Shown in pieces: positions 1 to 64,000 of a stretch of 64,000 nucleotides of DNA. Both the position numbers and the translations under genes were made by a program. A model generated the notes under the pieces. It searched no databases, had not been told where the DNA came from, and saw nothing but the letters and a program-made list of their open reading frames with translations. Source of the stretch: Rhodoferax sp. (lineage in GTDB: Bacteria; Pseudomonadota; Gammaproteobacteria; Burkholderiales; Burkholderiaceae_C). Each line of letters opens with the position of its first letter. The stretch's first letter is position 1. The DNA lies in assembly GCA_003133245.1 (NCBI GenBank), contig PKWM01000048.1, positions 124,001 through 188,000 of the forward strand. The letters run 5' to 3'.

Positions 1-1388
1 TCACCGATCTGACACGCTTTACCGGCCGTTACGCGGGCAAGCTGTCCGGCGGCATGAAGCAAAAGCTCGGTCTAGCCTGCTCCCTTTTGGGCACGCCTCA
101 AGTGCTGTTGCTGGATGAGCCAGGCGTCGGGGTGGACCCGATCTCGCGCCGCGAACTCTGGAAGATGGTGAGCGAGCTGGCTCAGGGCGGCATGACCGTG
201 GTCTGGAGCACCGCCTACCTGGACGAAGCCGAACTGTGCCAGGACGTGCGGCTGATGAACAACGGGCGCTTTATCGCCAGCGGTGCGCCACGCGAACTGA
301 TGGACGCCATGCAGGCTCGCTGCTGGCAGATCACGCAAATCGCCGGCCACCGGCGCGATGTGCTACAGCGGGCCTTGCGCCTGCCCGACGTGATCGACGG
401 CGCCATTCAGGGTCACAACGTGCGCCTGGTGCTGCGTGAAGGTGCAAAGTGCCCTGATCTTGCAACGTTGGAGGCCGGGCCGCAGGCGCAATGGCTTCAG
501 GTGCAGCCCCGGCTGGAAGATGCATTTATCAGCCTGCTCGGCGGTGGACCAGGCGGTGATTCGGCGCTGGCGCAGGTGACGCCGGTAGTGCATCTGAGCG
601 CCGATGTGCAGCCCGATGCGGTGATCGAGGCGCGCCAGTTGACCAAGCAGTTTGGCGACTTTGTTGCCACCAAAGACATCAGTTTCAAGGTGAAACGCGG
701 TGAGATTTTCGGCCTGCTCGGGCCCAACGGCGCGGGCAAATCAACCACTTTCAAAATGGAATGCGGCCTGCTCAAACCCACTGCAGGCCAGGCGCTGGTA
801 ATGGGCATTGATCTGAAAACCAGCCCCACAAAGGCACGCCAACGGCTGGGTTACATGGCGCAAAAGTTTTCGCTCTACAAGCAATTGACCGTGCAGCAAA
901 ACCTGGTGTTTTTTTCGGGCATCTATGGCATGACCGGGCGCACGCAGCAAACCAAGATTGAAGAGATGGTGACGGTGTTCGGCCTGGGCCCGCACCGCGG
1001 CGATCTGGCTGACACGCTGCCTTTGGGTTTCAAGCAGCGTCTGGCGCTGGCCTGCGCGGTGATGCACGACCCGCAGTTGCTGTTTCTGGATGAACCGACC
1101 TCGGGCGTTGACCCGGTCACGCGGCGCGAGTTCTGGACCCACATCAACGGGCTGGCGGACAAGGGTGTCACCATCATGGTCACAACCCACTTCATGGACG
1201 AAGCCGAATACTGCGACCGTATTGCGCTGATCTACCGTGGCAACATGATTGCGCTGGGCACACCCGATGCGCTGAAGGCCAGCGTTGCCACCACAGAGCG
1301 CCCAAACCCGAGCATGGAAGATGCTTTTATTGAACTGGTGCTGGCCGCCGACCGCCAGGAACAACTCACCGAAAAGGCCACGTCATGA
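1..1388 (+). CDS. ybhF: ABC exporter, double ATPase subunit (YbhF-like), 5' partial
   Basis: This is the cytoplasmic energy subunit of an ABC-2 type exporter with two nucleotide-binding domains in one chain. The reading frame is open from base 3, so the gene starts upstream of the window. The first domain is seen only from its signature LSGGMKQ onward, followed by Walker B LLLLDEPGVGVDP. The second domain is complete: Walker A GPNGAGKST near base 720, a degenerate signature LPLGFKQRLALA, Walker B LLFLDEPTSGVDP and an H-loop VTTHFMDEAE. Its stop overlaps the next start by 4 bases (ATGA at 1385), which indicates translational coupling to the two permeases. By family knowledge a HlyD-type fusion protein gene should lie upstream. 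The substrate is unknown; YbhFSR-type pumps export drugs or cations. Confidence 0.93.
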   Translation, partial: TDLTRFTGRYAGKLSGGMKQKLGLACSLLGTPQVLLLDEPGVGVDPISRRELWKMVSELAQGGMTVVWSTAYLDEAELCQDVRLMNNGRFIASGAPRELMDAMQARCWQITQIAGHRRDVLQRALRLPDVIDGAIQGHNVRLVLREGAKCPDLATLEAGPQAQWLQVQPRLEDAFISLLGGGPGGDSALAQVTPVVHLSADVQPDAVIEARQLTKQFGDFVATKDISFKVKRGEIFGLLGPNGAGKSTTFKMECGLLKPTAGQALVMGIDLKTSPTKARQRLGYMAQKFSLYKQLTVQQNLVFFSGIYGMTGRTQQTKIEEMVTVFGLGPHRGDLADTLPLGFKQRLALACAVMHDPQLLFLDEPTSGVDPVTRREFWTHINGLADKGVTIMVTTHFMDEAEYCDRIALIYRGNMIALGTPDALKASVATTERPNPSMEDAFIELVLAADRQEQLTEKATS

Positions 1389-2536
1389 GCAAGCAAAGCT
1401 CCCTCTCTTTTCGTCGCCTGTGGGCGCTGTGCCGCAAGGAGTCGTACCAGATCGTGCGCGACCCGAGCAGCATTCTGGTGGCCTTCATCATGCCGATTAT
1501 TTTGTTGTTCATCATGGGCTACGCGGTGAACCTGGACGCGGCCGCCGTGCGCATCGGATTGCAGGTGAATGACAACGGATTGCCCGCGCAAAAGCTGGCG
1601 CAGGCGTTGCAATCGACCACCGCTTTCGAGGTGCACACCGGCGCGCCGCTCAAAGTGCAGATGGCGCAACTGGCGCAAGGCCAACTGCGCGGCATTGTGG
1701 TGATTCAAAGCGACTTTTCCACCAAATGGCTGCAGGGCCAGGGTGGCAGCGCCGTGCAGGTGCTGACCGATGGCGCCGAGCCCAATACCGCCAGTTTTGT
1801 GTCGTCATATATGCAGGGCGTTTGGGTGAAATGGCAGCAACAACTGCTGCAAGACAACGCGACCACTGCGGGGCGGGCCGCCACCCCGCTGCCCATCGAC
1901 ATTCGCCTTCGCTCGTGGTTCAACCCCAGCACCGTCAGCCGCAACTATCTGGTGCCCGGCTCGATTGCCGTGGTGATGACGATCATTGGTGCGCTACTCA
2001 CCTCGATGGTGGTGGCGCGCGAATGGGAGCGCGGCACCATGGAGGCACTGCTGGCAACGCCGGTCACGCGCACCGAACTGCTGTTGTCCAAAGTGCTGCC
2101 GTACTACCTGCTCGGCATTATTGCCATGCTGTTGTGCCTGGGAGTGGCGGTGTGGATCATGCAGGTTCCGTTTCGTGGCTCGGTGCTGTCGCTGCTGGGA
2201 TTGACCTCGCTGTTTTTGGGTTGTGCACTGGGCATGGGTTTGTTTCTGTCGACCGTGTTTCGTAACCAGTTCAATGCCGCCCAGGCCGCGCTGACCTCGG
2301 CGTTCTTGCCGGCGCTGATGCTCTCGGGCGTGATCTATGAAATTGCCAGCATGCCGGTGGCGCTGCAGTGGTTTACGCGGATCATTCCCGCCCGCTATTT
2401 CGCCAACGCCTTGCAAACCGAATTTCAGGCCGGCACAGTGGGCTCGCTGCTGTGGGCGGATGCATTCTTTCTATTTTTTCTGACCGTTTTCTGGCTCGGC
2501 CTGACCGCGCTGAAAACCAAACGCTCACTGGATTGA
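1385..2536 (+). CDS. ybhS: ABC-2 exporter permease (YbhS-like)
   Basis: This is a 383-residue inner-membrane permease of the ABC-2 family. It has one N-terminal membrane helix (about residues 27-47, rich in I/L/M), then a periplasmic region of about 140 residues. A C-terminal bundle of about five helices begins with the family-typical SMVVAREWERGTMEALLATP stretch near residue 210. It overlaps the ATPase gene by 4 bases and is followed 8 bases later by a paralogous permease gene, so the two permeases probably form a heterodimer on the double ATPase. The substrate cannot be read from the sequence. Confidence 0.92.
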   Translation: MSKQSSLSFRRLWALCRKESYQIVRDPSSILVAFIMPIILLFIMGYAVNLDAAAVRIGLQVNDNGLPAQKLAQALQSTTAFEVHTGAPLKVQMAQLAQGQLRGIVVIQSDFSTKWLQGQGGSAVQVLTDGAEPNTASFVSSYMQGVWVKWQQQLLQDNATTAGRAATPLPIDIRLRSWFNPSTVSRNYLVPGSIAVVMTIIGALLTSMVVAREWERGTMEALLATPVTRTELLLSKVLPYYLLGIIAMLLCLGVAVWIMQVPFRGSVLSLLGLTSLFLGCALGMGLFLSTVFRNQFNAAQAALTSAFLPALMLSGVIYEIASMPVALQWFTRIIPARYFANALQTEFQAGTVGSLLWADAFFLFFLTVFWLGLTALKTKRSLD

Positions 2537-2544
2537 GAACCCTC

Positions 2545-3651
2545 ATGCTGCAACGCCTGATTCGCCTGATCATCAAAGAGTTGCTGGCCATCCTGGGCAG
2601 CCGCCAGGGGCGCGGCATGCTGATCATGCCGGTGATCTTGCAAACCCTGCTATTCCCTTTTGCCGCCACGATGGAGGTGAAAAACGCGACCCTGCTGATC
2701 TTCAACCAGGACAGCGGGCAAGCCTCGCAGGAGCTGATTGAACGGCTGGCACAAACCGCGTCGTTCCCGCACCTGATCATGGCTCACAGCGACCACGAAT
2801 TGACCGAAGCCATTGATGGGCAAACGGCTTTGCTGGCGATACGCATCGCGCCGGATTTTTCTCGTCAGCTCAAGGCGCAGCAAAGCGCCGGGGTGCAGAT
2901 TGTGATTGATGGCAGGCGTTCGAACAGTGGGCAGATCGCCGCTGGCTACATCACGAACATCGTTCAAACGTATCTGGTTGAGCAAAGGGGAGGTCAGAAC
3001 GCTGCCCTGACTTTTAGCCCCGAGGTGCGCAACCTGTACAACCCCAACCTGGAATTTCGCTGGCATTTGCTGCCTAGCCTGGTGGTCATCATCACCACTA
3101 TTGGCTGCCTGATGGTGACGGCGCTGTCTGTGGCTCGGGAGCGCGAGGAGGGCACGTTTGAGCAACTGCTGGTCTCGCCACTGACCCCGGCGTACATCAT
3201 GGCGGGCAAGGCAATTCCGGGTATCTTGATTGCAATGGTGCAGGGCACGTTCATTGCGCTGGTAGCGCATTTTGGCTATCGCGTGCCGTTTACCGGGTCC
3301 ATTGCGATGCTTTTTGCCGGCATGTTTTGCTATGGGTTGGCGTTGTCGGGTGTGGGGCTGTTTATCTCTTCTATTTCGAGCACGCAACAGCAGGCATTTT
3401 TGGGGGTGTTTGCTTTTATGGTTCCGGCGACGATGTTGTCAGGGTATGTGGCACCGATTGAAAATATGCCGCTGGTGCTGCAATGGCTGGCACAGATTGA
3501 TCCGATGAGTTACTGCGTTCCCATCATCAAGGGGGTTTTCCTGAAAAACTTTCAGTGGGCGGATTGCTGGCCGCGGTTGTGGCCGATGTTGGGGATCGCG
3601 TTTTTTACGCTGACGGTGGCGTTGCGGATGTTTCGGCGGCATATTGCCTGA
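2545..3651 (+). CDS. ybhR: ABC-2 exporter permease (YbhR-like)
   Basis: This is a 368-residue ABC-2 permease and the partner of the preceding one. I chose the ATG at 2545 (MLQRLIRLIIKE) because it falls 8 bases after the previous stop and gives the normal N-terminus. An open frame extends 59 codons further upstream but overlaps the previous gene and has no family character. It has an N-terminal helix, a periplasmic domain, then the core with TALSVAREREEGTFEQLLVS near residue 200 and a set of C-terminal helices. It is the third gene of the exporter operon, followed by the outer-membrane channel gene. Confidence 0.92.
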   Translation: MLQRLIRLIIKELLAILGSRQGRGMLIMPVILQTLLFPFAATMEVKNATLLIFNQDSGQASQELIERLAQTASFPHLIMAHSDHELTEAIDGQTALLAIRIAPDFSRQLKAQQSAGVQIVIDGRRSNSGQIAAGYITNIVQTYLVEQRGGQNAALTFSPEVRNLYNPNLEFRWHLLPSLVVIITTIGCLMVTALSVAREREEGTFEQLLVSPLTPAYIMAGKAIPGILIAMVQGTFIALVAHFGYRVPFTGSIAMLFAGMFCYGLALSGVGLFISSISSTQQQAFLGVFAFMVPATMLSGYVAPIENMPLVLQWLAQIDPMSYCVPIIKGVFLKNFQWADCWPRLWPMLGIAFFTLTVALRMFRRHIA

Positions 3652-3734
3652 TCAGCAAATTTTATAACTCCCCACTCCCTCAACCCCTCGCCCCACCAAG
3701 CAAACAAGCTCACAAAAACAAATTCTGCATCATC

Positions 3735-5198
3735 ATGAACTCTTCTCCACGCCCGCAGTGCATGCGCCAAAATCCACAACAGTCACTTCCCCTGGCCCTC
3801 CCGTTAGCGCTATGTATCCTGACCCTGGCAGGCTGCAGCGCCGTAGGCCCCAGCTACACCCCACCGGAACCAAAATCAGTCCCCACACAATACCTGGAAC
3901 CTTCCGGAAACGCCAACCTGATCAGCACCTGGCAAATACTCCTGGCCGACCCCGCACTGCAGCAATTGCAACAACGCGCCCTGGCCGACAGCCCCGATCT
4001 CGCGCTTGCACTGGCCCGATTGAGTCAGGCCCGCGCCGTGCAGTCGGTGCAGGAAGGCACTACCGGCCCGACGCTCAACGCCAGTACGCAAGCCAGCTCC
4101 GACAGGCTCAGCAAAAACGGTGAGATGTTCTCCAACGTGCCGCCCATTCAGAACCTGAAAACGCAGTTCATCAACACCCAGGCGGGCTTTGATGCGTCGT
4201 GGGAAATTGACCTCTTTGGCTACCAGCGTCGCCTGAGCGAAGCCGCCAAAGCGCGCACCGAAGCCGCCGCAGTTCGCGCGCAAGACGCCCGTGTGTCCCT
4301 GACCGCAGAAGTAGCGCGCAACTACCTGGAGCTGCGCCTGTGGCAGCAGCGTCTGCAATTGGCCCAAGCGCAACTGAAGGAGATGGACGACCAGTTGGCC
4401 ATTACAAAAGTGGCCGTGCAGCACGGAGAGACAGCAAAGATGGATTGGCTGCGCCTGCAAAACCAGCGCGACAACTTTGCTGCAACGCTGCCCGCATTGG
4501 CGTTCAGTGAACGACAAAATCTGGCCGCTTTGTCGCCATTGACCGGCAGCTCGATGGTTGAATTGCAAAGTCTGTTGCAACCCACCGGCTCCCTGCCCGC
4601 CATGCCCGAAGCCCCCGCCGCTGGCCTGCCCGTCGAATTACTGAAACACCGACCCGATGTGCGCGCCGCCGAGCGCGATTGGGCTGCGGCGAGTGCCGAT
4701 GTGGGCGTTGCCACAGCGGCGCAATATCCACGCTTTTCACTGGTCGGAAACGCGGGTTGGCAGTCGGTGCATGGCAACGATTTGATGACCGCCGCCAGCG
4801 AGTTCTGGAGTCTGGGGCCCAGGCTCAGCCTGCCTCTGTTCAACAGTGGCCGACTGGCAAATCAGGTAAAGGCGAATGAAGCCGCGCTGGACGCAGCCCG
4901 CGCCAGTTACCGCAAAACGCTACTGAGTGCGGTGGCGGATGTGGACGCTGCCTTGAGCCGCCTGTCGCGCTATGAATTGCGCCGTACGCAACTGGTGCAG
5001 GCTGAAGCGCAACAGCAGGAAATACTGCGTTTGACGCAAGCGCAATTCAATGCGGGCGCGGTAGCGCGACTCGACCTGATTGTGGCGCTACGCAATCTCA
5101 ACAACCAGCAAGACCAGCTCGCACAAGCGCAAGGGCAAAGTCTGACGGCACTGGTGGCGTTGTACAAAGCGCTGGGAGGCGGTTGGGCAGATCAATGA
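3735..5198 (+). CDS. NodT-family outer-membrane efflux lipoprotein
   Basis: This is an outer-membrane channel of the TolC/NodT type, 487 residues from the ATG at 3735; an alternative ATG lies at 3762. Neither start has a clear ribosome site. The N-terminus has a hydrophobic signal ending in the lipobox LTLAGC, so the mature protein should be acylated. Two OEP repeats follow, with the family landmarks GFDASWEIDLFG, LLKHRPDVRAAERD, YPRFSLVG and a C-terminal LVALYKALGGGW. It lies 83 bases after the second permease on the same strand and probably completes the tripartite exporter. A second NodT gene occurs at 43176 in another pump. The gene converges on acpS with only 11 bases between stops and no visible terminator. 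Confidence 0.92.
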   Translation: MNSSPRPQCMRQNPQQSLPLALPLALCILTLAGCSAVGPSYTPPEPKSVPTQYLEPSGNANLISTWQILLADPALQQLQQRALADSPDLALALARLSQARAVQSVQEGTTGPTLNASTQASSDRLSKNGEMFSNVPPIQNLKTQFINTQAGFDASWEIDLFGYQRRLSEAAKARTEAAAVRAQDARVSLTAEVARNYLELRLWQQRLQLAQAQLKEMDDQLAITKVAVQHGETAKMDWLRLQNQRDNFAATLPALAFSERQNLAALSPLTGSSMVELQSLLQPTGSLPAMPEAPAAGLPVELLKHRPDVRAAERDWAAASADVGVATAAQYPRFSLVGNAGWQSVHGNDLMTAASEFWSLGPRLSLPLFNSGRLANQVKANEAALDAARASYRKTLLSAVADVDAALSRLSRYELRRTQLVQAEAQQQEILRLTQAQFNAGAVARLDLIVALRNLNNQQDQLAQAQGQSLTALVALYKALGGGWADQ

Positions 5199-5209
5199 AA
5201 CACCAGACA

Positions 5210-5611
5210 CTATTCAGCAGCCATCTCCACCACGCAAAAAGCGACTGCGTAATCGGTTTCATCGGTCAGGCTCAGGTGCGCGCTTAAACCACGAGCTTCA
5301 AACCAGTCCTGCAAAACGCCATGCAGCACGAGGATCGGTTGGCCCGATTGCGCCGCCTTGCTCACCTCGCACAAGCGCCAGTTCATGGGACCGGTCATGC
5401 CCAGACCAATGGCTTTGCTGAAGGCTTCTTTGGCACTAAAGCGGCTCGCCAGGTAACGCACGCCGCGCTCTGGATTGTGCGCGCTACGCTCTTGCCAGGT
5501 AACAAATTCAGCGTCGCTGAGGATTTTTTTGGCAAACCGCTCGCCATGGCGCGCCAGGCTCGCCCGAATGCGGCGCACATCGCAGAGGTCAGTGCCGATG
5601 CCGTAGATCAT
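5210..5611 (-). CDS. acpS: Holo-[acyl-carrier-protein] synthase
   Basis: AcpS transfers the 4'-phosphopantetheine arm of CoA to the serine of apo-ACP, making the acpP product of this window active. The 133-residue length is normal. The magnesium-binding motif [11 protein letters not shown] is at residues 5-15 and the second signature [13 protein letters not shown] is near residue 57. It overlaps pdxJ by 4 bases, as in many proteobacteria, and is the last gene of the era-recO-pdxJ-acpS group. Confidence 0.96.
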
Positions 5612-6357
5612 TCAATGCAGCGCAGGTAATCTTTAACAGTAGCGCTGTAGCCCAACTCCAGCGCATCGGCAATCAGCGCGTGACCAATCGAGACTTCGGC
5701 CACACCTGGCACGCCCTGGAGAAAGGCACTGAGGTTGTCGCGGTTCAAATCGTGACCAGCGTTAACGCCTAAGCCCGCATCCAGCGCGGCTTGGGCCGCC
5801 CGTGCAAAACGTTTGAGCTGCGCTGCCTGCTCTGGTTGACCCCAGGCAGCGGCGTAAGGCTCGGTGTAGAGTTCGACGCGGTCTGCCCCCACGGCTTTGG
5901 CCGCCGCCATGACGGTCGGGTCGGCGTCCATGAATAAGCTCACGCGCAAACCCCAGGCATGGGCTTGGGCGATCAGGGGGCGCAATTGATCGGCATCGGC
6001 CGGAAAACTCCAGCCATGGTCGCTGGTGAACTGGCCTTCGCCGTCGGGCACAAATGTAAGCTGATGCACCGGCAATTGAAGCTGCACCAGACGTCCCGCG
6101 ACCGCCATCAGGTTGTGCAACGGGTTGCCTTCAATGTTGAATTCTCGGTCGGGCCATGCCTTCAGCAGTTCGGCCAGCTCACGCACGTCAGCGCTGCGAA
6201 TGTGGCGCTCGTCCGGGCGCGGATGCACGGTGATGCCATGCGCCCCGGCTTGCAGACACAACGTGGCGGCACGCGTAACGCTGGGGATGCCAAGATGGCG
6301 CGTGTTGCGCACCAAGGCGACCTTGTTGAGGTTGACGGAGAGCGAGGTTTTATTCAT
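5608..6357 (-). CDS. pdxJ: Pyridoxine 5'-phosphate synthase
   Basis: PdxJ condenses 3-amino-2-oxopropyl phosphate (1-amino-acetone 3-phosphate) with 1-deoxyxylulose 5-phosphate to give pyridoxine 5'-phosphate, the closing step of the DXP-dependent vitamin B6 route. The 249-residue TIM barrel shows [14 protein letters not shown] at the N-terminus, [10 protein letters not shown] near residue 41, the glutamate of ELYTEPYA, and [11 protein letters not shown] late in the chain. Both ends overlap neighbours by 4 bases (recO upstream, acpS downstream), so all three are probably translated from one message. Confidence 0.97.
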
Positions 6358-7106
6358 AGGGATTGCAGGTCAATCATCATTTGCCGCGTGCGCAAGGTAC
6401 CGACTCCGCAATGGTAATTCAACAGGGTGCGTAATTGTGGTTTAAGCTCGGCCATCACGGTCGAACAGGCGCGCAGGGTTACAGTGAATGGAACGCTAGC
6501 AGCCAGGGATTGTTGCAATAAAACCCATTGGTCACCGCTGAGGCTATCCCGATCGGCTGCGTTGGCCTGACGCAAGCCGCCCTCGGGTACCAGGCTGTAA
6601 CGGCTCTCGGGCTCTAACGTGAGCAGCGTCATGGTTTGAGCATCGAGCAGGGGCAACAAACCAATCTCGCGCAACAGCAGCAACTCAAACGCACGCAGCG
6701 CCGATTGCAGGGCTTCGCCGTGCTCCGAGGCAATCACCTCCACGACGTTGTCATAGACATCAAACAATGCCGGATGCGGGTCGTCGCGCGCCAGCAGGGT
6801 GAGCAAGAGTTCATTGAGGTAATAACCCGACAGCAGCGCCTCGCCGCTGGGCATCACGTGCCCGCCCTGCCACTCGGCGGCCTTGAGTGTGCGGATTTCA
6901 GCCTCACCACCAAACGCCACTTGCAAGGGTTGTAGCGGCAACAAAATCGGCCGGAAGCTCGAACTGGGCCGCTTGACACCCTTGGCCACCAGGGCAATAC
7001 GGCCGTAGTTACGCGTGAATACTTCGAGAATCAGGCTCGACTCGCTCCAGTCGTAGCGGTGCAGCACATAGGCCGGCTCACCCGAGATGCGTTTACTGGT
7101 AGCCAA
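6354..7106 (-). CDS. recO: DNA repair protein RecO
   Basis: RecO loads RecA onto SSB-coated DNA together with RecR (also in this window, 51632) and anneals complementary strands. The start is uncertain. The TTG at 7106 gives a 250-residue protein beginning [20 protein letters not shown], the normal length, and overlaps the end of era by 14 bases. The first ATG in frame, at 7202, would add 32 residues of unlikely composition read from within era. The N-terminal OB-fold ([20 protein letters not shown]) and the helical C-terminal part ([28 protein letters not shown]) are recognisable. The four-cysteine zinc motif of some RecO proteins is not present. Confidence 0.92.
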
Positions 7107-8106
7107 AGCTGCGAACCCGCGCTTCGTCGTCAGCCCAGCCGGAGCGCACCTTGACCCACAGCTCGATGAATACCTTGGCGTCGAGCACCTTCTCCAACTC
7201 AACTCGGGTCTCGGTACCGATGCGCTTGATGCGCTCGCCTTTGTCCCCGATCACCATCGCCTTGTGGGTATCACGCTCAACCACAATAGTGGCGGCAATT
7301 TTTAGCAGGCGTTTTTGCTTGCCTCGCCCGGCTTCTTCTTCAAATTTGTCGATCACCACGGTAGAGGTGTAGGGCAACTCGTCACCTGTCAGACGAAACA
7401 GTTTCTCACGCACGGTCTCGCTGGCCAGGAATTTCTCGCTGCGATCAGTCAGCTCATCTTCGGCGTACCACCAGGCCTGCTCGGGCAGGTATTTTTCACA
7501 AATGCCAAGCAGGCGCTCTATGTCTTTGGCATTCTTGGCCGACATCGGCACAAACTCGGCGAACGGATGGCGCTGCTGCATTTCCTGCAACCAGGGCGCA
7601 ATGTCAGCACGCCGTGTGACCTGGTCGAGCTTGTTGGCCACCAACAAGGTAGGAATGTCTTTGCCCAAAACACTCAGAACCTTGGCGTCGGCCTGGTTGA
7701 ACATGCCCGCCTCAACCACAAACAAAATCAAATCCACGTCGCCCACCGCACCCAACACGGTTTTATTGAGTGAGCGGTTCAGCGCGTTGTTGTGGCGGGT
7801 CTGGAACCCTGGCGTATCCACAAACACAAACTGCGTGGCACCTTGAGTGTGCATCCCGGTGATGCGGTGACGCGTGGTTTGTGCCTTGCGCGAGGTGATG
7901 CTGATTTTCTGGCCCACGAGAGCGTTGAGCAGGGTCGATTTGCCCACATTGGGTTTGCCAACAATGGCGATCAAGCCGCAGCGCTGGCCGGCAATGGACG
8001 CGCCTGACGGAGCTGCCACGCGCAGGCTTTTGAGCATGCTTTCAACATCAGTTTGACCTTCAGACTCAATCGAATCTGTCTTTGCGGTTATTTTGGGAGC
8101 AATCAT
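7093..8106 (-). CDS. era: GTPase Era, 16S rRNA/30S assembly
   Basis: Era is an essential GTPase that binds the 3' end of 16S rRNA during 30S maturation. From the ATG at 8106, whose ATGA overlaps the rnc stop, the protein is 337 residues, about 35 longer than usual. An internal ATG (MLKSLRV) 23 residues later would give a more usual length. The GTPase motifs are G1 [10 protein letters not shown]3 DTPGFQT and G4 NKLD. The C-terminal KH domain contains [20 protein letters not shown]. The rnc-era coupling is the ancestral proteobacterial arrangement and links rRNA processing with ribosome assembly. Confidence 0.97.
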
Positions 8107-8789
8107 GTTTTTACCTTTGCCCTGAGTGTTTGCAACATTGCCGCCGCCGCCGCCTGCTCGCCAGAACGGCGCGAACCGCCAATGCCGCGCTCTGAAAAAT
8201 TGAGCTCCGTGATTTCGCATTCAACATCAAAGGTTTGCTTGTGCGCCGCGCCCAGCGTGCCAACCACGCGATACAAAGGCAGGTTCATTTTGCGGCCTTG
8301 CAACCATTCTTGCAGCTCAGTCTTGGGGTCCTTGCCAATGGCTTGCATTTCAGGGTTGATCTCTACGGCCTGGAACAAACGTTGCACCAGCGCTTGCGCT
8401 GGCGTGAAACCAGCATCCAGATAGACTGCCCCAATCACCGCTTCTAACGCGTCGGCTAGGATGGACGGCCGCTTGTGGCCCCCCGAGCGAGCTTCGCCCT
8501 CACCCAATCGAATGACTTCTGGCAAACCCAACTCGACGGCCAGATGATGCAAGGTGTCCTGCTTGACCAGATTGGCACGCACACGTGACAAATCGCCCTC
8601 TGGCAGCGTGTTCAAGCGTTGGTATAACAAATCAGCCACGGCCAACCCCAGCACCGAGTCACCCAGAAACTCCAGCCGCTCATTGTGATCGGCAGAAAAA
8701 CTGCGGTGCGTCAGCGCCTGCGTCAACAACCCCGGGTTTAAAAATTGATGCTGCAAGCGAACTTGAAGCGCCAACATACCTTGGTTCAC
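8103..8789 (-). CDS. rnc: Ribonuclease III
   Basis: RNase III cleaves double-stranded RNA and processes the rRNA precursor. The 228-residue protein has the catalytic signature [14 protein letters not shown] at residues 36-49 and a second metal-binding acidic site [16 protein letters not shown] near residue 113. A C-terminal double-stranded RNA-binding domain ends in [15 protein letters not shown]. It is followed by era with a 4-base overlap and preceded by a DUF4845 gene 25 bases away. Confidence 0.98.
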
Positions 8790-8814
8790 GCTACGCTACC
8801 CTGGCATCGGCGCA

Positions 8815-9168
8815 TCAGAGCGAACGCCCGCTGTACTTGAGAGTCAGGTAGCCAGGGCCAACCAGATGAATTTCACGCTGGTAGGCAAAACTGACAACGA
8901 TTTTGTCACCCTCTTTGCTGATTTCTAATTCTTTGCCGTTGATCGATTTGATATCGTCAATGGCAGCAGCCTTGTCGAAAATACTGCGTATTTCAGCAAT
9001 GGTATTGCCACCACTGGCTTTATTTGCCGCATTGACAACCGCTCGGTATTCAATCACCGTAGGTACAACTTGAGCAGTGATCACACCCCCCACCGCGAGC
9101 AGACCACCAATAAACAAGAGTCCCAAAAATGACAACCCGCGTTGCCTCGATTTAGACTGAGTCATCAT
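8815..9168 (-). CDS. DUF4845 single-helix membrane protein
   Basis: This is a 117-residue protein of the DUF4845 type, a family commonly found between lepB and rnc in betaproteobacteria. It has a basic N-terminus (KSRQRG), one hydrophobic helix (LSFLGLLFIGGLLAVGGVITAQVVP), and an extracytoplasmic domain containing VIEYRAVVNAAN and a C-terminal beta region. The start resembles a prepilin leader (QRGLSFLGLL), but no function is established. It sits 12 bases downstream of lepB, so it is probably cotranscribed. Confidence 0.85.
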   Translation of the reverse strand: MMTQSKSRQRGLSFLGLLFIGGLLAVGGVITAQVVPTVIEYRAVVNAANKASGGNTIAEIRSIFDKAAAIDDIKSINGKELEISKEGDKIVVSFAYQREIHLVGPGYLTLKYSGRSL

Positions 9169-9180
9169 CTGCTCTCCTGA

Positions 9181-10146
9181 TCAATTGAACGAACCGATAC
9201 GCTTCAAGCTGCTAAAGTTCATCCAGATAAAAAATGCCTGTCCCACAATGTTGGCGTCCGGCACAAAACCCCAATAGCGCGAATCGAGCGAATTATCACG
9301 GTTGTCGCCCATCATGAAGTACTGGCCTGGCGGCACCTTGCACACTACACCTTCTACGCTGTAACGGCAATTCTGCTTGAAAGCAAAGTCGTCCGCACCC
9401 GACACAAACGCCGGGCGATCATCGTCGACAAGCAAGCGGTGTTTGTGCGAACCTAATGTTTCCTCGTACTGCTTGAAATAACGCATCATGTCTTCATCAA
9501 AGAATTCCGGCACCGCCACCGTCTGGATCACCTCACCATTGATGGTTAAGCGTTTGTTGAGGTAGGCCACCTCGTCGCCCGGGACACCGACCACGCGCTT
9601 GATGTAGTCCAGGCTTGGCTTGGGCGGATAGCGAAACACCATCACATCACCGCGCTGGGGCGCTCTGCCCTCGGTGATTTTGGTATTGATGACCGGCAAA
9701 CGCAAACCGTAACGAAACTTGTTCACCAAAATCAGATCGCCAATATGCAGGGTGGGAATCATGGAGCCCGACGGAATCTTGAAAGGCTCAAACAGGAACG
9801 AGCGCAGAAAAAATACGGCAAGGATGACGGGAAAAAGCCCTGCCGTCCAGTCCAGCCACCACGGCTGCGCCAGTAGGCGCCTGCTGGCTTCGGTGATGTT
9901 GTCATCAACCCGGCTGATGCCCATCTTGCCAAGTTCTTCGCGACGTTGGACGGTCTGTGCCTGTAGCAAGGCAGCCGCCTTTTGGCGCCCGGGCAAAAAA
10001 TAAAAACGCTCGGTCAACCAATAGGCACCCGTCACAACCGTAGCCAAAAAAAGCAACAGCGCAAAGTTGCCTTCGAGCAGGCCAAAGTACCAGGCTCCGG
10101 TGTAGCCGACAAAAGCGGCCAGAATAATTGAGGTCAGAACTTGCAT
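9181..10146 (-). CDS. lepB: Signal peptidase I
   Basis: LepB removes signal peptides from exported proteins at the periplasmic face of the inner membrane. The 321-residue protein has N-terminal membrane helices (about residues 1-20 and 22-41), a cytoplasmic loop, and a further helix before the catalytic region. The nucleophile is in FKIPSGSMIPTLHIGD (the serine before Met). The general-base lysine is in YIKRVVGVPGDEV, and box E is MGDNRDNSLDSRYWG. Its ATG shares one base with the lepA stop, so lepA-lepB are coupled as in Escherichia coli. Confidence 0.98.
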   Translation of the reverse strand: MQVLTSIILAAFVGYTGAWYFGLLEGNFALLLFLATVVTGAYWLTERFYFLPGRQKAAALLQAQTVQRREELGKMGISRVDDNITEASRRLLAQPWWLDWTAGLFPVILAVFFLRSFLFEPFKIPSGSMIPTLHIGDLILVNKFRYGLRLPVINTKITEGRAPQRGDVMVFRYPPKPSLDYIKRVVGVPGDEVAYLNKRLTINGEVIQTVAVPEFFDEDMMRYFKQYEETLGSHKHRLLVDDDRPAFVSGADDFAFKQNCRYSVEGVVCKVPPGQYFMMGDNRDNSLDSRYWGFVPDANIVGQAFFIWMNFSSLKRIGSFN

Positions 10147-11957
10147 TAGCCGTCCACCTGCAAAATTGCCAAAAATGCTTCTTGCGGCACTTGAACCGAA
10201 CCGATTTGTTTCATGCGTTTTTTACCTTCTTTTTGCTTGTCCAGGAGCTTGTGTTTGCGCGAAATATCGCCGCCATAACACTTGGCGATCACGTTCTTGC
10301 GCATGGCCTTGATTGTCTCACGCGCAATGATGTTGGAGCCAATGGCGGCCTGAATGGCCACGTCATACATCTGCCTCGATATGATCTCGCGCATTTTGGC
10401 GACCACGGCACGGCCACGAAATTGTGACTGTGACCGATGCACGATGATCGACAGGGCATCAACCTTGTCGCCGTTGAGAAGAATATCGACCTTCACCACG
10501 TCAGCGGCGCGGTACTCCTTGAACTCGTAATCCATCGACGCATACCCCCGCGAGACCGACTTGAGCTTGTCAAAAAAGTCCAGCACAATTTCTGCCAGCG
10601 GCATCTCGTAGGTGAGCATCACCTGGCGACCATGGTAGGCCATGTTCATCTGCACGCCACGCTTCTGGTTGGCCAGTGTCATCACGCCGCCGACGTAGTC
10701 TTGCGGCATGTACAAATGCACCGTGACAATCGGCTCGCGCACTTCATCAAGTCGCCCCTGATCGGGCATCTTGGCCGGGTTCTCCACCATCCTCACCGTA
10801 CCGTCCACCTGCACCACCTGGTACTCCACGGTCGGCGCGGTGGTGATCAGGTTCTGGTCAAATTCCCGCTCCAGACGCTCCTGCACAATCTCCATATGCA
10901 ACAGCCCGAGAAAGCCGCAGCGAAACCCAAACCCGAGTGCCTGCGACACTTCAGGTTCATAGTGCAGCGAAGAGTCGTTGAGTTTGAGTTTTTCCAGGCT
11001 GTCGCGCAAACTTTCATACTCGCTGGCTTCAGTCGGATAAAGACCGGCAAACACCTGCGGCTGAATTTCCTTGAAACCCGGCAGTGCCTGCGTCGCCGTG
11101 AATGCCGCACCACCGGTGCCCGGCTTGATCAAGGTAATGGTGTCTCCCACCTTGGCCGCCTGTAATTCACGAATTCCGGCAATGATATAGCCTACCTGAC
11201 CAGCCTCGAGCGACTCACGCGACTCATTGGCGGGCGTGAAGACGCCCAAACTATCAGCGTTGTAGGTGGTTCCAGTGGCCATCATCTTGATACGCTCGCC
11301 CTTGACCAGTCTGCCATCAACAACGCGCACCAGCATCACCACGCCGACATAAGTATCAAACCAACTGTCAACAATCATCGCACGTAGCGCCCCCGCAGGA
11401 TTGCCTTTGGGTGGCGGAATCCGCGCCACCACCGCTTCAAGAATTTCGTCAACGCCCATGCCGGTTTTGGCAGAACAGGCAATTGCATCGGTGGCATCAA
11501 TGCCAATCACATCTTCAATCTCAACCTTGGCGTTGTCCGGATCTGCGTTTGGCAAATCCATCTTGTTCAAGACCGGCACCACTTCAACGCCGAGCTCCAG
11601 CGCGGTATAGCAATTGGCCACCGTTTGCGCTTCCACACCCTGACTGGCATCGACCACCAAGAGAGCGCCTTCACACGCCGACAGCGAACGACTCACCTCA
11701 TAGGAGAAGTCCACGTGCCCGGGCGTGTCGATTAAATTGAGGTTGTAAATTTGCCCATCAAGGGCTTTGTACTGAAGCGCTGCCGTCTGCGCCTTGATGG
11801 TTATCCCACGCTCTTTCTCAATATCCATGGAGTCCAGTACCTGCGCTTGCATCTCGCGCGCTTGCAGACCACCGCAGCGCTGAATCAGACGATCGGCCAA
11901 GGTAGATTTGCCGTGATCAATGTGCGCAATGATGGAAAAGTTTCTGATGTGATTCAT
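10146..11957 (-). CDS. lepA: Elongation factor 4 (LepA), back-translocating GTPase
   Basis: LepA/EF4 is a ribosome-binding GTPase related to EF-G. The 603-residue protein starts [19 protein letters not shown], matching the family, so I chose the ATG at 11957 rather than the TTG one codon upstream. The G motifs are [20 protein letters not shown] and NKMDLPNAD. The family-specific C-terminal domain is present ([20 protein letters not shown]). There is no obvious purine-rich ribosome site. A strong terminator-like hairpin lies only 44 bases upstream of the start, which matters for expression; see the leader entry. Confidence 0.98.
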
Positions 11958-12420
11958 CAAGGAGAACGTTTAAGTGATTGAATTAAAACAACGAGACAAG
12001 AAAAAAGGGCGCGTCGAATTCTGACGCGCCCTGAACCAACAATCATTGGCAACTGCGATAGTTGGGACTTCATTGTAGGCAAAAAGCCTGCAAGGTACAG
12101 TCCAAAAATCCACCTTCAGGAGTCGTTGCAACACTGCAACAAAAACTTTATTCACAACTTATCAACACCACAGATGGAGCGCCTTTGGACAACTTGTGCG
12201 TCAACTGTGGACGGCTTGTAAGCTTCGGAAATATATCCCACATCGTGGACTTCAACGTTTTCATATGCCCGTAACAGTCAATAATTGGGCTCCATTCTAA
12301 CCAAATCTACATTCATCGAAATGATAAGTTAGTGAATGCCTACATTTATTCACCTCAAAAGTAAAAATAAATATTTTTAAAACCCGTCTGTTGGACACCA
12401 ATCCAATAAAAACCAAAAAT
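11958..12420. other. 463-base gene-free region between lepA and mucD
   Basis: No convincing protein gene was found here; the short open frames have no family character. From right to left (the direction of lepA transcription) it holds an A+T-rich stretch (about 12290-12420), then several DnaA-box-like 9-mers. TTATTCACA is at 12148-12156, TTATCAACA at 12159-12167, a TTATTCACC-like site at 12346-12354, and weaker inverted relatives lie near 12183-12210. Next comes a small inverted repeat around GTTGCA near 12120-12140, and finally a strong terminator-like hairpin. The region could encode an untranslated RNA or a regulated leader of lepA on the minus strand. Confidence 0.6.
11994..12031 (-). terminator. 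Intrinsic terminator or attenuator 44 bases upstream of lepA
   Basis: A perfect 9-base-pair stem (GGGCGCGTC, 12007-12015, pairing with GACGCGCCC, 12023-12031) has a 7-base loop. On the minus strand six U residues and a U-rich tail follow. It would stop transcription coming from mucD, or end a small RNA encoded in the gap, or attenuate lepA, whose start codon is just downstream. Confidence 0.75.
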
Positions 12421-13899
12421 CTATTGCGCCGGTCGAATCACGGCGTATTGCGCCCAATCACCCCGGCGCAGCAGAACATTGACCGGCTTGTTTTTATCCA
12501 GTTTCAAAACTGACGACTCGAACTCCTTGACGTTACTGATGGCATTATTGGCGACAGCCACAATAACATCGCCTTCGCGGATGCCAGCACGAGCGGCCGC
12601 ATCGGAAGCCGCGTCAACTTTCACGCCGCCCTTGATCTTGAGCTCTTTCTTTTGAGCAGCAGTCAACTCGCTGACGACCAGGCCCAGCGCCTGTCCGGCT
12701 GACGAGGCCTGGGGCTTACCCGCTTTGTCATCGTCTTTTTTGATCGGCTTGTCAGCCTCAATCTCGGCAATCACGACACTCAATTCTTTATGACTTCCAC
12801 GACGAAAGACGGTCAACGCGCTGTGCGTACCCGGTTTGGTAGAACCCACCATACGCGGCAAGTCGCTGGACTTCTCGACCGCCTTGCCTTCAAACCTGGT
12901 AATGATGTCACCCGCTTCAACGCCGGCTTTTTCTGCGGGTGAACCGGTCTCAACCGCGCGCACCAGCGCACCCTGGGGTTTCCCCAGCCCAATCGACTCG
13001 GCCACTTCCTTGGTGACCTGATCGATCTGCACCCCGATGCGACCGCGCGAGACATGCCCAGAGGCCCTCAATTGTTCACTGACGCGAAAGGCTTCGTCCA
13101 TCGGAATGGCAAACGAAATACCCATGGAGCCGCCCGAGCGCGAGTAGATCTGGCTGTTGATGCCAACGACCTCGCCACGCATGTTGATCAAGGGGCCACC
13201 CGAGTTGCCGGGGTTGATCGCCACATCAGTCTGAATGAAAGGCAAATAGTCACCAGTATCGCGTTGCTTGGCGCTCACAATGCCCGCCGTCACTGTGTTA
13301 TCCAAACCGAACGGGGAACCGATCGCTATCACCCATTCGCCCACTTTGAGCCGGCTTACATCTCCAACCTTGACCGCCGGCAGGCCAGTGGCTGCTATCT
13401 TCACGACGGCAATATCGCTGCGTTTGTCGGCTCCAATGATGCTGGCTTTGAATTCGCGCTTGTCGGTGAGTGTGACCAGCACTTCATCCGCACCATCGAC
13501 AACGTGCGCATTGGTCATGATGAAACCGTCTGTCGAGAGAATAAACCCCGAGCCGACGCCGCGTGGGTGCTGCTCTTCGGGCAACTGCGGTTGGTCCTTG
13601 CGCGGTGCTTGATGCGGACTATTGGGAATGTTCGGAACAGGCAGACCAAAACGACGGAAAAACTCCAACATCTGCTCATCGACACCGTTGCCCGTGCTTA
13701 TCGATTCAGTCACTTTTTCAAGCGTTCGGATGTTCACTACCGACGGCCCCACCTGCTCCACCAGATCGGTAAAGTCAGGCAAAGTCCGAACCTGTGCTTG
13801 CGCCAATGACGGCGGGGCCAGTCCGACCGATATGCTCAAAGCAATAGCGGCCGTCAAAATATAAAAGTTCAACTTTTTCCAATCAACACAAGCCATCAT
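12421..13899 (-). CDS. mucD: Periplasmic serine protease/chaperone MucD (DegP/DegQ family)
   Basis: This is a trypsin-like HtrA protease that degrades misfolded envelope proteins. The 492-residue protein begins with a signal peptide ending near SLAQAQ. The catalytic triad is His in MTNAHVVDGADEV, Asp in RSDIAVVKI and Ser in NPGNSGGPL. Two PDZ domains follow (PQGALVRAVETGSPAEKAG and the C-terminal AGIREGDVIVAV). A good ribosome site (AGAGAGAGG) precedes the ATG at 13899. In related genomes mucD ends an rpoE-rseA-rseB-mucD operon, but here those three genes are missing upstream and only a YgfX-like gene separates it from fabF. Confidence 0.95.
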   Translation of the reverse strand: MMACVDWKKLNFYILTAAIALSISVGLAPPSLAQAQVRTLPDFTDLVEQVGPSVVNIRTLEKVTESISTGNGVDEQMLEFFRRFGLPVPNIPNSPHQAPRKDQPQLPEEQHPRGVGSGFILSTDGFIMTNAHVVDGADEVLVTLTDKREFKASIIGADKRSDIAVVKIAATGLPAVKVGDVSRLKVGEWVIAIGSPFGLDNTVTAGIVSAKQRDTGDYLPFIQTDVAINPGNSGGPLINMRGEVVGINSQIYSRSGGSMGISFAIPMDEAFRVSEQLRASGHVSRGRIGVQIDQVTKEVAESIGLGKPQGALVRAVETGSPAEKAGVEAGDIITRFEGKAVEKSSDLPRMVGSTKPGTHSALTVFRRGSHKELSVVIAEIEADKPIKKDDDKAGKPQASSAGQALGLVVSELTAAQKKELKIKGGVKVDAASDAAARAGIREGDVIVAVANNAISNVKEFESSVLKLDKNKPVNVLLRRGDWAQYAVIRPAQ

Positions 13900-14004
13900 C
13901 GACCTCTCTCTAAAAATAATCAGTTGGGGCCAGCGCTTCGCTACGCTTCTGACTGTCCGTCAAGATTTTAATATGCTTGAATCGGTCCTTGAATCCTGGA
14001 ATGT

Positions 14005-14433
14005 TCATATCCGGCCAGAAACGTGGGCAAAAACCGCCCGACGCAAAGCGACCCAACGCGTTACATCGGCCCGACGTTCTATCCACAGCCAGATTCGCAC
14101 GCCGTTGACTTGACGCAAACTCAAGATCAGGCAGAACTGTAAATCAAAATGAACTGTCAGTACCCCACTGACGGGGTCATTAACTCGAATCCAACTCCAG
14201 ACTTGCCCGTCCCAGCGCAAGCTGCCAGTTGGTGTGCGCTGCCAAACCAGGACCGCATCGACCAAGGCGGCCAGCAGGATCAATAAAAACAGTCCTTGGC
14301 GCCATCCGATTGAGTCTGTCTGAAAACACCAGAGCCAGTCAACCAGCACAGCAATCAAGCTGATCAAACCGAGCAGCCAGCCCTGAAAACGCGAACGCCC
14401 CACCGGAAAACTAACCGCTGGGGCGTTGTGCAT
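14005..14433 (-). CDS. YgfX/CptA-like membrane protein
   Basis: This is a 142-residue protein from the ATG at 14433; the longer open frame runs back into fabF and is less likely. It has two membrane helices (about residues 17-37 and 43-64) and a C-terminal cytoplasmic part with SLRWDGQVWSWIR, RIWLWIERRADVTRW and LRRAVF. The arrangement, and the motif like LRWQGQEWSI, match the YgfX family of E. coli, in which YgfX was described as an inhibitor of cell division proteins. The assignment is by remembered resemblance, so it is moderate. The gene starts 49 bases after fabF and lies about 105 bases before mucD. Confidence 0.65.
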   Translation of the reverse strand: MHNAPAVSFPVGRSRFQGWLLGLISLIAVLVDWLWCFQTDSIGWRQGLFLLILLAALVDAVLVWQRTPTGSLRWDGQVWSWIRVNDPVSGVLTVHFDLQFCLILSLRQVNGVRIWLWIERRADVTRWVALRRAVFAHVSGRI

Positions 14434-14482
14434 GCCAGAACCAATAGGGAATGAGAGCGTTTGGATCGGTGCTGGCGCAAGC

Positions 14483-15730
14483 TCAGGGTGTCCGCTTGAA
14501 CAGCAGCGAGCCGTTGGTGCCGCCAAAGCCGAAATTATTTTTCAGAGCGACGTCGATCTTCATGTCACGCGCCGTATTGGCGCAATAGTCCAGGTCGCAC
14601 TCGGGATCCTGGTTAAAAATATTGATGGTCGGCGGGCTCTTCTGGTGGTGCAACGCCAGTACGGTAAAAACCGACTCAACACCGCCAGCGCCCCCCAGCA
14701 AATGGCCGGTCATGGACTTGGTGGAATTGACCACCACCTTGTTGGCGTGCGAGCCCAACGCCGCCTTGATGGCAAGGGTTTCATTCACGTCGCCAAGCGG
14801 GGTGGAAGTGCCATGGGCATTTAAATAGTCCACCTGATCGGCGTTCACACCGGCATTGCGCAGCGCATTAGCCATGGCGCGACGCGGGCCGTCCATGTTG
14901 GGTGCCGTCATGTGGCCGGCATCGGCGCTCATGCCAAAACCAGCAAGCTCAGCATAAATATTGGCACCCCGTGCCTTGGCGTGTTCGAATTCTTCGAGCA
15001 CCATCACACCGGCACCTTCACCCAGAATAAATCCATCGCGATCCCGGTCCCACGGGCGCGAAGCCGACTGTGGTTCATCGTTGCGCGTGCTCAACGCTCG
15101 CATGGCGGAAAAACCGCCAATACCCAAGGGCGATACCGCCGCTTCGGAGCCGCCCGCCACCATCACATCGGCATCGCCATATTCAATCATGCGACCGGCT
15201 TCGCCAATGCAGTGCAAACCGGTGGTGCAAGCCGACACAATCGCAAGATTGGGGCCTTTGAAACCAAAGCGAATGGCAACATGACCGGCGATCATATTGA
15301 TAATGGTGGAGGGCACAAAAAAAGGAGAGATACGACGTGCACCGCGGTTCAGAAACTCGCTGTGCGTATCCTCGATCATCGGCAAGCCGCCAATGCCAGA
15401 GCCAATCAAACAGCCAATGCGGGTGGACAATTCTTCACCCAAGGCATCCCCCACGGGCAGACCGGCGTCGGCCACCGCCTGACTGGCTGCGGCAATGCCG
15501 AAATGAATGAAGCTGTCCATCGTGCGCGCTTCTTTGACGCTGATGTAAGAGCCAACTTCAAAGCCTTTGACCTCACCCGCAATTTTGCAGGCAAAGCTTG
15601 AAGCGTCAAACTTGGTAATCAGATCTATGCCGGAATTCCCGGCCAGCAGGTTGGACCATGTTTCGGCTACCGTATTGCCTACGGGACTGACACAACCCAA
15701 ACCGGTTACAACAACACGACGACGGGACAT
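14483..15730 (-). CDS. fabF: 3-oxoacyl-ACP synthase II
   Basis: FabF is the condensing enzyme that elongates acyl-ACP with malonyl-ACP. The 415-residue protein starts [20 protein letters not shown]. The active-site cysteine is in [15 protein letters not shown], and the two histidines are in [13 protein letters not shown] and [16 protein letters not shown]. It lies 10 bases after acpP in the order acpP-fabF, which is the standard arrangement, and is the last enzyme of the fatty-acid cluster. Confidence 0.98.
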
Positions 15731-15740
15731 AAGAATTTAG

Positions 15741-16016
<276 letters not shown>

Positions 16017-16021
16017 CTAGC

Positions 16022-16049
16022 CGGGCTTGAAGCCTAAACCCCAAGCCCG
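16022..16049 (-). promoter_or_regulatory. Hairpin in the acpP leader
   Basis: Perfect 8-base inverted repeats (CGGGCTTG at 16022-16029 and CAAGCCCG at 16042-16049) lie 42 bases before the acpP start. No T-tract follows on the minus strand, so a terminator is unlikely. It may be an mRNA 5' stem that affects stability or translation. Further upstream (16100-16117) a 9-base unit GGTGACCGA is repeated in tandem. Confidence 0.4.
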
Positions 16050-16158
16050 CCTGCCGAGCAGATAAATCGGCTTATTTAATACTTTTCTCAACCTGACACG
16101 GTGACCGAGGTGACCGATTCGCGCCAATTTCGTGAAAACAAACCGGTGCCATCCTCAG

Positions 16159-16911
16159 CTAACCACCCATGTACATGCCACCATTGACATGCAACTCCTG
16201 TCCGGTGACGTAGGCCGCCTGAGGCGATGCCAGGTAGACAACCGCATGTGCGATGTCCGCGGGCAAGCCCAAACGGCCCAGCGGAATTTGGCTCGCCAAG
16301 GCAATTTTCTGTTCCTGCGGCAGAGTTGCCGTCATGTCGGTTTCGATAAACCCCGGAGCCACACAATTGACCGTGATGTTGCGCGACCCCAGCTCGCGCG
16401 CCAGCGCGCGCGTCATTCCGGCCACGCCCGCCTTGGCAGCGGCGTAGTTGGCTTGCCCGGGATTGCCCGCCGCACCAACCACTGACGTGATGCTGATGAT
16501 GCGGCCATAGCGCTGCTTCATCATGGTGCGCATGACCGCGCGACTCATGCGAAACACCGCTTTGAGGTCGGTCTCCAGCACGGCGTCCCATTCTTCGTCC
16601 TTCATGCGCATGGCCAAATTATCATGCGTGATGCCGGCGTTGTTGACCAACACCTGTAACCCACCGTGCTCCTTGACCGCTGCGTCAATCAGGCTTTGGG
16701 CCGCCTGGGCATCGTTAACGTTCAAGGTCTTGCCGCTACAGCTGGGAAAAGCCGACAGGGTCTGGCCAATTTTTGCTGCCCCGTCGTCGCTGGTGGCGGT
16801 GCCTATGACCTTGAACCCACGTTGTGCCAGCGCCAGTGCAATAGCGGCGCCAATGCCGCGCGAGGCACCTGTAACCAGGGCCAGTTGCCCTTTGAAATCA
16901 ATATCACTCAC
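16159..16911 (-). CDS. fabG: 3-oxoacyl-ACP reductase
   Basis: FabG reduces 3-oxoacyl-ACP with NADPH. This is a 250-residue short-chain dehydrogenase. The cofactor motif TGASRGIG is at residues 13-20, NNAG near residue 84, the catalytic serine in ITSVVGAAGNPGQ and the YxxxK pair in ANYAAAKAG. I use the GTG start at 16911, which gives the usual MSDIDFKG N-terminus behind the purine-rich GGGAGGGG. It overlaps the fabD stop by 8 bases, so the two are coupled. Confidence 0.97.
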   Translation of the reverse strand: MSDIDFKGQLALVTGASRGIGAAIALALAQRGFKVIGTATSDDGAAKIGQTLSAFPSCSGKTLNVNDAQAAQSLIDAAVKEHGGLQVLVNNAGITHDNLAMRMKDEEWDAVLETDLKAVFRMSRAVMRTMMKQRYGRIISITSVVGAAGNPGQANYAAAKAGVAGMTRALARELGSRNITVNCVAPGFIETDMTATLPQEQKIALASQIPLGRLGLPADIAHAVVYLASPQAAYVTGQELHVNGGMYMGG

Positions 16912-17869
16912 CGCCTGCCCCTCCCAGTACACCTTTTACGTCAGTCAGACTGGCGGGATCGAACAGCGCCAGGCCGTTCAGCTGCGGATCGATGCGCTTG
17001 ACCAGACCCGCCAGCACCTTGCCAGGGCCACACTCCACGATGGAAGTCAGGCCACGCGCCTTGATAGCTTGCACACACTCGACCCAACGCACCGGCCCAA
17101 AAGCCTGCCGGTAGAGCGCATCGCGTATGCGATCAACATCCGTCTCAACGGTAACATCAACGTTGTTGATCAACGCAATACGGGGTGAAGAAAACACAAC
17201 CGAAGCAAGTTTTTCCTTGAGCCGTTGCGCCGCCGGTTTCATCAAACTTGAATGAAAAGGAGCCGACACCGGCAACGGCAGAGCACGCTTGGCACCTTTA
17301 GCCTTCAAAGCGGCACAAGCGGCTTCGACCGCTGCTTTACTGCCGGCAATAACCGTTTGCATGGGGTCGTTGAAGTTGACTGCCTCGACCACTTCAGCCG
17401 AGCCTGCGCCGAATGAAGCTGTCACCTCAGCACAACCGGCCACCACGCTTGACGCATCCATGCCCAGAATCGCGGCCATGGCACCAACGCCTACTGGCAC
17501 CGCTTCCTGCATCGCCTGCGCACGAAAACGCACCAACGGTGCGGCCTGGGTCAGGCTCAAGACCCCGGCCGCAATCAAGGCCGAGTATTCGCCCAGCGAA
17601 TGCCCCGCCACCGCAGCCGGTGCGCCACCCGTCTCAGCCAGCCAGACGCGGTACGCTGCCACTCCTGCCACCAGCATCACCGGCTGGGTGTTGGTGGTCA
17701 ACGCGAGCGCCTCCCTGGGCCCGTGCGTGATCAGCTTGCCCAAGTCTTCGCCCAAGGCATCGGAGGCTTCCCTGAGCGTTTCGACAACCTTCGGATGATC
17801 ACCCCAGGCATCGAGCATGCCCACCGACTGGGAGCCTTGGCCAGGAAAAACAAAAGCAAAAGGATTCAT
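16904..17869 (-). CDS. fabD: Malonyl-CoA:ACP transacylase
   Basis: FabD moves malonyl from CoA to ACP. The 321-residue protein begins FAFVFPGQGSQSVGML. It has the nucleophile in AVAGHSLGEYSAL (GHSLG), the substrate arginine in VRFRAQAMQEAVP, and the catalytic histidine in LPVSAPFHSSLM. It starts 4 bases after fabH and ends in an 8-base overlap with fabG. Confidence 0.98.
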   Translation of the reverse strand: MNPFAFVFPGQGSQSVGMLDAWGDHPKVVETLREASDALGEDLGKLITHGPREALALTTNTQPVMLVAGVAAYRVWLAETGGAPAAVAGHSLGEYSALIAAGVLSLTQAAPLVRFRAQAMQEAVPVGVGAMAAILGMDASSVVAGCAEVTASFGAGSAEVVEAVNFNDPMQTVIAGSKAAVEAACAALKAKGAKRALPLPVSAPFHSSLMKPAAQRLKEKLASVVFSSPRIALINNVDVTVETDVDRIRDALYRQAFGPVRWVECVQAIKARGLTSIVECGPGKVLAGLVKRIDPQLNGLALFDPASLTDVKGVLGGAGGE

Positions 17870-17873
17870 ACAG

Positions 17874-18851
17874 TTAGAGTTTCAGCAGCACCGCACCCCA
17901 GGTGAAGCCGCCACCTACCGCTTCCAGTAAAAGCAAGTCGCCGGGCTTGACCTGGCCACTGCGTACCGCCGTATCGAGCGCCAGCGGAATGGACGCCGCC
18001 GAGGTGTTGCCGTGCTGATCGACGGTAACCACAACTTTATCCATCGACATCTTGAGCTTCCTGGCGGCGCTCTGCATGATCCGGATGTTGGCTTGATGGG
18101 GAATCATCCAGTCAATATCCGAGGCCTTTTTACCGGCTTTGGACAAGACCGCACGAGCGGCTTCATCGAGCACGCCGACCGCCAATTTGAAGACCGCTGG
18201 CCCGTCCATTTTGAGCAAAGGCTCGCCCAGCACCTGGCCACCCGAGACGTGGCCGGGCACGCACAAAATATCACTGAAACTGCCATCGGCATGCAAGTCG
18301 CTGGCCAAAATACCAGGCGTTTTGGAGGCTTCCAGCACCACCGCACCGGCACCATCGCCAAACAGGACGCAGGTGCTGCGGTCCTTGAAATCAAGAATGT
18401 GGGAAAACACCTCAGCGCCCACCACCAGCGCTTTGGTGGCAGCACCGGTCTGGATCATGGCGTCCGCCAGCGTCAGGGCATAAATGAATCCGCTGCACAC
18501 CGCCTGTACATCAAAAGCGGCACCGCCCTTGGTGCCGAGCTTGCTTTGCAAAATACAGGCAGTCGAGGGAAACACCATGTCCGGCGTTGAGGTGCCAACA
18601 ATGATCAGGTCAATGTCCCTGGCATCAACAGCAGCAGCTTGCAAGGCCAGACGGGACGCCTCCAGCGCCAGATCGCTGCTGCAAACACCCACTGCGGCAA
18701 AGTGACGAGCCTGGATGCCAGTGCGCTCAACGATCCATTTTTCATTGGTTTCAACGCCTTGAGCCGCAAGCTCTTGCACCAAATCAGCATTGGTCAGACG
18801 ACGGGGCGGCAGAAAACTACCGGTTCCAGAAATGCGCGAATAAATTTTCAT
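17874..18851 (-). CDS. fabH: 3-oxoacyl-ACP synthase III
   Basis: FabH starts fatty-acid synthesis by condensing acetyl-CoA with malonyl-ACP. The 325-residue protein has [17 protein letters not shown] at the N-terminus. The active cysteine is in [14 protein letters not shown], the histidine in [13 protein letters not shown] and the asparagine in [14 protein letters not shown]. It follows plsX with a 44-base gap and lies directly before fabD. Confidence 0.98.
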
Positions 18852-18895
18852 CGGAATTAAGCGAATGCGATACTGTGGGTTTGTACTTTAGATGT

Positions 18896-19921
18896 TTATG
18901 ACGAAGACACAGTGCCAGCGATCAGTGACGCCACGTGAGCAATCCGGCTTTGAACACGGTCAAGCAAATTGTGTTTAGCGGCATCATACGCGCGCAGCAA
19001 GGCGTACTCAAATGCCACTGGGTCGGCTGACCCATGGCTTTTAAAAACCAGGCCGCGCAAGCCCAGTAAGGCACCCCCGTTGTAGCGACGGTGATCCATA
19101 CGCTTCTTCAACGCAGCTATCACGGGATAAGCGGCAAGAGCGGCCGTTTTTGTAACTATATTCCTGGAAAACTCAACCTTCAGAAAATTGACAATCATGG
19201 TCGCCAAGCCTTCACTGGCTTTCAAGGCCACATTACCGACAAAACCGTCACAGACAACGATGTCTACAGTTCCTTTGAAAATATCATTGCCTTCAATGTT
19301 GCCGTAAAAATTCAAATCACCTGAGTTGGCGGCTGCGCGCAGCAATTCACCGGCTTTTTTGATGACGTCGTTGCCTTTTATGGCTTCTTCACCAATGTTG
19401 AGCAAACCCACCGTAGGATTGTCGTTACCGCTCAGAACCGAAACCAGGGCCGAGCCCATCATCGCGAACTGGAGCAGATGCTCAGCCGAGCAATCCACGT
19501 TGGCACCCATATCAAGCACCGTCGTAGCCTCGCCCTTGGCGTTTGGAATTTGCCCGGCAATGGCAGGGCGATCTATGCCATCAAGGGTCTTGAGCAGGTA
19601 ACGTGAAATTGCCATCAACGCAGCGGTATTGCCAGCCGACACCGCCGCCTGCGCTGCACCCGACTTGACCTGCTCAATGGCCACTCGCATGGAAGAGTTT
19701 TTTTTGCGCCGCAGTGCCACCTCGAGCGAATCACTCATGCCAACGACCTCGCTGGCCGCCACTGTTTTGGCGCGCGGATGCACAAATTCGCTCAAACTCT
19801 GCGGTAAACCGACCAGCAGCAGCTGTGCATCAGCGTGGCTATCAAGAAACTTTCGACAAGCCGGTAGCGTAACGCCCGGGCCGTAATCACCTCCCATGCA
19901 ATCGACAGCGATAGTGATCAT
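18896..19921 (-). CDS. plsX: Phosphate acyltransferase PlsX
   Basis: PlsX makes acyl-phosphate from acyl-ACP and phosphate, the donor used by PlsY in phospholipid synthesis. The 341-residue protein has [19 protein letters not shown] at its start, GNTAALMAI near residue 97, and [17 protein letters not shown] around residue 223. It is the link between rpmF and the fab genes, as in most proteobacteria. A hairpin in the rpmF-plsX gap could reduce readthrough from rpmF. Confidence 0.97.
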
Positions 19922-19975
19922 GGAATGCTATGACACCAAAACAAATGGCAAGTGAATATCTGAAGCATCAATGCA

Positions 19976-20012
19976 AAGGCCCGAGGCCACAAAGATGGCA
20001 ACCTCGGGCCTT
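19976..20012 (-). terminator. Hairpin between rpmF and plsX, possible partial terminator
   Basis: Perfect 11-base inverted repeats (AAGGCCCGAGG, 19976-19986, and CCTCGGGCCTT, 20002-20012) enclose a 15-base loop. They start 16 bases after the rpmF stop. The following U-tract on the minus strand is short, so it is probably a partial terminator or an RNA-stabilising 3' end that keeps ribosomal-protein message more abundant than plsX. Confidence 0.55.
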
Positions 20013-20028
20013 GGTTTGAAGAGAACGG

Positions 20029-20211
20029 TCAGGCTTCAGACTTGGTTTTGAGCACTTTGCGGCCACGGTAAAAGCCGGTCGGGCTGATATGGTGACGCAG
20101 GTGGGTTTCACCGGTCGTCGCTTCAATTGCCAGACCCGGTACCACCAGGGCATTGTGCGCCCTGTGCATGCCGCGCTTGGAAGGTGATTTTTTGTTTTGT
20201 TGGACGGCCAT
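20029..20211 (-). CDS. rpmF: 50S ribosomal protein L32
   Basis: This is a 60-residue basic protein that begins [20 protein letters not shown] and continues with [18 protein letters not shown] place the start at the ATG at 20211 because it is preceded by AAGGAGCG. The larger open frame in this phase extends into yceD and is not real. It lies between yceD and plsX, the conserved order. Confidence 0.97.
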
Positions 20212-20298
20212 GATCCGCTCCTTGGGCTTGGGTGCTGCGAGCGCTGCAACACCTGGGGTTGGTAAAAACGCGAGGCAAGCTGCCGCGCGAAGCGGTGA

Positions 20299-20328
20299 AT
20301 TATAGCGTGGCTGCGACGACTCAGTCAG
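20299..20328 (-). promoter_or_regulatory. Candidate promoter for rpmF-plsX-fab cluster
   Basis: On the minus strand a perfect TATAAT (20304-20299) is preceded, with an 18-base spacer, by CTGACT (20328-20323), a four-of-six match to TTGACA. It overlaps the last codons of yceD and would give a leader of about 80 bases before rpmF. That leader contains an 8-base stem with GGTGTTGC and GCAGCACC arms. Confidence 0.5.
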
Positions 20329-20869
20329 ATTTGTCAGAGCGAAGCGTCGCCAACACAGCAAAAGGATGGCGTTTCTCGGTCGCTTCAGTCTCAAAACCCG
20401 GGTCAGGGACGGCCAGCTTAACCTCAACCGGACAAGTTTCATGGCGGGCAATCAGCGGCAAGGCCATCAGCACCTCGTCTTCAATCAGTTCCACCAGATT
20501 GAAGTCCTGGCTCAAAACCAGCACGTCTTCTTCCGACGCATCGTCCTGCGCTTGCGCCGCTTGTTCACTGTCGACAAAGCGAAAAGACTGTTTAACTGCT
20601 ACCGCAATGTCCACCTGACCAAGGCAGCGCTGGCAAGTCAAGGGCAAGCAGGTATCAACCGTCAAATGCAGCCAAACTTGTTCACTACCGACCACCTCAC
20701 CACGCAATTCCCCCTGCGCAAGCCAATTGAGCTTATTTTCAGCCCCAAGCCCATTCGTTTCTTGGATCAAACGCTTATATTTCGATAGCGAATTGTGTCC
20801 GCCAATCGGACTGGTAGCCTGCACAAAAGCCTTGATGTCGAGATGGAGCGGAGGAAAATCTTGTTTCAT
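20321..20869 (-). CDS. yceD: YceD/DUF177 protein
   Basis: This 182-residue protein is a member of the YceD family, named large ribosomal RNA subunit accumulation protein because plant and bacterial members affect 23S rRNA levels. The start is the ATG at 20869 ([15 protein letters not shown]). It contains the paired cysteines of [14 protein letters not shown], an acidic middle part ([14 protein letters not shown]) and [17 protein letters not shown]. It precedes rpmF, as is typical, and is divergent from yceF with only 25 bases between the start codons. Confidence 0.92.
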
Positions 20870-20894
20870 GCACAGAGTGTAAGAGAATCGCCCC

Positions 20895-21488
20895 ATGTTT
20901 CAAGTTAACTTCCGCAAACTCATTCTGGGCTCGACCTCGCCCTACCGCCGTCAACTGCTTGAGCGCCTGCACCTTCCATTTGATGTGGTTGCGCCAGAGG
21001 TCGATGAAACGCCGTTGAGCAATGAAACGCCGCAACAACTCGCGTCCCGGCTGGCCCTGAGCAAGGCGCACGCCGTCGCCGCCCAATTTCCAGCTTGCGT
21101 GGTGATCGGCTCGGACCAGGTCGCCGAACTGGACGGCCAGTCCCTGGGCAAGCCCGGCAATCACGCGCGCGCTACCGCCCAGTTGCAAAGAATGCGCGGC
21201 AGAACCGTGATTTTTCAAACCGCCGTGGCGGTGGTCTGCCAGGACACTCAGTTTGAACAAATGGATTTGGCGCAGGTTAAAGTGAAATTTCGCGAACTCA
21301 CTGATGCGGAGATCGAGGCTTACCTGCTGGCAGAAACCCCGTATGACTGCACTGGCAGCGCCAAAAGCGAAGGCATGGGCATCGCCTTGCTGGAAAGCAT
21401 TGACAACGACGACCCGAGCGCACTGGTCGGTCTGCCGCTGATCCGCACCTGCCGGATGATCCGAGCCGCCGGTATCAAGGTGTTGTAA
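20895..21488 (+). CDS. yceF: Maf-family nucleotide pyrophosphatase YceF (m7GTP type)
   Basis: This is a house-cleaning pyrophosphatase that hydrolyses modified nucleotides; the YceF subgroup acts on 7-methyl-GTP. The 197-residue protein shows LILGSTSPYRRQLLERL, the APEVDETP motif, VVIGSDQVAELDG and GSAKSEGMGIALLE. These match the YceF pattern more closely than the dTTP/UTP subgroup. It is transcribed away from yceD and followed 2 bases later by the methyltransferase gene. Confidence 0.93.
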   Translation: MFQVNFRKLILGSTSPYRRQLLERLHLPFDVVAPEVDETPLSNETPQQLASRLALSKAHAVAAQFPACVVIGSDQVAELDGQSLGKPGNHARATAQLQRMRGRTVIFQTAVAVVCQDTQFEQMDLAQVKVKFRELTDAEIEAYLLAETPYDCTGSAKSEGMGIALLESIDNDDPSALVGLPLIRTCRMIRAAGIKVL

Positions 21489-21490
21489 CC

Positions 21491-22279
21491 ATGACGCTGT
21501 CACTCCCCAGTACTGTGCAGAGCCAGCACGGCAAACTCTACTTGGTGCCAGCGCCACTCGATTTCGGCTGCAACGAGCCCGTCAATCTGAAAAACACCAT
21601 GCCGTGGGAGACCCTGAGCGTGGCAGCCAAACTGCAGTATTGGGTTTGCGAAAACGCCAAGTCAGCCCGCGCCTACCTGAAGCGTGTCAACGACATCATC
21701 CCGTTAAGCGGTCCGATCCAGACTCTACAGATTGAAGAACTGCCGCGCGAGGTGCATAAAAAAGGCGATCACAGCGGCAACTTTGACGCCCGCCATTTGC
21801 TGGCACCAGCCCTTGCCGGTCATGACATGGGCCTGGTCAGTGAAGCCGGCATGCCCGCCGTGGCGGACCCCGGCTCCTCGGTGGTGCGGGCCGCTCATGA
21901 TTTGGGCATTGAAGTCATGCCACTCACCGGGCCGGTGTCGCTGCTGTTGACCCTGGCCGCCAGCGGCCTTAATGGTCAGAATTTTGCCTTTGTCGGCTAC
22001 CTGCCGCAAGATTCTGCCGAGCGCGCGCAGCGCGTGCGCGAACTCGAATCACTGGCGTTGAAAACCGGGCAAACCCAACTGTTTATTGAAACGCCCTACC
22101 GCAACGCGGCGATGCTGCAAACGCTGCTCCAAACCCTTCAGCACAACACCCGGCTGGCAGTGTGCAGCGGGCTGACCCTGAGTCGGGGTGTTTGCCACAG
22201 CGACAGCGTTAAAAATTGGCGCCAGAAAACCTCGCCGCTCGACAATGCCACACCCGCCGTGTTTGCGCTGGGGCGGTGA
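21491..22279 (+). CDS. RsmI-family SAM-dependent methyltransferase
   Basis: This 262-residue protein is of the tetrapyrrole-methylase fold family. It resembles RsmI but lacks the usual GTPIGNLxD start and has KLYLVPAPLDFG instead. The conserved SEAGMPAVADPGSSVVRAAH is at about residues 117-136, with TGPVSLLLTLAASGLNG and FIETPYRNAAML further on. The usual RsmI makes 2'-O-methyl C1402 in 16S rRNA; this shorter paralogue has no proven substrate. It follows yceF closely and precedes modA by 4 bases. Confidence 0.85.
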   Translation: MTLSLPSTVQSQHGKLYLVPAPLDFGCNEPVNLKNTMPWETLSVAAKLQYWVCENAKSARAYLKRVNDIIPLSGPIQTLQIEELPREVHKKGDHSGNFDARHLLAPALAGHDMGLVSEAGMPAVADPGSSVVRAAHDLGIEVMPLTGPVSLLLTLAASGLNGQNFAFVGYLPQDSAERAQRVRELESLALKTGQTQLFIETPYRNAAMLQTLLQTLQHNTRLAVCSGLTLSRGVCHSDSVKNWRQKTSPLDNATPAVFALGR

Positions 22280-22283
22280 AGCC

Positions 22284-23039
22284 ATGCAGCCAGTTTTAAA
22301 AAAAATTACGCAAGCGGTCGTGCTGTTAACAATGTCAGTCACCGGTTTGGCTGAAGAAGCCCAGGTAGCGGTAGCGGCCAACTTTGCCGAGCCGATCAAG
22401 GCCATTGCAGCCACGCTGGAAAAAACCACGGGGTACAAACTCAAAATCACGCTGGGTGCCACCGGCAAGCTCTATGCCCAGATCAAGAACGGAGCGCCCT
22501 TTGACGTGCTGCTGGCGGCCAACACCGTTGCCCCTGCTGCGCTGGAGAAAGAAAAGCTGACGCTACCTGGCAGCCGCTTCACCTACGCCACCGGCAAGCT
22601 GGTGCTGTGGTCGGCTGATGTGACGCGCATCGATGCCAACGGCGACGTTCTCAAGAGCGGCAATTTTCGCAAACTGGCTTACGCCAACCCGAAAACCGCA
22701 CCCTATGGAGAGGCGGCATTGCAGGTGATGAATCAACTAGGCTTGACCCCTGCCCTGACTCCCAAACTGGTGCAGGGCGAAAGCATTGGCCAGACTTTCA
22801 GTTTCGTGTTTACCGGCAATGCCGAGCTGGGCTTTGTGGCGATGTCTCAAGTGCTTGAGAGCGGCAAACTCAAAAGCGGCTCCATGTGGTTGATTCCGCA
22901 AGCGCTGTACCCGCCAATTCACCAGGATGCCGTCATACTCGATCACGGCGCCAACAACCCGGCGGCACTTGCGCTGATAAGCTTGCTCAAAAGCACCGAC
23001 ATCAAAGACCTGATCCGCTCCTACGGTTACGACATTTAG
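22284..23039 (+). CDS. modA: Molybdate ABC transporter, periplasmic binding protein
   Basis: ModA captures molybdate or tungstate in the periplasm. The 251-residue protein from the ATG at 22284 starts with a signal peptide (ITQAVVLLTMSVTGLAEEAQ). It then has VAVAANFAEPIKAIAATLEK, GATGKLYAQIKNGAPFDVLL and FSFVFTGNAELGFVAMSQV, all typical. The open frame runs 32 codons further upstream inside the previous gene and is not the start. It heads modABC and fits the molybdenum-cofactor genes at 56842-59817. Confidence 0.95.
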   Translation: MQPVLKKITQAVVLLTMSVTGLAEEAQVAVAANFAEPIKAIAATLEKTTGYKLKITLGATGKLYAQIKNGAPFDVLLAANTVAPAALEKEKLTLPGSRFTYATGKLVLWSADVTRIDANGDVLKSGNFRKLAYANPKTAPYGEAALQVMNQLGLTPALTPKLVQGESIGQTFSFVFTGNAELGFVAMSQVLESGKLKSGSMWLIPQALYPPIHQDAVILDHGANNPAALALISLLKSTDIKDLIRSYGYDI

Positions 23040-23052
23040 ATCACCTCCAGCC

Positions 23053-23742
23053 ATGGCACTGCTCTCCCCGTCCGACCTTCAAGCAATTGTCTTGACGCTC
23101 CAGGTTGCCGCGCTCACCACCATCATCCTGCTGCTGCTGGGCACGCCGCTGGCCTGGTGGGTGGCACGCACGCGATCCTGGCTGAAGAAGCCGCTGACCG
23201 CGTTGGTCGCCATGCCGCTGGTATTGCCACCATCAGTGCTGGGCTTTTATCTGCTGGTGCTGATGGGACCGCACGGGCCGTTGGGTCAGTGGACACAATC
23301 GCTTGGCCTGGGCTTGCTGCCGTTTACTTTCTGGGGTCTGGTCGTCGCCTCGGCGCTCTATTCGCTGCCCTTCATGGTGCAGCCGATCCAGAGCGCGATG
23401 GAGGCGATCGGAACGCGTCCACTGGAAGTCGCGGCCAGTTTGCGCGCATCAAAGCTGGATACTTTTTTCAGCGTCGTCGTGCCACTGTGCAAACCTGGCT
23501 TCATTGCCGGAGCCATCATGTGTTTTGCCCACACAGTGGGCGAGTTCGGCGTGGTGCTGATGGTGGGCGGCAACATTCCCGGTGTGACACGCGTGGTCTC
23601 GGTGCAAATTTACGACCATGTCGAAGCCATGGAATATTCCGACGCGCACCGGCTAGCCGCTGTGATGCTGGGCTTCTCGTTTGTGGTGTTGCTGGCGCTG
23701 CACATTTACAACGGTAACCAGCGCAAAGGTGGCATCACATGA
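23053..23742 (+). CDS. modB: Molybdate ABC transporter permease
   Basis: This is a 229-residue inner-membrane permease with about five helices. The ATPase-docking EAA loop is seen at AASLRASKLDTFFSVVVPLCKPG (about residues 131-153). Helix TLQVAALTTIILLLLGTPLA opens the protein and VGEFGVVLMVGGNIPG is typical of ModB. Its stop overlaps modC by 4 bases. Confidence 0.96.
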   Translation: MALLSPSDLQAIVLTLQVAALTTIILLLLGTPLAWWVARTRSWLKKPLTALVAMPLVLPPSVLGFYLLVLMGPHGPLGQWTQSLGLGLLPFTFWGLVVASALYSLPFMVQPIQSAMEAIGTRPLEVAASLRASKLDTFFSVVVPLCKPGFIAGAIMCFAHTVGEFGVVLMVGGNIPGVTRVVSVQIYDHVEAMEYSDAHRLAAVMLGFSFVVLLALHIYNGNQRKGGIT

Positions 23743-24857
23743 CCGGCGCACGGCAGCACGGCAGGCCTGACCAGGCGACTGCACCGTGCCTGACCCTGCA
23801 AGCAATTCTGCGACGCAAAAATTTCACGCTTGACCTTGACCTGACGTTGCCAGGCCAAGGCGTCACGGCACTGTTCGGCCCCTCGGGTTCGGGCAAAACC
23901 ACTGCCCTGCGCTTGCTGGCCGGACTGGAGTCGCAAGCCCGTGGACTTATCTGCGTGCAAGGCGAGGTTTGGCAAGACAATGCGCAAGGAATCTTTCGCC
24001 CGGTACACCAACGCGCGCTGGGCTACGTGTTTCAGGAAGCCAGCCTGTTCGATCATCTGAATGTCGAAGACAACTTGAAGTTTGGCTTCAAGCGCGTACC
24101 CTTGGCAGAACGCCAACACGCCTGGAACCATACGCTCGAATTGCTCGGCATTGGCCACCTGCTACAACGCTGGCCGCACGAGCTCTCCGGCGGCGAACGC
24201 CAACGCGTGGCGATTGCCCGCGCCCTGGCCAACAGCCCGCGTCTGCTGCTGCTCGATGAACCGCTGGCTGCGCTCGATGCACCGCGCAAGACTGAAATAC
24301 TGTTCTACCTGGAACGCATGCAAGCGGAATTAAACATCCCGGTTATCTATGTCAGCCACGCTATCGATGAAGTCGCTCGCCTAGCCGACCATCTGGTGCT
24401 GCTTGATGCCGGAAAAGTCAGCGCCAGTGGCCCCACTGCGGAACTGCTGACGCGTCTGGATTTACCCCTGGCGCATGGCGACGGTGCTGGTGCCGTGCTG
24501 AGCGTCACCGTGCTCAGCCACGATTCAGACGACCACCTCACCACAGTCAACTTTAGTGGCGGCACCCTGGTTATCCCAAAGCAGCCTGCCGCCATCAACC
24601 AACGCCTGCGCATCCGGGTGCAAGCGCGCGACGTCAGCCTGACGCTGGAAAAGCAAACCGGTACCAGCATCCTCAATATCCTGAGCGTCACTGTTACTGC
24701 GCTCACACCCGACAGTCCAGGTCAGATGATGGTGGCGCTCGACGTCGGCGGCGGCACCTTGCTGGCCCGCATCACCAGCCGCTCGGCCCACCTGCTCGGT
24801 CTGGTGCCGGGGCTGGCGCTGTTTGCCCAGATCAAGGGCGTGGCGATTTTGGGCTGA
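23739..24857 (+). CDS. modC: Molybdate ABC transporter ATPase
   Basis: This is the 372-residue ATPase of the molybdate importer. Walker A is GPSGSGKTT (about residues 48-56), Q-loop GYVFQEASLFDHLNV, signature [15 protein letters not shown], Walker B LLLLDEPLAALD and the H-loop YVSHAIDEV. A C-terminal MOP/TOBE domain (SILNILSVTVTALTP through GLALFAQIKGVAIL) probably senses molybdate. No modE regulator gene is visible nearby. Confidence 0.97.
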   Translation: MTGARQHGRPDQATAPCLTLQAILRRKNFTLDLDLTLPGQGVTALFGPSGSGKTTALRLLAGLESQARGLICVQGEVWQDNAQGIFRPVHQRALGYVFQEASLFDHLNVEDNLKFGFKRVPLAERQHAWNHTLELLGIGHLLQRWPHELSGGERQRVAIARALANSPRLLLLDEPLAALDAPRKTEILFYLERMQAELNIPVIYVSHAIDEVARLADHLVLLDAGKVSASGPTAELLTRLDLPLAHGDGAGAVLSVTVLSHDSDDHLTTVNFSGGTLVIPKQPAAINQRLRIRVQARDVSLTLEKQTGTSILNILSVTVTALTPDSPGQMMVALDVGGGTLLARITSRSAHLLGLVPGLALFAQIKGVAILG

Positions 24858-24870
24858 CCACTCGGTTGAC

Positions 24871-24904
24871 TCTGCAATTTGAAGATTTAATCTTCAAATT
24901 GCAG
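24871..24904. promoter_or_regulatory. 33-base near-perfect palindrome before the ATPase gene
   Basis: The arms CTGCAATTTGAAGAT (24872-24886) and ATCTTCAAATTGCAG (24890-24904) form a 15-base inverted repeat around a 3-base centre. It lies 21 bases before the ATG of the AAA ATPase gene, just upstream of a TATGAT (24913-24918) that could be a -10 box. It is either an operator for the ATPase gene or a hairpin ending the mod operon; the lack of G+C in the stem and of a T-run favours an operator. Confidence 0.6.
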
Positions 24905-24924
24905 ATATTTGCTATGATGCGATC

Positions 24925-26162
24925 ATGATTACTCGCAACATCGCGCCGATATTGCAGCACCTTGCCAGGCAATACCCGGTCGTTACCGTCACTGGACCTC
25001 GGCAAAGTGGCAAAACCACGCTGGTGAAATATCTCTTTCCCGACAAGCACTACGTTACGCTGGAAGACCCTGACGTTCGTCGGCACGCAACGAACGATCC
25101 ACGTGGCTTTTTGGTGGACTTTGCGCAGGGTGCCATATTTGACGAGGTACAGCGCGCGCCCGAATTACCCTCCTATTTACAAGGCATGGTGGATGCCGAC
25201 CCCCAACCGGGGCGCTTCATCCTGACCGGTAGCCAGCAATTTGAGTTGATGACCCAAGTTTCGCAATCGCTTGCCGGGCGTACTGGCGTGCTGCGTCTGC
25301 TACGTAGCGCAACAATCCTACAATACAAGCAAACAAAGCGCTTGCCGGGCGTACTGGCGTGCTGCGTCTGCTACCCTTGACACTGGCTGAAGTGCAACGC
25401 TTCCAAAGCACAAAAGAGCCACCTGACCTGGCGCAGTGCTTGCTCACCGGTTTCTATCCCCGCATCCACGACAAAGGTCTTAATCCCTCACAGGCATTGG
25501 CAGACTACTTTGCCACCTATGTTGAGCGTGATTTGCGGCAGATAGCAGCAGTGCATGATCTGCAACGGTTTGAGCGTTTTGTTCGCTTATGTGCAGGGCG
25601 CACCGGGCAACTTCTTAACCTGAATAGTTTGGGCAACGATGCCGGCGTGTCGCACGTTACCGCCAGGGCATGGATCGACCTGCTACAAACCAGCTACATC
25701 GTGCACCTGCTACCACCCTGGTTTACCAACACCGGCAAACGCCTTGTCAAAGCACCCAAACTCTATTTTTATGATGTCGGCCTGGCCTGCTGGTTGCTGG
25801 GCCTGCGCACACCCGAACAGGTGGCGCGCGACCCGCTGTGGGGCAGTCTGTTCGAAAACTTCATCATCATGGAAGCCATGAAAGACCGCTTGAATGCGGG
25901 TGAAAGCGCCCAGATGTATTTCTATCGCAACGCCGAGGGCAATGAAGTTGACTTATTGCTACCGGTGGGCACCAAGATGCATGCCATCGAAATCAAAGCC
26001 GGCGCCACCGTCAACCCGGATTATTTCAAAGGCCTGAAAACCTTTGCCGCCCACCACCCATTGACCCTGACCAGCGGCGGCGTGATATTTGGCGGTGCGC
26101 AGAGCCAAAACCGCAGCGATTGGCCCGTTCATTCCTGGCTCGCACTGAGAAACAAACCCTAA
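24925..26162 (+). pseudogene. AAA ATPase with DUF4143 domain, broken by a 71-base insertion
   Basis: This is an ATPase of the AAA_14/DUF4143 family, common single genes of uncertain function with an archaeal-type ATPase core and a nuclease-like C-terminus. The N-terminal part (24925-25380) has Walker A GPRQSGKTT, Walker B GAIFDEVQRAPEL and TGSQQFELM. The C-terminal part (open from 25359) has TARAWIDLLQTSYIVHLLPP, LYFYDVGLACWLLG and the ExK-like EVDLLLPVG and IEIKAG. The two parts are out of frame. A 36-base segment (25268-25303) is repeated at 25339-25374 with 35 bases of unrelated sequence between, so 71 bases have been added. Without them the frame runs through as LAGRTGVLRLLPLTLAEVQRF. Unless it is rescued, the product is a truncated 151-residue protein. 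Confidence 0.88.
25268..25374 (+). repeat. 36-base direct repeat around a 35-base insert
   Basis: Identical 36-base copies lie at 25268-25303 and 25339-25374 (offset 71). The 35 bases between begin with GTAGCGC and create the palindrome GCTACGTAGC at the first junction. The first copy encodes the conserved LAGRTGVLRLL of the ATPase, so this is a duplication inside the gene and not an independent repeat family. Confidence 0.9.
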
Positions 26163-26221
26163 AGCCATTGGAACTATTGGAACCTGGCCTCTTTTTGCCT
26201 GGGCACGCACCCACCAAAGAA

Positions 26222-26253
26222 AAGAGGAGCAACGCCTGCACGCTGCTCCTCTT
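26222..26253 (-). terminator. Terminator of the TonB-dependent receptor gene
   Basis: Perfect 10-base arms AAGAGGAGCA (26222-26231) and TGCTCCTCTT (26244-26253) enclose a 12-base loop. On the minus strand a T-rich tail (TTTCTTTGG) follows. It lies 80 bases after the receptor stop and also separates it from the opposing ATPase pseudogene. Confidence 0.7.
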
Positions 26254-26332
26254 GGACTTGAGGACAGACCGGATGATTCCTTCAGTATTAGTGACTCAAA
26301 TCAAGCCGATCTAAAACACTCAAGCGCTCCAT

Positions 26333-29074
26333 TTAAAAATTGTAAGTCCCGCGCACGTAGTAAGCGCGCCCAGTTGGATCTGTGAAACGGGGATCGTAGC
26401 CCACTTGGAAAGTGGCACCTTGGTTGGAGAACGGCGGATTGGTGTCAAACAAGTTGCGTACCCCCGCCACGAGTGTGAATGACTTGTTTGGCGACCATGT
26501 GCCGTTGATGTCCCACACTGAATACGATCCAACTTGGTTGTTCGCACAGCAGGAATCCACCTGGGTCGGATCGTTCTGGTCAAAATAGCCAGACTTGAAA
26601 CGGTTGGTCAGGCCGAGGCCAAATTCACCATATTGCCACTGCACGGTGGCGGTTTGCTGCCAACGGAAGATCGGACCAGCTCCGGAATAAATGCCAACAT
26701 TTTGAATCCATGCCCCGCCAGGTTCATTTTGATACTCGTACTTGCTGACGTAGGTCCCATTCATTGTGAAGTTGAAGGTTCCGCTACCTGCCGTACGCAT
26801 CCGATAGGCCAAGGACAGATCAACGCCGTTGGTGTTGACACCGCCCAAATTCATCGTTGTATCGAGCACGTAGCCACAATTGGCGCCCGGACATTGGCTA
26901 CCATCTGTCGATAGGGATCCGTCTGGAGCGCGATGAAAGAGATACGCGTATTTGGTCGGATCGCCAAAAATGGTGGTGTCAGGCAGCGCCCCGATTGCAT
27001 CTGTCAGACGAATCCACCAGAGGTCAGCCCCAACGCTGAAGTCCTTCATAGGCTCTAGCATCACGCCAAAAGTAAGATTTTTTGATTTCTCAGGATTCAA
27101 CGCTTTATTGCCACCTGCAAGACTCATGAATTGCTGACCGCAGGCAGTCGGAGGAACACCGGCGTTTGGTGTCCCATTCGGGCATCTCACCGGATCATCC
27201 CAGGTGTTGGCAGTGTTTGTGTAGGTTTGCGGCGCGTTGATTTCATACAGAGATGGCGCACGGAAACCGGTCGATGCCGAACCACGGAATAGCACGGTAT
27301 TGGTCGGCTGGAAACGGAAGCTAACCTTTGGATTGGTGGTGCTACCGAAGTCGCTGTAATGGTCATAGCGTAAGGCACCGGTAACGTCGAAAGTCTTGGT
27401 AATCGGCACGTTCAGTTCCGTATAACCCGCGTAGACAGTTCGGCCACCCTCACTATCGGTTGCCGGGTCCACGCCGGTACTAGAGATCACCATGGCGGCG
27501 AATGGGGCGTTTGCCTTGAACGAAAAATTCTCCCGACGCAGCTCGCCACCTACGGCCAGTGCAGCAGCGCGCCCCGCACCAAGCCAATCACCCAGATCAC
27601 GGCTGGCGTGAGCATCGGCCGACCACACATCACCATGACCGGAGAGCAAGGTTCCAGTCGCCAGAGCATTGTTCAACGCGGTAGTACCAGCTGCGGTTTG
27701 CGCGCCAAACGGATTGATCGTGCCGTTGGCAACACCCGCCGTAATCAAGTTTCCGTTGGTATAACCACCCGTCAGCGCATTGACCACATCATTCTTGTTG
27801 TAGGTCAAACCAGTTGAATAGTCCCACTTGCCCACAGAACCGTTCAAAGACGCCACAAACCGCTGCTGCGTGTTCGTCGATTGATCTTGGCGTGCGCCAC
27901 TAGCTACATCGCGCCATTGCACATCAATGGGCAAGGTTGGGTCAATTGTGAAATTCGTCGGTGCCGGTGTAATGCCTGCGCCAGGAAAGAACTGCGTACC
28001 TGGATTCATCGTCAAGGCCGCATAGGGAACTGGTGCGATCGCGGTACCGCTAATGCTTCGGGTGGCAAAATATTCAAGGTTTAATTGTGTATCGCCGTTG
28101 ATCGCTAGCGTTCCTTTCAGCATCGCTGAGTTCCGCTCACTCGGCGGGACCAGGTCCACCCAGCGGGTGTAGTCATAACGGCACTTTGCTCCACTGGCAA
28201 ATCCCCACGGCGCATTGCAACCCGGTGCACTTGGGTTGGCACCTGGACTCGCCGAAAGACCATCTGCAGACATCTGGTAGTAATTAGCTGGGTCTGGCGT
28301 ACCAGAAGATTTGGCTATGCCCTGAGCTGGAAGTAGGCCTGTGCTACCAAATGGACGTTGAGGTGCCGCAATGCCATCCTGCTTCTGGTGATCGATGAAA
28401 CCAAATACATTAAAACCATCCTTGCTGAGATCGCCGAAGCCGAAGCCAAGGTTTACATTGTTGGCTTTGCCACCAGGGTGTTGGGGTGAATCCGCACCGA
28501 TCGTGATCGTCCCTCCGGTATAGTCCTTACGGGTAATGAAGTTGATCACGCCACCGATAGCGTCTGAGCCATACAACGAAGAGGCTCCGTCGCGCAGCAC
28601 TTCAATACGCTCAAGTGCTGCAAACGGAATCATATTCAGATCCGGTGCTGAACCGTCGAAGGAATTGTTGGCAATCCGACGGCCATTCAGCAGAACCAGG
28701 GTCTTGTTTTGCCCCAAGCCACGCAGATTGGAAAATGCTGATCCTCCCGTAACCAAACCCACTGACTGATTAGTGCCTTGCAGTGATTGATTTCCGGCAA
28801 CCAGGTTCATCACCTGCTCAATTGTCACGATGCCTTCCTTCTTCAGGTCATCGGCCTTGAGGATTGTTATAGGCACTGCCGTTTCTGCGTCGATGCTCTT
28901 AATCGCGGATCCGGTAATTTCCACGCGCTGTAGAGTAGTGCTGTCTTGCGCAAAGACAACCCCTGGCGCAATGGCCAGACCACCAAAGGCTAAGACCAGG
29001 CCAGCACACAGTTTGGTACGCTCAAACATTGCTGCTCCGCGCACAAGCGCTTTGCTATGCTTTTTGTTTTCCAT
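26333..29074 (-). CDS. TonB-dependent outer-membrane receptor
   Basis: This is a 913-residue ligand-gated outer-membrane barrel. The start at 29074 has a ribosome site (GAGG); an internal ATG at 29029 would begin exactly at a cleaner signal peptide (MFERTKLCAGLVLAFGG) and is a good alternative. The plug domain runs from about residue 45 (LQRVEITGSAIKSID) with IEQVMNLV, NLRGLGQNKTLVLLNGRRI and the closing IEVLRDGASSLYGSDAIGGV. The barrel ends YYVRGTYNF with the expected terminal aromatic. There is no N-terminal signalling domain, so no sigma/anti-sigma partner is implied. It lies in the same direction as exbB-exbD-exbD-tonB, which probably energise it. The ligand is unknown; a TTGACA lies upstream at 29202-29197 but no good -10 or Fur box was seen. 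Confidence 0.95.
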   Translation of the reverse strand: MENKKHSKALVRGAAMFERTKLCAGLVLAFGGLAIAPGVVFAQDSTTLQRVEITGSAIKSIDAETAVPITILKADDLKKEGIVTIEQVMNLVAGNQSLQGTNQSVGLVTGGSAFSNLRGLGQNKTLVLLNGRRIANNSFDGSAPDLNMIPFAALERIEVLRDGASSLYGSDAIGGVINFITRKDYTGGTITIGADSPQHPGGKANNVNLGFGFGDLSKDGFNVFGFIDHQKQDGIAAPQRPFGSTGLLPAQGIAKSSGTPDPANYYQMSADGLSASPGANPSAPGCNAPWGFASGAKCRYDYTRWVDLVPPSERNSAMLKGTLAINGDTQLNLEYFATRSISGTAIAPVPYAALTMNPGTQFFPGAGITPAPTNFTIDPTLPIDVQWRDVASGARQDQSTNTQQRFVASLNGSVGKWDYSTGLTYNKNDVVNALTGGYTNGNLITAGVANGTINPFGAQTAAGTTALNNALATGTLLSGHGDVWSADAHASRDLGDWLGAGRAAALAVGGELRRENFSFKANAPFAAMVISSTGVDPATDSEGGRTVYAGYTELNVPITKTFDVTGALRYDHYSDFGSTTNPKVSFRFQPTNTVLFRGSASTGFRAPSLYEINAPQTYTNTANTWDDPVRCPNGTPNAGVPPTACGQQFMSLAGGNKALNPEKSKNLTFGVMLEPMKDFSVGADLWWIRLTDAIGALPDTTIFGDPTKYAYLFHRAPDGSLSTDGSQCPGANCGYVLDTTMNLGGVNTNGVDLSLAYRMRTAGSGTFNFTMNGTYVSKYEYQNEPGGAWIQNVGIYSGAGPIFRWQQTATVQWQYGEFGLGLTNRFKSGYFDQNDPTQVDSCCANNQVGSYSVWDINGTWSPNKSFTLVAGVRNLFDTNPPFSNQGATFQVGYDPRFTDPTGRAYYVRGTYNF

Positions 29075-29492
29075 GGGTTTTCCTCTTAATCAATGTGGAA
29101 TCAGAGCAACGCAAAATTTGCACCATGATTGGCAATGGGGCAGAACGTATTCCCGCCCTATTTCTGTGTCCGAACTGTGACTGTACGGTAACAATTTGTC
29201 AATTTGAATTAGGGGAAACCCAGTTACCCATAAAAAATGCTGTTTGTGGTCAAAATACATCGCCATGAAGTGCCTCCTGCAAGAACAGGAGGTGTAAATG
29301 ACCTCAGATACTTGCGGACTCAAACCGCCGGAGGACCCCTATGGCCTCGCTTATCAATTCACGTGCAACCTCGGTGTCAAAGTCGTCAACACAGCGACAT
29401 CAATCTGGAAAACTGCATGGAGCAGATGATGCCTCTGTTTGACGGCCGCATTCTGCCTTTCGATCAGCAAGCAGCCCAGGCATTCGCCCGGA
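29075..29492. other. 418-base gap between receptor and tonB
   Basis: The gap holds the leader and presumed promoter of the receptor gene (minus strand). It also has a 7-base hairpin (CCTCCTG at 29273-29279, CAGGAGG at 29286-29292) and, on the plus strand from about 29341, the degraded end of a toxin-antitoxin pair. No intact gene was found. Confidence 0.6.
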
Positions 29493-29506
29493 TCATTCCA
29501 GCTTGA
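29393..29506 (+). pseudogene. Remnant of a VapC/FitB PIN-domain toxin
   Basis: The plus-strand frame gives NLENCMEQMMPLFDGRILPFDQ and then QAAQAFARII before a stop at 29504-29506. The GRxLPFDxxAAxxxAxI pattern is typical of the middle of VapC/FitB ribonuclease toxins. The N-terminal two thirds and the C-terminal AxxxxRRxxGxPIS part are missing. A MASL start at 29341 in another frame may be what is left of the antitoxin. The end overlaps the 3' end of tonB. This is a resemblance call from about 35 residues. Confidence 0.5.
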
Positions 29507-30146
29507 AGTTGAACTCCTGCGTGGCAATCACGTCGCCGCCTTCGCTGACGCACTTGTACTGCATCATCGCCTCCTTGACGGCGGCATGGAACACGCGCGG
29601 ACCCGACAGGATGGTGACCTCCTTGATGACACCGCCCTTGCCGATATGGATTTGGGCTTTGACCACGCCCTCAGTGCCGTCCTGTAGTGCCTTGCGTGGC
29701 ATCACTGGCGGCACCTGCGTCGGGCAGGCTACGCCCATGCTGGAGACCCTCGGTCCGGTCTGAACCGGTGCTGGTGGCGGTGGTGGTGCAATCACCGCCG
29801 GTGCGGTGGGCACCACTTGGGTGGATTGAATCACTGGTGCGTTCGATATCACCTGTGGTGCCACGTCGGGTGGCGGCACGTAGGGTGGCGGGGGCGCTTC
29901 GACCTTGGGTATTTGTTTGGGAGGTTCGATCTTCTTGGGTGGTGGTGGCGGTGGCGGCGGAATGATCACCTCCTGGATTACCACTGCTTCGAGCGGTTTT
30001 TTGATGAAGTTAAGACCCTTGCGCGCCATGCCAGAGATCAGCGCGTAGCCCAAAAAGACGTGCAGCGCAATCACAATGACCAGGCCTTTGATCCGCCTTG
30101 AAGGGTCCCGCGGCTCGAAGCGGTAATTCATTTCAAGCGTGTTCAT
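29493..30146 (-). CDS. tonB: Energy transducer TonB
   Basis: TonB transmits proton-motive-force energy from ExbB/ExbD to outer-membrane receptors. The 217-residue protein has a cytoplasmic N-terminus and one membrane helix (about residues 21-40). A long proline-rich periplasmic spacer follows (eight prolines in a row, then EPPKQIPKVEAPPPP). The C-terminal TonB domain contains GTEGVVKAQIHIGKGGVIKE and ends DVIATQEFNFKLE. It overlaps exbD2 by 4 bases. Confidence 0.95.
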   Translation of the reverse strand: MNTLEMNYRFEPRDPSRRIKGLVIVIALHVFLGYALISGMARKGLNFIKKPLEAVVIQEVIIPPPPPPPPKKIEPPKQIPKVEAPPPPYVPPPDVAPQVISNAPVIQSTQVVPTAPAVIAPPPPPAPVQTGPRVSSMGVACPTQVPPVMPRKALQDGTEGVVKAQIHIGKGGVIKEVTILSGPRVFHAAVKEAMMQYKCVSEGGDVIATQEFNFKLE

Positions 30147-30571
30147 TGCACAAATTGCTCCGCGCCGATGACGGCAATTTTGTTCAAACCCTGGCGCTTG
30201 CTGCTGGAGAGCACATTGGCAAAAACGGCGTATTGCGAGGCCTTGTTGGGGCGGATGTGAACTTCAGGCTGCGAGGCTTGCGCTGCGACGGCCTTCATTT
30301 TTTCATTGAGTTCCTGCGCCGAAACCGGCAAGCCTTGCCAATAAACGACGCTTTTCTCATCAATGTCGATTTGTATTTTTTCAGGCTTGATCAGGCTGGT
30401 GGGCGGCGCGCCGACCGGCATTTCGAGGTTGACCGAGTGCAATTGAATCGGGATGGTGATGATCAGCATCACCAATAAAACCAGCATCACGTCGATCAAC
30501 GGGGTCGTGTTGATCTCCATCATGACTTCGGGTTCAGCCGAGCCGCTGGCGTCTGCTACGTGCATTCCCAT
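30143..30571 (-). CDS. exbD: Biopolymer transport protein ExbD (second copy)
   Basis: This 142-residue ExbD protein has one N-terminal membrane helix and a periplasmic domain. The membrane aspartate that carries the proton path is in INTTPLIDVMLVLLVMLIITI. I chose the ATG at 30571 because AAGGGA lies about 9 bases before it; a TTG at 30598, overlapping the previous stop, would add nine residues. It differs clearly from the first ExbD, for example in QLHSVNLEMPVGAPP, so the two may form a heteromer or serve different receptors. Confidence 0.92.
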   Translation of the reverse strand: MGMHVADASGSAEPEVMMEINTTPLIDVMLVLLVMLIITIPIQLHSVNLEMPVGAPPTSLIKPEKIQIDIDEKSVVYWQGLPVSAQELNEKMKAVAAQASQPEVHIRPNKASQYAVFANVLSSSKRQGLNKIAVIGAEQFVQ

Positions 30572-30594
30572 GAGAATAATTCCCTTGTTGGTGC

Positions 30595-31026
30595 TCAACC
30601 GCCCAGAGGCGGTGGCTCGGTGATGAAGGCGACTTTGACGATACCGGCACGCTGGCAGGCCAGCAGGACCTTGCCGACGCCTTCGTAGCGCGCATTGGCA
30701 TCACCGCGCACCTGGACTTCAGGCTGCGGCTTGACGTTGGAGATTTTTTTGAGTTTCGCCACCAACTCGTCAACGCTCTTGATACGCGCTTCATACCAAA
30801 AAATATCACCGGCCTGATTGACCGAAATAATGACGTTCTCGGGCTTGGTTTCCCGAATTTCAACGCGTTCTTTGGGTAAAGAGAGCTTGATCGAAGTGGT
30901 CACCACCGGAATGGTGATCAGGAAAATGATCAATAGCACCAGCATCACGTCCACCAGGGGCGTGGTGTTGATGGCCGACATGACGGCGTCTTCGCCGTTG
31001 TCGCTGGAACCGACGTTCATGGACAT
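30595..31026 (-). CDS. exbD: Biopolymer transport protein ExbD (first copy)
   Basis: This 143-residue ExbD protein has the membrane helix and conserved aspartate in INTTPLVDVMLVLLIIFLI, followed by a periplasmic domain (ISVNQAGDIFWYEARI, VQVRGDANARYEGVGKVL). It lies 44 bases after exbB. Tandem exbD genes after exbB are known in several beta- and gammaproteobacteria and in Xanthomonas. Confidence 0.94.
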   Translation of the reverse strand: MSMNVGSSDNGEDAVMSAINTTPLVDVMLVLLIIFLITIPVVTTSIKLSLPKERVEIRETKPENVIISVNQAGDIFWYEARIKSVDELVAKLKKISNVKPQPEVQVRGDANARYEGVGKVLLACQRAGIVKVAFITEPPPLGG

Positions 31027-31070
31027 AGGGGTTTCCTAATAGCCTGTGTACAGCCTTTGCAAGCTGTCAC

Positions 31071-31940
31071 TCAAGCCCTTTTCACCGAGCCCAGAACCAC
31101 TGCGTGCAAGTCGCTGCTGAATGCGCGCACATCGTCCATCACAGCCTTGTTGCGCCGCACCAGCCAGTTGTAAGCCAGCACCGCAGGCACCGCTACCGCC
31201 AGGCCGATGGCGGTCATGAGGAGCGCTTCACCCACCGGGCCGGCCACTTTGTCGATCGAGGCTTGGCCCGAAATGCCAATAGCAGTCAGGGCGTGATAAA
31301 TGCCCCAAACCGTACCAAACAGGCCAACGAAAGGAGAAATCGAACCCACAGTGGCGAGAAATGCCAGACCACCTTGCGTATTGCTTTGAACCCGGCCAAC
31401 AGCACGTTCGATACCCATGGAGATCCAGTCGTTAAGGTCCACATGGCCCATCAGGCCATCGTGTTTTTTGACCGCCGTGGTGGCGGCGTCAGCGATATAC
31501 CGAAAGGGGCTGTTCTTCTCAAGCGCGTCTGCGCCTTGCTGGACCGTGCTAGCCGGCCAGAAGACCTTGGCCACAGCCTTGGCCTGACGACTCATTTTGG
31601 CTTGTTCCAGAACCTTGACGACCAGGATGTACCAACTGCCCACGCTCATGATCAGCAGCAGCAGCAAGACGGTTCTGGCAACCATATCCGAGGTTTTCCA
31701 AAGGGATTCAAGTCCGTAAGGGTTGTCAGTGGACTCGGCCTTTTTGGGGGCCGAAGCCGAAGCATCGCCCAGCTTGACATCGTTGATGACAGGCAGGGCC
31801 GCTGGCGCGGCGCTCGGTGCCGCCTGGGTTGCCGCCGGGGTTGCGGGTTGGGCCTGCACTGCAACCGGCAGCAACGTCAAGGCCAGAGCCAACGCACAGG
31901 CGCCGACGGTAATTGTTCGAGCGATATTTACTTGCACCAT
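31071..31940 (-). CDS. exbB: MotA/TolQ/ExbB proton channel protein ExbB
   Basis: ExbB is the pentameric membrane part of the Ton motor. The 289-residue protein from the ATG at 31940 (preceded by AAAGGAA) has a signal-like N-terminal helix ending LLPVAVQAQP, then an Ala/Pro-rich linker. Three membrane helices follow (ARTVLLLLLIMSVGSWYILV, about 95-115; TVGSISPFVGLFGTVWGIYH; LLMTAIGLAVAVPAVLAYNW). The N-terminal extension is typical of the longer ExbB forms. It heads the exbB-exbD-exbD-tonB operon. Confidence 0.95.
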   Translation of the reverse strand: MVQVNIARTITVGACALALALTLLPVAVQAQPATPAATQAAPSAAPAALPVINDVKLGDASASAPKKAESTDNPYGLESLWKTSDMVARTVLLLLLIMSVGSWYILVVKVLEQAKMSRQAKAVAKVFWPASTVQQGADALEKNSPFRYIADAATTAVKKHDGLMGHVDLNDWISMGIERAVGRVQSNTQGGLAFLATVGSISPFVGLFGTVWGIYHALTAIGISGQASIDKVAGPVGEALLMTAIGLAVAVPAVLAYNWLVRRNKAVMDDVRAFSSDLHAVVLGSVKRA

Positions 31941-32103
31941 GGTTCCTTTTGAAGACCTCTGGTAAGGCGATCCAGGCACGGGTCTGCCGTCCAGCAAAAA
32001 TTGAGTGGGCCCAGTATAACGGTCAATTTTGGCACTCACATGCGGGTTGTCCCTTGGTATCAAAGCAAGATGTCCGTCAATAAAACAAGCTCATTACAGT
32101 TGG

Positions 32104-33396
32104 CTACTGTGCCCCCGATTGCAAATTGCGCTCGCGCAATTGCCGCAACTTCTCGGCGATGCGGATCTCCAGGCCGCGTTCCACCGGGTGGTAAAAACCG
32201 GGCGCCGCCATGCCGTCGGGCAGATAACGCTCGCCCGCTGCAAAACCGCCCTCCTCGTCATGCGCGTAACGGTAGCCTTTACCGTAGTCCAGCTCTTTCA
32301 TCAACTTGGTGGGGGCGTTGCGCAAGTGCATCGGCACCGGACGGGTGCCGTCATTCTTGACAAACGCACGGGCTGCGCCAAAGGCCTTATAGACGGCATT
32401 CGACTTTGGCGCTACGGCCAGATAAATCACGCATTCGGCCAGCGCCAACTCGCCCTCTGGCGTACCCAGGCGCTCATACACCTCAGCCGCGTCGAGCGCC
32501 AGATGCAGCGCGCGCGGGTCGGCCAGGCCGATGTCTTCGCTGGCCATGCGGACCATACGCCGGGCCAGGTAGCGCGGGTCAACGCCGCCATCGAGCATGC
32601 GCACCAGCCAATACAAGGCGGCGTCCGGGTCGCTGCCACGCACCGATTTATGCAAGGCTGAAATCGTGTCATAAAACTGCTCACCGCCCTTGTCATAGCG
32701 GCGCAGGCGCTCACCCAGCACCTTTTGCATCCAGACATCGGTGATCTCGCTGCACTTTTCCTGGGTAGCGGCCACCGCCAGCGTCTCCAGCGTATTGAGC
32801 AAGCGCCGCGCATCACCGTCAGCGTAAGCAATCAGGTGTTCGGAGGCGGCCTTTTCAAGCGGCGGTATCGCTTGCAGGATCAGTGCTCTGGCGATGATTT
32901 GTTCAAGGTCTGGCGGTGACAGCGGTTGCAAAACATAGACCGTGGCACGCGAGAGCAATGCCGAGTTGACTTCAAACGAAGGGTTCTCGGTGGTGGCGCC
33001 AATGAAGGTGAACAAGCCGCTCTCGACGTGCGGCAAAAAAGCATCCTGCTGGCTTTTGTTGAAGCGGTGCACTTCATCGACAAACACAATCGTGCGCCGA
33101 CCCTGCTGCTGCGCCACCTGCGCCCGCTCAACCGCTTCGCGAATGTCCTTGACGCCGCCCAGCACGGCACCGATGGTGATGAACTGCGCGTCAAAACAAT
33201 CTGCCATCAGGCGCGCAATCGTGGTCTTGCCCGTGCCCGGCGGCCCCCACAAAATACAACTGTGGGGCTGACCTGATTCAAAAGCAATGCGCAATGCCAT
33301 GCCTTCACCCAGCAACTGGCGCTGTCCGACGACTTCGCCCAAGGTTTTCGGGCGCAGGCGTTCGGCCAGGGGCGCGTGCGAGACGGCGTTGGCCAT
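32104..33396 (-). CDS. rarA: Replication-associated recombination protein A (RarA/MgsA)
   Basis: RarA is an AAA+ ATPase of the clamp-loader group that acts at stalled forks. The 430-residue protein begins PLAERLRPKTLGEVVGQ. It has Walker A GPPGTGKTT (about residues 52-60), Walker B VFVDEVHRFNKSQQD and sensor 1 IGATTENPSFEVN. The tetramerisation domain contains DAALYWLVRMLDGGVDPRY. It starts 1 base after the lolA stop, matching the conserved ftsK-lolA-rarA order. Confidence 0.97.
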   Translation of the reverse strand: MANAVSHAPLAERLRPKTLGEVVGQRQLLGEGMALRIAFESGQPHSCILWGPPGTGKTTIARLMADCFDAQFITIGAVLGGVKDIREAVERAQVAQQQGRRTIVFVDEVHRFNKSQQDAFLPHVESGLFTFIGATTENPSFEVNSALLSRATVYVLQPLSPPDLEQIIARALILQAIPPLEKAASEHLIAYADGDARRLLNTLETLAVAATQEKCSEITDVWMQKVLGERLRRYDKGGEQFYDTISALHKSVRGSDPDAALYWLVRMLDGGVDPRYLARRMVRMASEDIGLADPRALHLALDAAEVYERLGTPEGELALAECVIYLAVAPKSNAVYKAFGAARAFVKNDGTRPVPMHLRNAPTKLMKELDYGKGYRYAHDEEGGFAAGERYLPDGMAAPGFYHPVERGLEIRIAEKLRQLRERNLQSGAQ

Positions 33397-33397
33397 A

Positions 33398-34039
33398 TCA
33401 CTGCCGCATTACATCCGCACCAGCGGGTGGCTTGAACTGGAAGTTGCTGCCCGGCAAAGCGGGATTAACCTCAAAATGCCTGAAGGTCAGCAGTGAGCGT
33501 TGCCCGAAACCATCGAGAATTTCCAGCGCAGCAAGTTCAGCGGTTTTATCGCCAGCGCGAAAACCAACACGCACACTTTGCAACTGGGTGTCCTTGGCCT
33601 TGGGCGTTGCCGCCAACCATTGCAGTCCCTCTTTATCCGGCGCATCGACGAGCGTGAAATCGGCCTGCAAGGCGCGCAAATCTGGGGCTGCGGCAATCAA
33701 GGCGGCAGGCGTTGAGCCCAGTACTAGCGACTGCTTGCGCGCCGTCACCTGATTCAGATCCACGTCGTAAAGCCACAGCGTCTGGCCATCGGCGACGATA
33801 CTTTGCTCGAACGGCTTTTTGTAAATGAACTTGAAGCGGTTGGGACGCGAAAATTCAAAGCTGCCACTGGAGGTTTTGACCCTTTGTGCCTGCCCGTCTT
33901 TGGCTGGCTCAGTCACCACCTGGGTGAAATCGGCGCGACCGGTTTTCACCGTCTTTACAAAGCGTTCCAGACTCTCCAGGCCACCTGCGAACGCAGACAT
34001 TGCGCCAGCGCTTACCAAAACAATAACTAAACGTTTCAT
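33398..34039 (-). CDS. lolA: Outer-membrane lipoprotein carrier LolA
   Basis: LolA ferries lipoproteins across the periplasm from LolCDE to LolB. The 213-residue protein has a signal peptide (MKRLVIVLVSAGAMSAFAGG) and then TGRADFTQVV, SGSFEFSRPNRFKFIYKKP and the DGQTLWLYDVDLNQVT segment that is diagnostic. The lipoproteins at 3735, 43176 and 53416 are among its likely clients. It lies 3 bases after ftsK. Confidence 0.96.
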   Translation of the reverse strand: MKRLVIVLVSAGAMSAFAGGLESLERFVKTVKTGRADFTQVVTEPAKDGQAQRVKTSSGSFEFSRPNRFKFIYKKPFEQSIVADGQTLWLYDVDLNQVTARKQSLVLGSTPAALIAAAPDLRALQADFTLVDAPDKEGLQWLAATPKAKDTQLQSVRVGFRAGDKTAELAALEILDGFGQRSLLTFRHFEVNPALPGSNFQFKPPAGADVMRQ

Positions 34040-34042
34040 TTT

Positions 34043-37402
<3,360 letters not shown>

Positions 37403-37421
37403 GCCCGGTTCGAGTGCCCGC

Positions 37422-37434
37422 TATAATCTGCGCC
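37422..37434 (+). promoter_or_regulatory. Candidate promoter of rpmB-rpmG
   Basis: A perfect TATAAT (37422-37427) lies 20 bases after the trxB stop. It is followed by a G+C-rich discriminator (CTGCGCC), typical of promoters under stringent control. No clear -35 box was seen. It would give a leader of about 120 bases before rpmB. Confidence 0.45.
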
Positions 37435-37552
37435 TTTGCTGAACTTGGCCAACACTGGCTCGGGTGCGGCTTCGGGTTACCGCCACCCTTTTTCTTGGCG
37501 AGGTGAGGCTTTTGCGTCAGCAACAGCCGTTTAAAAATATCGGAGTGTCCAC

Positions 37553-37786
37553 ATGGCACGCGTATGTGAAGTCACGGGCAAAGGCCCGATGGTGGGGAAC
37601 AAAGTTTCTCACGCCAACAACAGAACCAAGCGCCGGTTCCTGCCGAACCTGCAATACCGCCGGTTTTGGGTTGAAACTGAAAACCGCTGGGTTCGCCTGC
37701 GAATTTCCAACGCTGGTCTGCGCATGATCGACAAAAACGGTATTGACGCAGTGCTCGCAGACCTGCGCGCACGCGGCCAGGCTTAA
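37553..37786 (+). CDS. rpmB: 50S ribosomal protein L28
   Basis: This 77-residue basic protein, [20 protein letters not shown], then [13 protein letters not shown], is full length for L28. GGAG precedes the ATG. It forms the conserved rpmB-rpmG pair with the following gene. Confidence 0.98.
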
Positions 37787-37804
37787 ACATCAAAAGGAAG
37801 CATC

Positions 37805-37975
37805 ATGGCAACCAAAGGCGGACGCGAAAAAATCAAACTGGAATCCACTGCGGGTACCGGTCACTTCTACACCACCAGCAAGAACAAGAAAACCATGCCC
37901 GAGAAAATGCTGATCAAGAAATTTGATCCGAAAGCTCGCAAGCATGTGGACTACAAGGAAATGAAGCTGAAGTAA
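37805..37975 (+). CDS. rpmG: 50S ribosomal protein L33
   Basis: This 56-residue protein begins [20 protein letters not shown] and continues [20 protein letters not shown] to the end KEMKLK. AAAGGAAG lies just before the ATG. It carries no CxxC pairs, so it is the zinc-free form. It lies 18 bases after rpmB and is followed by a strong terminator. Confidence 0.97.
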
Positions 37976-37995
37976 TTCGGTTTTATTCGCTGAAA

Positions 37996-38020
37996 AGGCC
38001 CGCTTCGTGCGGGCTTTTTT
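37996..38020 (+). terminator. Terminator of rpmB-rpmG
   Basis: A GC-rich stem (GCCCGC at 37998-38003 with GCGGGC at 38009-38014, loop TTCGT) is followed by six T residues. It lies 22 bases after the rpmG stop. Confidence 0.9.
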
Positions 38021-38086
38021 GCGGGCGTATCTTGCGCCGCTCCGGTTATTAGAACAACCCGTTGCAGATGCTCACGCGCTTCAAGG

Positions 38087-38851
38087 CTACCCACCTTTCG
38101 AGCGCCACATGGTTGCGCCTACCAAGGCGCATGCCGCCAGGGTCCAAACAATCACGGCACCCGAGGGCAGGTCAAACAATGCGGAAAACGTCAACCCTGT
38201 TGCGTAACCCAGCGCACCGATACCGTAGGCGATGCCGTAGCGGCGCAGCCCGCGATGCTGACGCGTACCGAGCGCTGGAATGATGAGGCTTGAGAACACG
38301 AGATATACCCCCACGAGTTGCACCGAGGCCGTAACCGCGAGTGCAAACACTGCGTAGAAGCCGAAGCGCCCGAGCCGCTGCACCCATCCCTGCCACAGTG
38401 CAATCAACAGCAGCATAGACACGCCTGCCAGCCACAGTAATTGGGTCGTGTTGACCCAAAGGATTTGCCCGACCAGCAGGTCCTTCAAATGCTCGCCGCC
38501 ATGCGGGTTGCCCGCCAGCAACAGGATGCCGGCACAGGCCGCCAGGATGAACATGACGCCAATCAGGGCCTCCTGCTGCTGCGGTGCACGCCGCTCGGTC
38601 CAGGTCAGCAGCCATGCGCCCAGCAAGGCGGCACACACCGCGGCGACCTGGACCGCGATACCGCCCTCGGGCAGGCCCACCGCGTCGGCCGCGATGACAC
38701 CGAGCCCGGCGATCTGTGCAATCGCAAGATCGATGAAGACGATGCCCCGGTCCAGCACCTGCGTCCCTAGCGGCACATGCGTGGCGAGCACCAACAATCC
38801 TGCAATCAAGGCCGGGCCGAGGATGCCCCAGTCAAGGGCGCTCCAGTTCAT
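38087..38851 (-). CDS. Zinc/manganese-type ABC transporter permease
   Basis: This is a 254-residue inner-membrane protein of the ABC-3 family (ZnuB/MntB/TroC type) with about seven to eight helices. Landmarks are GTQVLDRGIVFIDLAIAQIA near residue 30 (usually LGxHVVLRRxxFxGDALAHA, so rather divergent), EALIGVMFILAACAGIL and VGVYLVFSSLIIPAL. Its start overlaps the binding-protein stop by 4 bases. No ATPase gene is present in this locus, although ABC-3 systems need one. It ends 67 bases from the rpmG terminator with nothing between. Confidence 0.85.
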   Translation of the reverse strand: MNWSALDWGILGPALIAGLLVLATHVPLGTQVLDRGIVFIDLAIAQIAGLGVIAADAVGLPEGGIAVQVAAVCAALLGAWLLTWTERRAPQQQEALIGVMFILAACAGILLLAGNPHGGEHLKDLLVGQILWVNTTQLLWLAGVSMLLLIALWQGWVQRLGRFGFYAVFALAVTASVQLVGVYLVFSSLIIPALGTRQHRGLRRYGIAYGIGALGYATGLTFSALFDLPSGAVIVWTLAACALVGATMWRSKGG

Positions 38852-39762
38852 CGCTTGACTCCGGCTGACAGCAAACGTGCCAAAGTGTCATCGAATAAGC
38901 CGAACAAGTCCTTCGCGCCATCGGTGCCGCCCACGGTGAAGGGGATCTTCACCGCCGCAACGCCAGCGTTCTTGCTCAGCCACTCAGAAGGTTTTGGGTC
39001 CTGGTAGGCCGCGTACAGCGTCATGCGAGCGGGTACGTTCTTCAATGAAGCAAGGACCTCCTGCAAATGCGAGGCGGTGGGTTCAACGCCCGGCTTGGGC
39101 TCCAGCACCGCTACTTCTTTCATTCCCAGCCAGTCGTACAGGTAGACAAAGGCCTTGTGCTGGGACACTACGGCCGCCCCTTTGAGCGGCGCCGCCTGCG
39201 TGGTCCAGCGCCCGATGGCCTGCTGCCACCGCTGCGAAAAGTCGGCCAGGCGCTGCGCGTACTGGCTGGCGTGAGCGGCGTCAACGAGCGCCAGCCGCGC
39301 ACCAAGCGCCTTTGCCACCTGAGCGATATTGCGTGGGTCGGTCTGAATGTGCGGGTTGCCGGCCGCGTGCACGTCGCCTTGCGAGCGATCCAATTGGCTC
39401 GGAACGTCCAGCTTACGGACAAAATCGGCCGCCGCAAAATTGCCAGGCTGTCCGGCCTGAACCTTGGCGTTGCCCGACTGCTGTAGCAAAACGGGCAACC
39501 AACCAATCTCAAGTTCGGCACCGGTACAGACAACGAGGTCCGCATTGCGTGCCCGCGCAATCAGGCTGGGTTTGGCCTGAATCTGGTGCGGGTCCTGCAA
39601 GGCACTGGTCGCCACCGACACGTCAACAAGATTGCCCCCCAATTCCTGGGCCAACGCACCCCATTCGGGCTCACAGGCAAAGACATGTAGCGCGGCGTGC
39701 GCAGGAATCGCCAGCAGTAGCGGTGCGGCAAGTAGAGCAAATACAGTTTTTCGATTCATCAT
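38848..39762 (-). CDS. Zinc/manganese-type ABC transporter, substrate-binding protein
   Basis: This is a 304-residue cluster A-I metal-binding protein, ZnuA/TroA family. The start at 39762 (MMNRKTVF) follows AAGGATCACTCC; the longer frame adds 15 residues of no family character. A signal peptide ends at AHAALHVFACEP. Likely metal-binding residues are His in SALQDPHQIQAKPS, His in AAGNPHIQTDP, His in VSQHKAFVYLYDW and the late acidic residues. The usual histidine-rich loop is absent. It lies 28 bases after the porin gene. Confidence 0.87.
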   Translation of the reverse strand: MMNRKTVFALLAAPLLLAIPAHAALHVFACEPEWGALAQELGGNLVDVSVATSALQDPHQIQAKPSLIARARNADLVVCTGAELEIGWLPVLLQQSGNAKVQAGQPGNFAAADFVRKLDVPSQLDRSQGDVHAAGNPHIQTDPRNIAQVAKALGARLALVDAAHASQYAQRLADFSQRWQQAIGRWTTQAAPLKGAAVVSQHKAFVYLYDWLGMKEVAVLEPKPGVEPTASHLQEVLASLKNVPARMTLYAAYQDPKPSEWLSKNAGVAAVKIPFTVGGTDGAKDLFGLFDDTLARLLSAGVKR

Positions 39763-39790
39763 GGAGTGATCCTTGGATGGAGTAAAGGGT

Positions 39791-41176
39791 TCAATAGCTA
39801 TGAGCACCGTGCGCGCCCAAACTCATTTGGTACTGGAGGAAGACCTGGTTATCGGCCAGCCCTTCTCTTGATTTGTCTTGTGCAAACTGCAAGCGAACTC
39901 GGGAGAACTCGCTCGGATTGAAGTCGAGCATGAGCGTATTTTTGCTGGGTTGGTAGGTGCTGTTTGCAAACGAGGCGGCATTGATGCCGTAGTCCGGCTC
40001 TCCAGGATTGAGTCGCTCGGTGCGCAAGCCAAGCCGCCAGCGTGGCATGAACTGATAGACGCCTTGCAGATACCAGCCAGACTGTTCGGCACGGTAGGCG
40101 TCCGACAGGTTGACGTTACCCGGGTCATAGGTGAGGCTGCCACTGCGCGTACTTTGCAGGTACTCGCCCTGCAATTTGAAGTTGGTTTGCGTGGCATTGC
40201 CGTTGGGCGCCCATTTCCAGACGCCGTCAAGCACCCAGACGCGCGTGTTGCCGTTGAATGCGGTGTTGACCAGGCTACCCGTGGTATCCATCGTCGTGAG
40301 ACCCTGGTCATTGGCCTGGGTTGTCAACAGCGAAAGACCCGCACGCCAGTTGTGGCTGATACCGACGTCGCCTCCGGTGTGCGCGGTCAACGCAGTCATC
40401 CCCGCGCCATTGCGACCGGTGTCGCTGCCCGGAAAAGTGCGGCCCCGACCCAGCTCGGCACCCAGTTCAATGTATTGATCGGTAGGCGCCAGCCAGTGGA
40501 GCTGCAGGCCGTCGTCACCGTATTGCGTACCCAGCAAAGCTTGGTACGCTAAAGGGTTGTCAACGAAGTCCCAGGTGTGGGCGTGCTGCGAGTTGAGGTA
40601 GCCGACACCGGAAAAGAAACGGCCCGCTTTCAAGGTCAAGCCGTTACTCAACGATGTGGTCTGGACAAACGCCTCCTCAACCGAAACGGTGTCGTCTGGA
40701 TGAAGTGAGATGTTGGCTGAGCCGCGCAGCCAGGGATCGATATTCGCTGCCAGACCGAGCTCGGATTCAGCGAGGCTGAAGCCACGCGAACCGGGCCCCG
40801 CGTCAGAGCCTTTTGGCAACTGAAAACCGGTAATGCTATAGGTGGCAGGGTCCCGCGAAGTTCGGGTATAGCCACCCGAAAGGATCAAGGACATGGCCGG
40901 ATTGAAGGCGTTGGCGCCGCCGACCGATGATGAGGGCGCAGGTAGTGCGACCAAAGTTGCATCTGCCGTAGTCGGCGGTGATGGCGCGGCGACCCGCTCG
41001 GCCACCAGAAGGCGCTGCTCCATCGCCTGCAACCGTGCTTCGTAGGCGGCGCGCATTGCTTCAATTTCCTGTCGAAGCAATTGAATTTCGGATGGCGTGT
41101 TTAGTGGGGTATCGGCCGACGCGCCGAACGGCGCGGCCAGGGCGAGCACGAGGCTCGCCGATAAAATCTTATGCAT
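39791..41176 (-). CDS. Outer-membrane porin-like protein of the zinc locus
   Basis: This is a 461-residue protein with a signal peptide (ASLVLALAAPFGASA) and a short N-terminal coiled coil (LLRQEIEAMRAAYEARLQAM). A beta-barrel of alternating hydrophobic strands follows, starting at MSLILSGGYTRTSRD. It resembles the trimeric coiled-coil porins (OprP/DcaP-like) that occur in zinc-uptake loci of betaproteobacteria. It ends with HGAHSY rather than the usual terminal Phe, though Tyr is acceptable. The role in passing zinc across the outer membrane is inferred from position only. Confidence 0.75.
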   Translation of the reverse strand: MHKILSASLVLALAAPFGASADTPLNTPSEIQLLRQEIEAMRAAYEARLQAMEQRLLVAERVAAPSPPTTADATLVALPAPSSSVGGANAFNPAMSLILSGGYTRTSRDPATYSITGFQLPKGSDAGPGSRGFSLAESELGLAANIDPWLRGSANISLHPDDTVSVEEAFVQTTSLSNGLTLKAGRFFSGVGYLNSQHAHTWDFVDNPLAYQALLGTQYGDDGLQLHWLAPTDQYIELGAELGRGRTFPGSDTGRNGAGMTALTAHTGGDVGISHNWRAGLSLLTTQANDQGLTTMDTTGSLVNTAFNGNTRVWVLDGVWKWAPNGNATQTNFKLQGEYLQSTRSGSLTYDPGNVNLSDAYRAEQSGWYLQGVYQFMPRWRLGLRTERLNPGEPDYGINAASFANSTYQPSKNTLMLDFNPSEFSRVRLQFAQDKSREGLADNQVFLQYQMSLGAHGAHSY

Positions 41177-41309
41177 GGGTTTTCATTCTTTGAAACTTTG
41201 CGGGACAGACCGCAGCTACGCAAAGCGAGCCAGCTCTGTCCTCAACTGATTAGGACAATGAACGACGCCCTGCCGCGCGCTGCGCAACCCGGACGCTATG
41301 AGGCAAAAA

Positions 41310-41657
41310 TCAGTGGAGGGAAAAAGGTGGTGCCCGACTGTCGTAGGCGGGCGTGGCCGCCGTCAACAGAACGCCGTGCAGCGGGGCAGGCGCTGCCTCA
41401 TGGAGCACCCGCGCCGGAGGCAAGTGAGGCGCTGAAACCAGTGGCGCACCGCCGATCAACGCCGCTGCGCTGAGGCACAGGGCGCAACGATCCTGGTGGA
41501 TCGCCTGCTTGCCATCGTTTTCGTCAGCTTGCTCCGAATGCAGGTGCGAAAGCACGTGCCAAGTCGCAGCTGTCTGCGCAATCGGCAGCAGCAACACAAG
41601 CCACAGCAGCCACACCAGGTGGCGATGTGTGAACATGTTGAGTCGCGTGGTGTGCAT
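41310..41657 (-). CDS. DUF2946-like small His/Cys membrane protein
   Basis: This is a 115-residue protein from the ATG at 41657, which has GAGG five bases before it; another ATG lies seven codons later. It has a hydrophobic N-terminal segment (HLVWLLWLVLLLPIAQTAAT), then HVLSHLHSEQ, a CALC pair, and the C-terminal SRAPP element typical of DUF2946. The His and Cys residues would suit metal handling. It opens the zinc locus, followed after 133 bases by the porin gene. Confidence 0.6.
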   Translation of the reverse strand: MHTTRLNMFTHRHLVWLLWLVLLLPIAQTAATWHVLSHLHSEQADENDGKQAIHQDRCALCLSAAALIGGAPLVSAPHLPPARVLHEAAPAPLHGVLLTAATPAYDSRAPPFSLH

Positions 41658-41729
41658 AACGCCTCAATGGTAGCTGAAATGTTGAACGGCTGCCTTCGGT
41701 GACCCGACCGCATCCTTAAGTCGGCGTGA

Positions 41730-43001
41730 TCAAACCCTTTGCCAAACCGCCGCAAAAAATCCATCAGTCCGATGACGGTGCGGCCACAGGCGAAGGTAGC
41801 GCTGGCCGTTGTCGCCGCCGCTGCACAGGGTGGCGGCGCCCTCCACTTTCAAACCGGCCAGGATTTCACCAACATCCAGCGGGGTAAATTCCTTGTTCGC
41901 TTCGGAAAACGTCTGCGCGATCGCCTCGTTCTCCTGCACCAACAGGCTACAAGTTGCATAAACCAGTCGGCCGCCAGGTTTCAGCAGCCGCGCGGCACTT
42001 TGCAGGATGGCCGCCTGTAGCACGGCCAACTCAGCCACCAACTCCAGGTTTTGCCGCCATTTCAGATCCGGGCTGCGCCGCAAAGTGCCCAGACCCGAAC
42101 ACGGCGCATCCACCAACACCCGGTCAATCTTGCCCGACAAACGCTTGATGCGTTCATCGCGCTCATGCGCAATAGCGGCCGGGTGCACATTGGACAAGCC
42201 GCTACGCGCCAGCCGCGGTTTGAGCGCATCTAGACGATGGGCCGAGGTATCAAAGGCGTACAGACGCCCGGTGCTGCGCATGCACGCACCGATCGCCAGC
42301 GTCTTGCCACCGGCACCAGCGCAAAAATCGACCACCATCTCGCCCCGCTTGGCGTCGAGCAGCAGCGCCAGCAATTGCGAGCCTTCGTCCTGCACCTCAA
42401 AATCGCCGCGCACAAACGCGTCAGTCTTGTTCAGGTTCGGCTTGCCGGCGATGCGCAGGCCCCAAGGCGAATAAGGCGTCGGGAGTGCCTTGAAACCTGC
42501 TTGGGCCAGCTCTTTTTGCACGTCGGCACGCTTGGCCTTGAAGGCGTTGACGCGCAGATCGAGCCCGGCACCCTGGTTCAGGCTTTCCACCAAGGGCCAG
42601 AATTCATCGCCCAACTGGTCTTTGAGCGGTTGCACCAACCACTCCGGCAGGTTGTGCCGATGGCGTTCCATCAAGTCGGCGACGTTGATTTTTTCGCACT
42701 GATCGAGCCAATTTTTTTCCTGCTCGCTCAAAGCGCTGCGCAGAAAATCAGCCGGGCCGTAAAACCCCAAAATGGTCAGGCGACGCTCCTTGGAACCGCT
42801 ACCGGATGGCGCGTAATGATCGAACAATAGCTTCTTGCGCAGCACGTTATAGACCGTGCCCGAAAGGGTTGCGCGTTCACGCGGCCCGAGACCACGGTTG
42901 TCGCGGAAAAACTTCGCCACGATGGCGTCGGTCGGATGGTCAAATTTGAGCGCGAGCCGGATCAGTTCGGCACAGACGTCAAGGAGGGCTTTAGGATGCA
43001 T
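41730..43001 (-). CDS. RsmB/NOP-family rRNA cytosine-5 methyltransferase
   Basis: This is a 423-residue SAM-dependent RNA methyltransferase. The SAM-binding motif is VVDFCAGAGGKTLAIGA. The two catalytic cysteines are in VLVDAPCSGLGTLRRSPD and LVYATCSLLVQENE. The N-terminal 140 residues are shorter than the NusB-like domain of E. coli RsmB and look like the betaproteobacterial subgroup that modifies C967 of 16S rRNA; the exact target base is not certain. The gene lies alone on its strand between two systems. Confidence 0.88.
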   Translation of the reverse strand: MHPKALLDVCAELIRLALKFDHPTDAIVAKFFRDNRGLGPRERATLSGTVYNVLRKKLLFDHYAPSGSGSKERRLTILGFYGPADFLRSALSEQEKNWLDQCEKINVADLMERHRHNLPEWLVQPLKDQLGDEFWPLVESLNQGAGLDLRVNAFKAKRADVQKELAQAGFKALPTPYSPWGLRIAGKPNLNKTDAFVRGDFEVQDEGSQLLALLLDAKRGEMVVDFCAGAGGKTLAIGACMRSTGRLYAFDTSAHRLDALKPRLARSGLSNVHPAAIAHERDERIKRLSGKIDRVLVDAPCSGLGTLRRSPDLKWRQNLELVAELAVLQAAILQSAARLLKPGGRLVYATCSLLVQENEAIAQTFSEANKEFTPLDVGEILAGLKVEGAATLCSGGDNGQRYLRLWPHRHRTDGFFAAVWQRV

Positions 43002-43175
43002 GGCTGAGATTGTCCCATGGCAATTGAATATTCACTATGTACGCAAGCGCACAGTCGCGCAGAAACAATCACCGTAACCTGCACACGAATTACGAGACTT
43101 CACCGAAGTGCAACAGTCCTTGCGAGCGCTTCCTGCTCAATGCTCAACTTAACCGGTTCCATGCTGTAACAACTG

Positions 43176-44663
43176 ATGAACTTACAAAAACCAGAATCTC
43201 CGTGGTCAGGCAGAGGTCATTTCACCACGCTGGCGCTGGCCGCTGCGTTTACCATGGCACTCGCAGTTACGTCAAGCGGCTGCGCCTCCGGGTCGCCCAA
43301 GACCCAGGAATTACCCGAAATAGCGCTGCCCGCAACTTGGTCAACAGCGGCATCACCCACCACATTCAACAGCGTCATCTCTGGTGTTGTCCCCGCGACT
43401 TCACTGGCTCAGTGGTGGCAAAAATTCAACGACCCGCTGCTGAGCACACTGGTCACAAATGCATTGCAGGCCAACACCACTGTCCGCTCGGCGCAGGCAG
43501 CGTTGAGACAATCGCGCGCCCTGCGCGACGTGCAAGCTGCGGGCCTGCTGCCCGGCGTGTCGGCCTCCGCGTCGGCAGGGCGCAGCAAGTCCGGCGGTTT
43601 TGAGGCCAGCAACAGCTTCAGTGTGGGACTGGATGCCAGCTGGGAACCCGATATTTTTGGTGGCAAGCGCAGCGCACTGAACGCCAGCGAGGCCGACGCA
43701 CTGGCGGCAGAAAGTTCTCTGGCGGATGTGCAGGTGTCGATGGCCGCTGAGGTGGCGCTGGCCTACATCCAGCTGCGCGGCCAGCAGGCGCAACTGCTGA
43801 TCGCCCAGAACAATCTCACCAGCCAGCAAGAAACTCTGCAAATTACCGATTGGCGGGCACAGGCCGGGCTGATCACCTCTCTTGAAGTGGAACAGGCACG
43901 CACCGCCAGCGAGCAAACCGGCGCCCAGATTCCCACCCTGGAGGCCAGCATCGCCAAGACCCGGCACGCGCTGGCAGTCCTGACGGGCCAGCCACCGGCG
44001 GCGCTGGAAATGCTGTTGGCCCCGTCCCAACCGGTACCTGAAGCGGCGCAAGATCTGGCCCTGAGTATTCCAGCGCAAACCTTGCGCCAACGTCCGGATG
44101 TTCGTGCCGCAGAACACCGCATCAGTGCAGCGCTGGCACGTGTGTCAGTGGCGGACGCGGCGCGCTACCCAAGCTTTTCCATCAGTGGATCGGTCGGATT
44201 GAATGCCCTGACGCTCGGCGCGCTCAGCAACGGCGCATCCGTGGTCAGCGCCTTGCTGGGCAGTGTTTCGGTGCCCCTGTTTGATGGCGGCGCCGCCAGG
44301 GCTCAGGTGCGGGCGCAGGAAGCGGCGCTGGAACAGGCGCGCATCGCCTACCAGTCCGTCGTATTGACTGCCTTGCAGGATGTCGAAGATGCGCTGGTGG
44401 CCTTGGCTGGCGATCGCGCGCGCCTGACTCACCTGAAAAGTGCCGCCACTGCGGCGGGCAATGCAGACCTGCTGGCACAGAATCGCTACAGCAGTGGTTT
44501 GATTGACTTCCAGACCGTGCTGCAAACCCAGCGCACGCTGTTCACCGCGCAAGACAGTGTGGCCAGTACCAGTGCCGACGTCGGCGCCGACCATGTGCGT
44601 CTCTACAAGGCACTGGGCGGCGGTTGGAACACCGAAAATATCACAAGGACATCGACGTTATGA
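43176..44663 (+). CDS. NodT-family outer-membrane efflux lipoprotein (second)
   Basis: This is a 495-residue TolC-like channel with a lipobox at SSGCAS (cysteine near residue 36). Landmarks are SLAQWWQKFNDPLLSTLV, GLDASWEPDIFGGKRSALNA, LRQRPDVRAAEHRISAALAR and a C-terminal LYKALGGGWN. It opens the macA-macB operon, whose next start overlaps its stop by 4 bases, so this is a dedicated outer-membrane partner. Confidence 0.93.
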   Translation: MNLQKPESPWSGRGHFTTLALAAAFTMALAVTSSGCASGSPKTQELPEIALPATWSTAASPTTFNSVISGVVPATSLAQWWQKFNDPLLSTLVTNALQANTTVRSAQAALRQSRALRDVQAAGLLPGVSASASAGRSKSGGFEASNSFSVGLDASWEPDIFGGKRSALNASEADALAAESSLADVQVSMAAEVALAYIQLRGQQAQLLIAQNNLTSQQETLQITDWRAQAGLITSLEVEQARTASEQTGAQIPTLEASIAKTRHALAVLTGQPPAALEMLLAPSQPVPEAAQDLALSIPAQTLRQRPDVRAAEHRISAALARVSVADAARYPSFSISGSVGLNALTLGALSNGASVVSALLGSVSVPLFDGGAARAQVRAQEAALEQARIAYQSVVLTALQDVEDALVALAGDRARLTHLKSAATAAGNADLLAQNRYSSGLIDFQTVLQTQRTLFTAQDSVASTSADVGADHVRLYKALGGGWNTENITRTSTL

Positions 44664-46048
44664 ACGCACCCAACCCCGCCGCTACGGTGATACCGTCTGC
44701 CGTACCGGCCAACACGCCCGCCGACACACCCAACGCAAACGGCGCCACTGAAGTCCCCGCCAAGACCGACCTCGCGACCCTTCTCGACGAGCCTGTAGCG
44801 CAAGCCTGGTATCGGCGCCGCACACTGTGGGTCGGCCTGGTGCTGGTGCTGCTGGCTGGCGCCGGTCTGTGGTGGTGGCTGGCACGTCAGGCCGCCAATG
44901 CAGCGCCCAGTTACACCACCCAGACCGTGGCGCGCGGCAACCTCACACTCACCGTCACCGCCAACGGAACGATCCAGCCGACGCGCTCGATCAACATCGG
45001 CAGTGAGCTCTCGGGCACCGTGCTCAAGGTCAACGTGGACGTCAATGACCAGATCAAGAAGGGCCAGGTGCTGGTCGAACTGGACCCCGCCAAGTTGCGC
45101 GACCAGGTCCTGCGCTCACAGGCCTCGCTCGCGGCCGCCAAAGCCAAGGTCGAGCAGACCGCCGCCACGATTAAGGAAGCGACCGCGACTTTGAACCGGC
45201 TCGAAGAGGTGGCACGCGCATCCGGCGGCAAGGTGCCGGCCAAGACCGAGCTCGATGTCGCCCATGCCACGCTGGACCGTGCCCTTGCCGACGATGCCAG
45301 CGCTCGCGCTGGCGTTAGCGACGCACAGGCGGCGTTGTCCACCGACCAGATCAACCTGTCCAAGGCATCGATCAGCGCGCCAGCCGATGGCGTGGTGCTG
45401 ACCCGCGCCGTCGACCCCGGCAACGCAGTGGCCGCATCATTGCAGGCGGTGACGCTTTTCACGGTGGCCGAAGACCTTGCCAAGCTGCGCCTGTGGGTTT
45501 ATGTGGACGAGGCCGACGTGGGCGCGGTCAAGATCGGGCAGAACGCCACCTTCACCGTCAGCGCCTACCCGACCCGCAAGTTCCCGGCACGCATCACCCG
45601 CGTCGGCTTTGGATCCACCATCACGGACAACGTCGTCACCTACCTCACTTACCTGGACGTGGACAACACCGATCTGAGCCTGCGACCGGGCATGACCGCT
45701 ACTGCCACCATCACCGCCATGCAGCGCAACGATGTGCTGTTGGTGCCCAACGCGGCGCTGCGCTTTACACCGGCCACGGCGACGGCAGGTGCGCCGGCCA
45801 AGAAAGGAATCGCGTCGAGTCTGGTGCCCAGCATACCGCGCAGCAGCACGCGCAAATCGGCCGCAACGGGCGCCAGTACCGCAGCCGCAAAACAAGTGTG
45901 GGTGTTGCCCAAGGACGGCAAGGGCGACGCTGTCGCCGTGGCTGTGACACCGGGCATCAGCGACGGCCGCATGACCGAGATCACGGGCGGCGAACTGGTG
46001 GTCGGCATGGAAGTGATCACCGACCAGAAGACGGCGGCAGGCAAATGA
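44660..46048 (+). CDS. MacA-like periplasmic adaptor (HlyD family)
   Basis: This is a 462-residue membrane fusion protein that joins the inner-membrane ABC pump to the outer-membrane channel. It has an Ala/Pro-rich cytoplasmic N-terminus, one membrane helix (about residues 56-76) and a lipoyl half-motif NIGSELSGTVLKVNVDVND. An alpha-hairpin follows (SLAAAKAKVEQTAATIKEAT), then the second lipoyl half SISAPADGVVLTRAVDPG and a beta-barrel. A Thr/Ala/Lys-rich insert lies near residue 380-415. It overlaps both neighbours by 4 bases. Confidence 0.92.
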   Translation: MNAPNPAATVIPSAVPANTPADTPNANGATEVPAKTDLATLLDEPVAQAWYRRRTLWVGLVLVLLAGAGLWWWLARQAANAAPSYTTQTVARGNLTLTVTANGTIQPTRSINIGSELSGTVLKVNVDVNDQIKKGQVLVELDPAKLRDQVLRSQASLAAAKAKVEQTAATIKEATATLNRLEEVARASGGKVPAKTELDVAHATLDRALADDASARAGVSDAQAALSTDQINLSKASISAPADGVVLTRAVDPGNAVAASLQAVTLFTVAEDLAKLRLWVYVDEADVGAVKIGQNATFTVSAYPTRKFPARITRVGFGSTITDNVVTYLTYLDVDNTDLSLRPGMTATATITAMQRNDVLLVPNAALRFTPATATAGAPAKKGIASSLVPSIPRSSTRKSAATGASTAAAKQVWVLPKDGKGDAVAVAVTPGISDGRMTEITGGELVVGMEVITDQKTAAGK

Positions 46049-46800
46049 GCGAACTGCTCATCAGCCTGCGCGGCGTGACAAAAAAATATGGCATCGGCGC
46101 GACCGAACTGATGGCACTCAAGGGCATCGACCTGGACATCACGGCCGGCGAGTTCGTTGCCATCATGGGGCCCAGCGGTTCGGGAAAATCCACCGCCATG
46201 AACATCCTGGGCTGCCTGGACACACCCAGCGCCGGGCAGTACCTCTTCAAGGGAGCGCATGTGGAGGCGCTCTTGCGCGATCAACGCGCACGGCTGCGCC
46301 GGCGCTACCTGGGCTTCGTTTTCCAGGGCTTCAATCTGCTGGCACGCACGTCGGCGCAGGAGAACGTGGAACTGCCCTTGCTGTACCGCGGTGACAGCGC
46401 GAGCGTGCGGCGCAAAGCCGCGGCCCAGGCGCTCGAGTCGGTCGGTCTGGGCGGCTGGGAACACCATACGCCGGCTGAACTTTCGGGCGGCCAGCAGCAG
46501 CGTGTGGCGATCGCACGCGCCATCGCCACCGCCCCGGCGGTGGTGCTGGCCGACGAGCCTACCGGCAACCTCGACACCCAGCGCAGTCATGAGATCATGG
46601 GACTGCTGTTGGCCCTGAACCGGGACCACGGCATCACCGTGCTGATGGTGACGCACGAGCCCGACATGGCGGCCTATGCGCGCCGGCTGGTGCACTTTCT
46701 CGATGGCCAAATCTCGCGCGATGTGCCCAATCCGCACCCCGTGACCGCCGTGACCGCCGCGCCCGTTGAGCCCGCTTCCGTCGTTGCGGAGGCTACCTGA
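46045..46800 (+). CDS. MacB-like ABC exporter ATPase
   Basis: This is a 251-residue ATPase of the LolD/MacB group. It has Walker [10 protein letters not shown] (about residues 39-47), Q-loop [11 protein letters not shown], signature [15 protein letters not shown], Walker [13 protein letters not shown] and H-loop MVTHEPDMA. In E. coli MacB this domain is fused to the permease; here it is a separate gene. I use the ATG at 46045, which overlaps the MacA stop. Confidence 0.95.
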
Positions 46801-48020
46801 TGCTGCTCAGTAGCCTGCTTCTGGCGCTGCGCTCGATCCAACGCAACCTGCTGCGCTCGTTCCTGACCATTCTCGGCATCGTGATCGGCGTCAGTGCGGT
46901 GATCACGATGGTCACGCTGGGCAACGGCGCCACGCAGGCGGTGCAAACCCAGATCTCGAGCCTGGGCAGCAACCTGTTGATGGTGCGGCTCGGCCAGCGC
47001 CAGGGGCCCGGCGGAGGCGGCGGAGCCAGCACGCCTCAGTTCAAGGAGGCGGATGCCACGGCCATTCAGGACGAGATCGGTGGTATCGCTGCGGCGGCGC
47101 CCGAGGGGCGGGCCGCCGTCACGGTGGTCGGCAACGGTCGCAACTGGGCCACCAGTGTGGTCGGCAGCACCAACCTCTGGTTCGACATCGGTAATTGGAA
47201 ACTGGCGTCCGGCCGCATGTTCACAGACGACGAACAAACTGCGGGCTCCGCCGTCTGCATCATCGGCGAAACGGTGCGGCGCGAAATTTACGGCGGCACG
47301 GCAGGCCAGACCGGGTTGGGCGAGCAATTGCGCATCAAACAGTTTTCCTGCAATGTGGTGGGCGTGCTAGCGTCCAAGGGCCAAGGGGGCATGGGCAACG
47401 ACCAGGACGACACGGTGGTGGTGCCCTTGCACACCTTGCAGCGCCGCGTCACCGGCAATCAGCGCTTGCCCACCTTGTTGGTATCGATGCAGGACGGCAG
47501 CGACAGCACCCGGCTCAAGGCCAGCCTGCGTGAGCTCCTGCGCGAACGCCGCAAACTCGCCGAGGGCGACGATGACAACTTCAATATTCTGGACACGCAG
47601 CAAATTGCCGACGCGCTGTCAGGCACAACCAAGGTCATGACCACCTTGCTCGGAGCGGTGGCGGCGGTGAGCCTGCTGGTGGGCGGCATCGGCATCATGA
47701 ACATCATGCTTGTGAGCGTGACCGAGCGCACCCGCGAGATCGGCCTGCGCCTGGCCATCGGCGCGCTCGAGCGCGAGGTGTTATTGCAGTTTCTGATTGA
47801 AGCGGTCGCGTTGTCAGCCCTGGGCGGCCTGGTGGGCATCGTTATTGCCACCGCCGCGTCCTGGGGGCTGGCCAGCGTGATGGGTGTGCCCTACCTGTTT
47901 AACATTTCGATCAACCTGTTGTCGTTGGTGTTCTCCGCCGCCATCGGTGTCGTGTTTGGCTACTTTCCGGCCAGACGCGCCGCCCGCATGGACCCAATCG
48001 AAGCGCTGCGGCACGAATAG
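46800..48020 (+). CDS. MacB-like ABC exporter permease
   Basis: This is a 406-residue permease with the MacB topology. One N-terminal helix (LLRSFLTILGIVIGVSAVIT) is followed by a large periplasmic domain of about 230 residues. Three C-terminal helices follow (VAAVSLLVGGIGIMNIMLVS; ALSALGGLVGIVIATAASWG; INLLSLVFSAAIGVVFGYFP) with the FtsX-type ending PARRAARMDPIEALRHE. A glycine-rich patch (GPGGGGGAS) lies near residue 63. Type VII ABC exporters of this kind expel peptides, siderophores or macrolides. It converges on the cytochrome region. Confidence 0.95.
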   Translation: MLLSSLLLALRSIQRNLLRSFLTILGIVIGVSAVITMVTLGNGATQAVQTQISSLGSNLLMVRLGQRQGPGGGGGASTPQFKEADATAIQDEIGGIAAAAPEGRAAVTVVGNGRNWATSVVGSTNLWFDIGNWKLASGRMFTDDEQTAGSAVCIIGETVRREIYGGTAGQTGLGEQLRIKQFSCNVVGVLASKGQGGMGNDQDDTVVVPLHTLQRRVTGNQRLPTLLVSMQDGSDSTRLKASLRELLRERRKLAEGDDDNFNILDTQQIADALSGTTKVMTTLLGAVAAVSLLVGGIGIMNIMLVSVTERTREIGLRLAIGALEREVLLQFLIEAVALSALGGLVGIVIATAASWGLASVMGVPYLFNISINLLSLVFSAAIGVVFGYFPARRAARMDPIEALRHE

Positions 48021-48037
48021 CCGCTGTTATGCCGCCC

Positions 48038-48103
48038 TTAATGCGCAGACACGGCATTGAGCTTGACACCCAATGCTGCCAGTAATTTCAACATTGTGTC
48101 GCC
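48038..48103 (-). pseudogene. Possible C-terminal remnant of an XRE-type antitoxin
   Basis: Read on the minus strand the segment gives GDTMLKLLAALGVKLNAV and then SAH before a stop at 48038. The xTxLKLLxALGxKL pattern is common at the C-terminus of HigA/HipB-like helix-turn-helix antitoxins. Upstream codons do not continue the domain in one frame. It is short, so this is only a suggestion. Confidence 0.3.
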
Positions 48104-48157
48104 ACATTGCCATAGCCGTCCCGATCACGCCATCACAACCTGCGTATTGATAACGCC

Positions 48158-48688
48158 CTATTGGCATTTCATACCGCCCCGTATCCACTCCCTGACTTGC
48201 TCCTTCCAAATCTTTAGCCCTCCTTTCGCCAGATCTTTTTCTTTGGTTCCATCGGGAAGCGTACCGCTCTTCGGGGTGGCGCCTTCTATGCCCCACAGTA
48301 CGCGAGGATCTTCGAAGAGATGGAGTTCCAGATCTCGCGCTATTTTTGTATTGTTTTTGAACTTTGCGTTTAATGATGCCTTGGTGGCTTCGCACGTCTG
48401 CTGCGCGTTCATCCCCGACATATATAGGCCGGGTCGCGCGAACCATTCGTCGGCATTCTTGAACCCGGTCACCTCCTGCGTATGGCACAGGACGCACATC
48501 TCGGAAGTCCGTCCCTTATGGCTCGTGAAGGCATGGCCGCTTCGCTCCTTTTCGAAGAAATCGTGGCAGGTCGTGCAGCCCTTGACCTGGAATTTGGCGA
48601 ACAGGTGGTCACTGAACTTGGTGTCGCCGGCCAGGGAAGAAACACTCCAAACCATAAAAACAATTACAGAGAATATTCGGATCTTCAT
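48158..48688 (-). CDS. Secreted diheme cytochrome c-like protein
   Basis: This is a 176-residue protein with a signal peptide (IFSVIVFMVWSVSSLAGD) and two CxxCH haem-binding motifs, CTTCH at residues 38-42 and CVLCH at 65-69. A conserved-looking SGHAFTSHKG lies between them, supplying possible distal histidines. The C-terminal half (KDLAKGGLKIWKEQVREWIR) has no motif I recognise apart from single cysteines (QQTCEATK and the terminal KCQ). A periplasmic electron carrier is likely, but partner and pathway are unknown. The region is more A+T-rich than its neighbours and holds no other gene. Confidence 0.8.
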   Translation of the reverse strand: MKIRIFSVIVFMVWSVSSLAGDTKFSDHLFAKFQVKGCTTCHDFFEKERSGHAFTSHKGRTSEMCVLCHTQEVTGFKNADEWFARPGLYMSGMNAQQTCEATKASLNAKFKNNTKIARDLELHLFEDPRVLWGIEGATPKSGTLPDGTKEKDLAKGGLKIWKEQVREWIRGGMKCQ

Positions 48689-49178
48689 CTCGTCTTCCCA
48701 TGAACTAAATAATTATTCATACGTATTTTGAACAGCTCATCGAGCTGTAACGGGATGTTGTATTGTCACACGTGCTCTCCGCGCTCAATGCTTCGTAACC
48801 TGAGATGACGTAGGAAAAAAGGGGCCAGGATCGCATTAAATAAAACAATAGCAGTTCAGGCAACCCGTTTGGCGCCGATGCCGTGTTGTATGAATAAATT
48901 AGGTTTTGAGTGTGCTACCGACAGTCTGCGCCAATGCGGCAAGCTTCTCAACGACGCGTGCCACCGAATCAGTGGGCACAATTTTCCGGTTGCAGTGATG
49001 ATCATGTCGCGCCACTTGGCTAATGAAATTCTAAAACAAGCTGGCATCAAACAGAAAATTTGAAATGAAAGACCGAATACGTGAACAGCGCAGCAACGGT
49101 CACCGTAGAGTTTGACTACCGGATGGTGGCCAAGGACGGCGCCGACTGTAGCGGCGGGATCGCATAAAAAAAGAGGTT
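48689..49178. other. 490-base gap with a palindrome, no clear gene
   Basis: The gap includes the leader of the cytochrome gene on the minus strand and a perfect 7-base inverted repeat with a 3-base loop (ACAGCTC 48732-48738, GAGCTGT 48742-48748), 44 bases from the start codon, perhaps an operator. A plus-strand open frame of 64 codons (48869-49063) has no family I recognise. The phrase GGATCGCAT followed by an A-rich stretch occurs twice (about 48831 and 49157). The base composition suggests foreign or degraded DNA. Confidence 0.5.
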
Positions 49179-49272
49179 GACGAGCCTTGACCCCGGCACT
49201 GGCTCTGCAGTTAGGGCTGCTTGGTTCCCCACCTGACCCGGTTGGCCGCTTTACCATGCGGGAAGGCCCGTC
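49165..49272 (-). ncRNA. ffs: 4.5S RNA of the signal recognition particle
   Basis: Read on the minus strand, 49272 to 49179 forms a long hairpin of about 94 bases. The ends pair (GACGGGCCTT with AAGGCTCGTC, one G-U pair) and the tip carries the conserved SRP core GGTCAGG, GGGAACC and AAGCAGCC (about 49238-49215). A run of seven U residues (49172-49166) ends the transcript. It binds Ffh to target membrane proteins. The gene lies divergent from dnaX, its usual place in betaproteobacteria. Confidence 0.9.
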
Positions 49273-49279
49273 GGTTCGC

Positions 49280-49285
49280 ATTGTA
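49280..49285 (-). promoter_or_regulatory. -10 box of the 4.5S RNA promoter
   Basis: TACAAT on the minus strand lies 7 bases upstream of the predicted RNA 5' end at 49272. No good -35 box was found at the usual distance. Confidence 0.55.
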
Positions 49286-49331
49286 GGCGACAGAACTTTT
49301 TTGCGCTGGCTCACACTTTAGAATCAGCCCC

Positions 49332-51152
49332 ATGTCTTACCTCGTGCTCGCCCGCAAATACCGACCCCGCAATTTCTCCGAGTTGGTGGGACAGGATCAC
49401 GTGGTCAAGGCGCTCAGCAATGCGTTGACCACGCAGCGGCTGCACCACGCTTACCTGTTTACCGGTACGCGCGGCGTCGGCAAGACCACGATCTCACGCA
49501 TTCTGGCCAAATCGCTGAACTGCCAGGGCGCCGACGGCACCGGCTCCATCACCGCAACGCCGTGCGGCGTCTGCCCGGCTTGCAGTGACATTGATGCCGG
49601 CCGCTTTGTCGATTACACCGAGCTTGACGCCGCCTCTAATCGGGGCGTGGACGAAGTGCAGGCGCTGCTGGAGCAGGCGGTCTATAAGCCGGTGCAGGGG
49701 CGCTTCAAGGTGTTCATGATTGACGAAGTTCACATGCTCACCGGCCACGCCTTTAACGCCATGCTCAAGACGCTCGAAGAGCCGCCGGCGTATCTGAAAT
49801 TTGTGCTGGCCACCACCGATCCGCAAAAAGTGCCTGCCACCGTGCTGTCGCGCTGCCTACAGTTCAACTTGCGCCCGATGGCACCCGAGACCATTGCCGA
49901 GCACCTGCAAAAGGTGTTGCAAGTCGAAAACGTGGTGGCGGATGCCGCCTCGCTGCGCTTGCTGGCGAGAGCGGCGCGCGGTTCCATGCGTGACGCCTTG
50001 AGTCTGGCCGACCAGGCCATCTCTTTTGGTGCCGGTCAACTTGAAGAAGCCGGTGTGCGCCAAATGCTCGGCAGTGTGGACCGCTCCTACGTGTTTCGTC
50101 TGATTGATGCGCTGGCACAGGGTGACGGCAAAACGGTAGTCGAAACGTCTGAGTCTTTGCGCCTGCACGGCCTGAGCGCTGCCTCCACCCTGGAAGAGAT
50201 GAGTGCGGTGTTGCAACGCATGGCGGTGTTGCAGGCGGTGCCCAACGCTGGCACTGAGGTCGATGAGACCGACCCGGATGCCGCCGACGTGGCCCGCCTA
50301 GCCAGACTGATGCCGACAGACGAGACGCAACTGCTCTACAGCATCTGCTTGTACGGTCGCGCCGAGCTCGGGCTGGCTCCCGATGAATACGCTGCGCTCA
50401 CCATGGTTTTATTGCGGTTGCTGGCTTTCAAGCCGAGCACCGGCACGGCCAGCGCGGCTCAAAAAAAAACTCTGACTGATGCCCCGGTAGTGCGGGCGGC
50501 TGCGCTAGCCCGACCGGTGCCCGCGTCTTCACCTGCGCCAATGGCACAGGCTTTGCCCACTGCGTTGGCGTCGGAGCCGGCTGCGTTGGCAGTATCGTCG
50601 CTGCCGCCCGGACGCCAGTTGCACGTCCATAGCGCAGCTTCAGCAAGCGATCAAGCCATGGGTGAAGCCGCACCCTCAGTGAACAAAATAGTCGCCATTC
50701 CAGTAAGGGTGCAGGCCGATTCGCGCACGGAGGCGCTGGCGGGTCAATCAGCGCCGCTATTGCTTCCCTCCGAGGAGGGCGAGTTCTGGCAACGCACGGT
50801 GCAGCAGCTGATCGCCAGCGAGGCCATCACCGCCATGGTGCGTGAGCTCGCCTTGCAGTCGCAGTTGATCGCACGCGACACCGATCAGTGGCTGCTGCGC
50901 ATCGAGCGTGAGTCGCTCAACCAGAGCGGCAACCGCGACCGCCTTGCAAACGCACTCCAGGGGGCCGGTCACGCTGTAAGTTTGGCGGTGGAGGTGGGCC
51001 GCGTGACAGACAGCCCGGCCAGGCGCAACGCAGCACAAGCAGCTGAGCGGCAGTTGGCCGCTGAAAAAATCATTTTTGAAGATCCGTTTGTGCAGACCAT
51101 GATGCGCGATTTTGCGGCGAAAATCGTTCCCGGCAGCATTAAACCAGGTTGA
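49332..51152 (+). CDS. dnaX: DNA polymerase III tau (and probably gamma) subunit
   Basis: DnaX is the clamp-loader ATPase and, as tau, the organiser of the replisome. The 606-residue tau has LARKYRPRNFSELVGQDHVV, Walker A GTRGVGKT (residues 45-52) and a zinc-binding cysteine cluster (NCQG, then PCGVCPACSD). Walker B is VFMIDEVHML and the sensor is ATTDPQKVPATVLSRC. Domains I-III end near residue 370. A run of nine A residues at codons 377-380 is followed at once by stops in both other frames and by a hairpin, so a gamma form of about 380 residues is likely (see findings). The C-terminal tau part is Ala/Pro-rich and then conserved. Confidence 0.97.
   Translation: MSYLVLARKYRPRNFSELVGQDHVVKALSNALTTQRLHHAYLFTGTRGVGKTTISRILAKSLNCQGADGTGSITATPCGVCPACSDIDAGRFVDYTELDAASNRGVDEVQALLEQAVYKPVQGRFKVFMIDEVHMLTGHAFNAMLKTLEEPPAYLKFVLATTDPQKVPATVLSRCLQFNLRPMAPETIAEHLQKVLQVENVVADAASLRLLARAARGSMRDALSLADQAISFGAGQLEEAGVRQMLGSVDRSYVFRLIDALAQGDGKTVVETSESLRLHGLSAASTLEEMSAVLQRMAVLQAVPNAGTEVDETDPDAADVARLARLMPTDETQLLYSICLYGRAELGLAPDEYAALTMVLLRLLAFKPSTGTASAAQKKTLTDAPVVRAAALARPVPASSPAPMAQALPTALASEPAALAVSSLPPGRQLHVHSAASASDQAMGEAAPSVNKIVAIPVRVQADSRTEALAGQSAPLLLPSEEGEFWQRTVQQLIASEAITAMVRELALQSQLIARDTDQWLLRIERESLNQSGNRDRLANALQGAGHAVSLAVEVGRVTDSPARRNAAQAAERQLAAEKIIFEDPFVQTMMRDFAAKIVPGSIKPG
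50461..50517 (+). promoter_or_regulatory. Likely frameshift/slippage signal in dnaX
   Basis: Nine A residues (50461-50469) form the heptamer A AAA AAA in the zero frame. The -1 frame stops at TGA 50477-50479 and the +1 frame at TGA 50473-50475. Downstream, 14 bases after the run, a nested stem forms: CCGGT (50484-50488) with ACCGG (50513-50517), and inside it CGGGC (50493-50497) with GCCCG (50508-50512). Confidence 0.7.
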
Positions 51153-51177
51153 AATTTTTCAAGGATAACTCCAACAA

Positions 51178-51210
51178 CCTGGATTGCCGCGCTACGCTCG
51201 CAATGACGGA
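51178..51210. repeat. REP-like palindromic sequence
   Basis: The stretch between dnaX and ybaB reads GGATTGCCGCGCTACGCTCG and then CAATGACGG. It is an imperfect palindrome of the widespread 'GCAATCC...CATTGC' repeat family often scattered between bacterial genes. Only one copy is visible in this window. Confidence 0.45.
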
Positions 51211-51261
51211 TTCAAGTGTCCTAAGGCCTTTCCATTCCAAACACAAACCAAGGAACCAACC

Positions 51262-51594
51262 ATGTTTAATAAAGGACAACTCGCCGGCCTGATGAAACAG
51301 GCACAAGCGATGCAGGACAACATGAAAAAGGCCCAGGACGATCTCGGCAACATTGAAGTGACCGGTGAATCGGGCGCTGGCCTGGTCAAGGTTTTGATGA
51401 CCTGCAAGCACGACGTGCGCCGGGTCACGATCGACCCGAGCTTGCTGGCCGAGGACAAAGACATGCTGGAAGACCTGGTGGCCGCAGCCTTCAACGCCGC
51501 CGTGCGCAAAGCCGAAGACACCACAACCGAGAAAATGGGCAAGATCACGGCGGGGATGCCAGCGTTGCCCGGTGGCATGAAATTCCCTTTTTGA
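51262..51594 (+). CDS. ybaB: YbaB/EbfC nucleoid-associated protein
   Basis: This is a 110-residue DNA-binding protein that forms dimers. From the ATG at 51262 (preceded by AAGGAACC) it reads [20 protein letters not shown] with the N-terminal coiled coil. Then come [20 protein letters not shown] and the C-terminal [13 protein letters not shown]. The frame extends upstream through the repeat without meaning. The dnaX-ybaB-recR order is widely conserved. Confidence 0.95.
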
Positions 51595-51631
51595 TGTAGG
51601 CTGCCGAGCAAGCGTGATGCGTCGTTGATCT

Positions 51632-52222
51632 ATGTCCAATGCCAATTCACTTGACGTGCTGATCCAGGCGCTGCGGCGCTTGCCCGGCGTGGGCGTGAAG
51701 TCGGCCTCGCGCATGGCGTTTCACTTGCTGCAGCATGACCGCCATGGCGCTCAGGTCTTGGCGCGTGCACTTCAGGATGCCTCCGAGAGCATTCGTCATT
51801 GCGAGCGCTGCCACACTTTCACGCAGGCCGAGGTTTGCTTCACCTGTCTGGATTCGCGCCGCGATGCCACCCAGTTATGCGTGGTGGAGACACCGGCGGA
51901 TCAGTCGGCGGTCGAGCGCACCGGTGCTTACAAGGGTCTGTACTTTGTGTTGATGGGCAAAATTAGTCCGCTCGACGGCATTGGCCCCAAAGACATCGGT
52001 CTCAAAGGGTTGTTTGATCGAGCTTGCGATGGCATGGTGCAGGAGGTGATTGTTGCGACCAACTTTACGGCCGAGGGCGAAGCCACTGCCCACGTCATTA
52101 ACGAAGGGCTCAAAGCCAAGGGTCTGCACCTGACGCGGCTGGCGCGTGGCGTGCCGATCGGCAGCGAGCTGGAGTACGTCGATCTTGGCACCATTGCGCA
52201 TGCGCTGGTGGACCGACGCTGA
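51632..52222 (+). CDS. recR: Recombination protein RecR
   Basis: RecR forms a ring that works with RecO (6354-7106 in this window) to load RecA at gaps. The 196-residue protein has the helix-hairpin-helix [19 protein letters not shown], the zinc finger [16 protein letters not shown], and a Toprim domain ([34 protein letters not shown]). It ends in [18 protein letters not shown]. Confidence 0.98.
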
Positions 52223-52346
52223 ACTCGATAGGCCGGCTGGGTCCAACAGTAGGTACAAACCCTTTCGGGGAAGTTACTGATGCGCCAGGGGTCTCGACTG
52301 GCTAAGCTCAAGGCTGATCGTACGCAATCTACGCAGCGCAGTCACC

Positions 52347-53393
52347 ATGAACCAACCTCAACTCAACCGCCGCATCTTTGTCGCTGGTACAGCGCTGTTG
52401 GCGGGGTCTTTGCCAGCAGCTCCGCTGTGGTCTCAAACGCGGCCAGAGAAAACAAAAATCTCCATCGCCGTTGTGGACAAGGCAAGTTTTTATCATCTGC
52501 CACTGACCATCGCGGAGCAGCTCGGTTACTTCAAGGCCGAAGGTCTGGAGGTTCAAATCCTCGATTTCCCCGGCGATGCGCGCGCGCTGCTAGCGACCGG
52601 CAGCGGCGGCGCTGATGTGATCTCTGGCGCATATGAACACACCATTGAGCTACAGTCCGTGGGGCAAAAATTTCAGGCTTTTGTATTGCAGAGCCGCGCC
52701 CCCGCAATTGCCATGGGGGTATCGCTTAAAACCATGCCGAATTTCAAAGCAGTGGCAGACCTCAAGGGCAAGAGAATCGGTGTTTCAACCCTGGGTTCGT
52801 TAACGCATGGGGTGGTCAAGCTGGTTTTAGCGCGTGTCGGTCTCAAGACTAACGACGTGAGCCTGGTTCCTGTTGGCACTGCTGCCGAGGCGCTGACAGC
52901 GTTTCGTGCCGGTCAGATTGATGCCCTTTGCAATGTCGATCCGGTGCTGACCCTGCTGGAGCAAAAGAGCGAGATTCGCCTCATCGCCGATACTCGTACG
53001 CTCAAAGACACGATGCGTGTCTTTGGCGGTGTCATGCCGGCGGCTTGCCTCTATGCAGCGCTGAATTTTGTGCAAAAAAACCCAATCATTGTGCAGGCTT
53101 TGACCCATGCGATGGTACGCAGCCTGAAGTGGCTGCAAACGGCAGGCCCTGGCGACCTTATTAAAACAGTGCCGGAAGCCTACCTGCTGGGGGATCGGGC
53201 TTTGTACCTGGCGGCGTTCAACAAGCTACGCGAGGCCATTTCTACCGACGGTCTGATCCCAGAAGAGGGCCCACGAACCGCCTTGCGGGCGCTGGCCAGT
53301 TTTGACTCAACCATGAAGATCGACAAAATCGAGCTTGCTCAAACCTACACCAACGAGTTTGCCACGAAGGCCAAAGTGCGCTTCAAAGCCTGA
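52347..53393 (+). CDS. ABC transporter substrate-binding protein (SsuA/NMT1-like), orphan
   Basis: This is a 348-residue periplasmic binding protein. The N-terminus has a twin-arginine-like NRRIFVAGTALLAG signal, then the mature part KISIAVVDKASFYHLPLTIA. It has YFKAEGLEVQILDFPG, LKGKRIGVSTLGSLTHGVVK and AFRAGQIDALCNVDPV, all typical of the sulfonate/nitrate/thiamine-precursor class. No permease or ATPase gene adjoins it, so its transporter or sensor partner is elsewhere, or it acts as an orphan. The ligand is unknown. Confidence 0.85.
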   Translation: MNQPQLNRRIFVAGTALLAGSLPAAPLWSQTRPEKTKISIAVVDKASFYHLPLTIAEQLGYFKAEGLEVQILDFPGDARALLATGSGGADVISGAYEHTIELQSVGQKFQAFVLQSRAPAIAMGVSLKTMPNFKAVADLKGKRIGVSTLGSLTHGVVKLVLARVGLKTNDVSLVPVGTAAEALTAFRAGQIDALCNVDPVLTLLEQKSEIRLIADTRTLKDTMRVFGGVMPAACLYAALNFVQKNPIIVQALTHAMVRSLKWLQTAGPGDLIKTVPEAYLLGDRALYLAAFNKLREAISTDGLIPEEGPRTALRALASFDSTMKIDKIELAQTYTNEFATKAKVRFKA

Positions 53394-53415
53394 AGCCAAA
53401 ACCAACTTTCCCGGA

Positions 53416-54855
53416 TTATTTATGGGCCAGTTGGGTCGATTTGCTAATTTTCTTGAGCGCGTGTCGTGAGCCTGGTTTAGTCTTTGCCCTGGCTGTCGCC
53501 GGGCTCCTGGCTTTTGTTTTGCTGCGGGCTGCCGGGTGGCCTGTTTTGGAAGTTTTGCGCTTGTTCACAACTTCCGGGGACAAGGTCAACTGGCCATTGT
53601 CTGCCAGATGCACCCCAACATCAGTTTCGAGATGGACCGAGCGTGGCACCAGCAGGCTCGACCCGGCCTTGATCAACACCCGGGCCGGAATCTTGTTGAC
53701 GCTGCGCAGCTCGGCCTCCGTCATGCCCACGTGTTTGGCCGCAACAGACGGCTTCATGGTACTGGGTGCCTGCCAAACGGTCCAACTCGCCAACTGACCA
53801 GCGCTGTAGGCTGCCAGATTGCGCTGAAAGATAACCGCGTTGTCCCACGGCAACAGGATTTGAGGGGTGCCGGCAGCCAGGATGACGGGACGGCTGGCTG
53901 ATGAGTTGAGCGCCTTGAAATCTTCCAGCGGCACTTCGGCCAGTTTGGCCGCCAGTGCCACATCCATGTCGCGTTGAATATCGACCGCCTGGAAGTAGGG
54001 GTGATTTTCAATCAACGGCAAACGCGCGCTAAAGGCCTCTGGGTTTGACAAAAGATTTTTTACAGCCTGTAGTTTTGGCACATAAAGACGGGTTTCCTCA
54101 GGCAGCTTGAGATCGGTGTAACTGATACCCAAACCAGCCTTCTGGTTTTTTGCAATGGCACGCGCCACACTGCCTTCACCCCAGTTGTAGGCCGCCAATG
54201 CCAGTTGCCAGTCGCCAAACATGTCATGGAGCTTTTGCAGGTAGTCCAGGGCGGCGCGGGTCGAGGCCAGCACATCGCGTCGGTCGTCACGGAAAGCGTT
54301 CTGTTTGAGCTCGAAGGATTTGCCGGTGGCTGGCATGAATTGCCACATGCCCGCAGCTTTGGCACTGGAGACGGCTTGCGGGTTGAAAGCGCTCTCTATA
54401 AATGGCAGCAGCGCCAGCTCGGTCGGCATGTTGCGCCGCTCCAGCTCTTCAACAATATAAAACAGGTATTTACGCGAGCGCTCAGTCATGCGCAGCACAT
54501 AGTCGGGCCGGGTGTTGTACCACTGCTCGCGGTTGGTCACCAGATCATTCTCCAGATTGGGCATGGCAAAGCCACGCTGGATGCGCTCCCATAAATCGGC
54601 CGGTGGCGTCAATTGGGTTACCGCCCTTGAGCTGGTTTGCGCTGCTGTAATGGGTTGCAAGGCGCCACTCGGGATGAAGGAGCTGGTGGCATTGGAGGCC
54701 AATGGGTTGGACCTGGAGACTGCCGATCCGGCCAGGGTGTCAACCCCATCCGGGTTGGACGGCGTGATCACACCAGTGCTGGCGCAGCCGCTCAGCCCGA
54801 GGAGAATCATCAGACCAACCAAAGTGAATGATTTAATCAAGACTGGTCTTTCCAT
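53416..54855 (-). CDS. mltD: Membrane-bound lytic murein transglycosylase MltD-like
   Basis: This is a 479-residue lipoprotein that cleaves peptidoglycan. The N-terminus has a signal with lipobox LGLSGCAS. The transglycosylase SLT domain carries the catalytic glutamate in [20 protein letters not shown], followed by [15 protein letters not shown] and [20 protein letters not shown]. One probable LysM region ([21 protein letters not shown]) follows. The C-terminus is a basic Lys/Ala/Thr-rich tail of about 45 residues, unusual in composition. The start overlaps the gloB stop by 19 bases. Confidence 0.92.
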
Positions 54856-55604
54856 TGGCGCAGGGCAGCAAAGATACCGACCTCATCAATGGCGGTGGCG
54901 TCAAAGCCGCGCACGGCCGCAATCACCGAGGCTTCGCGCGTGCGCAAAAACGGGTTGACTTGACGCTCCAACAACAAAGTCGAGGGTAACGTCGGCAGCT
55001 GTTTCAAGCGCAGTGACCGGGCTTTGGCGCTGTACTCGACGATCGCCTGGTTGTTGGGCTCAACCGCAGCAGCAAACGCCAGATTGCTCAAAGTGTATTC
55101 GTGCGCGCAGCAAACGCGGGTGGCCTCAGGCAGCGCCGCCAGTGCGTCAAGCGAGGCCAACATCTGGGCCGGGCTGCCTTCAAACAGACGACCGCAACCC
55201 GCGCTGAACAGCGTATCGCCGCAAAACAGCAAAGGGACCTCGTTCACCTCGGCACAGTAGTAGGCAATGTGGCCAGCGGTGTGGCCCGGCACGTCGATCA
55301 CTTTGAAGTTCAAGCCCAGCGACGGCACCGAGTCGCCATCCTTGAGCCGGGTCAGTGGCTCGGGCATGAGTTCGCGCGCTGGACCAAACACTTTCGCTTG
55401 TGTGGCTTCACGCAAGGCAGCCACACCACCGGTGTGATCGGGGTGATGGTGCGTGACTAGAATGGCGTCGAGTTGCAAGCCCCGTTGTTGCAGGGCGTCG
55501 AGCACTGGTTGCGCGGCACCGGGGTCAACCACCAAGGCGTGTTGGGCATCGTGCAACAGCCAGATATAGTTGTCGGAGAAGGCGGGTAGTGGAATTAACT
55601 GCAT
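54837..55604 (-). CDS. gloB: Hydroxyacylglutathione hydrolase (glyoxalase II)
   Basis: GloB hydrolyses S-lactoylglutathione to lactate and glutathione. This 255-residue metallo-beta-lactamase fold protein begins [19 protein letters not shown]. It has the metal motif [19 protein letters not shown] [11 protein letters not shown] at about residues 52-62, [29 protein letters not shown] and [10 protein letters not shown]. Its start codon shares two bases with the start of the opposing methyltransferase. Confidence 0.97.
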
Positions 55605-56388
55605 GTGTGATCAAATTATAGGTTTTCGGGACTGGTTTGAGACACCGCCAGGACGCTATCTGCTCGCGTGGGAGAAAGCCCAATTGGATCTGGCCGTAAC
55701 CAATATTTTTGGGTTTCATGCTTTGCAACTTGGTTTGCCCGAACTGCCAGGTCTGGCGGCCAACCGCATACCCCACCGCTGGCTGGCCAACGATGCTACG
55801 ACAGCGGGCGCTGACTTCATCACTGATTATTCGGCTTTGCCTTTTCCAGCGAACAGTCTGGATTTGATGCTGCTGCCGCATTCGCTGGAGGTGGCAAGTG
55901 ATCCGCATGCTGCCCTGCGTGAGGCCGAGCGCGTATTGGTGCCCGAAGGGCGAGTTGTAATTTGTGGTTTCAATCCGGTTTCGCTCTGGGCGCTGCGGCA
56001 ACGCCGTGCACGTCTTTATCGGCGACTCGGTTTAAGCCATCTGTTTTTGCCAGACGACGGCAAGTTCATTGGCTACTGGCGTTTGCGTGACTGGCTGGGT
56101 TTATTGGGATTTGAGGTGGAAATCGGTCGCTTCGGCTGTTACCGGCCTGCTTTCTCCAATGAAAAATGGCTACAGCGTTTTAACTGGATGGACCCGGTGG
56201 GCGCGCGCTGGTGGCCGATTTTCGGCGCTGTCTATTTTCTGGTGGCAGTCAAGCGTGTGCGCGGCATGACGCTGCTCAGCCCGGCCTGGAAGGCCGCCAG
56301 AATACCGGCGTCAGTGCCGGTTTCAGTAGCAAACAGTAACACTTTAAAAATGACCCCAAACAACGAGAACAAAAGGACTTTTGATTGA
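55603..56388 (+). CDS. Class I SAM-dependent methyltransferase
   Basis: This is a 261-residue protein, [20 protein letters not shown], of the methyltransferase type that stands next to gloB-rnhA in many proteobacteria. It has [20 protein letters not shown] (motif II region), [20 protein letters not shown] and a long C-terminal part with [16 protein letters not shown]. Motif I is weak ([13 protein letters not shown]). The target is unknown. The ATG at 55603 overlaps the gloB start on the other strand; GTG codons just inside are possible alternatives. The stop overlaps rnhA. Confidence 0.85.
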
Positions 56389-56834
56389 ACTCGATCGATA
56401 TTTACACCGATGGCGCCTGCAAAGGCAACCCCGGGCCGGGTGGCTGGGGCGCGCTGCTCAAGACAAAAGACACGCAAAAAGAGTTGTGCGGCGGCGAATT
56501 ACTTACCACCAATAACCGCATGGAGATGACGGCGGTGATTGAGGCGCTCTCAGCTTTGAAACGTCCCTGTCACGTGGGGCTGCACGTGGACAGCCAGTAT
56601 GTGCTCAAAGGCATGACCGAGTGGCTGCCAGGCTGGAAGGCCCGTGGCTGGAAAACAGCCGCCAAGGCGCCGGTCAAAAATGTGGACTTGTGGCAGCGGC
56701 TCGATACCCTGGTGAGTGGCGCGGGTCACAAGATCGACTGGCACTGGGTCAAGGGCCATAACGGGCACCCCGGCAACGAGCGCGCCGACGAGCTGGCCAA
56801 CCAAGGGGTGGAGCAGGCGCTGCAACGGCGTTGA
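56385..56834 (+). CDS. rnhA: Ribonuclease HI
   Basis: RNase HI cuts RNA in RNA-DNA hybrids. The 149-residue protein has the active-site residues in [20 protein letters not shown] (Asp), [13 protein letters not shown] (Glu), [11 protein letters not shown] (Asp) and [10 protein letters not shown] (Asp). The start is a TTG at 56385 overlapping the previous stop, with AAGGA 9 bases before it. It converges on moeA with 7 bases between stops. Confidence 0.97.
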
Positions 56835-56841
56835 GTCGGCT

Positions 56842-58110
56842 TCAGATCACGCCTTCAAACATCATCACATCCACTTCATCGCCCAGGGCAACATTGCCCT
56901 GGTTGTGGTGCAGCACGATCAGGCCGTTGGCCTGCACCATTGAGCTGAGCACGCCCGAGCCCTGGTTGCCGGTGGTCCTGACTTGCAGCGAGCCGTCCGG
57001 GGCGTTGCTGACGATGCCGCGCTGATACTCGGTGCGACCCGGCTTCTTGCGGATTACCTCGCTGCTATGGGCCTTGAGCAGCGGCGCTGGCGCTGCCGTG
57101 CTGCCCATCATTTTCAAAAGAGCCGGACGCACAAAAGCCAGAAAGGTCACCATCACGGCCACTGGATTGCCGGGCAGGCCAAACAATACTGATTTACCAA
57201 TGCGCCCCACTGCCAGTGGCCGCCCCGGGCGCATGGCAATCTTCCAGAAAGCGACGTCGCCGAGCTGGTGCATCATGGCCTTGGTGTAATCGGCTTCGCC
57301 CACGCTGACACCACCGCTGGTAATGACGGCATCGGCCTGGCTTGCTGCCTGTTTGAAGGCGGATTCCAGCAGCGCCGGCTGGTCGCCGACCACGCCAAGG
57401 TCGAGCACGTCGCAACCCAGCCGTTGCAGTAATCCCGTCACGGTGAAGCGGTTGCTGTCATAGACGGCACCCTCGCGCGGCGCTTGGCCCAGGCTCAAAA
57501 TTTCGTCGCCGGTGGAGAAATAAGCGACTCGCAACTTGCGCCAAACCTTAATTTTTTCGATGCCCAAACTGGCCAGCAGTCCCAGCGCAGCAGGGGTGAG
57601 TAGTGCGCCCTTTTGCAGCGCTGGCTGACCTTGCAGAAGGTCTTCACCCAGTTTTCGACGGTTGTCACCGGCACGCAGCAAACCCGCAGGGATGGTGATG
57701 CCAGACTCAACCGCCGCTCTCGCCAGCTCTTGCGGCACCACGGTGTCAAGACCCTTGGGCATCACGGCACCGGTCATGATCTTCACGCATTGCCCTGGTT
57801 GAACCTGGCCTTGCCAGGCTTTTCCAGCCAATGCGGTACCGACGACTTTCAGGTTCAGTGCACTGGTGCTGGAGAGTTGCGCCCCGTCAAAGGCGTAGCC
57901 ATCCATGGCCGAGTTGTCATGCGGGGGCACGCTGATGGGCGAAATGATATCGGCTGCCAGCACGCGTGCAAGCGCCTGAAAAATTCCTGTTTCTTCTGAT
58001 TCGCTGATCGGCGCGACCAACTCTGACAAAAAAACATTGACCGTCTCCGCACGCAAGGCCTGCGGGTCGTAGCCCTCCAGTTCGGCAGCAATTTGCGCCA
58101 GCGTTTTCAT
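56842..58110 (-). CDS. moeA: Molybdopterin molybdenumtransferase MoeA
   Basis: MoeA inserts molybdate into adenylated molybdopterin. The 422-residue protein has [15 protein letters not shown], the [15 protein letters not shown] segment, [30 protein letters not shown] and [13 protein letters not shown], all conserved. Its ATG overlaps the mobA stop by 4 bases, giving the run moaA-mobA-moeA on the minus strand. Confidence 0.97.
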
Positions 58111-58736
58111 TGGGTGCGTTCCAATTGATGCAGTTGCGCCAATGTGTTGACGTTGAAGAAAGCTTGTGGGTCATCGCCTGGCTGGTCAAACGGCACCAGC
58201 ACCATTTTTTGCCGGGCAGTCCAGGCATCAGTCTTGCGGCCACCGTCGTGCGTGAATTTAATCAGGCTCTCCAACAGTTCCACACGCAGCAGGCAAAACA
58301 CCGGCTGCGCGCGAATTTGCACTTGAGCATCCTGGCCGACTTCGGGTGCGCTGACCATGGCAATGTCGGCGTTTGAGCTCTGTAGCGCTTGCGCCAGCCG
58401 GGGTGCCAGATCGAGCGGCAGTTGCGGCGTGTCGCACGGTACCGTCATCAGATAAGGCGTTTCACAACGCTCCAGCCCGGTTAAAAACCCCGCCAACGGC
58501 CCGGCGTAGTCAGCCAGACCATCAGGCCAGACCGGTACGCCAAAAGATTCATAAGCAGCCAGATTACGGTTGGCGTTGATCCAGATATTCTCGACACCGC
58601 CCATTTGCAGACGACGCAGGATGTGTAATGCCAGCGGCAGACCGTTGAAGCTTTGCAAACCTTTGTCGGCGCCGCCCATGCGGGTGCCGCGACCACCGGC
58701 CAGGATCAAGCCGGTAATGTCATTCAGGTTGATCAC
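58107..58736 (-). CDS. mobA: Molybdenum cofactor guanylyltransferase MobA
   Basis: MobA attaches GMP to molybdopterin to make the bis-MGD cofactor. The 209-residue protein starts with GTG at 58736 behind a good GGAGG, giving [30 protein letters not shown] N-terminus with [17 protein letters not shown] at about residues 10-26. It also has [18 protein letters not shown] and [11 protein letters not shown]. It lies 1 base after the moaA stop. Bis-MGD enzymes (nitrate reductase or formate dehydrogenase types) are therefore expected in the genome. Confidence 0.95.
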
Positions 58737-58737
58737 T

Positions 58738-59817
58738 TTAGCCTCCGATGTAACTCATTTCAACGCGTCGTATGACGCTGCCCGCGTCCGCTGGCAAGGC
58801 ACTGCGAAGCTCGGAATAATGATCCGTGCGGTCCTGCCAGATGCGGCCGATGGCAGCGCCCAGATCAGCGTCTGCGCCATCGGCACGGATCAGTGCGCGT
58901 AAGTCGTAGCCATGGGAGGCAAACAGGCACAGGTAGAGTTTGCCTTCGGTCGAGAGACGGGCCCGGTTGCAGTCGCCACAGAAGGCTTGCGTGACGCTGC
59001 TGATAAGACCAATTTCACCCGCCACCGGGTCGTGCCGGCCGGCAGCGTCGGCATAACCCCAGCGCGCCGCAGTTTCACCTGGCCTGGAGGGTTCGAGTGG
59101 CACCAATGGCAGCTCGTCACCGATCAGTTTGATCACTTCGCTGGACGGTAGCACCTCGTTCATGCGCCAGCCGTTGGTTGCGCCGACATCCATGTACTCG
59201 ATCAAACGCAACACCATGCCGGAGCCTTTGAAACGTCTGGCCATCGGTAAAATTTCATTCTCGTTGGTGCCACGCTTGACCACCATATTGATCTTGATCG
59301 GCCCCAGGCCCGCCTCCTGTGCCGCCTCAATACCGGCGAGCACTTCTGCAACCGGAAAATCGACGTCGTTCATGCGGCGAAACACCGCATCATCGAGGGC
59401 ATCCAGGCTGACCGTCACACGTTGCAGACCGGCGGCCTTGAGCGCGTGTGCCTTACGGGCCAGCAGCGCGCCATTGGTGGTGAGCGTGACGTCCAGAGTG
59501 CGGCCCGCCGGGGTGCGCAACGCTGCCAACTGCTCGATTAGCCGCTCAATGTTTTTGCGCAACAGCGGCTCGCCGCCGGTCAAGCGAATCTTTTCGATGC
59601 CATGCGCCACGAATACTTTGGTAATCCGGGTGATTTCTTCGAACGACAACAACGCGGTGTGTGGCAAATAACGGTAGTTCTGGTCAAAAACCTGTTTCGG
59701 CATGCAGTAGTTGCAGCGGAAGTTGCAGCGGTCGGTCACGCTGATACGCAAATCGCGCAAAGGCCGCTGGCGCTTATCGAGCAGCGGTAAAACCGGTGGT
59801 GTGTACGGTTCAGTCAT
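58738..59817 (-). CDS. moaA: GTP 3',8-cyclase MoaA
   Basis: MoaA is the radical-SAM enzyme that starts molybdopterin synthesis from GTP. The 359-residue protein has the first cluster in [17 protein letters not shown] (about residues 25-41), [15 protein letters not shown], a second cluster [20 protein letters not shown], and ends in a truncated GG tail (MSYIGG), as is typical. It heads moaA-mobA-moeA and follows the hppA terminator. Confidence 0.97.
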
Positions 59818-59867
59818 GGGATTAGGTGTGCATCGGGTTCATGATCAGGTTTGATTCTGGCATGAAT

Positions 59868-59896
59868 AAAAAGACCCGCATCGAGCGGGTCTTTTT
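59868..59896 (-). terminator. Terminator of hppA (bidirectional shape)
   Basis: Perfect 12-base arms AAAAAGACCCGC (59868-59879) and GCGGGTCTTTTT (59885-59896) with a 5-base loop start 18 bases after the hppA stop. The A/T flanks give a T-run on both strands. Confidence 0.9.
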
Positions 59897-59913
59897 AGAG
59901 AACGCAATCTCGA

Positions 59914-61983
59914 TCAGCCGCCGTGAAGCTTCATCATCACCGGTACGATCAAAAGAGCCACAATGTTGATGATCTTGATCAGCGGGTTGATCGCTGGGCC
60001 AGCTGTGTCTTTGTACGGATCACCCACGGTATCGCCAGTGACAGCGGCTTTGTGGGTTTCAGAGCCCTTGCCGCCAAAGTTGCCGTCCTCGATGTACTTC
60101 TTGGCATTGTCCCAGGCACCGCCACCGGTGCACATGGAGATGGCCACAAACAAACCGGTCACGATGGTGCCCATCAGCAAGCCACCCAAAGCGGCCGGGC
60201 CAAGGATCAAGCCGACCAGAATCGGCACCACCACCGGCAGCAAGGAGGGAATCATCATCTCTTTAATAGCCGCCGTGGTCAGCATATCAACGGCCGTGCC
60301 GTACTCGGGTTTGGCCGTGCCTTCCATGATGCCTTTGATTTCCCTGAACTGGCGGCGAACTTCAACCACCACCGCACCGGCGGCGCGGCCCACCGCTTCC
60401 ATCGCCATGGCACCAAACAGGTAGGGAATCAGGCCACCGATGAACAAACCGATGATGACCATCGGGTTGCTCAAGTCAAAGCTGATGTGCGAGCCATAAG
60501 CATCGAGCTTATGGGTGTAGTCGGCAAACAGCACCAGTGCGGCCAGCCCGGCCGAGCCGATGGCATAGCCTTTGGTGACAGCCTTGGTGGTGTTGCCAAC
60601 CGCGTCGAGCGGGTCGGTGATGTCGCGCACGCTTTTGGGCATTTCAGCCATCTCGGCTATGCCGCCGGCGTTGTCAGTGATGGGGCCGTAGGCGTCCAGC
60701 GCGACCACAATGCCGGCCATGCTGAGCATGGAGGTGGCGGCAATCGCAATGCCATACAAACCAGCCAGTGCGAAGGCAGTATAGATCGCAACGCAGACAA
60801 ACAAAACCGGCCAGGCGGTAGAGCGCATCGAGACGCCCAGACCGGCGATGATGTTGGTGCCGTGCCCGGTGGTGGACGCTTGTGCAATGTGCTTCACCGG
60901 TGGGTATTGGGTGCCGGTGTAGTACTCGGTGATCACCACCAGGGCGGCGGTCAGAACCAGGCCGACGGCGCAGGCACCGAACAGTCTCATTTGAGTGCCG
61001 GAGGCGCTGATTGCGTTATCGGGGATCAGCCATTGCGTCACAAAGAAGAAAGCGACGAGTGACAAAACACCGGCGACCGCCAAACCTTTGTACAAGGCGG
61101 GCATCACATTCTTCATGCCGGGTGTCGCCTTGACGAAGAAACAACCAATGATCGACGCAACGATGGAAACTGCCCCCAAAGCCAGTGGATAGACCACCGC
61201 GCTCATCCCGGCACCGGCGACCAACAAGGCACCCAGCACCATGGTTGCAATCAGTGTGACAGCGTAGGTTTCAAACAGGTCAGCGGCCATGCCGGCGCAG
61301 TCGCCGACGTTATCGCCCACGTTGTCGGCAATCACGGCCGGGTTGCGCGGGTCGTCTTCGGGAATGCCCGCTTCAACCTTGCCTACCAGATCAGCACCGA
61401 CATCAGCGCCTTTGGTGAAAATACCACCGCCCAAACGGGCAAAAATGGAAATCAGGGAGGAGCCAAAAGCAAAGCCAATCAGCGGATTGAGCAACTGGGC
61501 CATGCTTTTATCGGGCGTCAGGTTGCCGTTGCTCACCAGGAACCAGAAGAAACCGGTAACACCGAGCAACCCCAGACCCACCACCAGCATGCCGGTGATG
61601 GCGCCGCCACGAAAGGCGACGTCGAGTGCCGGGCCAATGCCACGGGTGGCCGCTTGCGCGGTGCGTACATTGGCACGCACCGAGACGTTCATGCCAATGA
61701 AGCCGCATGAGCCTGAGAGCACGGCACCAATGATGAAGCCAACGGCGCTCAAACCGTCAAGAAAGACACCAATCAAAATAGCCAGCACCACGCCAACGAT
61801 GGCAATGGTTTTGTATTGCCGCGCCAGATAAGCGGCGGCGCCGGTTTGAATGGCGGCTGAAATTTCCTGCATGCGCGCATTGCCGGCATCCTGGGAAAGA
61901 ATCCAGCTGCGCGCCCAAAAGCCGTAAGCCACGGCGATAAAGCCACAAATAAGCGCCAGAATCAGCGCTGGGTTGCCTGTCAT
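59914..61983 (-). CDS. hppA: Membrane-bound proton-translocating pyrophosphatase
   Basis: This enzyme pumps H+ across the inner membrane using pyrophosphate. The 689-residue protein, about 16 helices, starts at the ATG at 61983 behind AGGAGA ([20 protein letters not shown]). The longer frame adds 37 residues with no family character. The catalytic PPi-binding sequence is [20 protein letters not shown], with [20 protein letters not shown] after it. The determinant [17 protein letters not shown] carries Lys at the position that marks K+-independent enzymes, so it should be a K+-independent H+ pump. It is a single gene with its own terminator. Confidence 0.97.
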
Positions 61984-62293
61984 ATAGATCTCCTGTCTGT
62001 TGTTTCGCGAGGTGGTGGTGCGACGCAATCGGCACCACCGCTGCGTTGCTTCCTCGCCGTAAAACATCAGTGCTTGATGCAGGCGATTGGCCAACGGGCA
62101 GACTGTACCGTGAAATATCCCAGGTTTTTAAGCTTAACCTGCTGAAGAGTAAATAAACTAGGGTTAATCCCTAGTTTTGCTGACTTAACGCAATTTACGG
62201 CAAGCGCCCGGTCGCATGCCGGAGCCAGGGTTTTGCCGCTGCGCGCGTATCATGCGACGACACAAGCTACCCGCCGCAAAATATTCAAGACCT
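61984..62293. promoter_or_regulatory. hppA upstream region with two palindromes
   Basis: Before hppA (minus strand) are two inverted repeats. AAACTAGGG (62155-62163) pairs with CCCTAGTTT (62169-62177) around a 5-base loop. CAGGTT (62121-62126) pairs with AACCTG (62136-62141) around AAGCTT. Neither has a terminator tail. They lie about 140-190 bases upstream of the hppA start and could be operators. No gene was found in the stretch. Confidence 0.45.
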
Positions 62294-62458
62294 TAGTACT
62301 CAGACACAGAAATATCGAAATATGAAAGCGCGTCTTCGCACCCATGCCGGCGTTGCAAATCCTCGCCATAGCCACAGCTATGTCTGCGGTTTGCGCCTAG
62401 TCCTGAGCGCGAATCCATCACTTTCATTTTGTTCCGATACCTCTGTGTCTGAGTACTA
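62294..62458. mobile_element. 165-base MITE-like element with inverted ends
   Basis: The ends TAGTACTCAGACACAGA (62294-62310) and TCTGTGTCTGAGTACTA (62442-62458) are perfect 17-base inverted repeats. A further imperfect match runs to about 36 bases on each side, ending in ATGAAAG and CTTTCAT. The inside has no gene (one 60-codon frame without family). This is the form of a non-autonomous miniature element or a large hairpin repeat. It lies 36 bases upstream of nadE. Confidence 0.7.
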
Positions 62459-62494
62459 GGTGGTTGAAGTTTCACATCAATTTACAACGCTGCT

Positions 62495-64000
62495 ATGACA
62501 CTCAAAATCTGCCTTGCCCAGCTCAATTTCGTGGTCGGCGATTTGGCGGGTAATGCGCAAAAAATTATCAATGCGGCGCGCATGGCTTATGTCGATGGTG
62601 TTCGTCTGCTGCTCACGCCCGAGCTCTCCATTTGCGGTTACGCCGCCGAAGACCTGTTTCTGCGACCGGCTTTCATCGCTGCTTGTAATGAAGCCGTGGC
62701 CAGCGTGGCCGTTGCCTTGGCCGACTTGAAAGATCTGACGGTGGTGGTCGGTCATCCGAGCGGCGGTGACCAGCGAACGCGCTCACTGGCGGTGCCAGGC
62801 CGTTTCAATGCCGCCAGCGTTTTGTGCGCCGGCACGGTGGTTGCCCGTTACGCCAAACGCGAGCTGCCCAATTACCAGGTGTTTGACGAGCGCCGCTATT
62901 TCACGCCGGGGCACGAGGTCTGCGTGTTTGAAACCGGTGCCGATGGGCACAAAATCAAGGTGGGTTTACTGATCTGTGAAGACGCCTGGTTTGAAGAACC
63001 AGCGCGCCTCACCAAAGCAGCGGGTGCCGAGTTGCTGGCCGTGATCAATGCCTCACCTTTTCATCTGGGCAAAGGCGATGAGCGTGAACAGATGATGCGC
63101 GAGCGCGTCAAGGCGTGCGGCTTGCCCCTGGTCTATGCCCATCTGGTCGGAGGACAGGATGAAGTGGTGTTTGAGGGACGTTCGTTTGCCCTGAATGCGG
63201 ATGGTTCACTGGCGGCGCGTGCCCCAGGTTTTGAGGAATGCAAGTTGCTGGTACTGGCCACGCGTGTGCCGACGACGATTGGCTTGAGCGGTGCGGTGGC
63301 AGCATCGTGCTCAACGGATGCCGATCTTTGGGACGCGCTGGTGCTGGGCCTGCGCGACTACATTGGCAAGAATGGCTTTCCCAGTGTGATTCTGGGCCTG
63401 TCGGGCGGCATTGACTCGGCGCTGGTGTTGGCCCTCGCCGTGGATGCGCTCGGTAAAGACCGGGTGCGCACGGTCATGATGCCATCGCCCTTCACCGCCG
63501 ACATCAGTTGGATCGACGCCCGGGACATGGCGCTGCGTCTGGGTGTGCGTTACGACGAGATTTCCATCGTGCCCGAGTTTGATGCCTTCAAAGCCTCGCT
63601 GGCGGACGAATTCAAGGGCCGCTGCGAAGACACGACCGAGGAAAATATTCAGGCCCGTATTCGCGGCACCCTGCTGATGGCGTTGTCCAACAAATTTGGC
63701 AGCATCGTGCTCACCACTGGCAACAAGTCCGAGCTGGCAACCGGCTATTGCACACTTTATGGCGACATGGCGGGCGGCTTTGCCGTGATCAAGGACCTGG
63801 CAAAAACGACGGTATTCAGATTGGCGCGCTGGCGCAATGCCCATGATCCGTACGGCACTGGCGCTGCGCCAATTCCAGAACGCATCATCGCCCGGCCACC
63901 GAGCGCTGAGCTGCGCGCCGATCAAACCGACCAGGACAGTTTGCCTGCGTATGAAATACTCGATGCGATTTTGGAGCGTTACATGGAGAACGACCAGAGT
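62495..64000 (+). CDS. nadE: Glutamine-dependent NAD+ synthetase, 3' partial
   Basis: NadE amidates deamido-NAD to NAD+, taking ammonia from glutamine. The gene starts at the ATG at 62495 (MTLKICLAQLNFVVGDLAGN) and is open to the window edge (502 codons seen; the family has about 540-560). The N-terminal nitrilase domain has the catalytic Glu in LTPELSICGYAAEDL, the Lys in ARYAKRELPNYQVFDE and the Cys in GLLICEDAW. The synthetase domain has the P-loop VILGLSGGIDSALVLALAVD and LTTGNKSELATGYCTLYGD. The MITE-like element sits where its promoter would be expected. Confidence 0.96.
   Translation, partial: MTLKICLAQLNFVVGDLAGNAQKIINAARMAYVDGVRLLLTPELSICGYAAEDLFLRPAFIAACNEAVASVAVALADLKDLTVVVGHPSGGDQRTRSLAVPGRFNAASVLCAGTVVARYAKRELPNYQVFDERRYFTPGHEVCVFETGADGHKIKVGLLICEDAWFEEPARLTKAAGAELLAVINASPFHLGKGDEREQMMRERVKACGLPLVYAHLVGGQDEVVFEGRSFALNADGSLAARAPGFEECKLLVLATRVPTTIGLSGAVAASCSTDADLWDALVLGLRDYIGKNGFPSVILGLSGGIDSALVLALAVDALGKDRVRTVMMPSPFTADISWIDARDMALRLGVRYDEISIVPEFDAFKASLADEFKGRCEDTTEENIQARIRGTLLMALSNKFGSIVLTTGNKSELATGYCTLYGDMAGGFAVIKDLAKTTVFRLARWRNAHDPYGTGAAPIPERIIARPPSAELRADQTDQDSLPAYEILDAILERYMENDQS

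Follow-up and report, generated by a model that had tools for sequence, protein, structure and literature searches.

A conserved A9 run with paired off-frame stops in dnaX of Rhodoferax and its relatives: a predicted site of gamma production by transcriptional slippage

The dnaX gene described here lies in the window, the 64,000-nucleotide stretch of a Rhodoferax sp. genome that was analysed, which is part of contig C6 of a 2.94-Mb genome (52 contigs, 98.6% complete). The dnaX product matches the NCBIfam model dnaX_nterm with 403 bits, and Pfam places clamp-loader domains I–III and tau domain V in a single frame that contains a run of nine A residues (A9). Domain V of tau binds the alpha subunit of the polymerase. 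A zero-frame stop at the run, as in two-ORF dnaX genes, was not found; the zero frame extends to 51152. The features of the locus are as follows.

49332..51152, + strand: dnaX, stop codon (51150-51152) included; zero-frame product tau, 606 aa, 64,779 Da (ORF list, Pfam and NCBIfam matches, computed mass)
49332..50426, + strand: clamp-loader domains I–III, residues 1-365, retained in the predicted gamma (PF13177, PF22608 and PF12169, which ends at residue 365)
50461..50469, + strand: A9, putative slippage run, codons 377-380, CAA AAA AAA ACT (sequence, conservation in relatives)
50473..50475, + strand: TGA of the +1 frame, reached on loss of one A or gain of two (sequence, selection test)
50477..50479, + strand: TGA of the -1 frame, reached on gain of one A or by a ribosomal -1 shift (sequence, selection test)
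50484..50517, + strand: nested stem, 5+5 bp, probably not functional (no better than shuffles)
50781..51137, + strand: tau domain V, residues 484-602, missing from the predicted gamma (PF12170)

An earlier note, made from the letters of the window, had placed A9 at codons 377–380 just after domain III, read the two off-frame ends as NSD-stop (TGA at 50477) and L-stop (TGA at 50473), and proposed a gamma of 380–382 residues and about 41 kDa. The run and both ends were confirmed on translation, with domain III ending at residue 365 in Pfam, and the computed products agree in length and mass: loss of one A gives ...QKK-L-stop (380 aa, 41,013 Da) and gain of one A gives ...QKK-NSD-stop (382 aa, 41,216 Da). 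The window has a GC content of 0.58, and its only A or T run of at least nine bases is the A9 of dnaX. Genome-wide, A9/T9 was matched nine times, with overlaps, at eight places in the 2.94 Mb. Three of the other places (L112, L115 and L120, each at 1501–1509) lie within long ORFs of 663, 356 and 301 aa, respectively, and are possible further slippage sites; the first two ORFs seem to resemble FtsH and the start of FtsY.

Conservation of the run was followed in three samples. The first set comprised the window locus, 29 more loci of its genus and 80 named loci, many from Rhodoferax and others from Variovorax, Ramlibacter, Curvibacter, Caenimonas, Polaromonas, Comamonas and beta-proteobacteria, and gave 93 distinct dnaX genes. 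All 93 carry the run, as A9 in 92 and as A10 in one (L049); in the 418,534 bases that flank these loci there is one A or T run of at least nine. The order sample held 120 genomes from 51 families, of which 117 had a match and 98 of those 117 were fetched. The family sample held 110 genomes, one per genus, of which 104 had a match; besides the window's own, 88 of 103 were fetched in a first pass, and 82 distinct usable rows remained. In total, 281 distinct loci were compared, with identity measured over residues 1–366; two loci whose match was too short (L297 and L298) were dropped.

The clamp-loader part is at least 75% identical in 157 distinct relatives, and a run of at least eight A's occupies the site in 154 of them: 150 A9 in one phase, three A10 (L049, L247 and L300) and one A8 (L260). 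Below 75% identity a run of at least eight is found in 10 of 124 loci, and in the one-per-genus family set in none of the 28 rows below this value, other lineages of the family being mostly without it; a locus fetched later, at 72.9% identity (L428), has A9. A tree of the N-terminal protein part contains a clade of 155 rows (support 72), of which 154 have the run, the exception being L234. The earlier note had suggested aligning relatives for conservation of the run and of both stops, and had held that relatives breaking the run with synonymous codons such as AAG would speak against slippage. The run was retained as described, and both stops are under selection, as shown below; AAG is found in the genus of L234, where it forms part of a full E. 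coli-type signal, so that the mechanism would have changed there and the site was not lost.

Over all rows, the tree requires 10 changes of run state, so runs also arose elsewhere in the order (e.g., L181 and L184, L209, L315). Other families of the order have A9–A11 runs of their own, close to where domain III ends or directly ahead of domain V (L209, L315, L165, L181, L184, L154, L186, L195/L434, L174 and L192), and these would represent separate gains of a recoding site. L209 and L315 have stops in both other frames, and L154 and L186 have a near -1 stop only. In two loci of one genus, L299 (genome G006) and L300 (genome G062), A10 is followed by an early zero-frame stop (387 and 385 codons, respectively) and domain V lies in another frame, which may be a reversed arrangement of the two-ORF kind or an error in sequencing the homopolymer.

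The run is constrained at the level of nucleotides. All 150 A9 rows keep Lys-Lys, and nearly all keep Glu, Thr/Ser and Leu. In the genes of the A9 relatives AAA supplies 41% of Lys codons and GAA 42% of Glu codons, AAG and GAG being the commoner codons, such that GAA-AAA-AAA is expected for Glu-Lys-Lys in only 6.9% of cases from the genes' own usage. The ninth A opens a Thr or Ser codon. Where Ser supplies it, the codon is AGY in 22 of 22 rows, which were themselves chosen as A9, and elsewhere 62% of Ser codons are TCN. Only one of the 154 runs (L260) is A8; the ninth A is thus kept, though the heptamer A_AAA_AAA does not need it. Tests of synonymous-base constraint gave chi-square values of 212–219 at the Glu and Lys codons and 769 at the Thr/Ser codon, and the stretch in which third bases stray furthest from expectation begins with the codon preceding the run and extends through the third codon past the Lys pair. 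Judged from these sequences, the A9 run is under strong purifying selection at the nucleotide level.

The consensus around the run is GGCTG-A9-CTCTGA (50456–50475 in the window, together with the 150 A9 relatives). Of the 150 A9 relatives, 121 have G at base -5 and 98 have ACT straight after the two Lys codons, although elsewhere ACT makes up 6.9% of Thr codons; the Ala that precedes Glu is encoded by GCT in 71 of 109 cases.

The off-frame stops were compared in the 150 A9 relatives with a null in which amino acids are kept and synonymous codons are redrawn from the same genes. The second codon of the +1 frame is a stop in 138 rows (null 101.8, sd 4.5). Within 11 codons, 147 rows have a -1 stop (null 37.5, sd 5.1) and 145 have stops in both off-frames (null 25.3, sd 4.5). 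With one row per genus (n = 49), the respective counts are 42, 48 and 47 against nulls of 29.6, 8.9 and 5.4 (sd 2.1 for the last), and among 141 control positions in these genes 0.7% have both stops. The +1 stop is formed by several routes: CTG before A (114 rows), CTA before A (16) or G (4), GTA before A (3) and TTA before A (1); elsewhere CTA makes up 1.4% of Leu codons. The high +1 null reflects that the amino acids alone often give a +1 stop. On this sequence test both off-frame stops are under selection, which bears out the earlier suggestion that stops lying so close together in both frames are a sign of it. Although one A9 in one genome could be due to chance, the conservation of the run and its paired stops show that this one is not.

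Folding and upstream pairing were examined in the window and in the A9 relatives. The 5+5 bp nested stem named in the earlier note is present, with arms CCGGT (50484–50488) and ACCGG (50513–50517) and CGGGC (50493–50497) and GCCCG (50508–50512), but it was rejected as a stimulator: 76 of 200 dinucleotide shuffles of 50461–50525 are at least as stable, and only a weak excess is seen, among the 150 relatives. Folding windows of 40 nt, which detect the E. coli stem (z -2.2 to -2.6) where 60-nt windows missed it (z 0.05), show no stable stem downstream of the run at the locus (z -0.48 to +0.23, compared with -2.56 to -1.70 in E. coli, offsets 0–4). In the A9 relatives, 60-nt windows just past the run give a mean z of -0.53 (se 0.09) versus -0.10 to -0.26 farther on, and the first 40-nt windows -0.31 to -0.50 versus -0.03 to -0.36 farther downstream. 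This small excess is real and may reflect a weak stimulator. A folding window containing the run gave z -0.89, probably because the run itself affects the shuffles. A Shine-Dalgarno-like sequence upstream (pairing of -6 kcal/mol or stronger) is not enriched: it occurs in 21 of 156 A9 genes and in 14.7% of control windows.

A candidate hairpin at 50429–50460 (-13.9 kcal/mol) ends one base before the A run, and the last 32 nt before the run have a z of -2.01. A hairpin set against the run is an idea that comes from work on stem-loop-aided slippage. As a feature of the clade it was rejected, the mean of -0.49 at this place being hardly below -0.45 at -45 and -0.47 at -6.

Relatives that carry the E. 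coli heptamer provide a natural contrast. L234, the exception in the A9 clade, carries A_AAA_AAG. Its genus was sampled in 31 genomes, and the 27 that matched gave 25 genes with A_AAA_AAG (L234 among them), one without an A run (L417) and one that was too short and was dropped (L418). In a second genus (L284 and four relatives), A_AAA_AAG is present in 5 of 5. The state was assigned on the heptamer alone. A Shine-Dalgarno-like element (-6 kcal/mol or stronger) is found in 30 of 30 A_AAA_AAG genes and in 12% of control windows, a measure slightly favoured by the choice of the strongest Shine-Dalgarno pairing wherever several heptamers were in phase; the element lies about 15 nt upstream in these genera and about 10 in E. 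coli. The -1 stop falls within 5 codons in 28 of 30 (null 6.4) and within 11 codons in all 30 (null 8.2). In contrast, a +1 stop in the first three codons occurs in 1 of 30 A_AAA_AAG genes (null 0.5) versus 144 of 154 A9 genes (null 106.8), two of 156 A9 rows being unusable for the null in this comparison. The stop set therefore tracks the type of shift site, as transcriptional and ribosomal mechanisms predict. Counting against a clean split, +1 stops within 11 codons occur in 8 of the 30, above the null of 3.0 (sd 1.3). A strong downstream stem was not seen in these 30 genes (mean z -0.34 to -0.56). The E. coli dnaX control has A_AAA_AAG and pairing of -6.9 kcal/mol upstream, and its stops fall at codon 2 of the -1 frame and codon 12 of the +1 frame.

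Because the 30 A_AAA_AAG genes come from two genera, they represent few independent events. In the tree, the 25-row genus (support 98) lies inside the A9 rows and joins 142 of them with support 88 (63 at the deeper node), and its Shine-Dalgarno element and spacer are like those of the second genus; the two may owe their signal to shared ancestry, convergence or transfer. Two further candidates for ribosomal frameshifting in dnaX are L206, a locus of another family in which A_AAA_AAG has upstream pairing of -11.5 kcal/mol and a -1 stop nearby, and L285, where upstream pairing of -10.9 goes with C_CCA_AAA and the second codon of the -1 frame is a stop.

The number of tRNA-Lys species was considered as a switch between the two mechanisms. 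The genome of the window gave 42 tRNA matches, including tRNA-Lys CTT and TTT. In relatives, one 76-base gene served as the query and up to 30 loci were considered, such that a missing anticodon is not proof of absence. Among the matches listed, the A9 genomes G210, G211 and G279 have CTT and TTT and the A9 genome G287 has TTT only; the A_AAA_AAG genomes G236 and G132 have TTT only and G306 has both. G287 and G306 thus break the rule, and the idea was set aside as suggestive only.

Judged by sequence comparison, this is almost certainly a site of programmed recoding, and the recoding is probably transcriptional slippage. RNA polymerase would slip on A9 during transcription of dnaX, giving mRNAs with fewer or more than nine A's. 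Those with nine A's, or nine plus a multiple of three, would be translated into tau, and the others would reach a stop within a few codons in either off-frame and yield gamma, comprising domains I–III without domain V. In the Rhodoferax/Variovorax/Ramlibacter group the run and both stops are under nucleotide-level selection, and programmed transcriptional slippage is the probable source of gamma there; from the sequences we infer the slippage, its efficiency, and the stability and use of gamma. Several observations count against slippage: the small folding excess just past the run, the +1 stops within 11 codons in some A_AAA_AAG genes, the genomes that break the tRNA-Lys rule, a conservation of GGCTG and ACT that exceeds what stops or amino acids explain, and the part of the +1 stop signal that amino acids contribute.

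The earlier note had held that the layout suits either polymerase or ribosome. It is true that A_AAA_AAA is in phase, and ribosomal -1 frameshifting on this heptamer could make gamma from a uniform mRNA in which only the -1 stop matters; the selected -1 stops, the weak folding excess after the run in relatives and the ribosomal-type signal in some members of the same family agree with this explanation. Yet it leaves the +1 stop unexplained, as well as the ninth A; the more slippery A_AAA_AAG, so described in PMC5009743, is not used; and a Shine-Dalgarno-like sequence lacks enrichment, with pairing of -2.7 kcal/mol in the window compared with -6.9 in E. coli. Bases added to or dropped from the mRNA by a slipping polymerase need a stop in both frames, and a ribosomal -1 shift only the -1 stop, so that the paired stops, together with the ninth A, the missing Shine-Dalgarno enrichment and the contrast with the A_AAA_AAG genes, favour the transcriptional mechanism and make the ribosomal one improbable. 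Retention of the run for the protein, as a Glu-Lys-Lys-Thr-Leu linker, or for another use of the DNA, with no gamma made, would fit the near invariance of these residues but not the constraint on synonymous bases in genes where AAG and GAG are commoner, nor does it predict off-frame stops; we regard it as very improbable. Hardly credible at all is production of gamma from tau by proteolysis, with an incidental A run: such a route is described for Caulobacter crescentus in PMC5009743, but it would account neither for the run nor for the selection on off-frame stops.

If polymerase slippage is the correct explanation, selection on paired off-frame stops would offer a test, from sequence, for protein-truncating slippage, a class that PMC1088944 describes as hard to predict or to judge by comparison. 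Because a large clade keeps the signature almost without exception, gamma would be common there and under selection; a 2012 review (PMC3290774) states that most bacteria except enterobacteria and T. thermophilus have no dnaX frameshift signature and may lack gamma. It is fairly likely that slippage is a standing route to gamma in the whole proteobacterial group, and that dnaX genes of the same family have switched between polymerase slippage and ribosomal frameshifting, each with accessory signals of its own: A9 with paired stops and no Shine-Dalgarno element, or A_AAA_AAG with a Shine-Dalgarno element and only the -1 stop. Close relatives with A9 and with A_AAA_AAG would then be a natural experiment on the replacement of transcriptional by ribosomal recoding, or the reverse, and on the purpose of gamma. 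Slippage of this type is already known; what stands out is the breadth of A9 retention and the ribosomal alternative in relatives. No report of dnaX frameshifting in Burkholderiales or Comamonadaceae was found in the open-licence literature, and an earlier mention is possible.

Similar to the dnaX of the window, the two-ORF dnaX genes collected with GeneTack have poly-A, mostly A10, at the gamma/tau boundary, and transcriptional slippage was proposed for them (PMC3711429); in those genes an early stop closes the zero frame and tau depends on recoding, whereas in the window the zero frame gives tau. L299 and L300 resemble the two-ORF type and may be sequencing errors. The E. coli dnaX is the same gene with the same kind of product and a -1 stop just past the site (TGA at 50477 in the window), and combines A_AAA_AAG with a Shine-Dalgarno-like element and a stem. 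The window, where A_AAA_AAG in phase was not found and A_AAA_AAA followed by A stands instead, has A9, neither stimulator and an extra +1 stop. Neisseria is among the genera listed with the E. coli-type dnaX signal in PMC3711429, and in two genera of the window's own family the heptamer of E. coli occurs together with a Shine-Dalgarno-like element.

The closest counterpart is the dnaX of T. thermophilus, in which A9 is a site of transcriptional slippage (PMC1088944, PMC5009743). In both, the sense strand carries nine A's, the zero frame encodes tau, each of the other frames has a stop nearby, and the genome has two tRNA-Lys species, a number that may bear on the use of polymerase slippage by T. 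thermophilus, according to PMC5009743. Slippage was measured in T. thermophilus, where it accounts for about half of the product, and we infer it here from sequence. Other differences are the position of A9 in the window, at 62% of the gene and 12 residues past domain III, and its conservation over a large proteobacterial clade.
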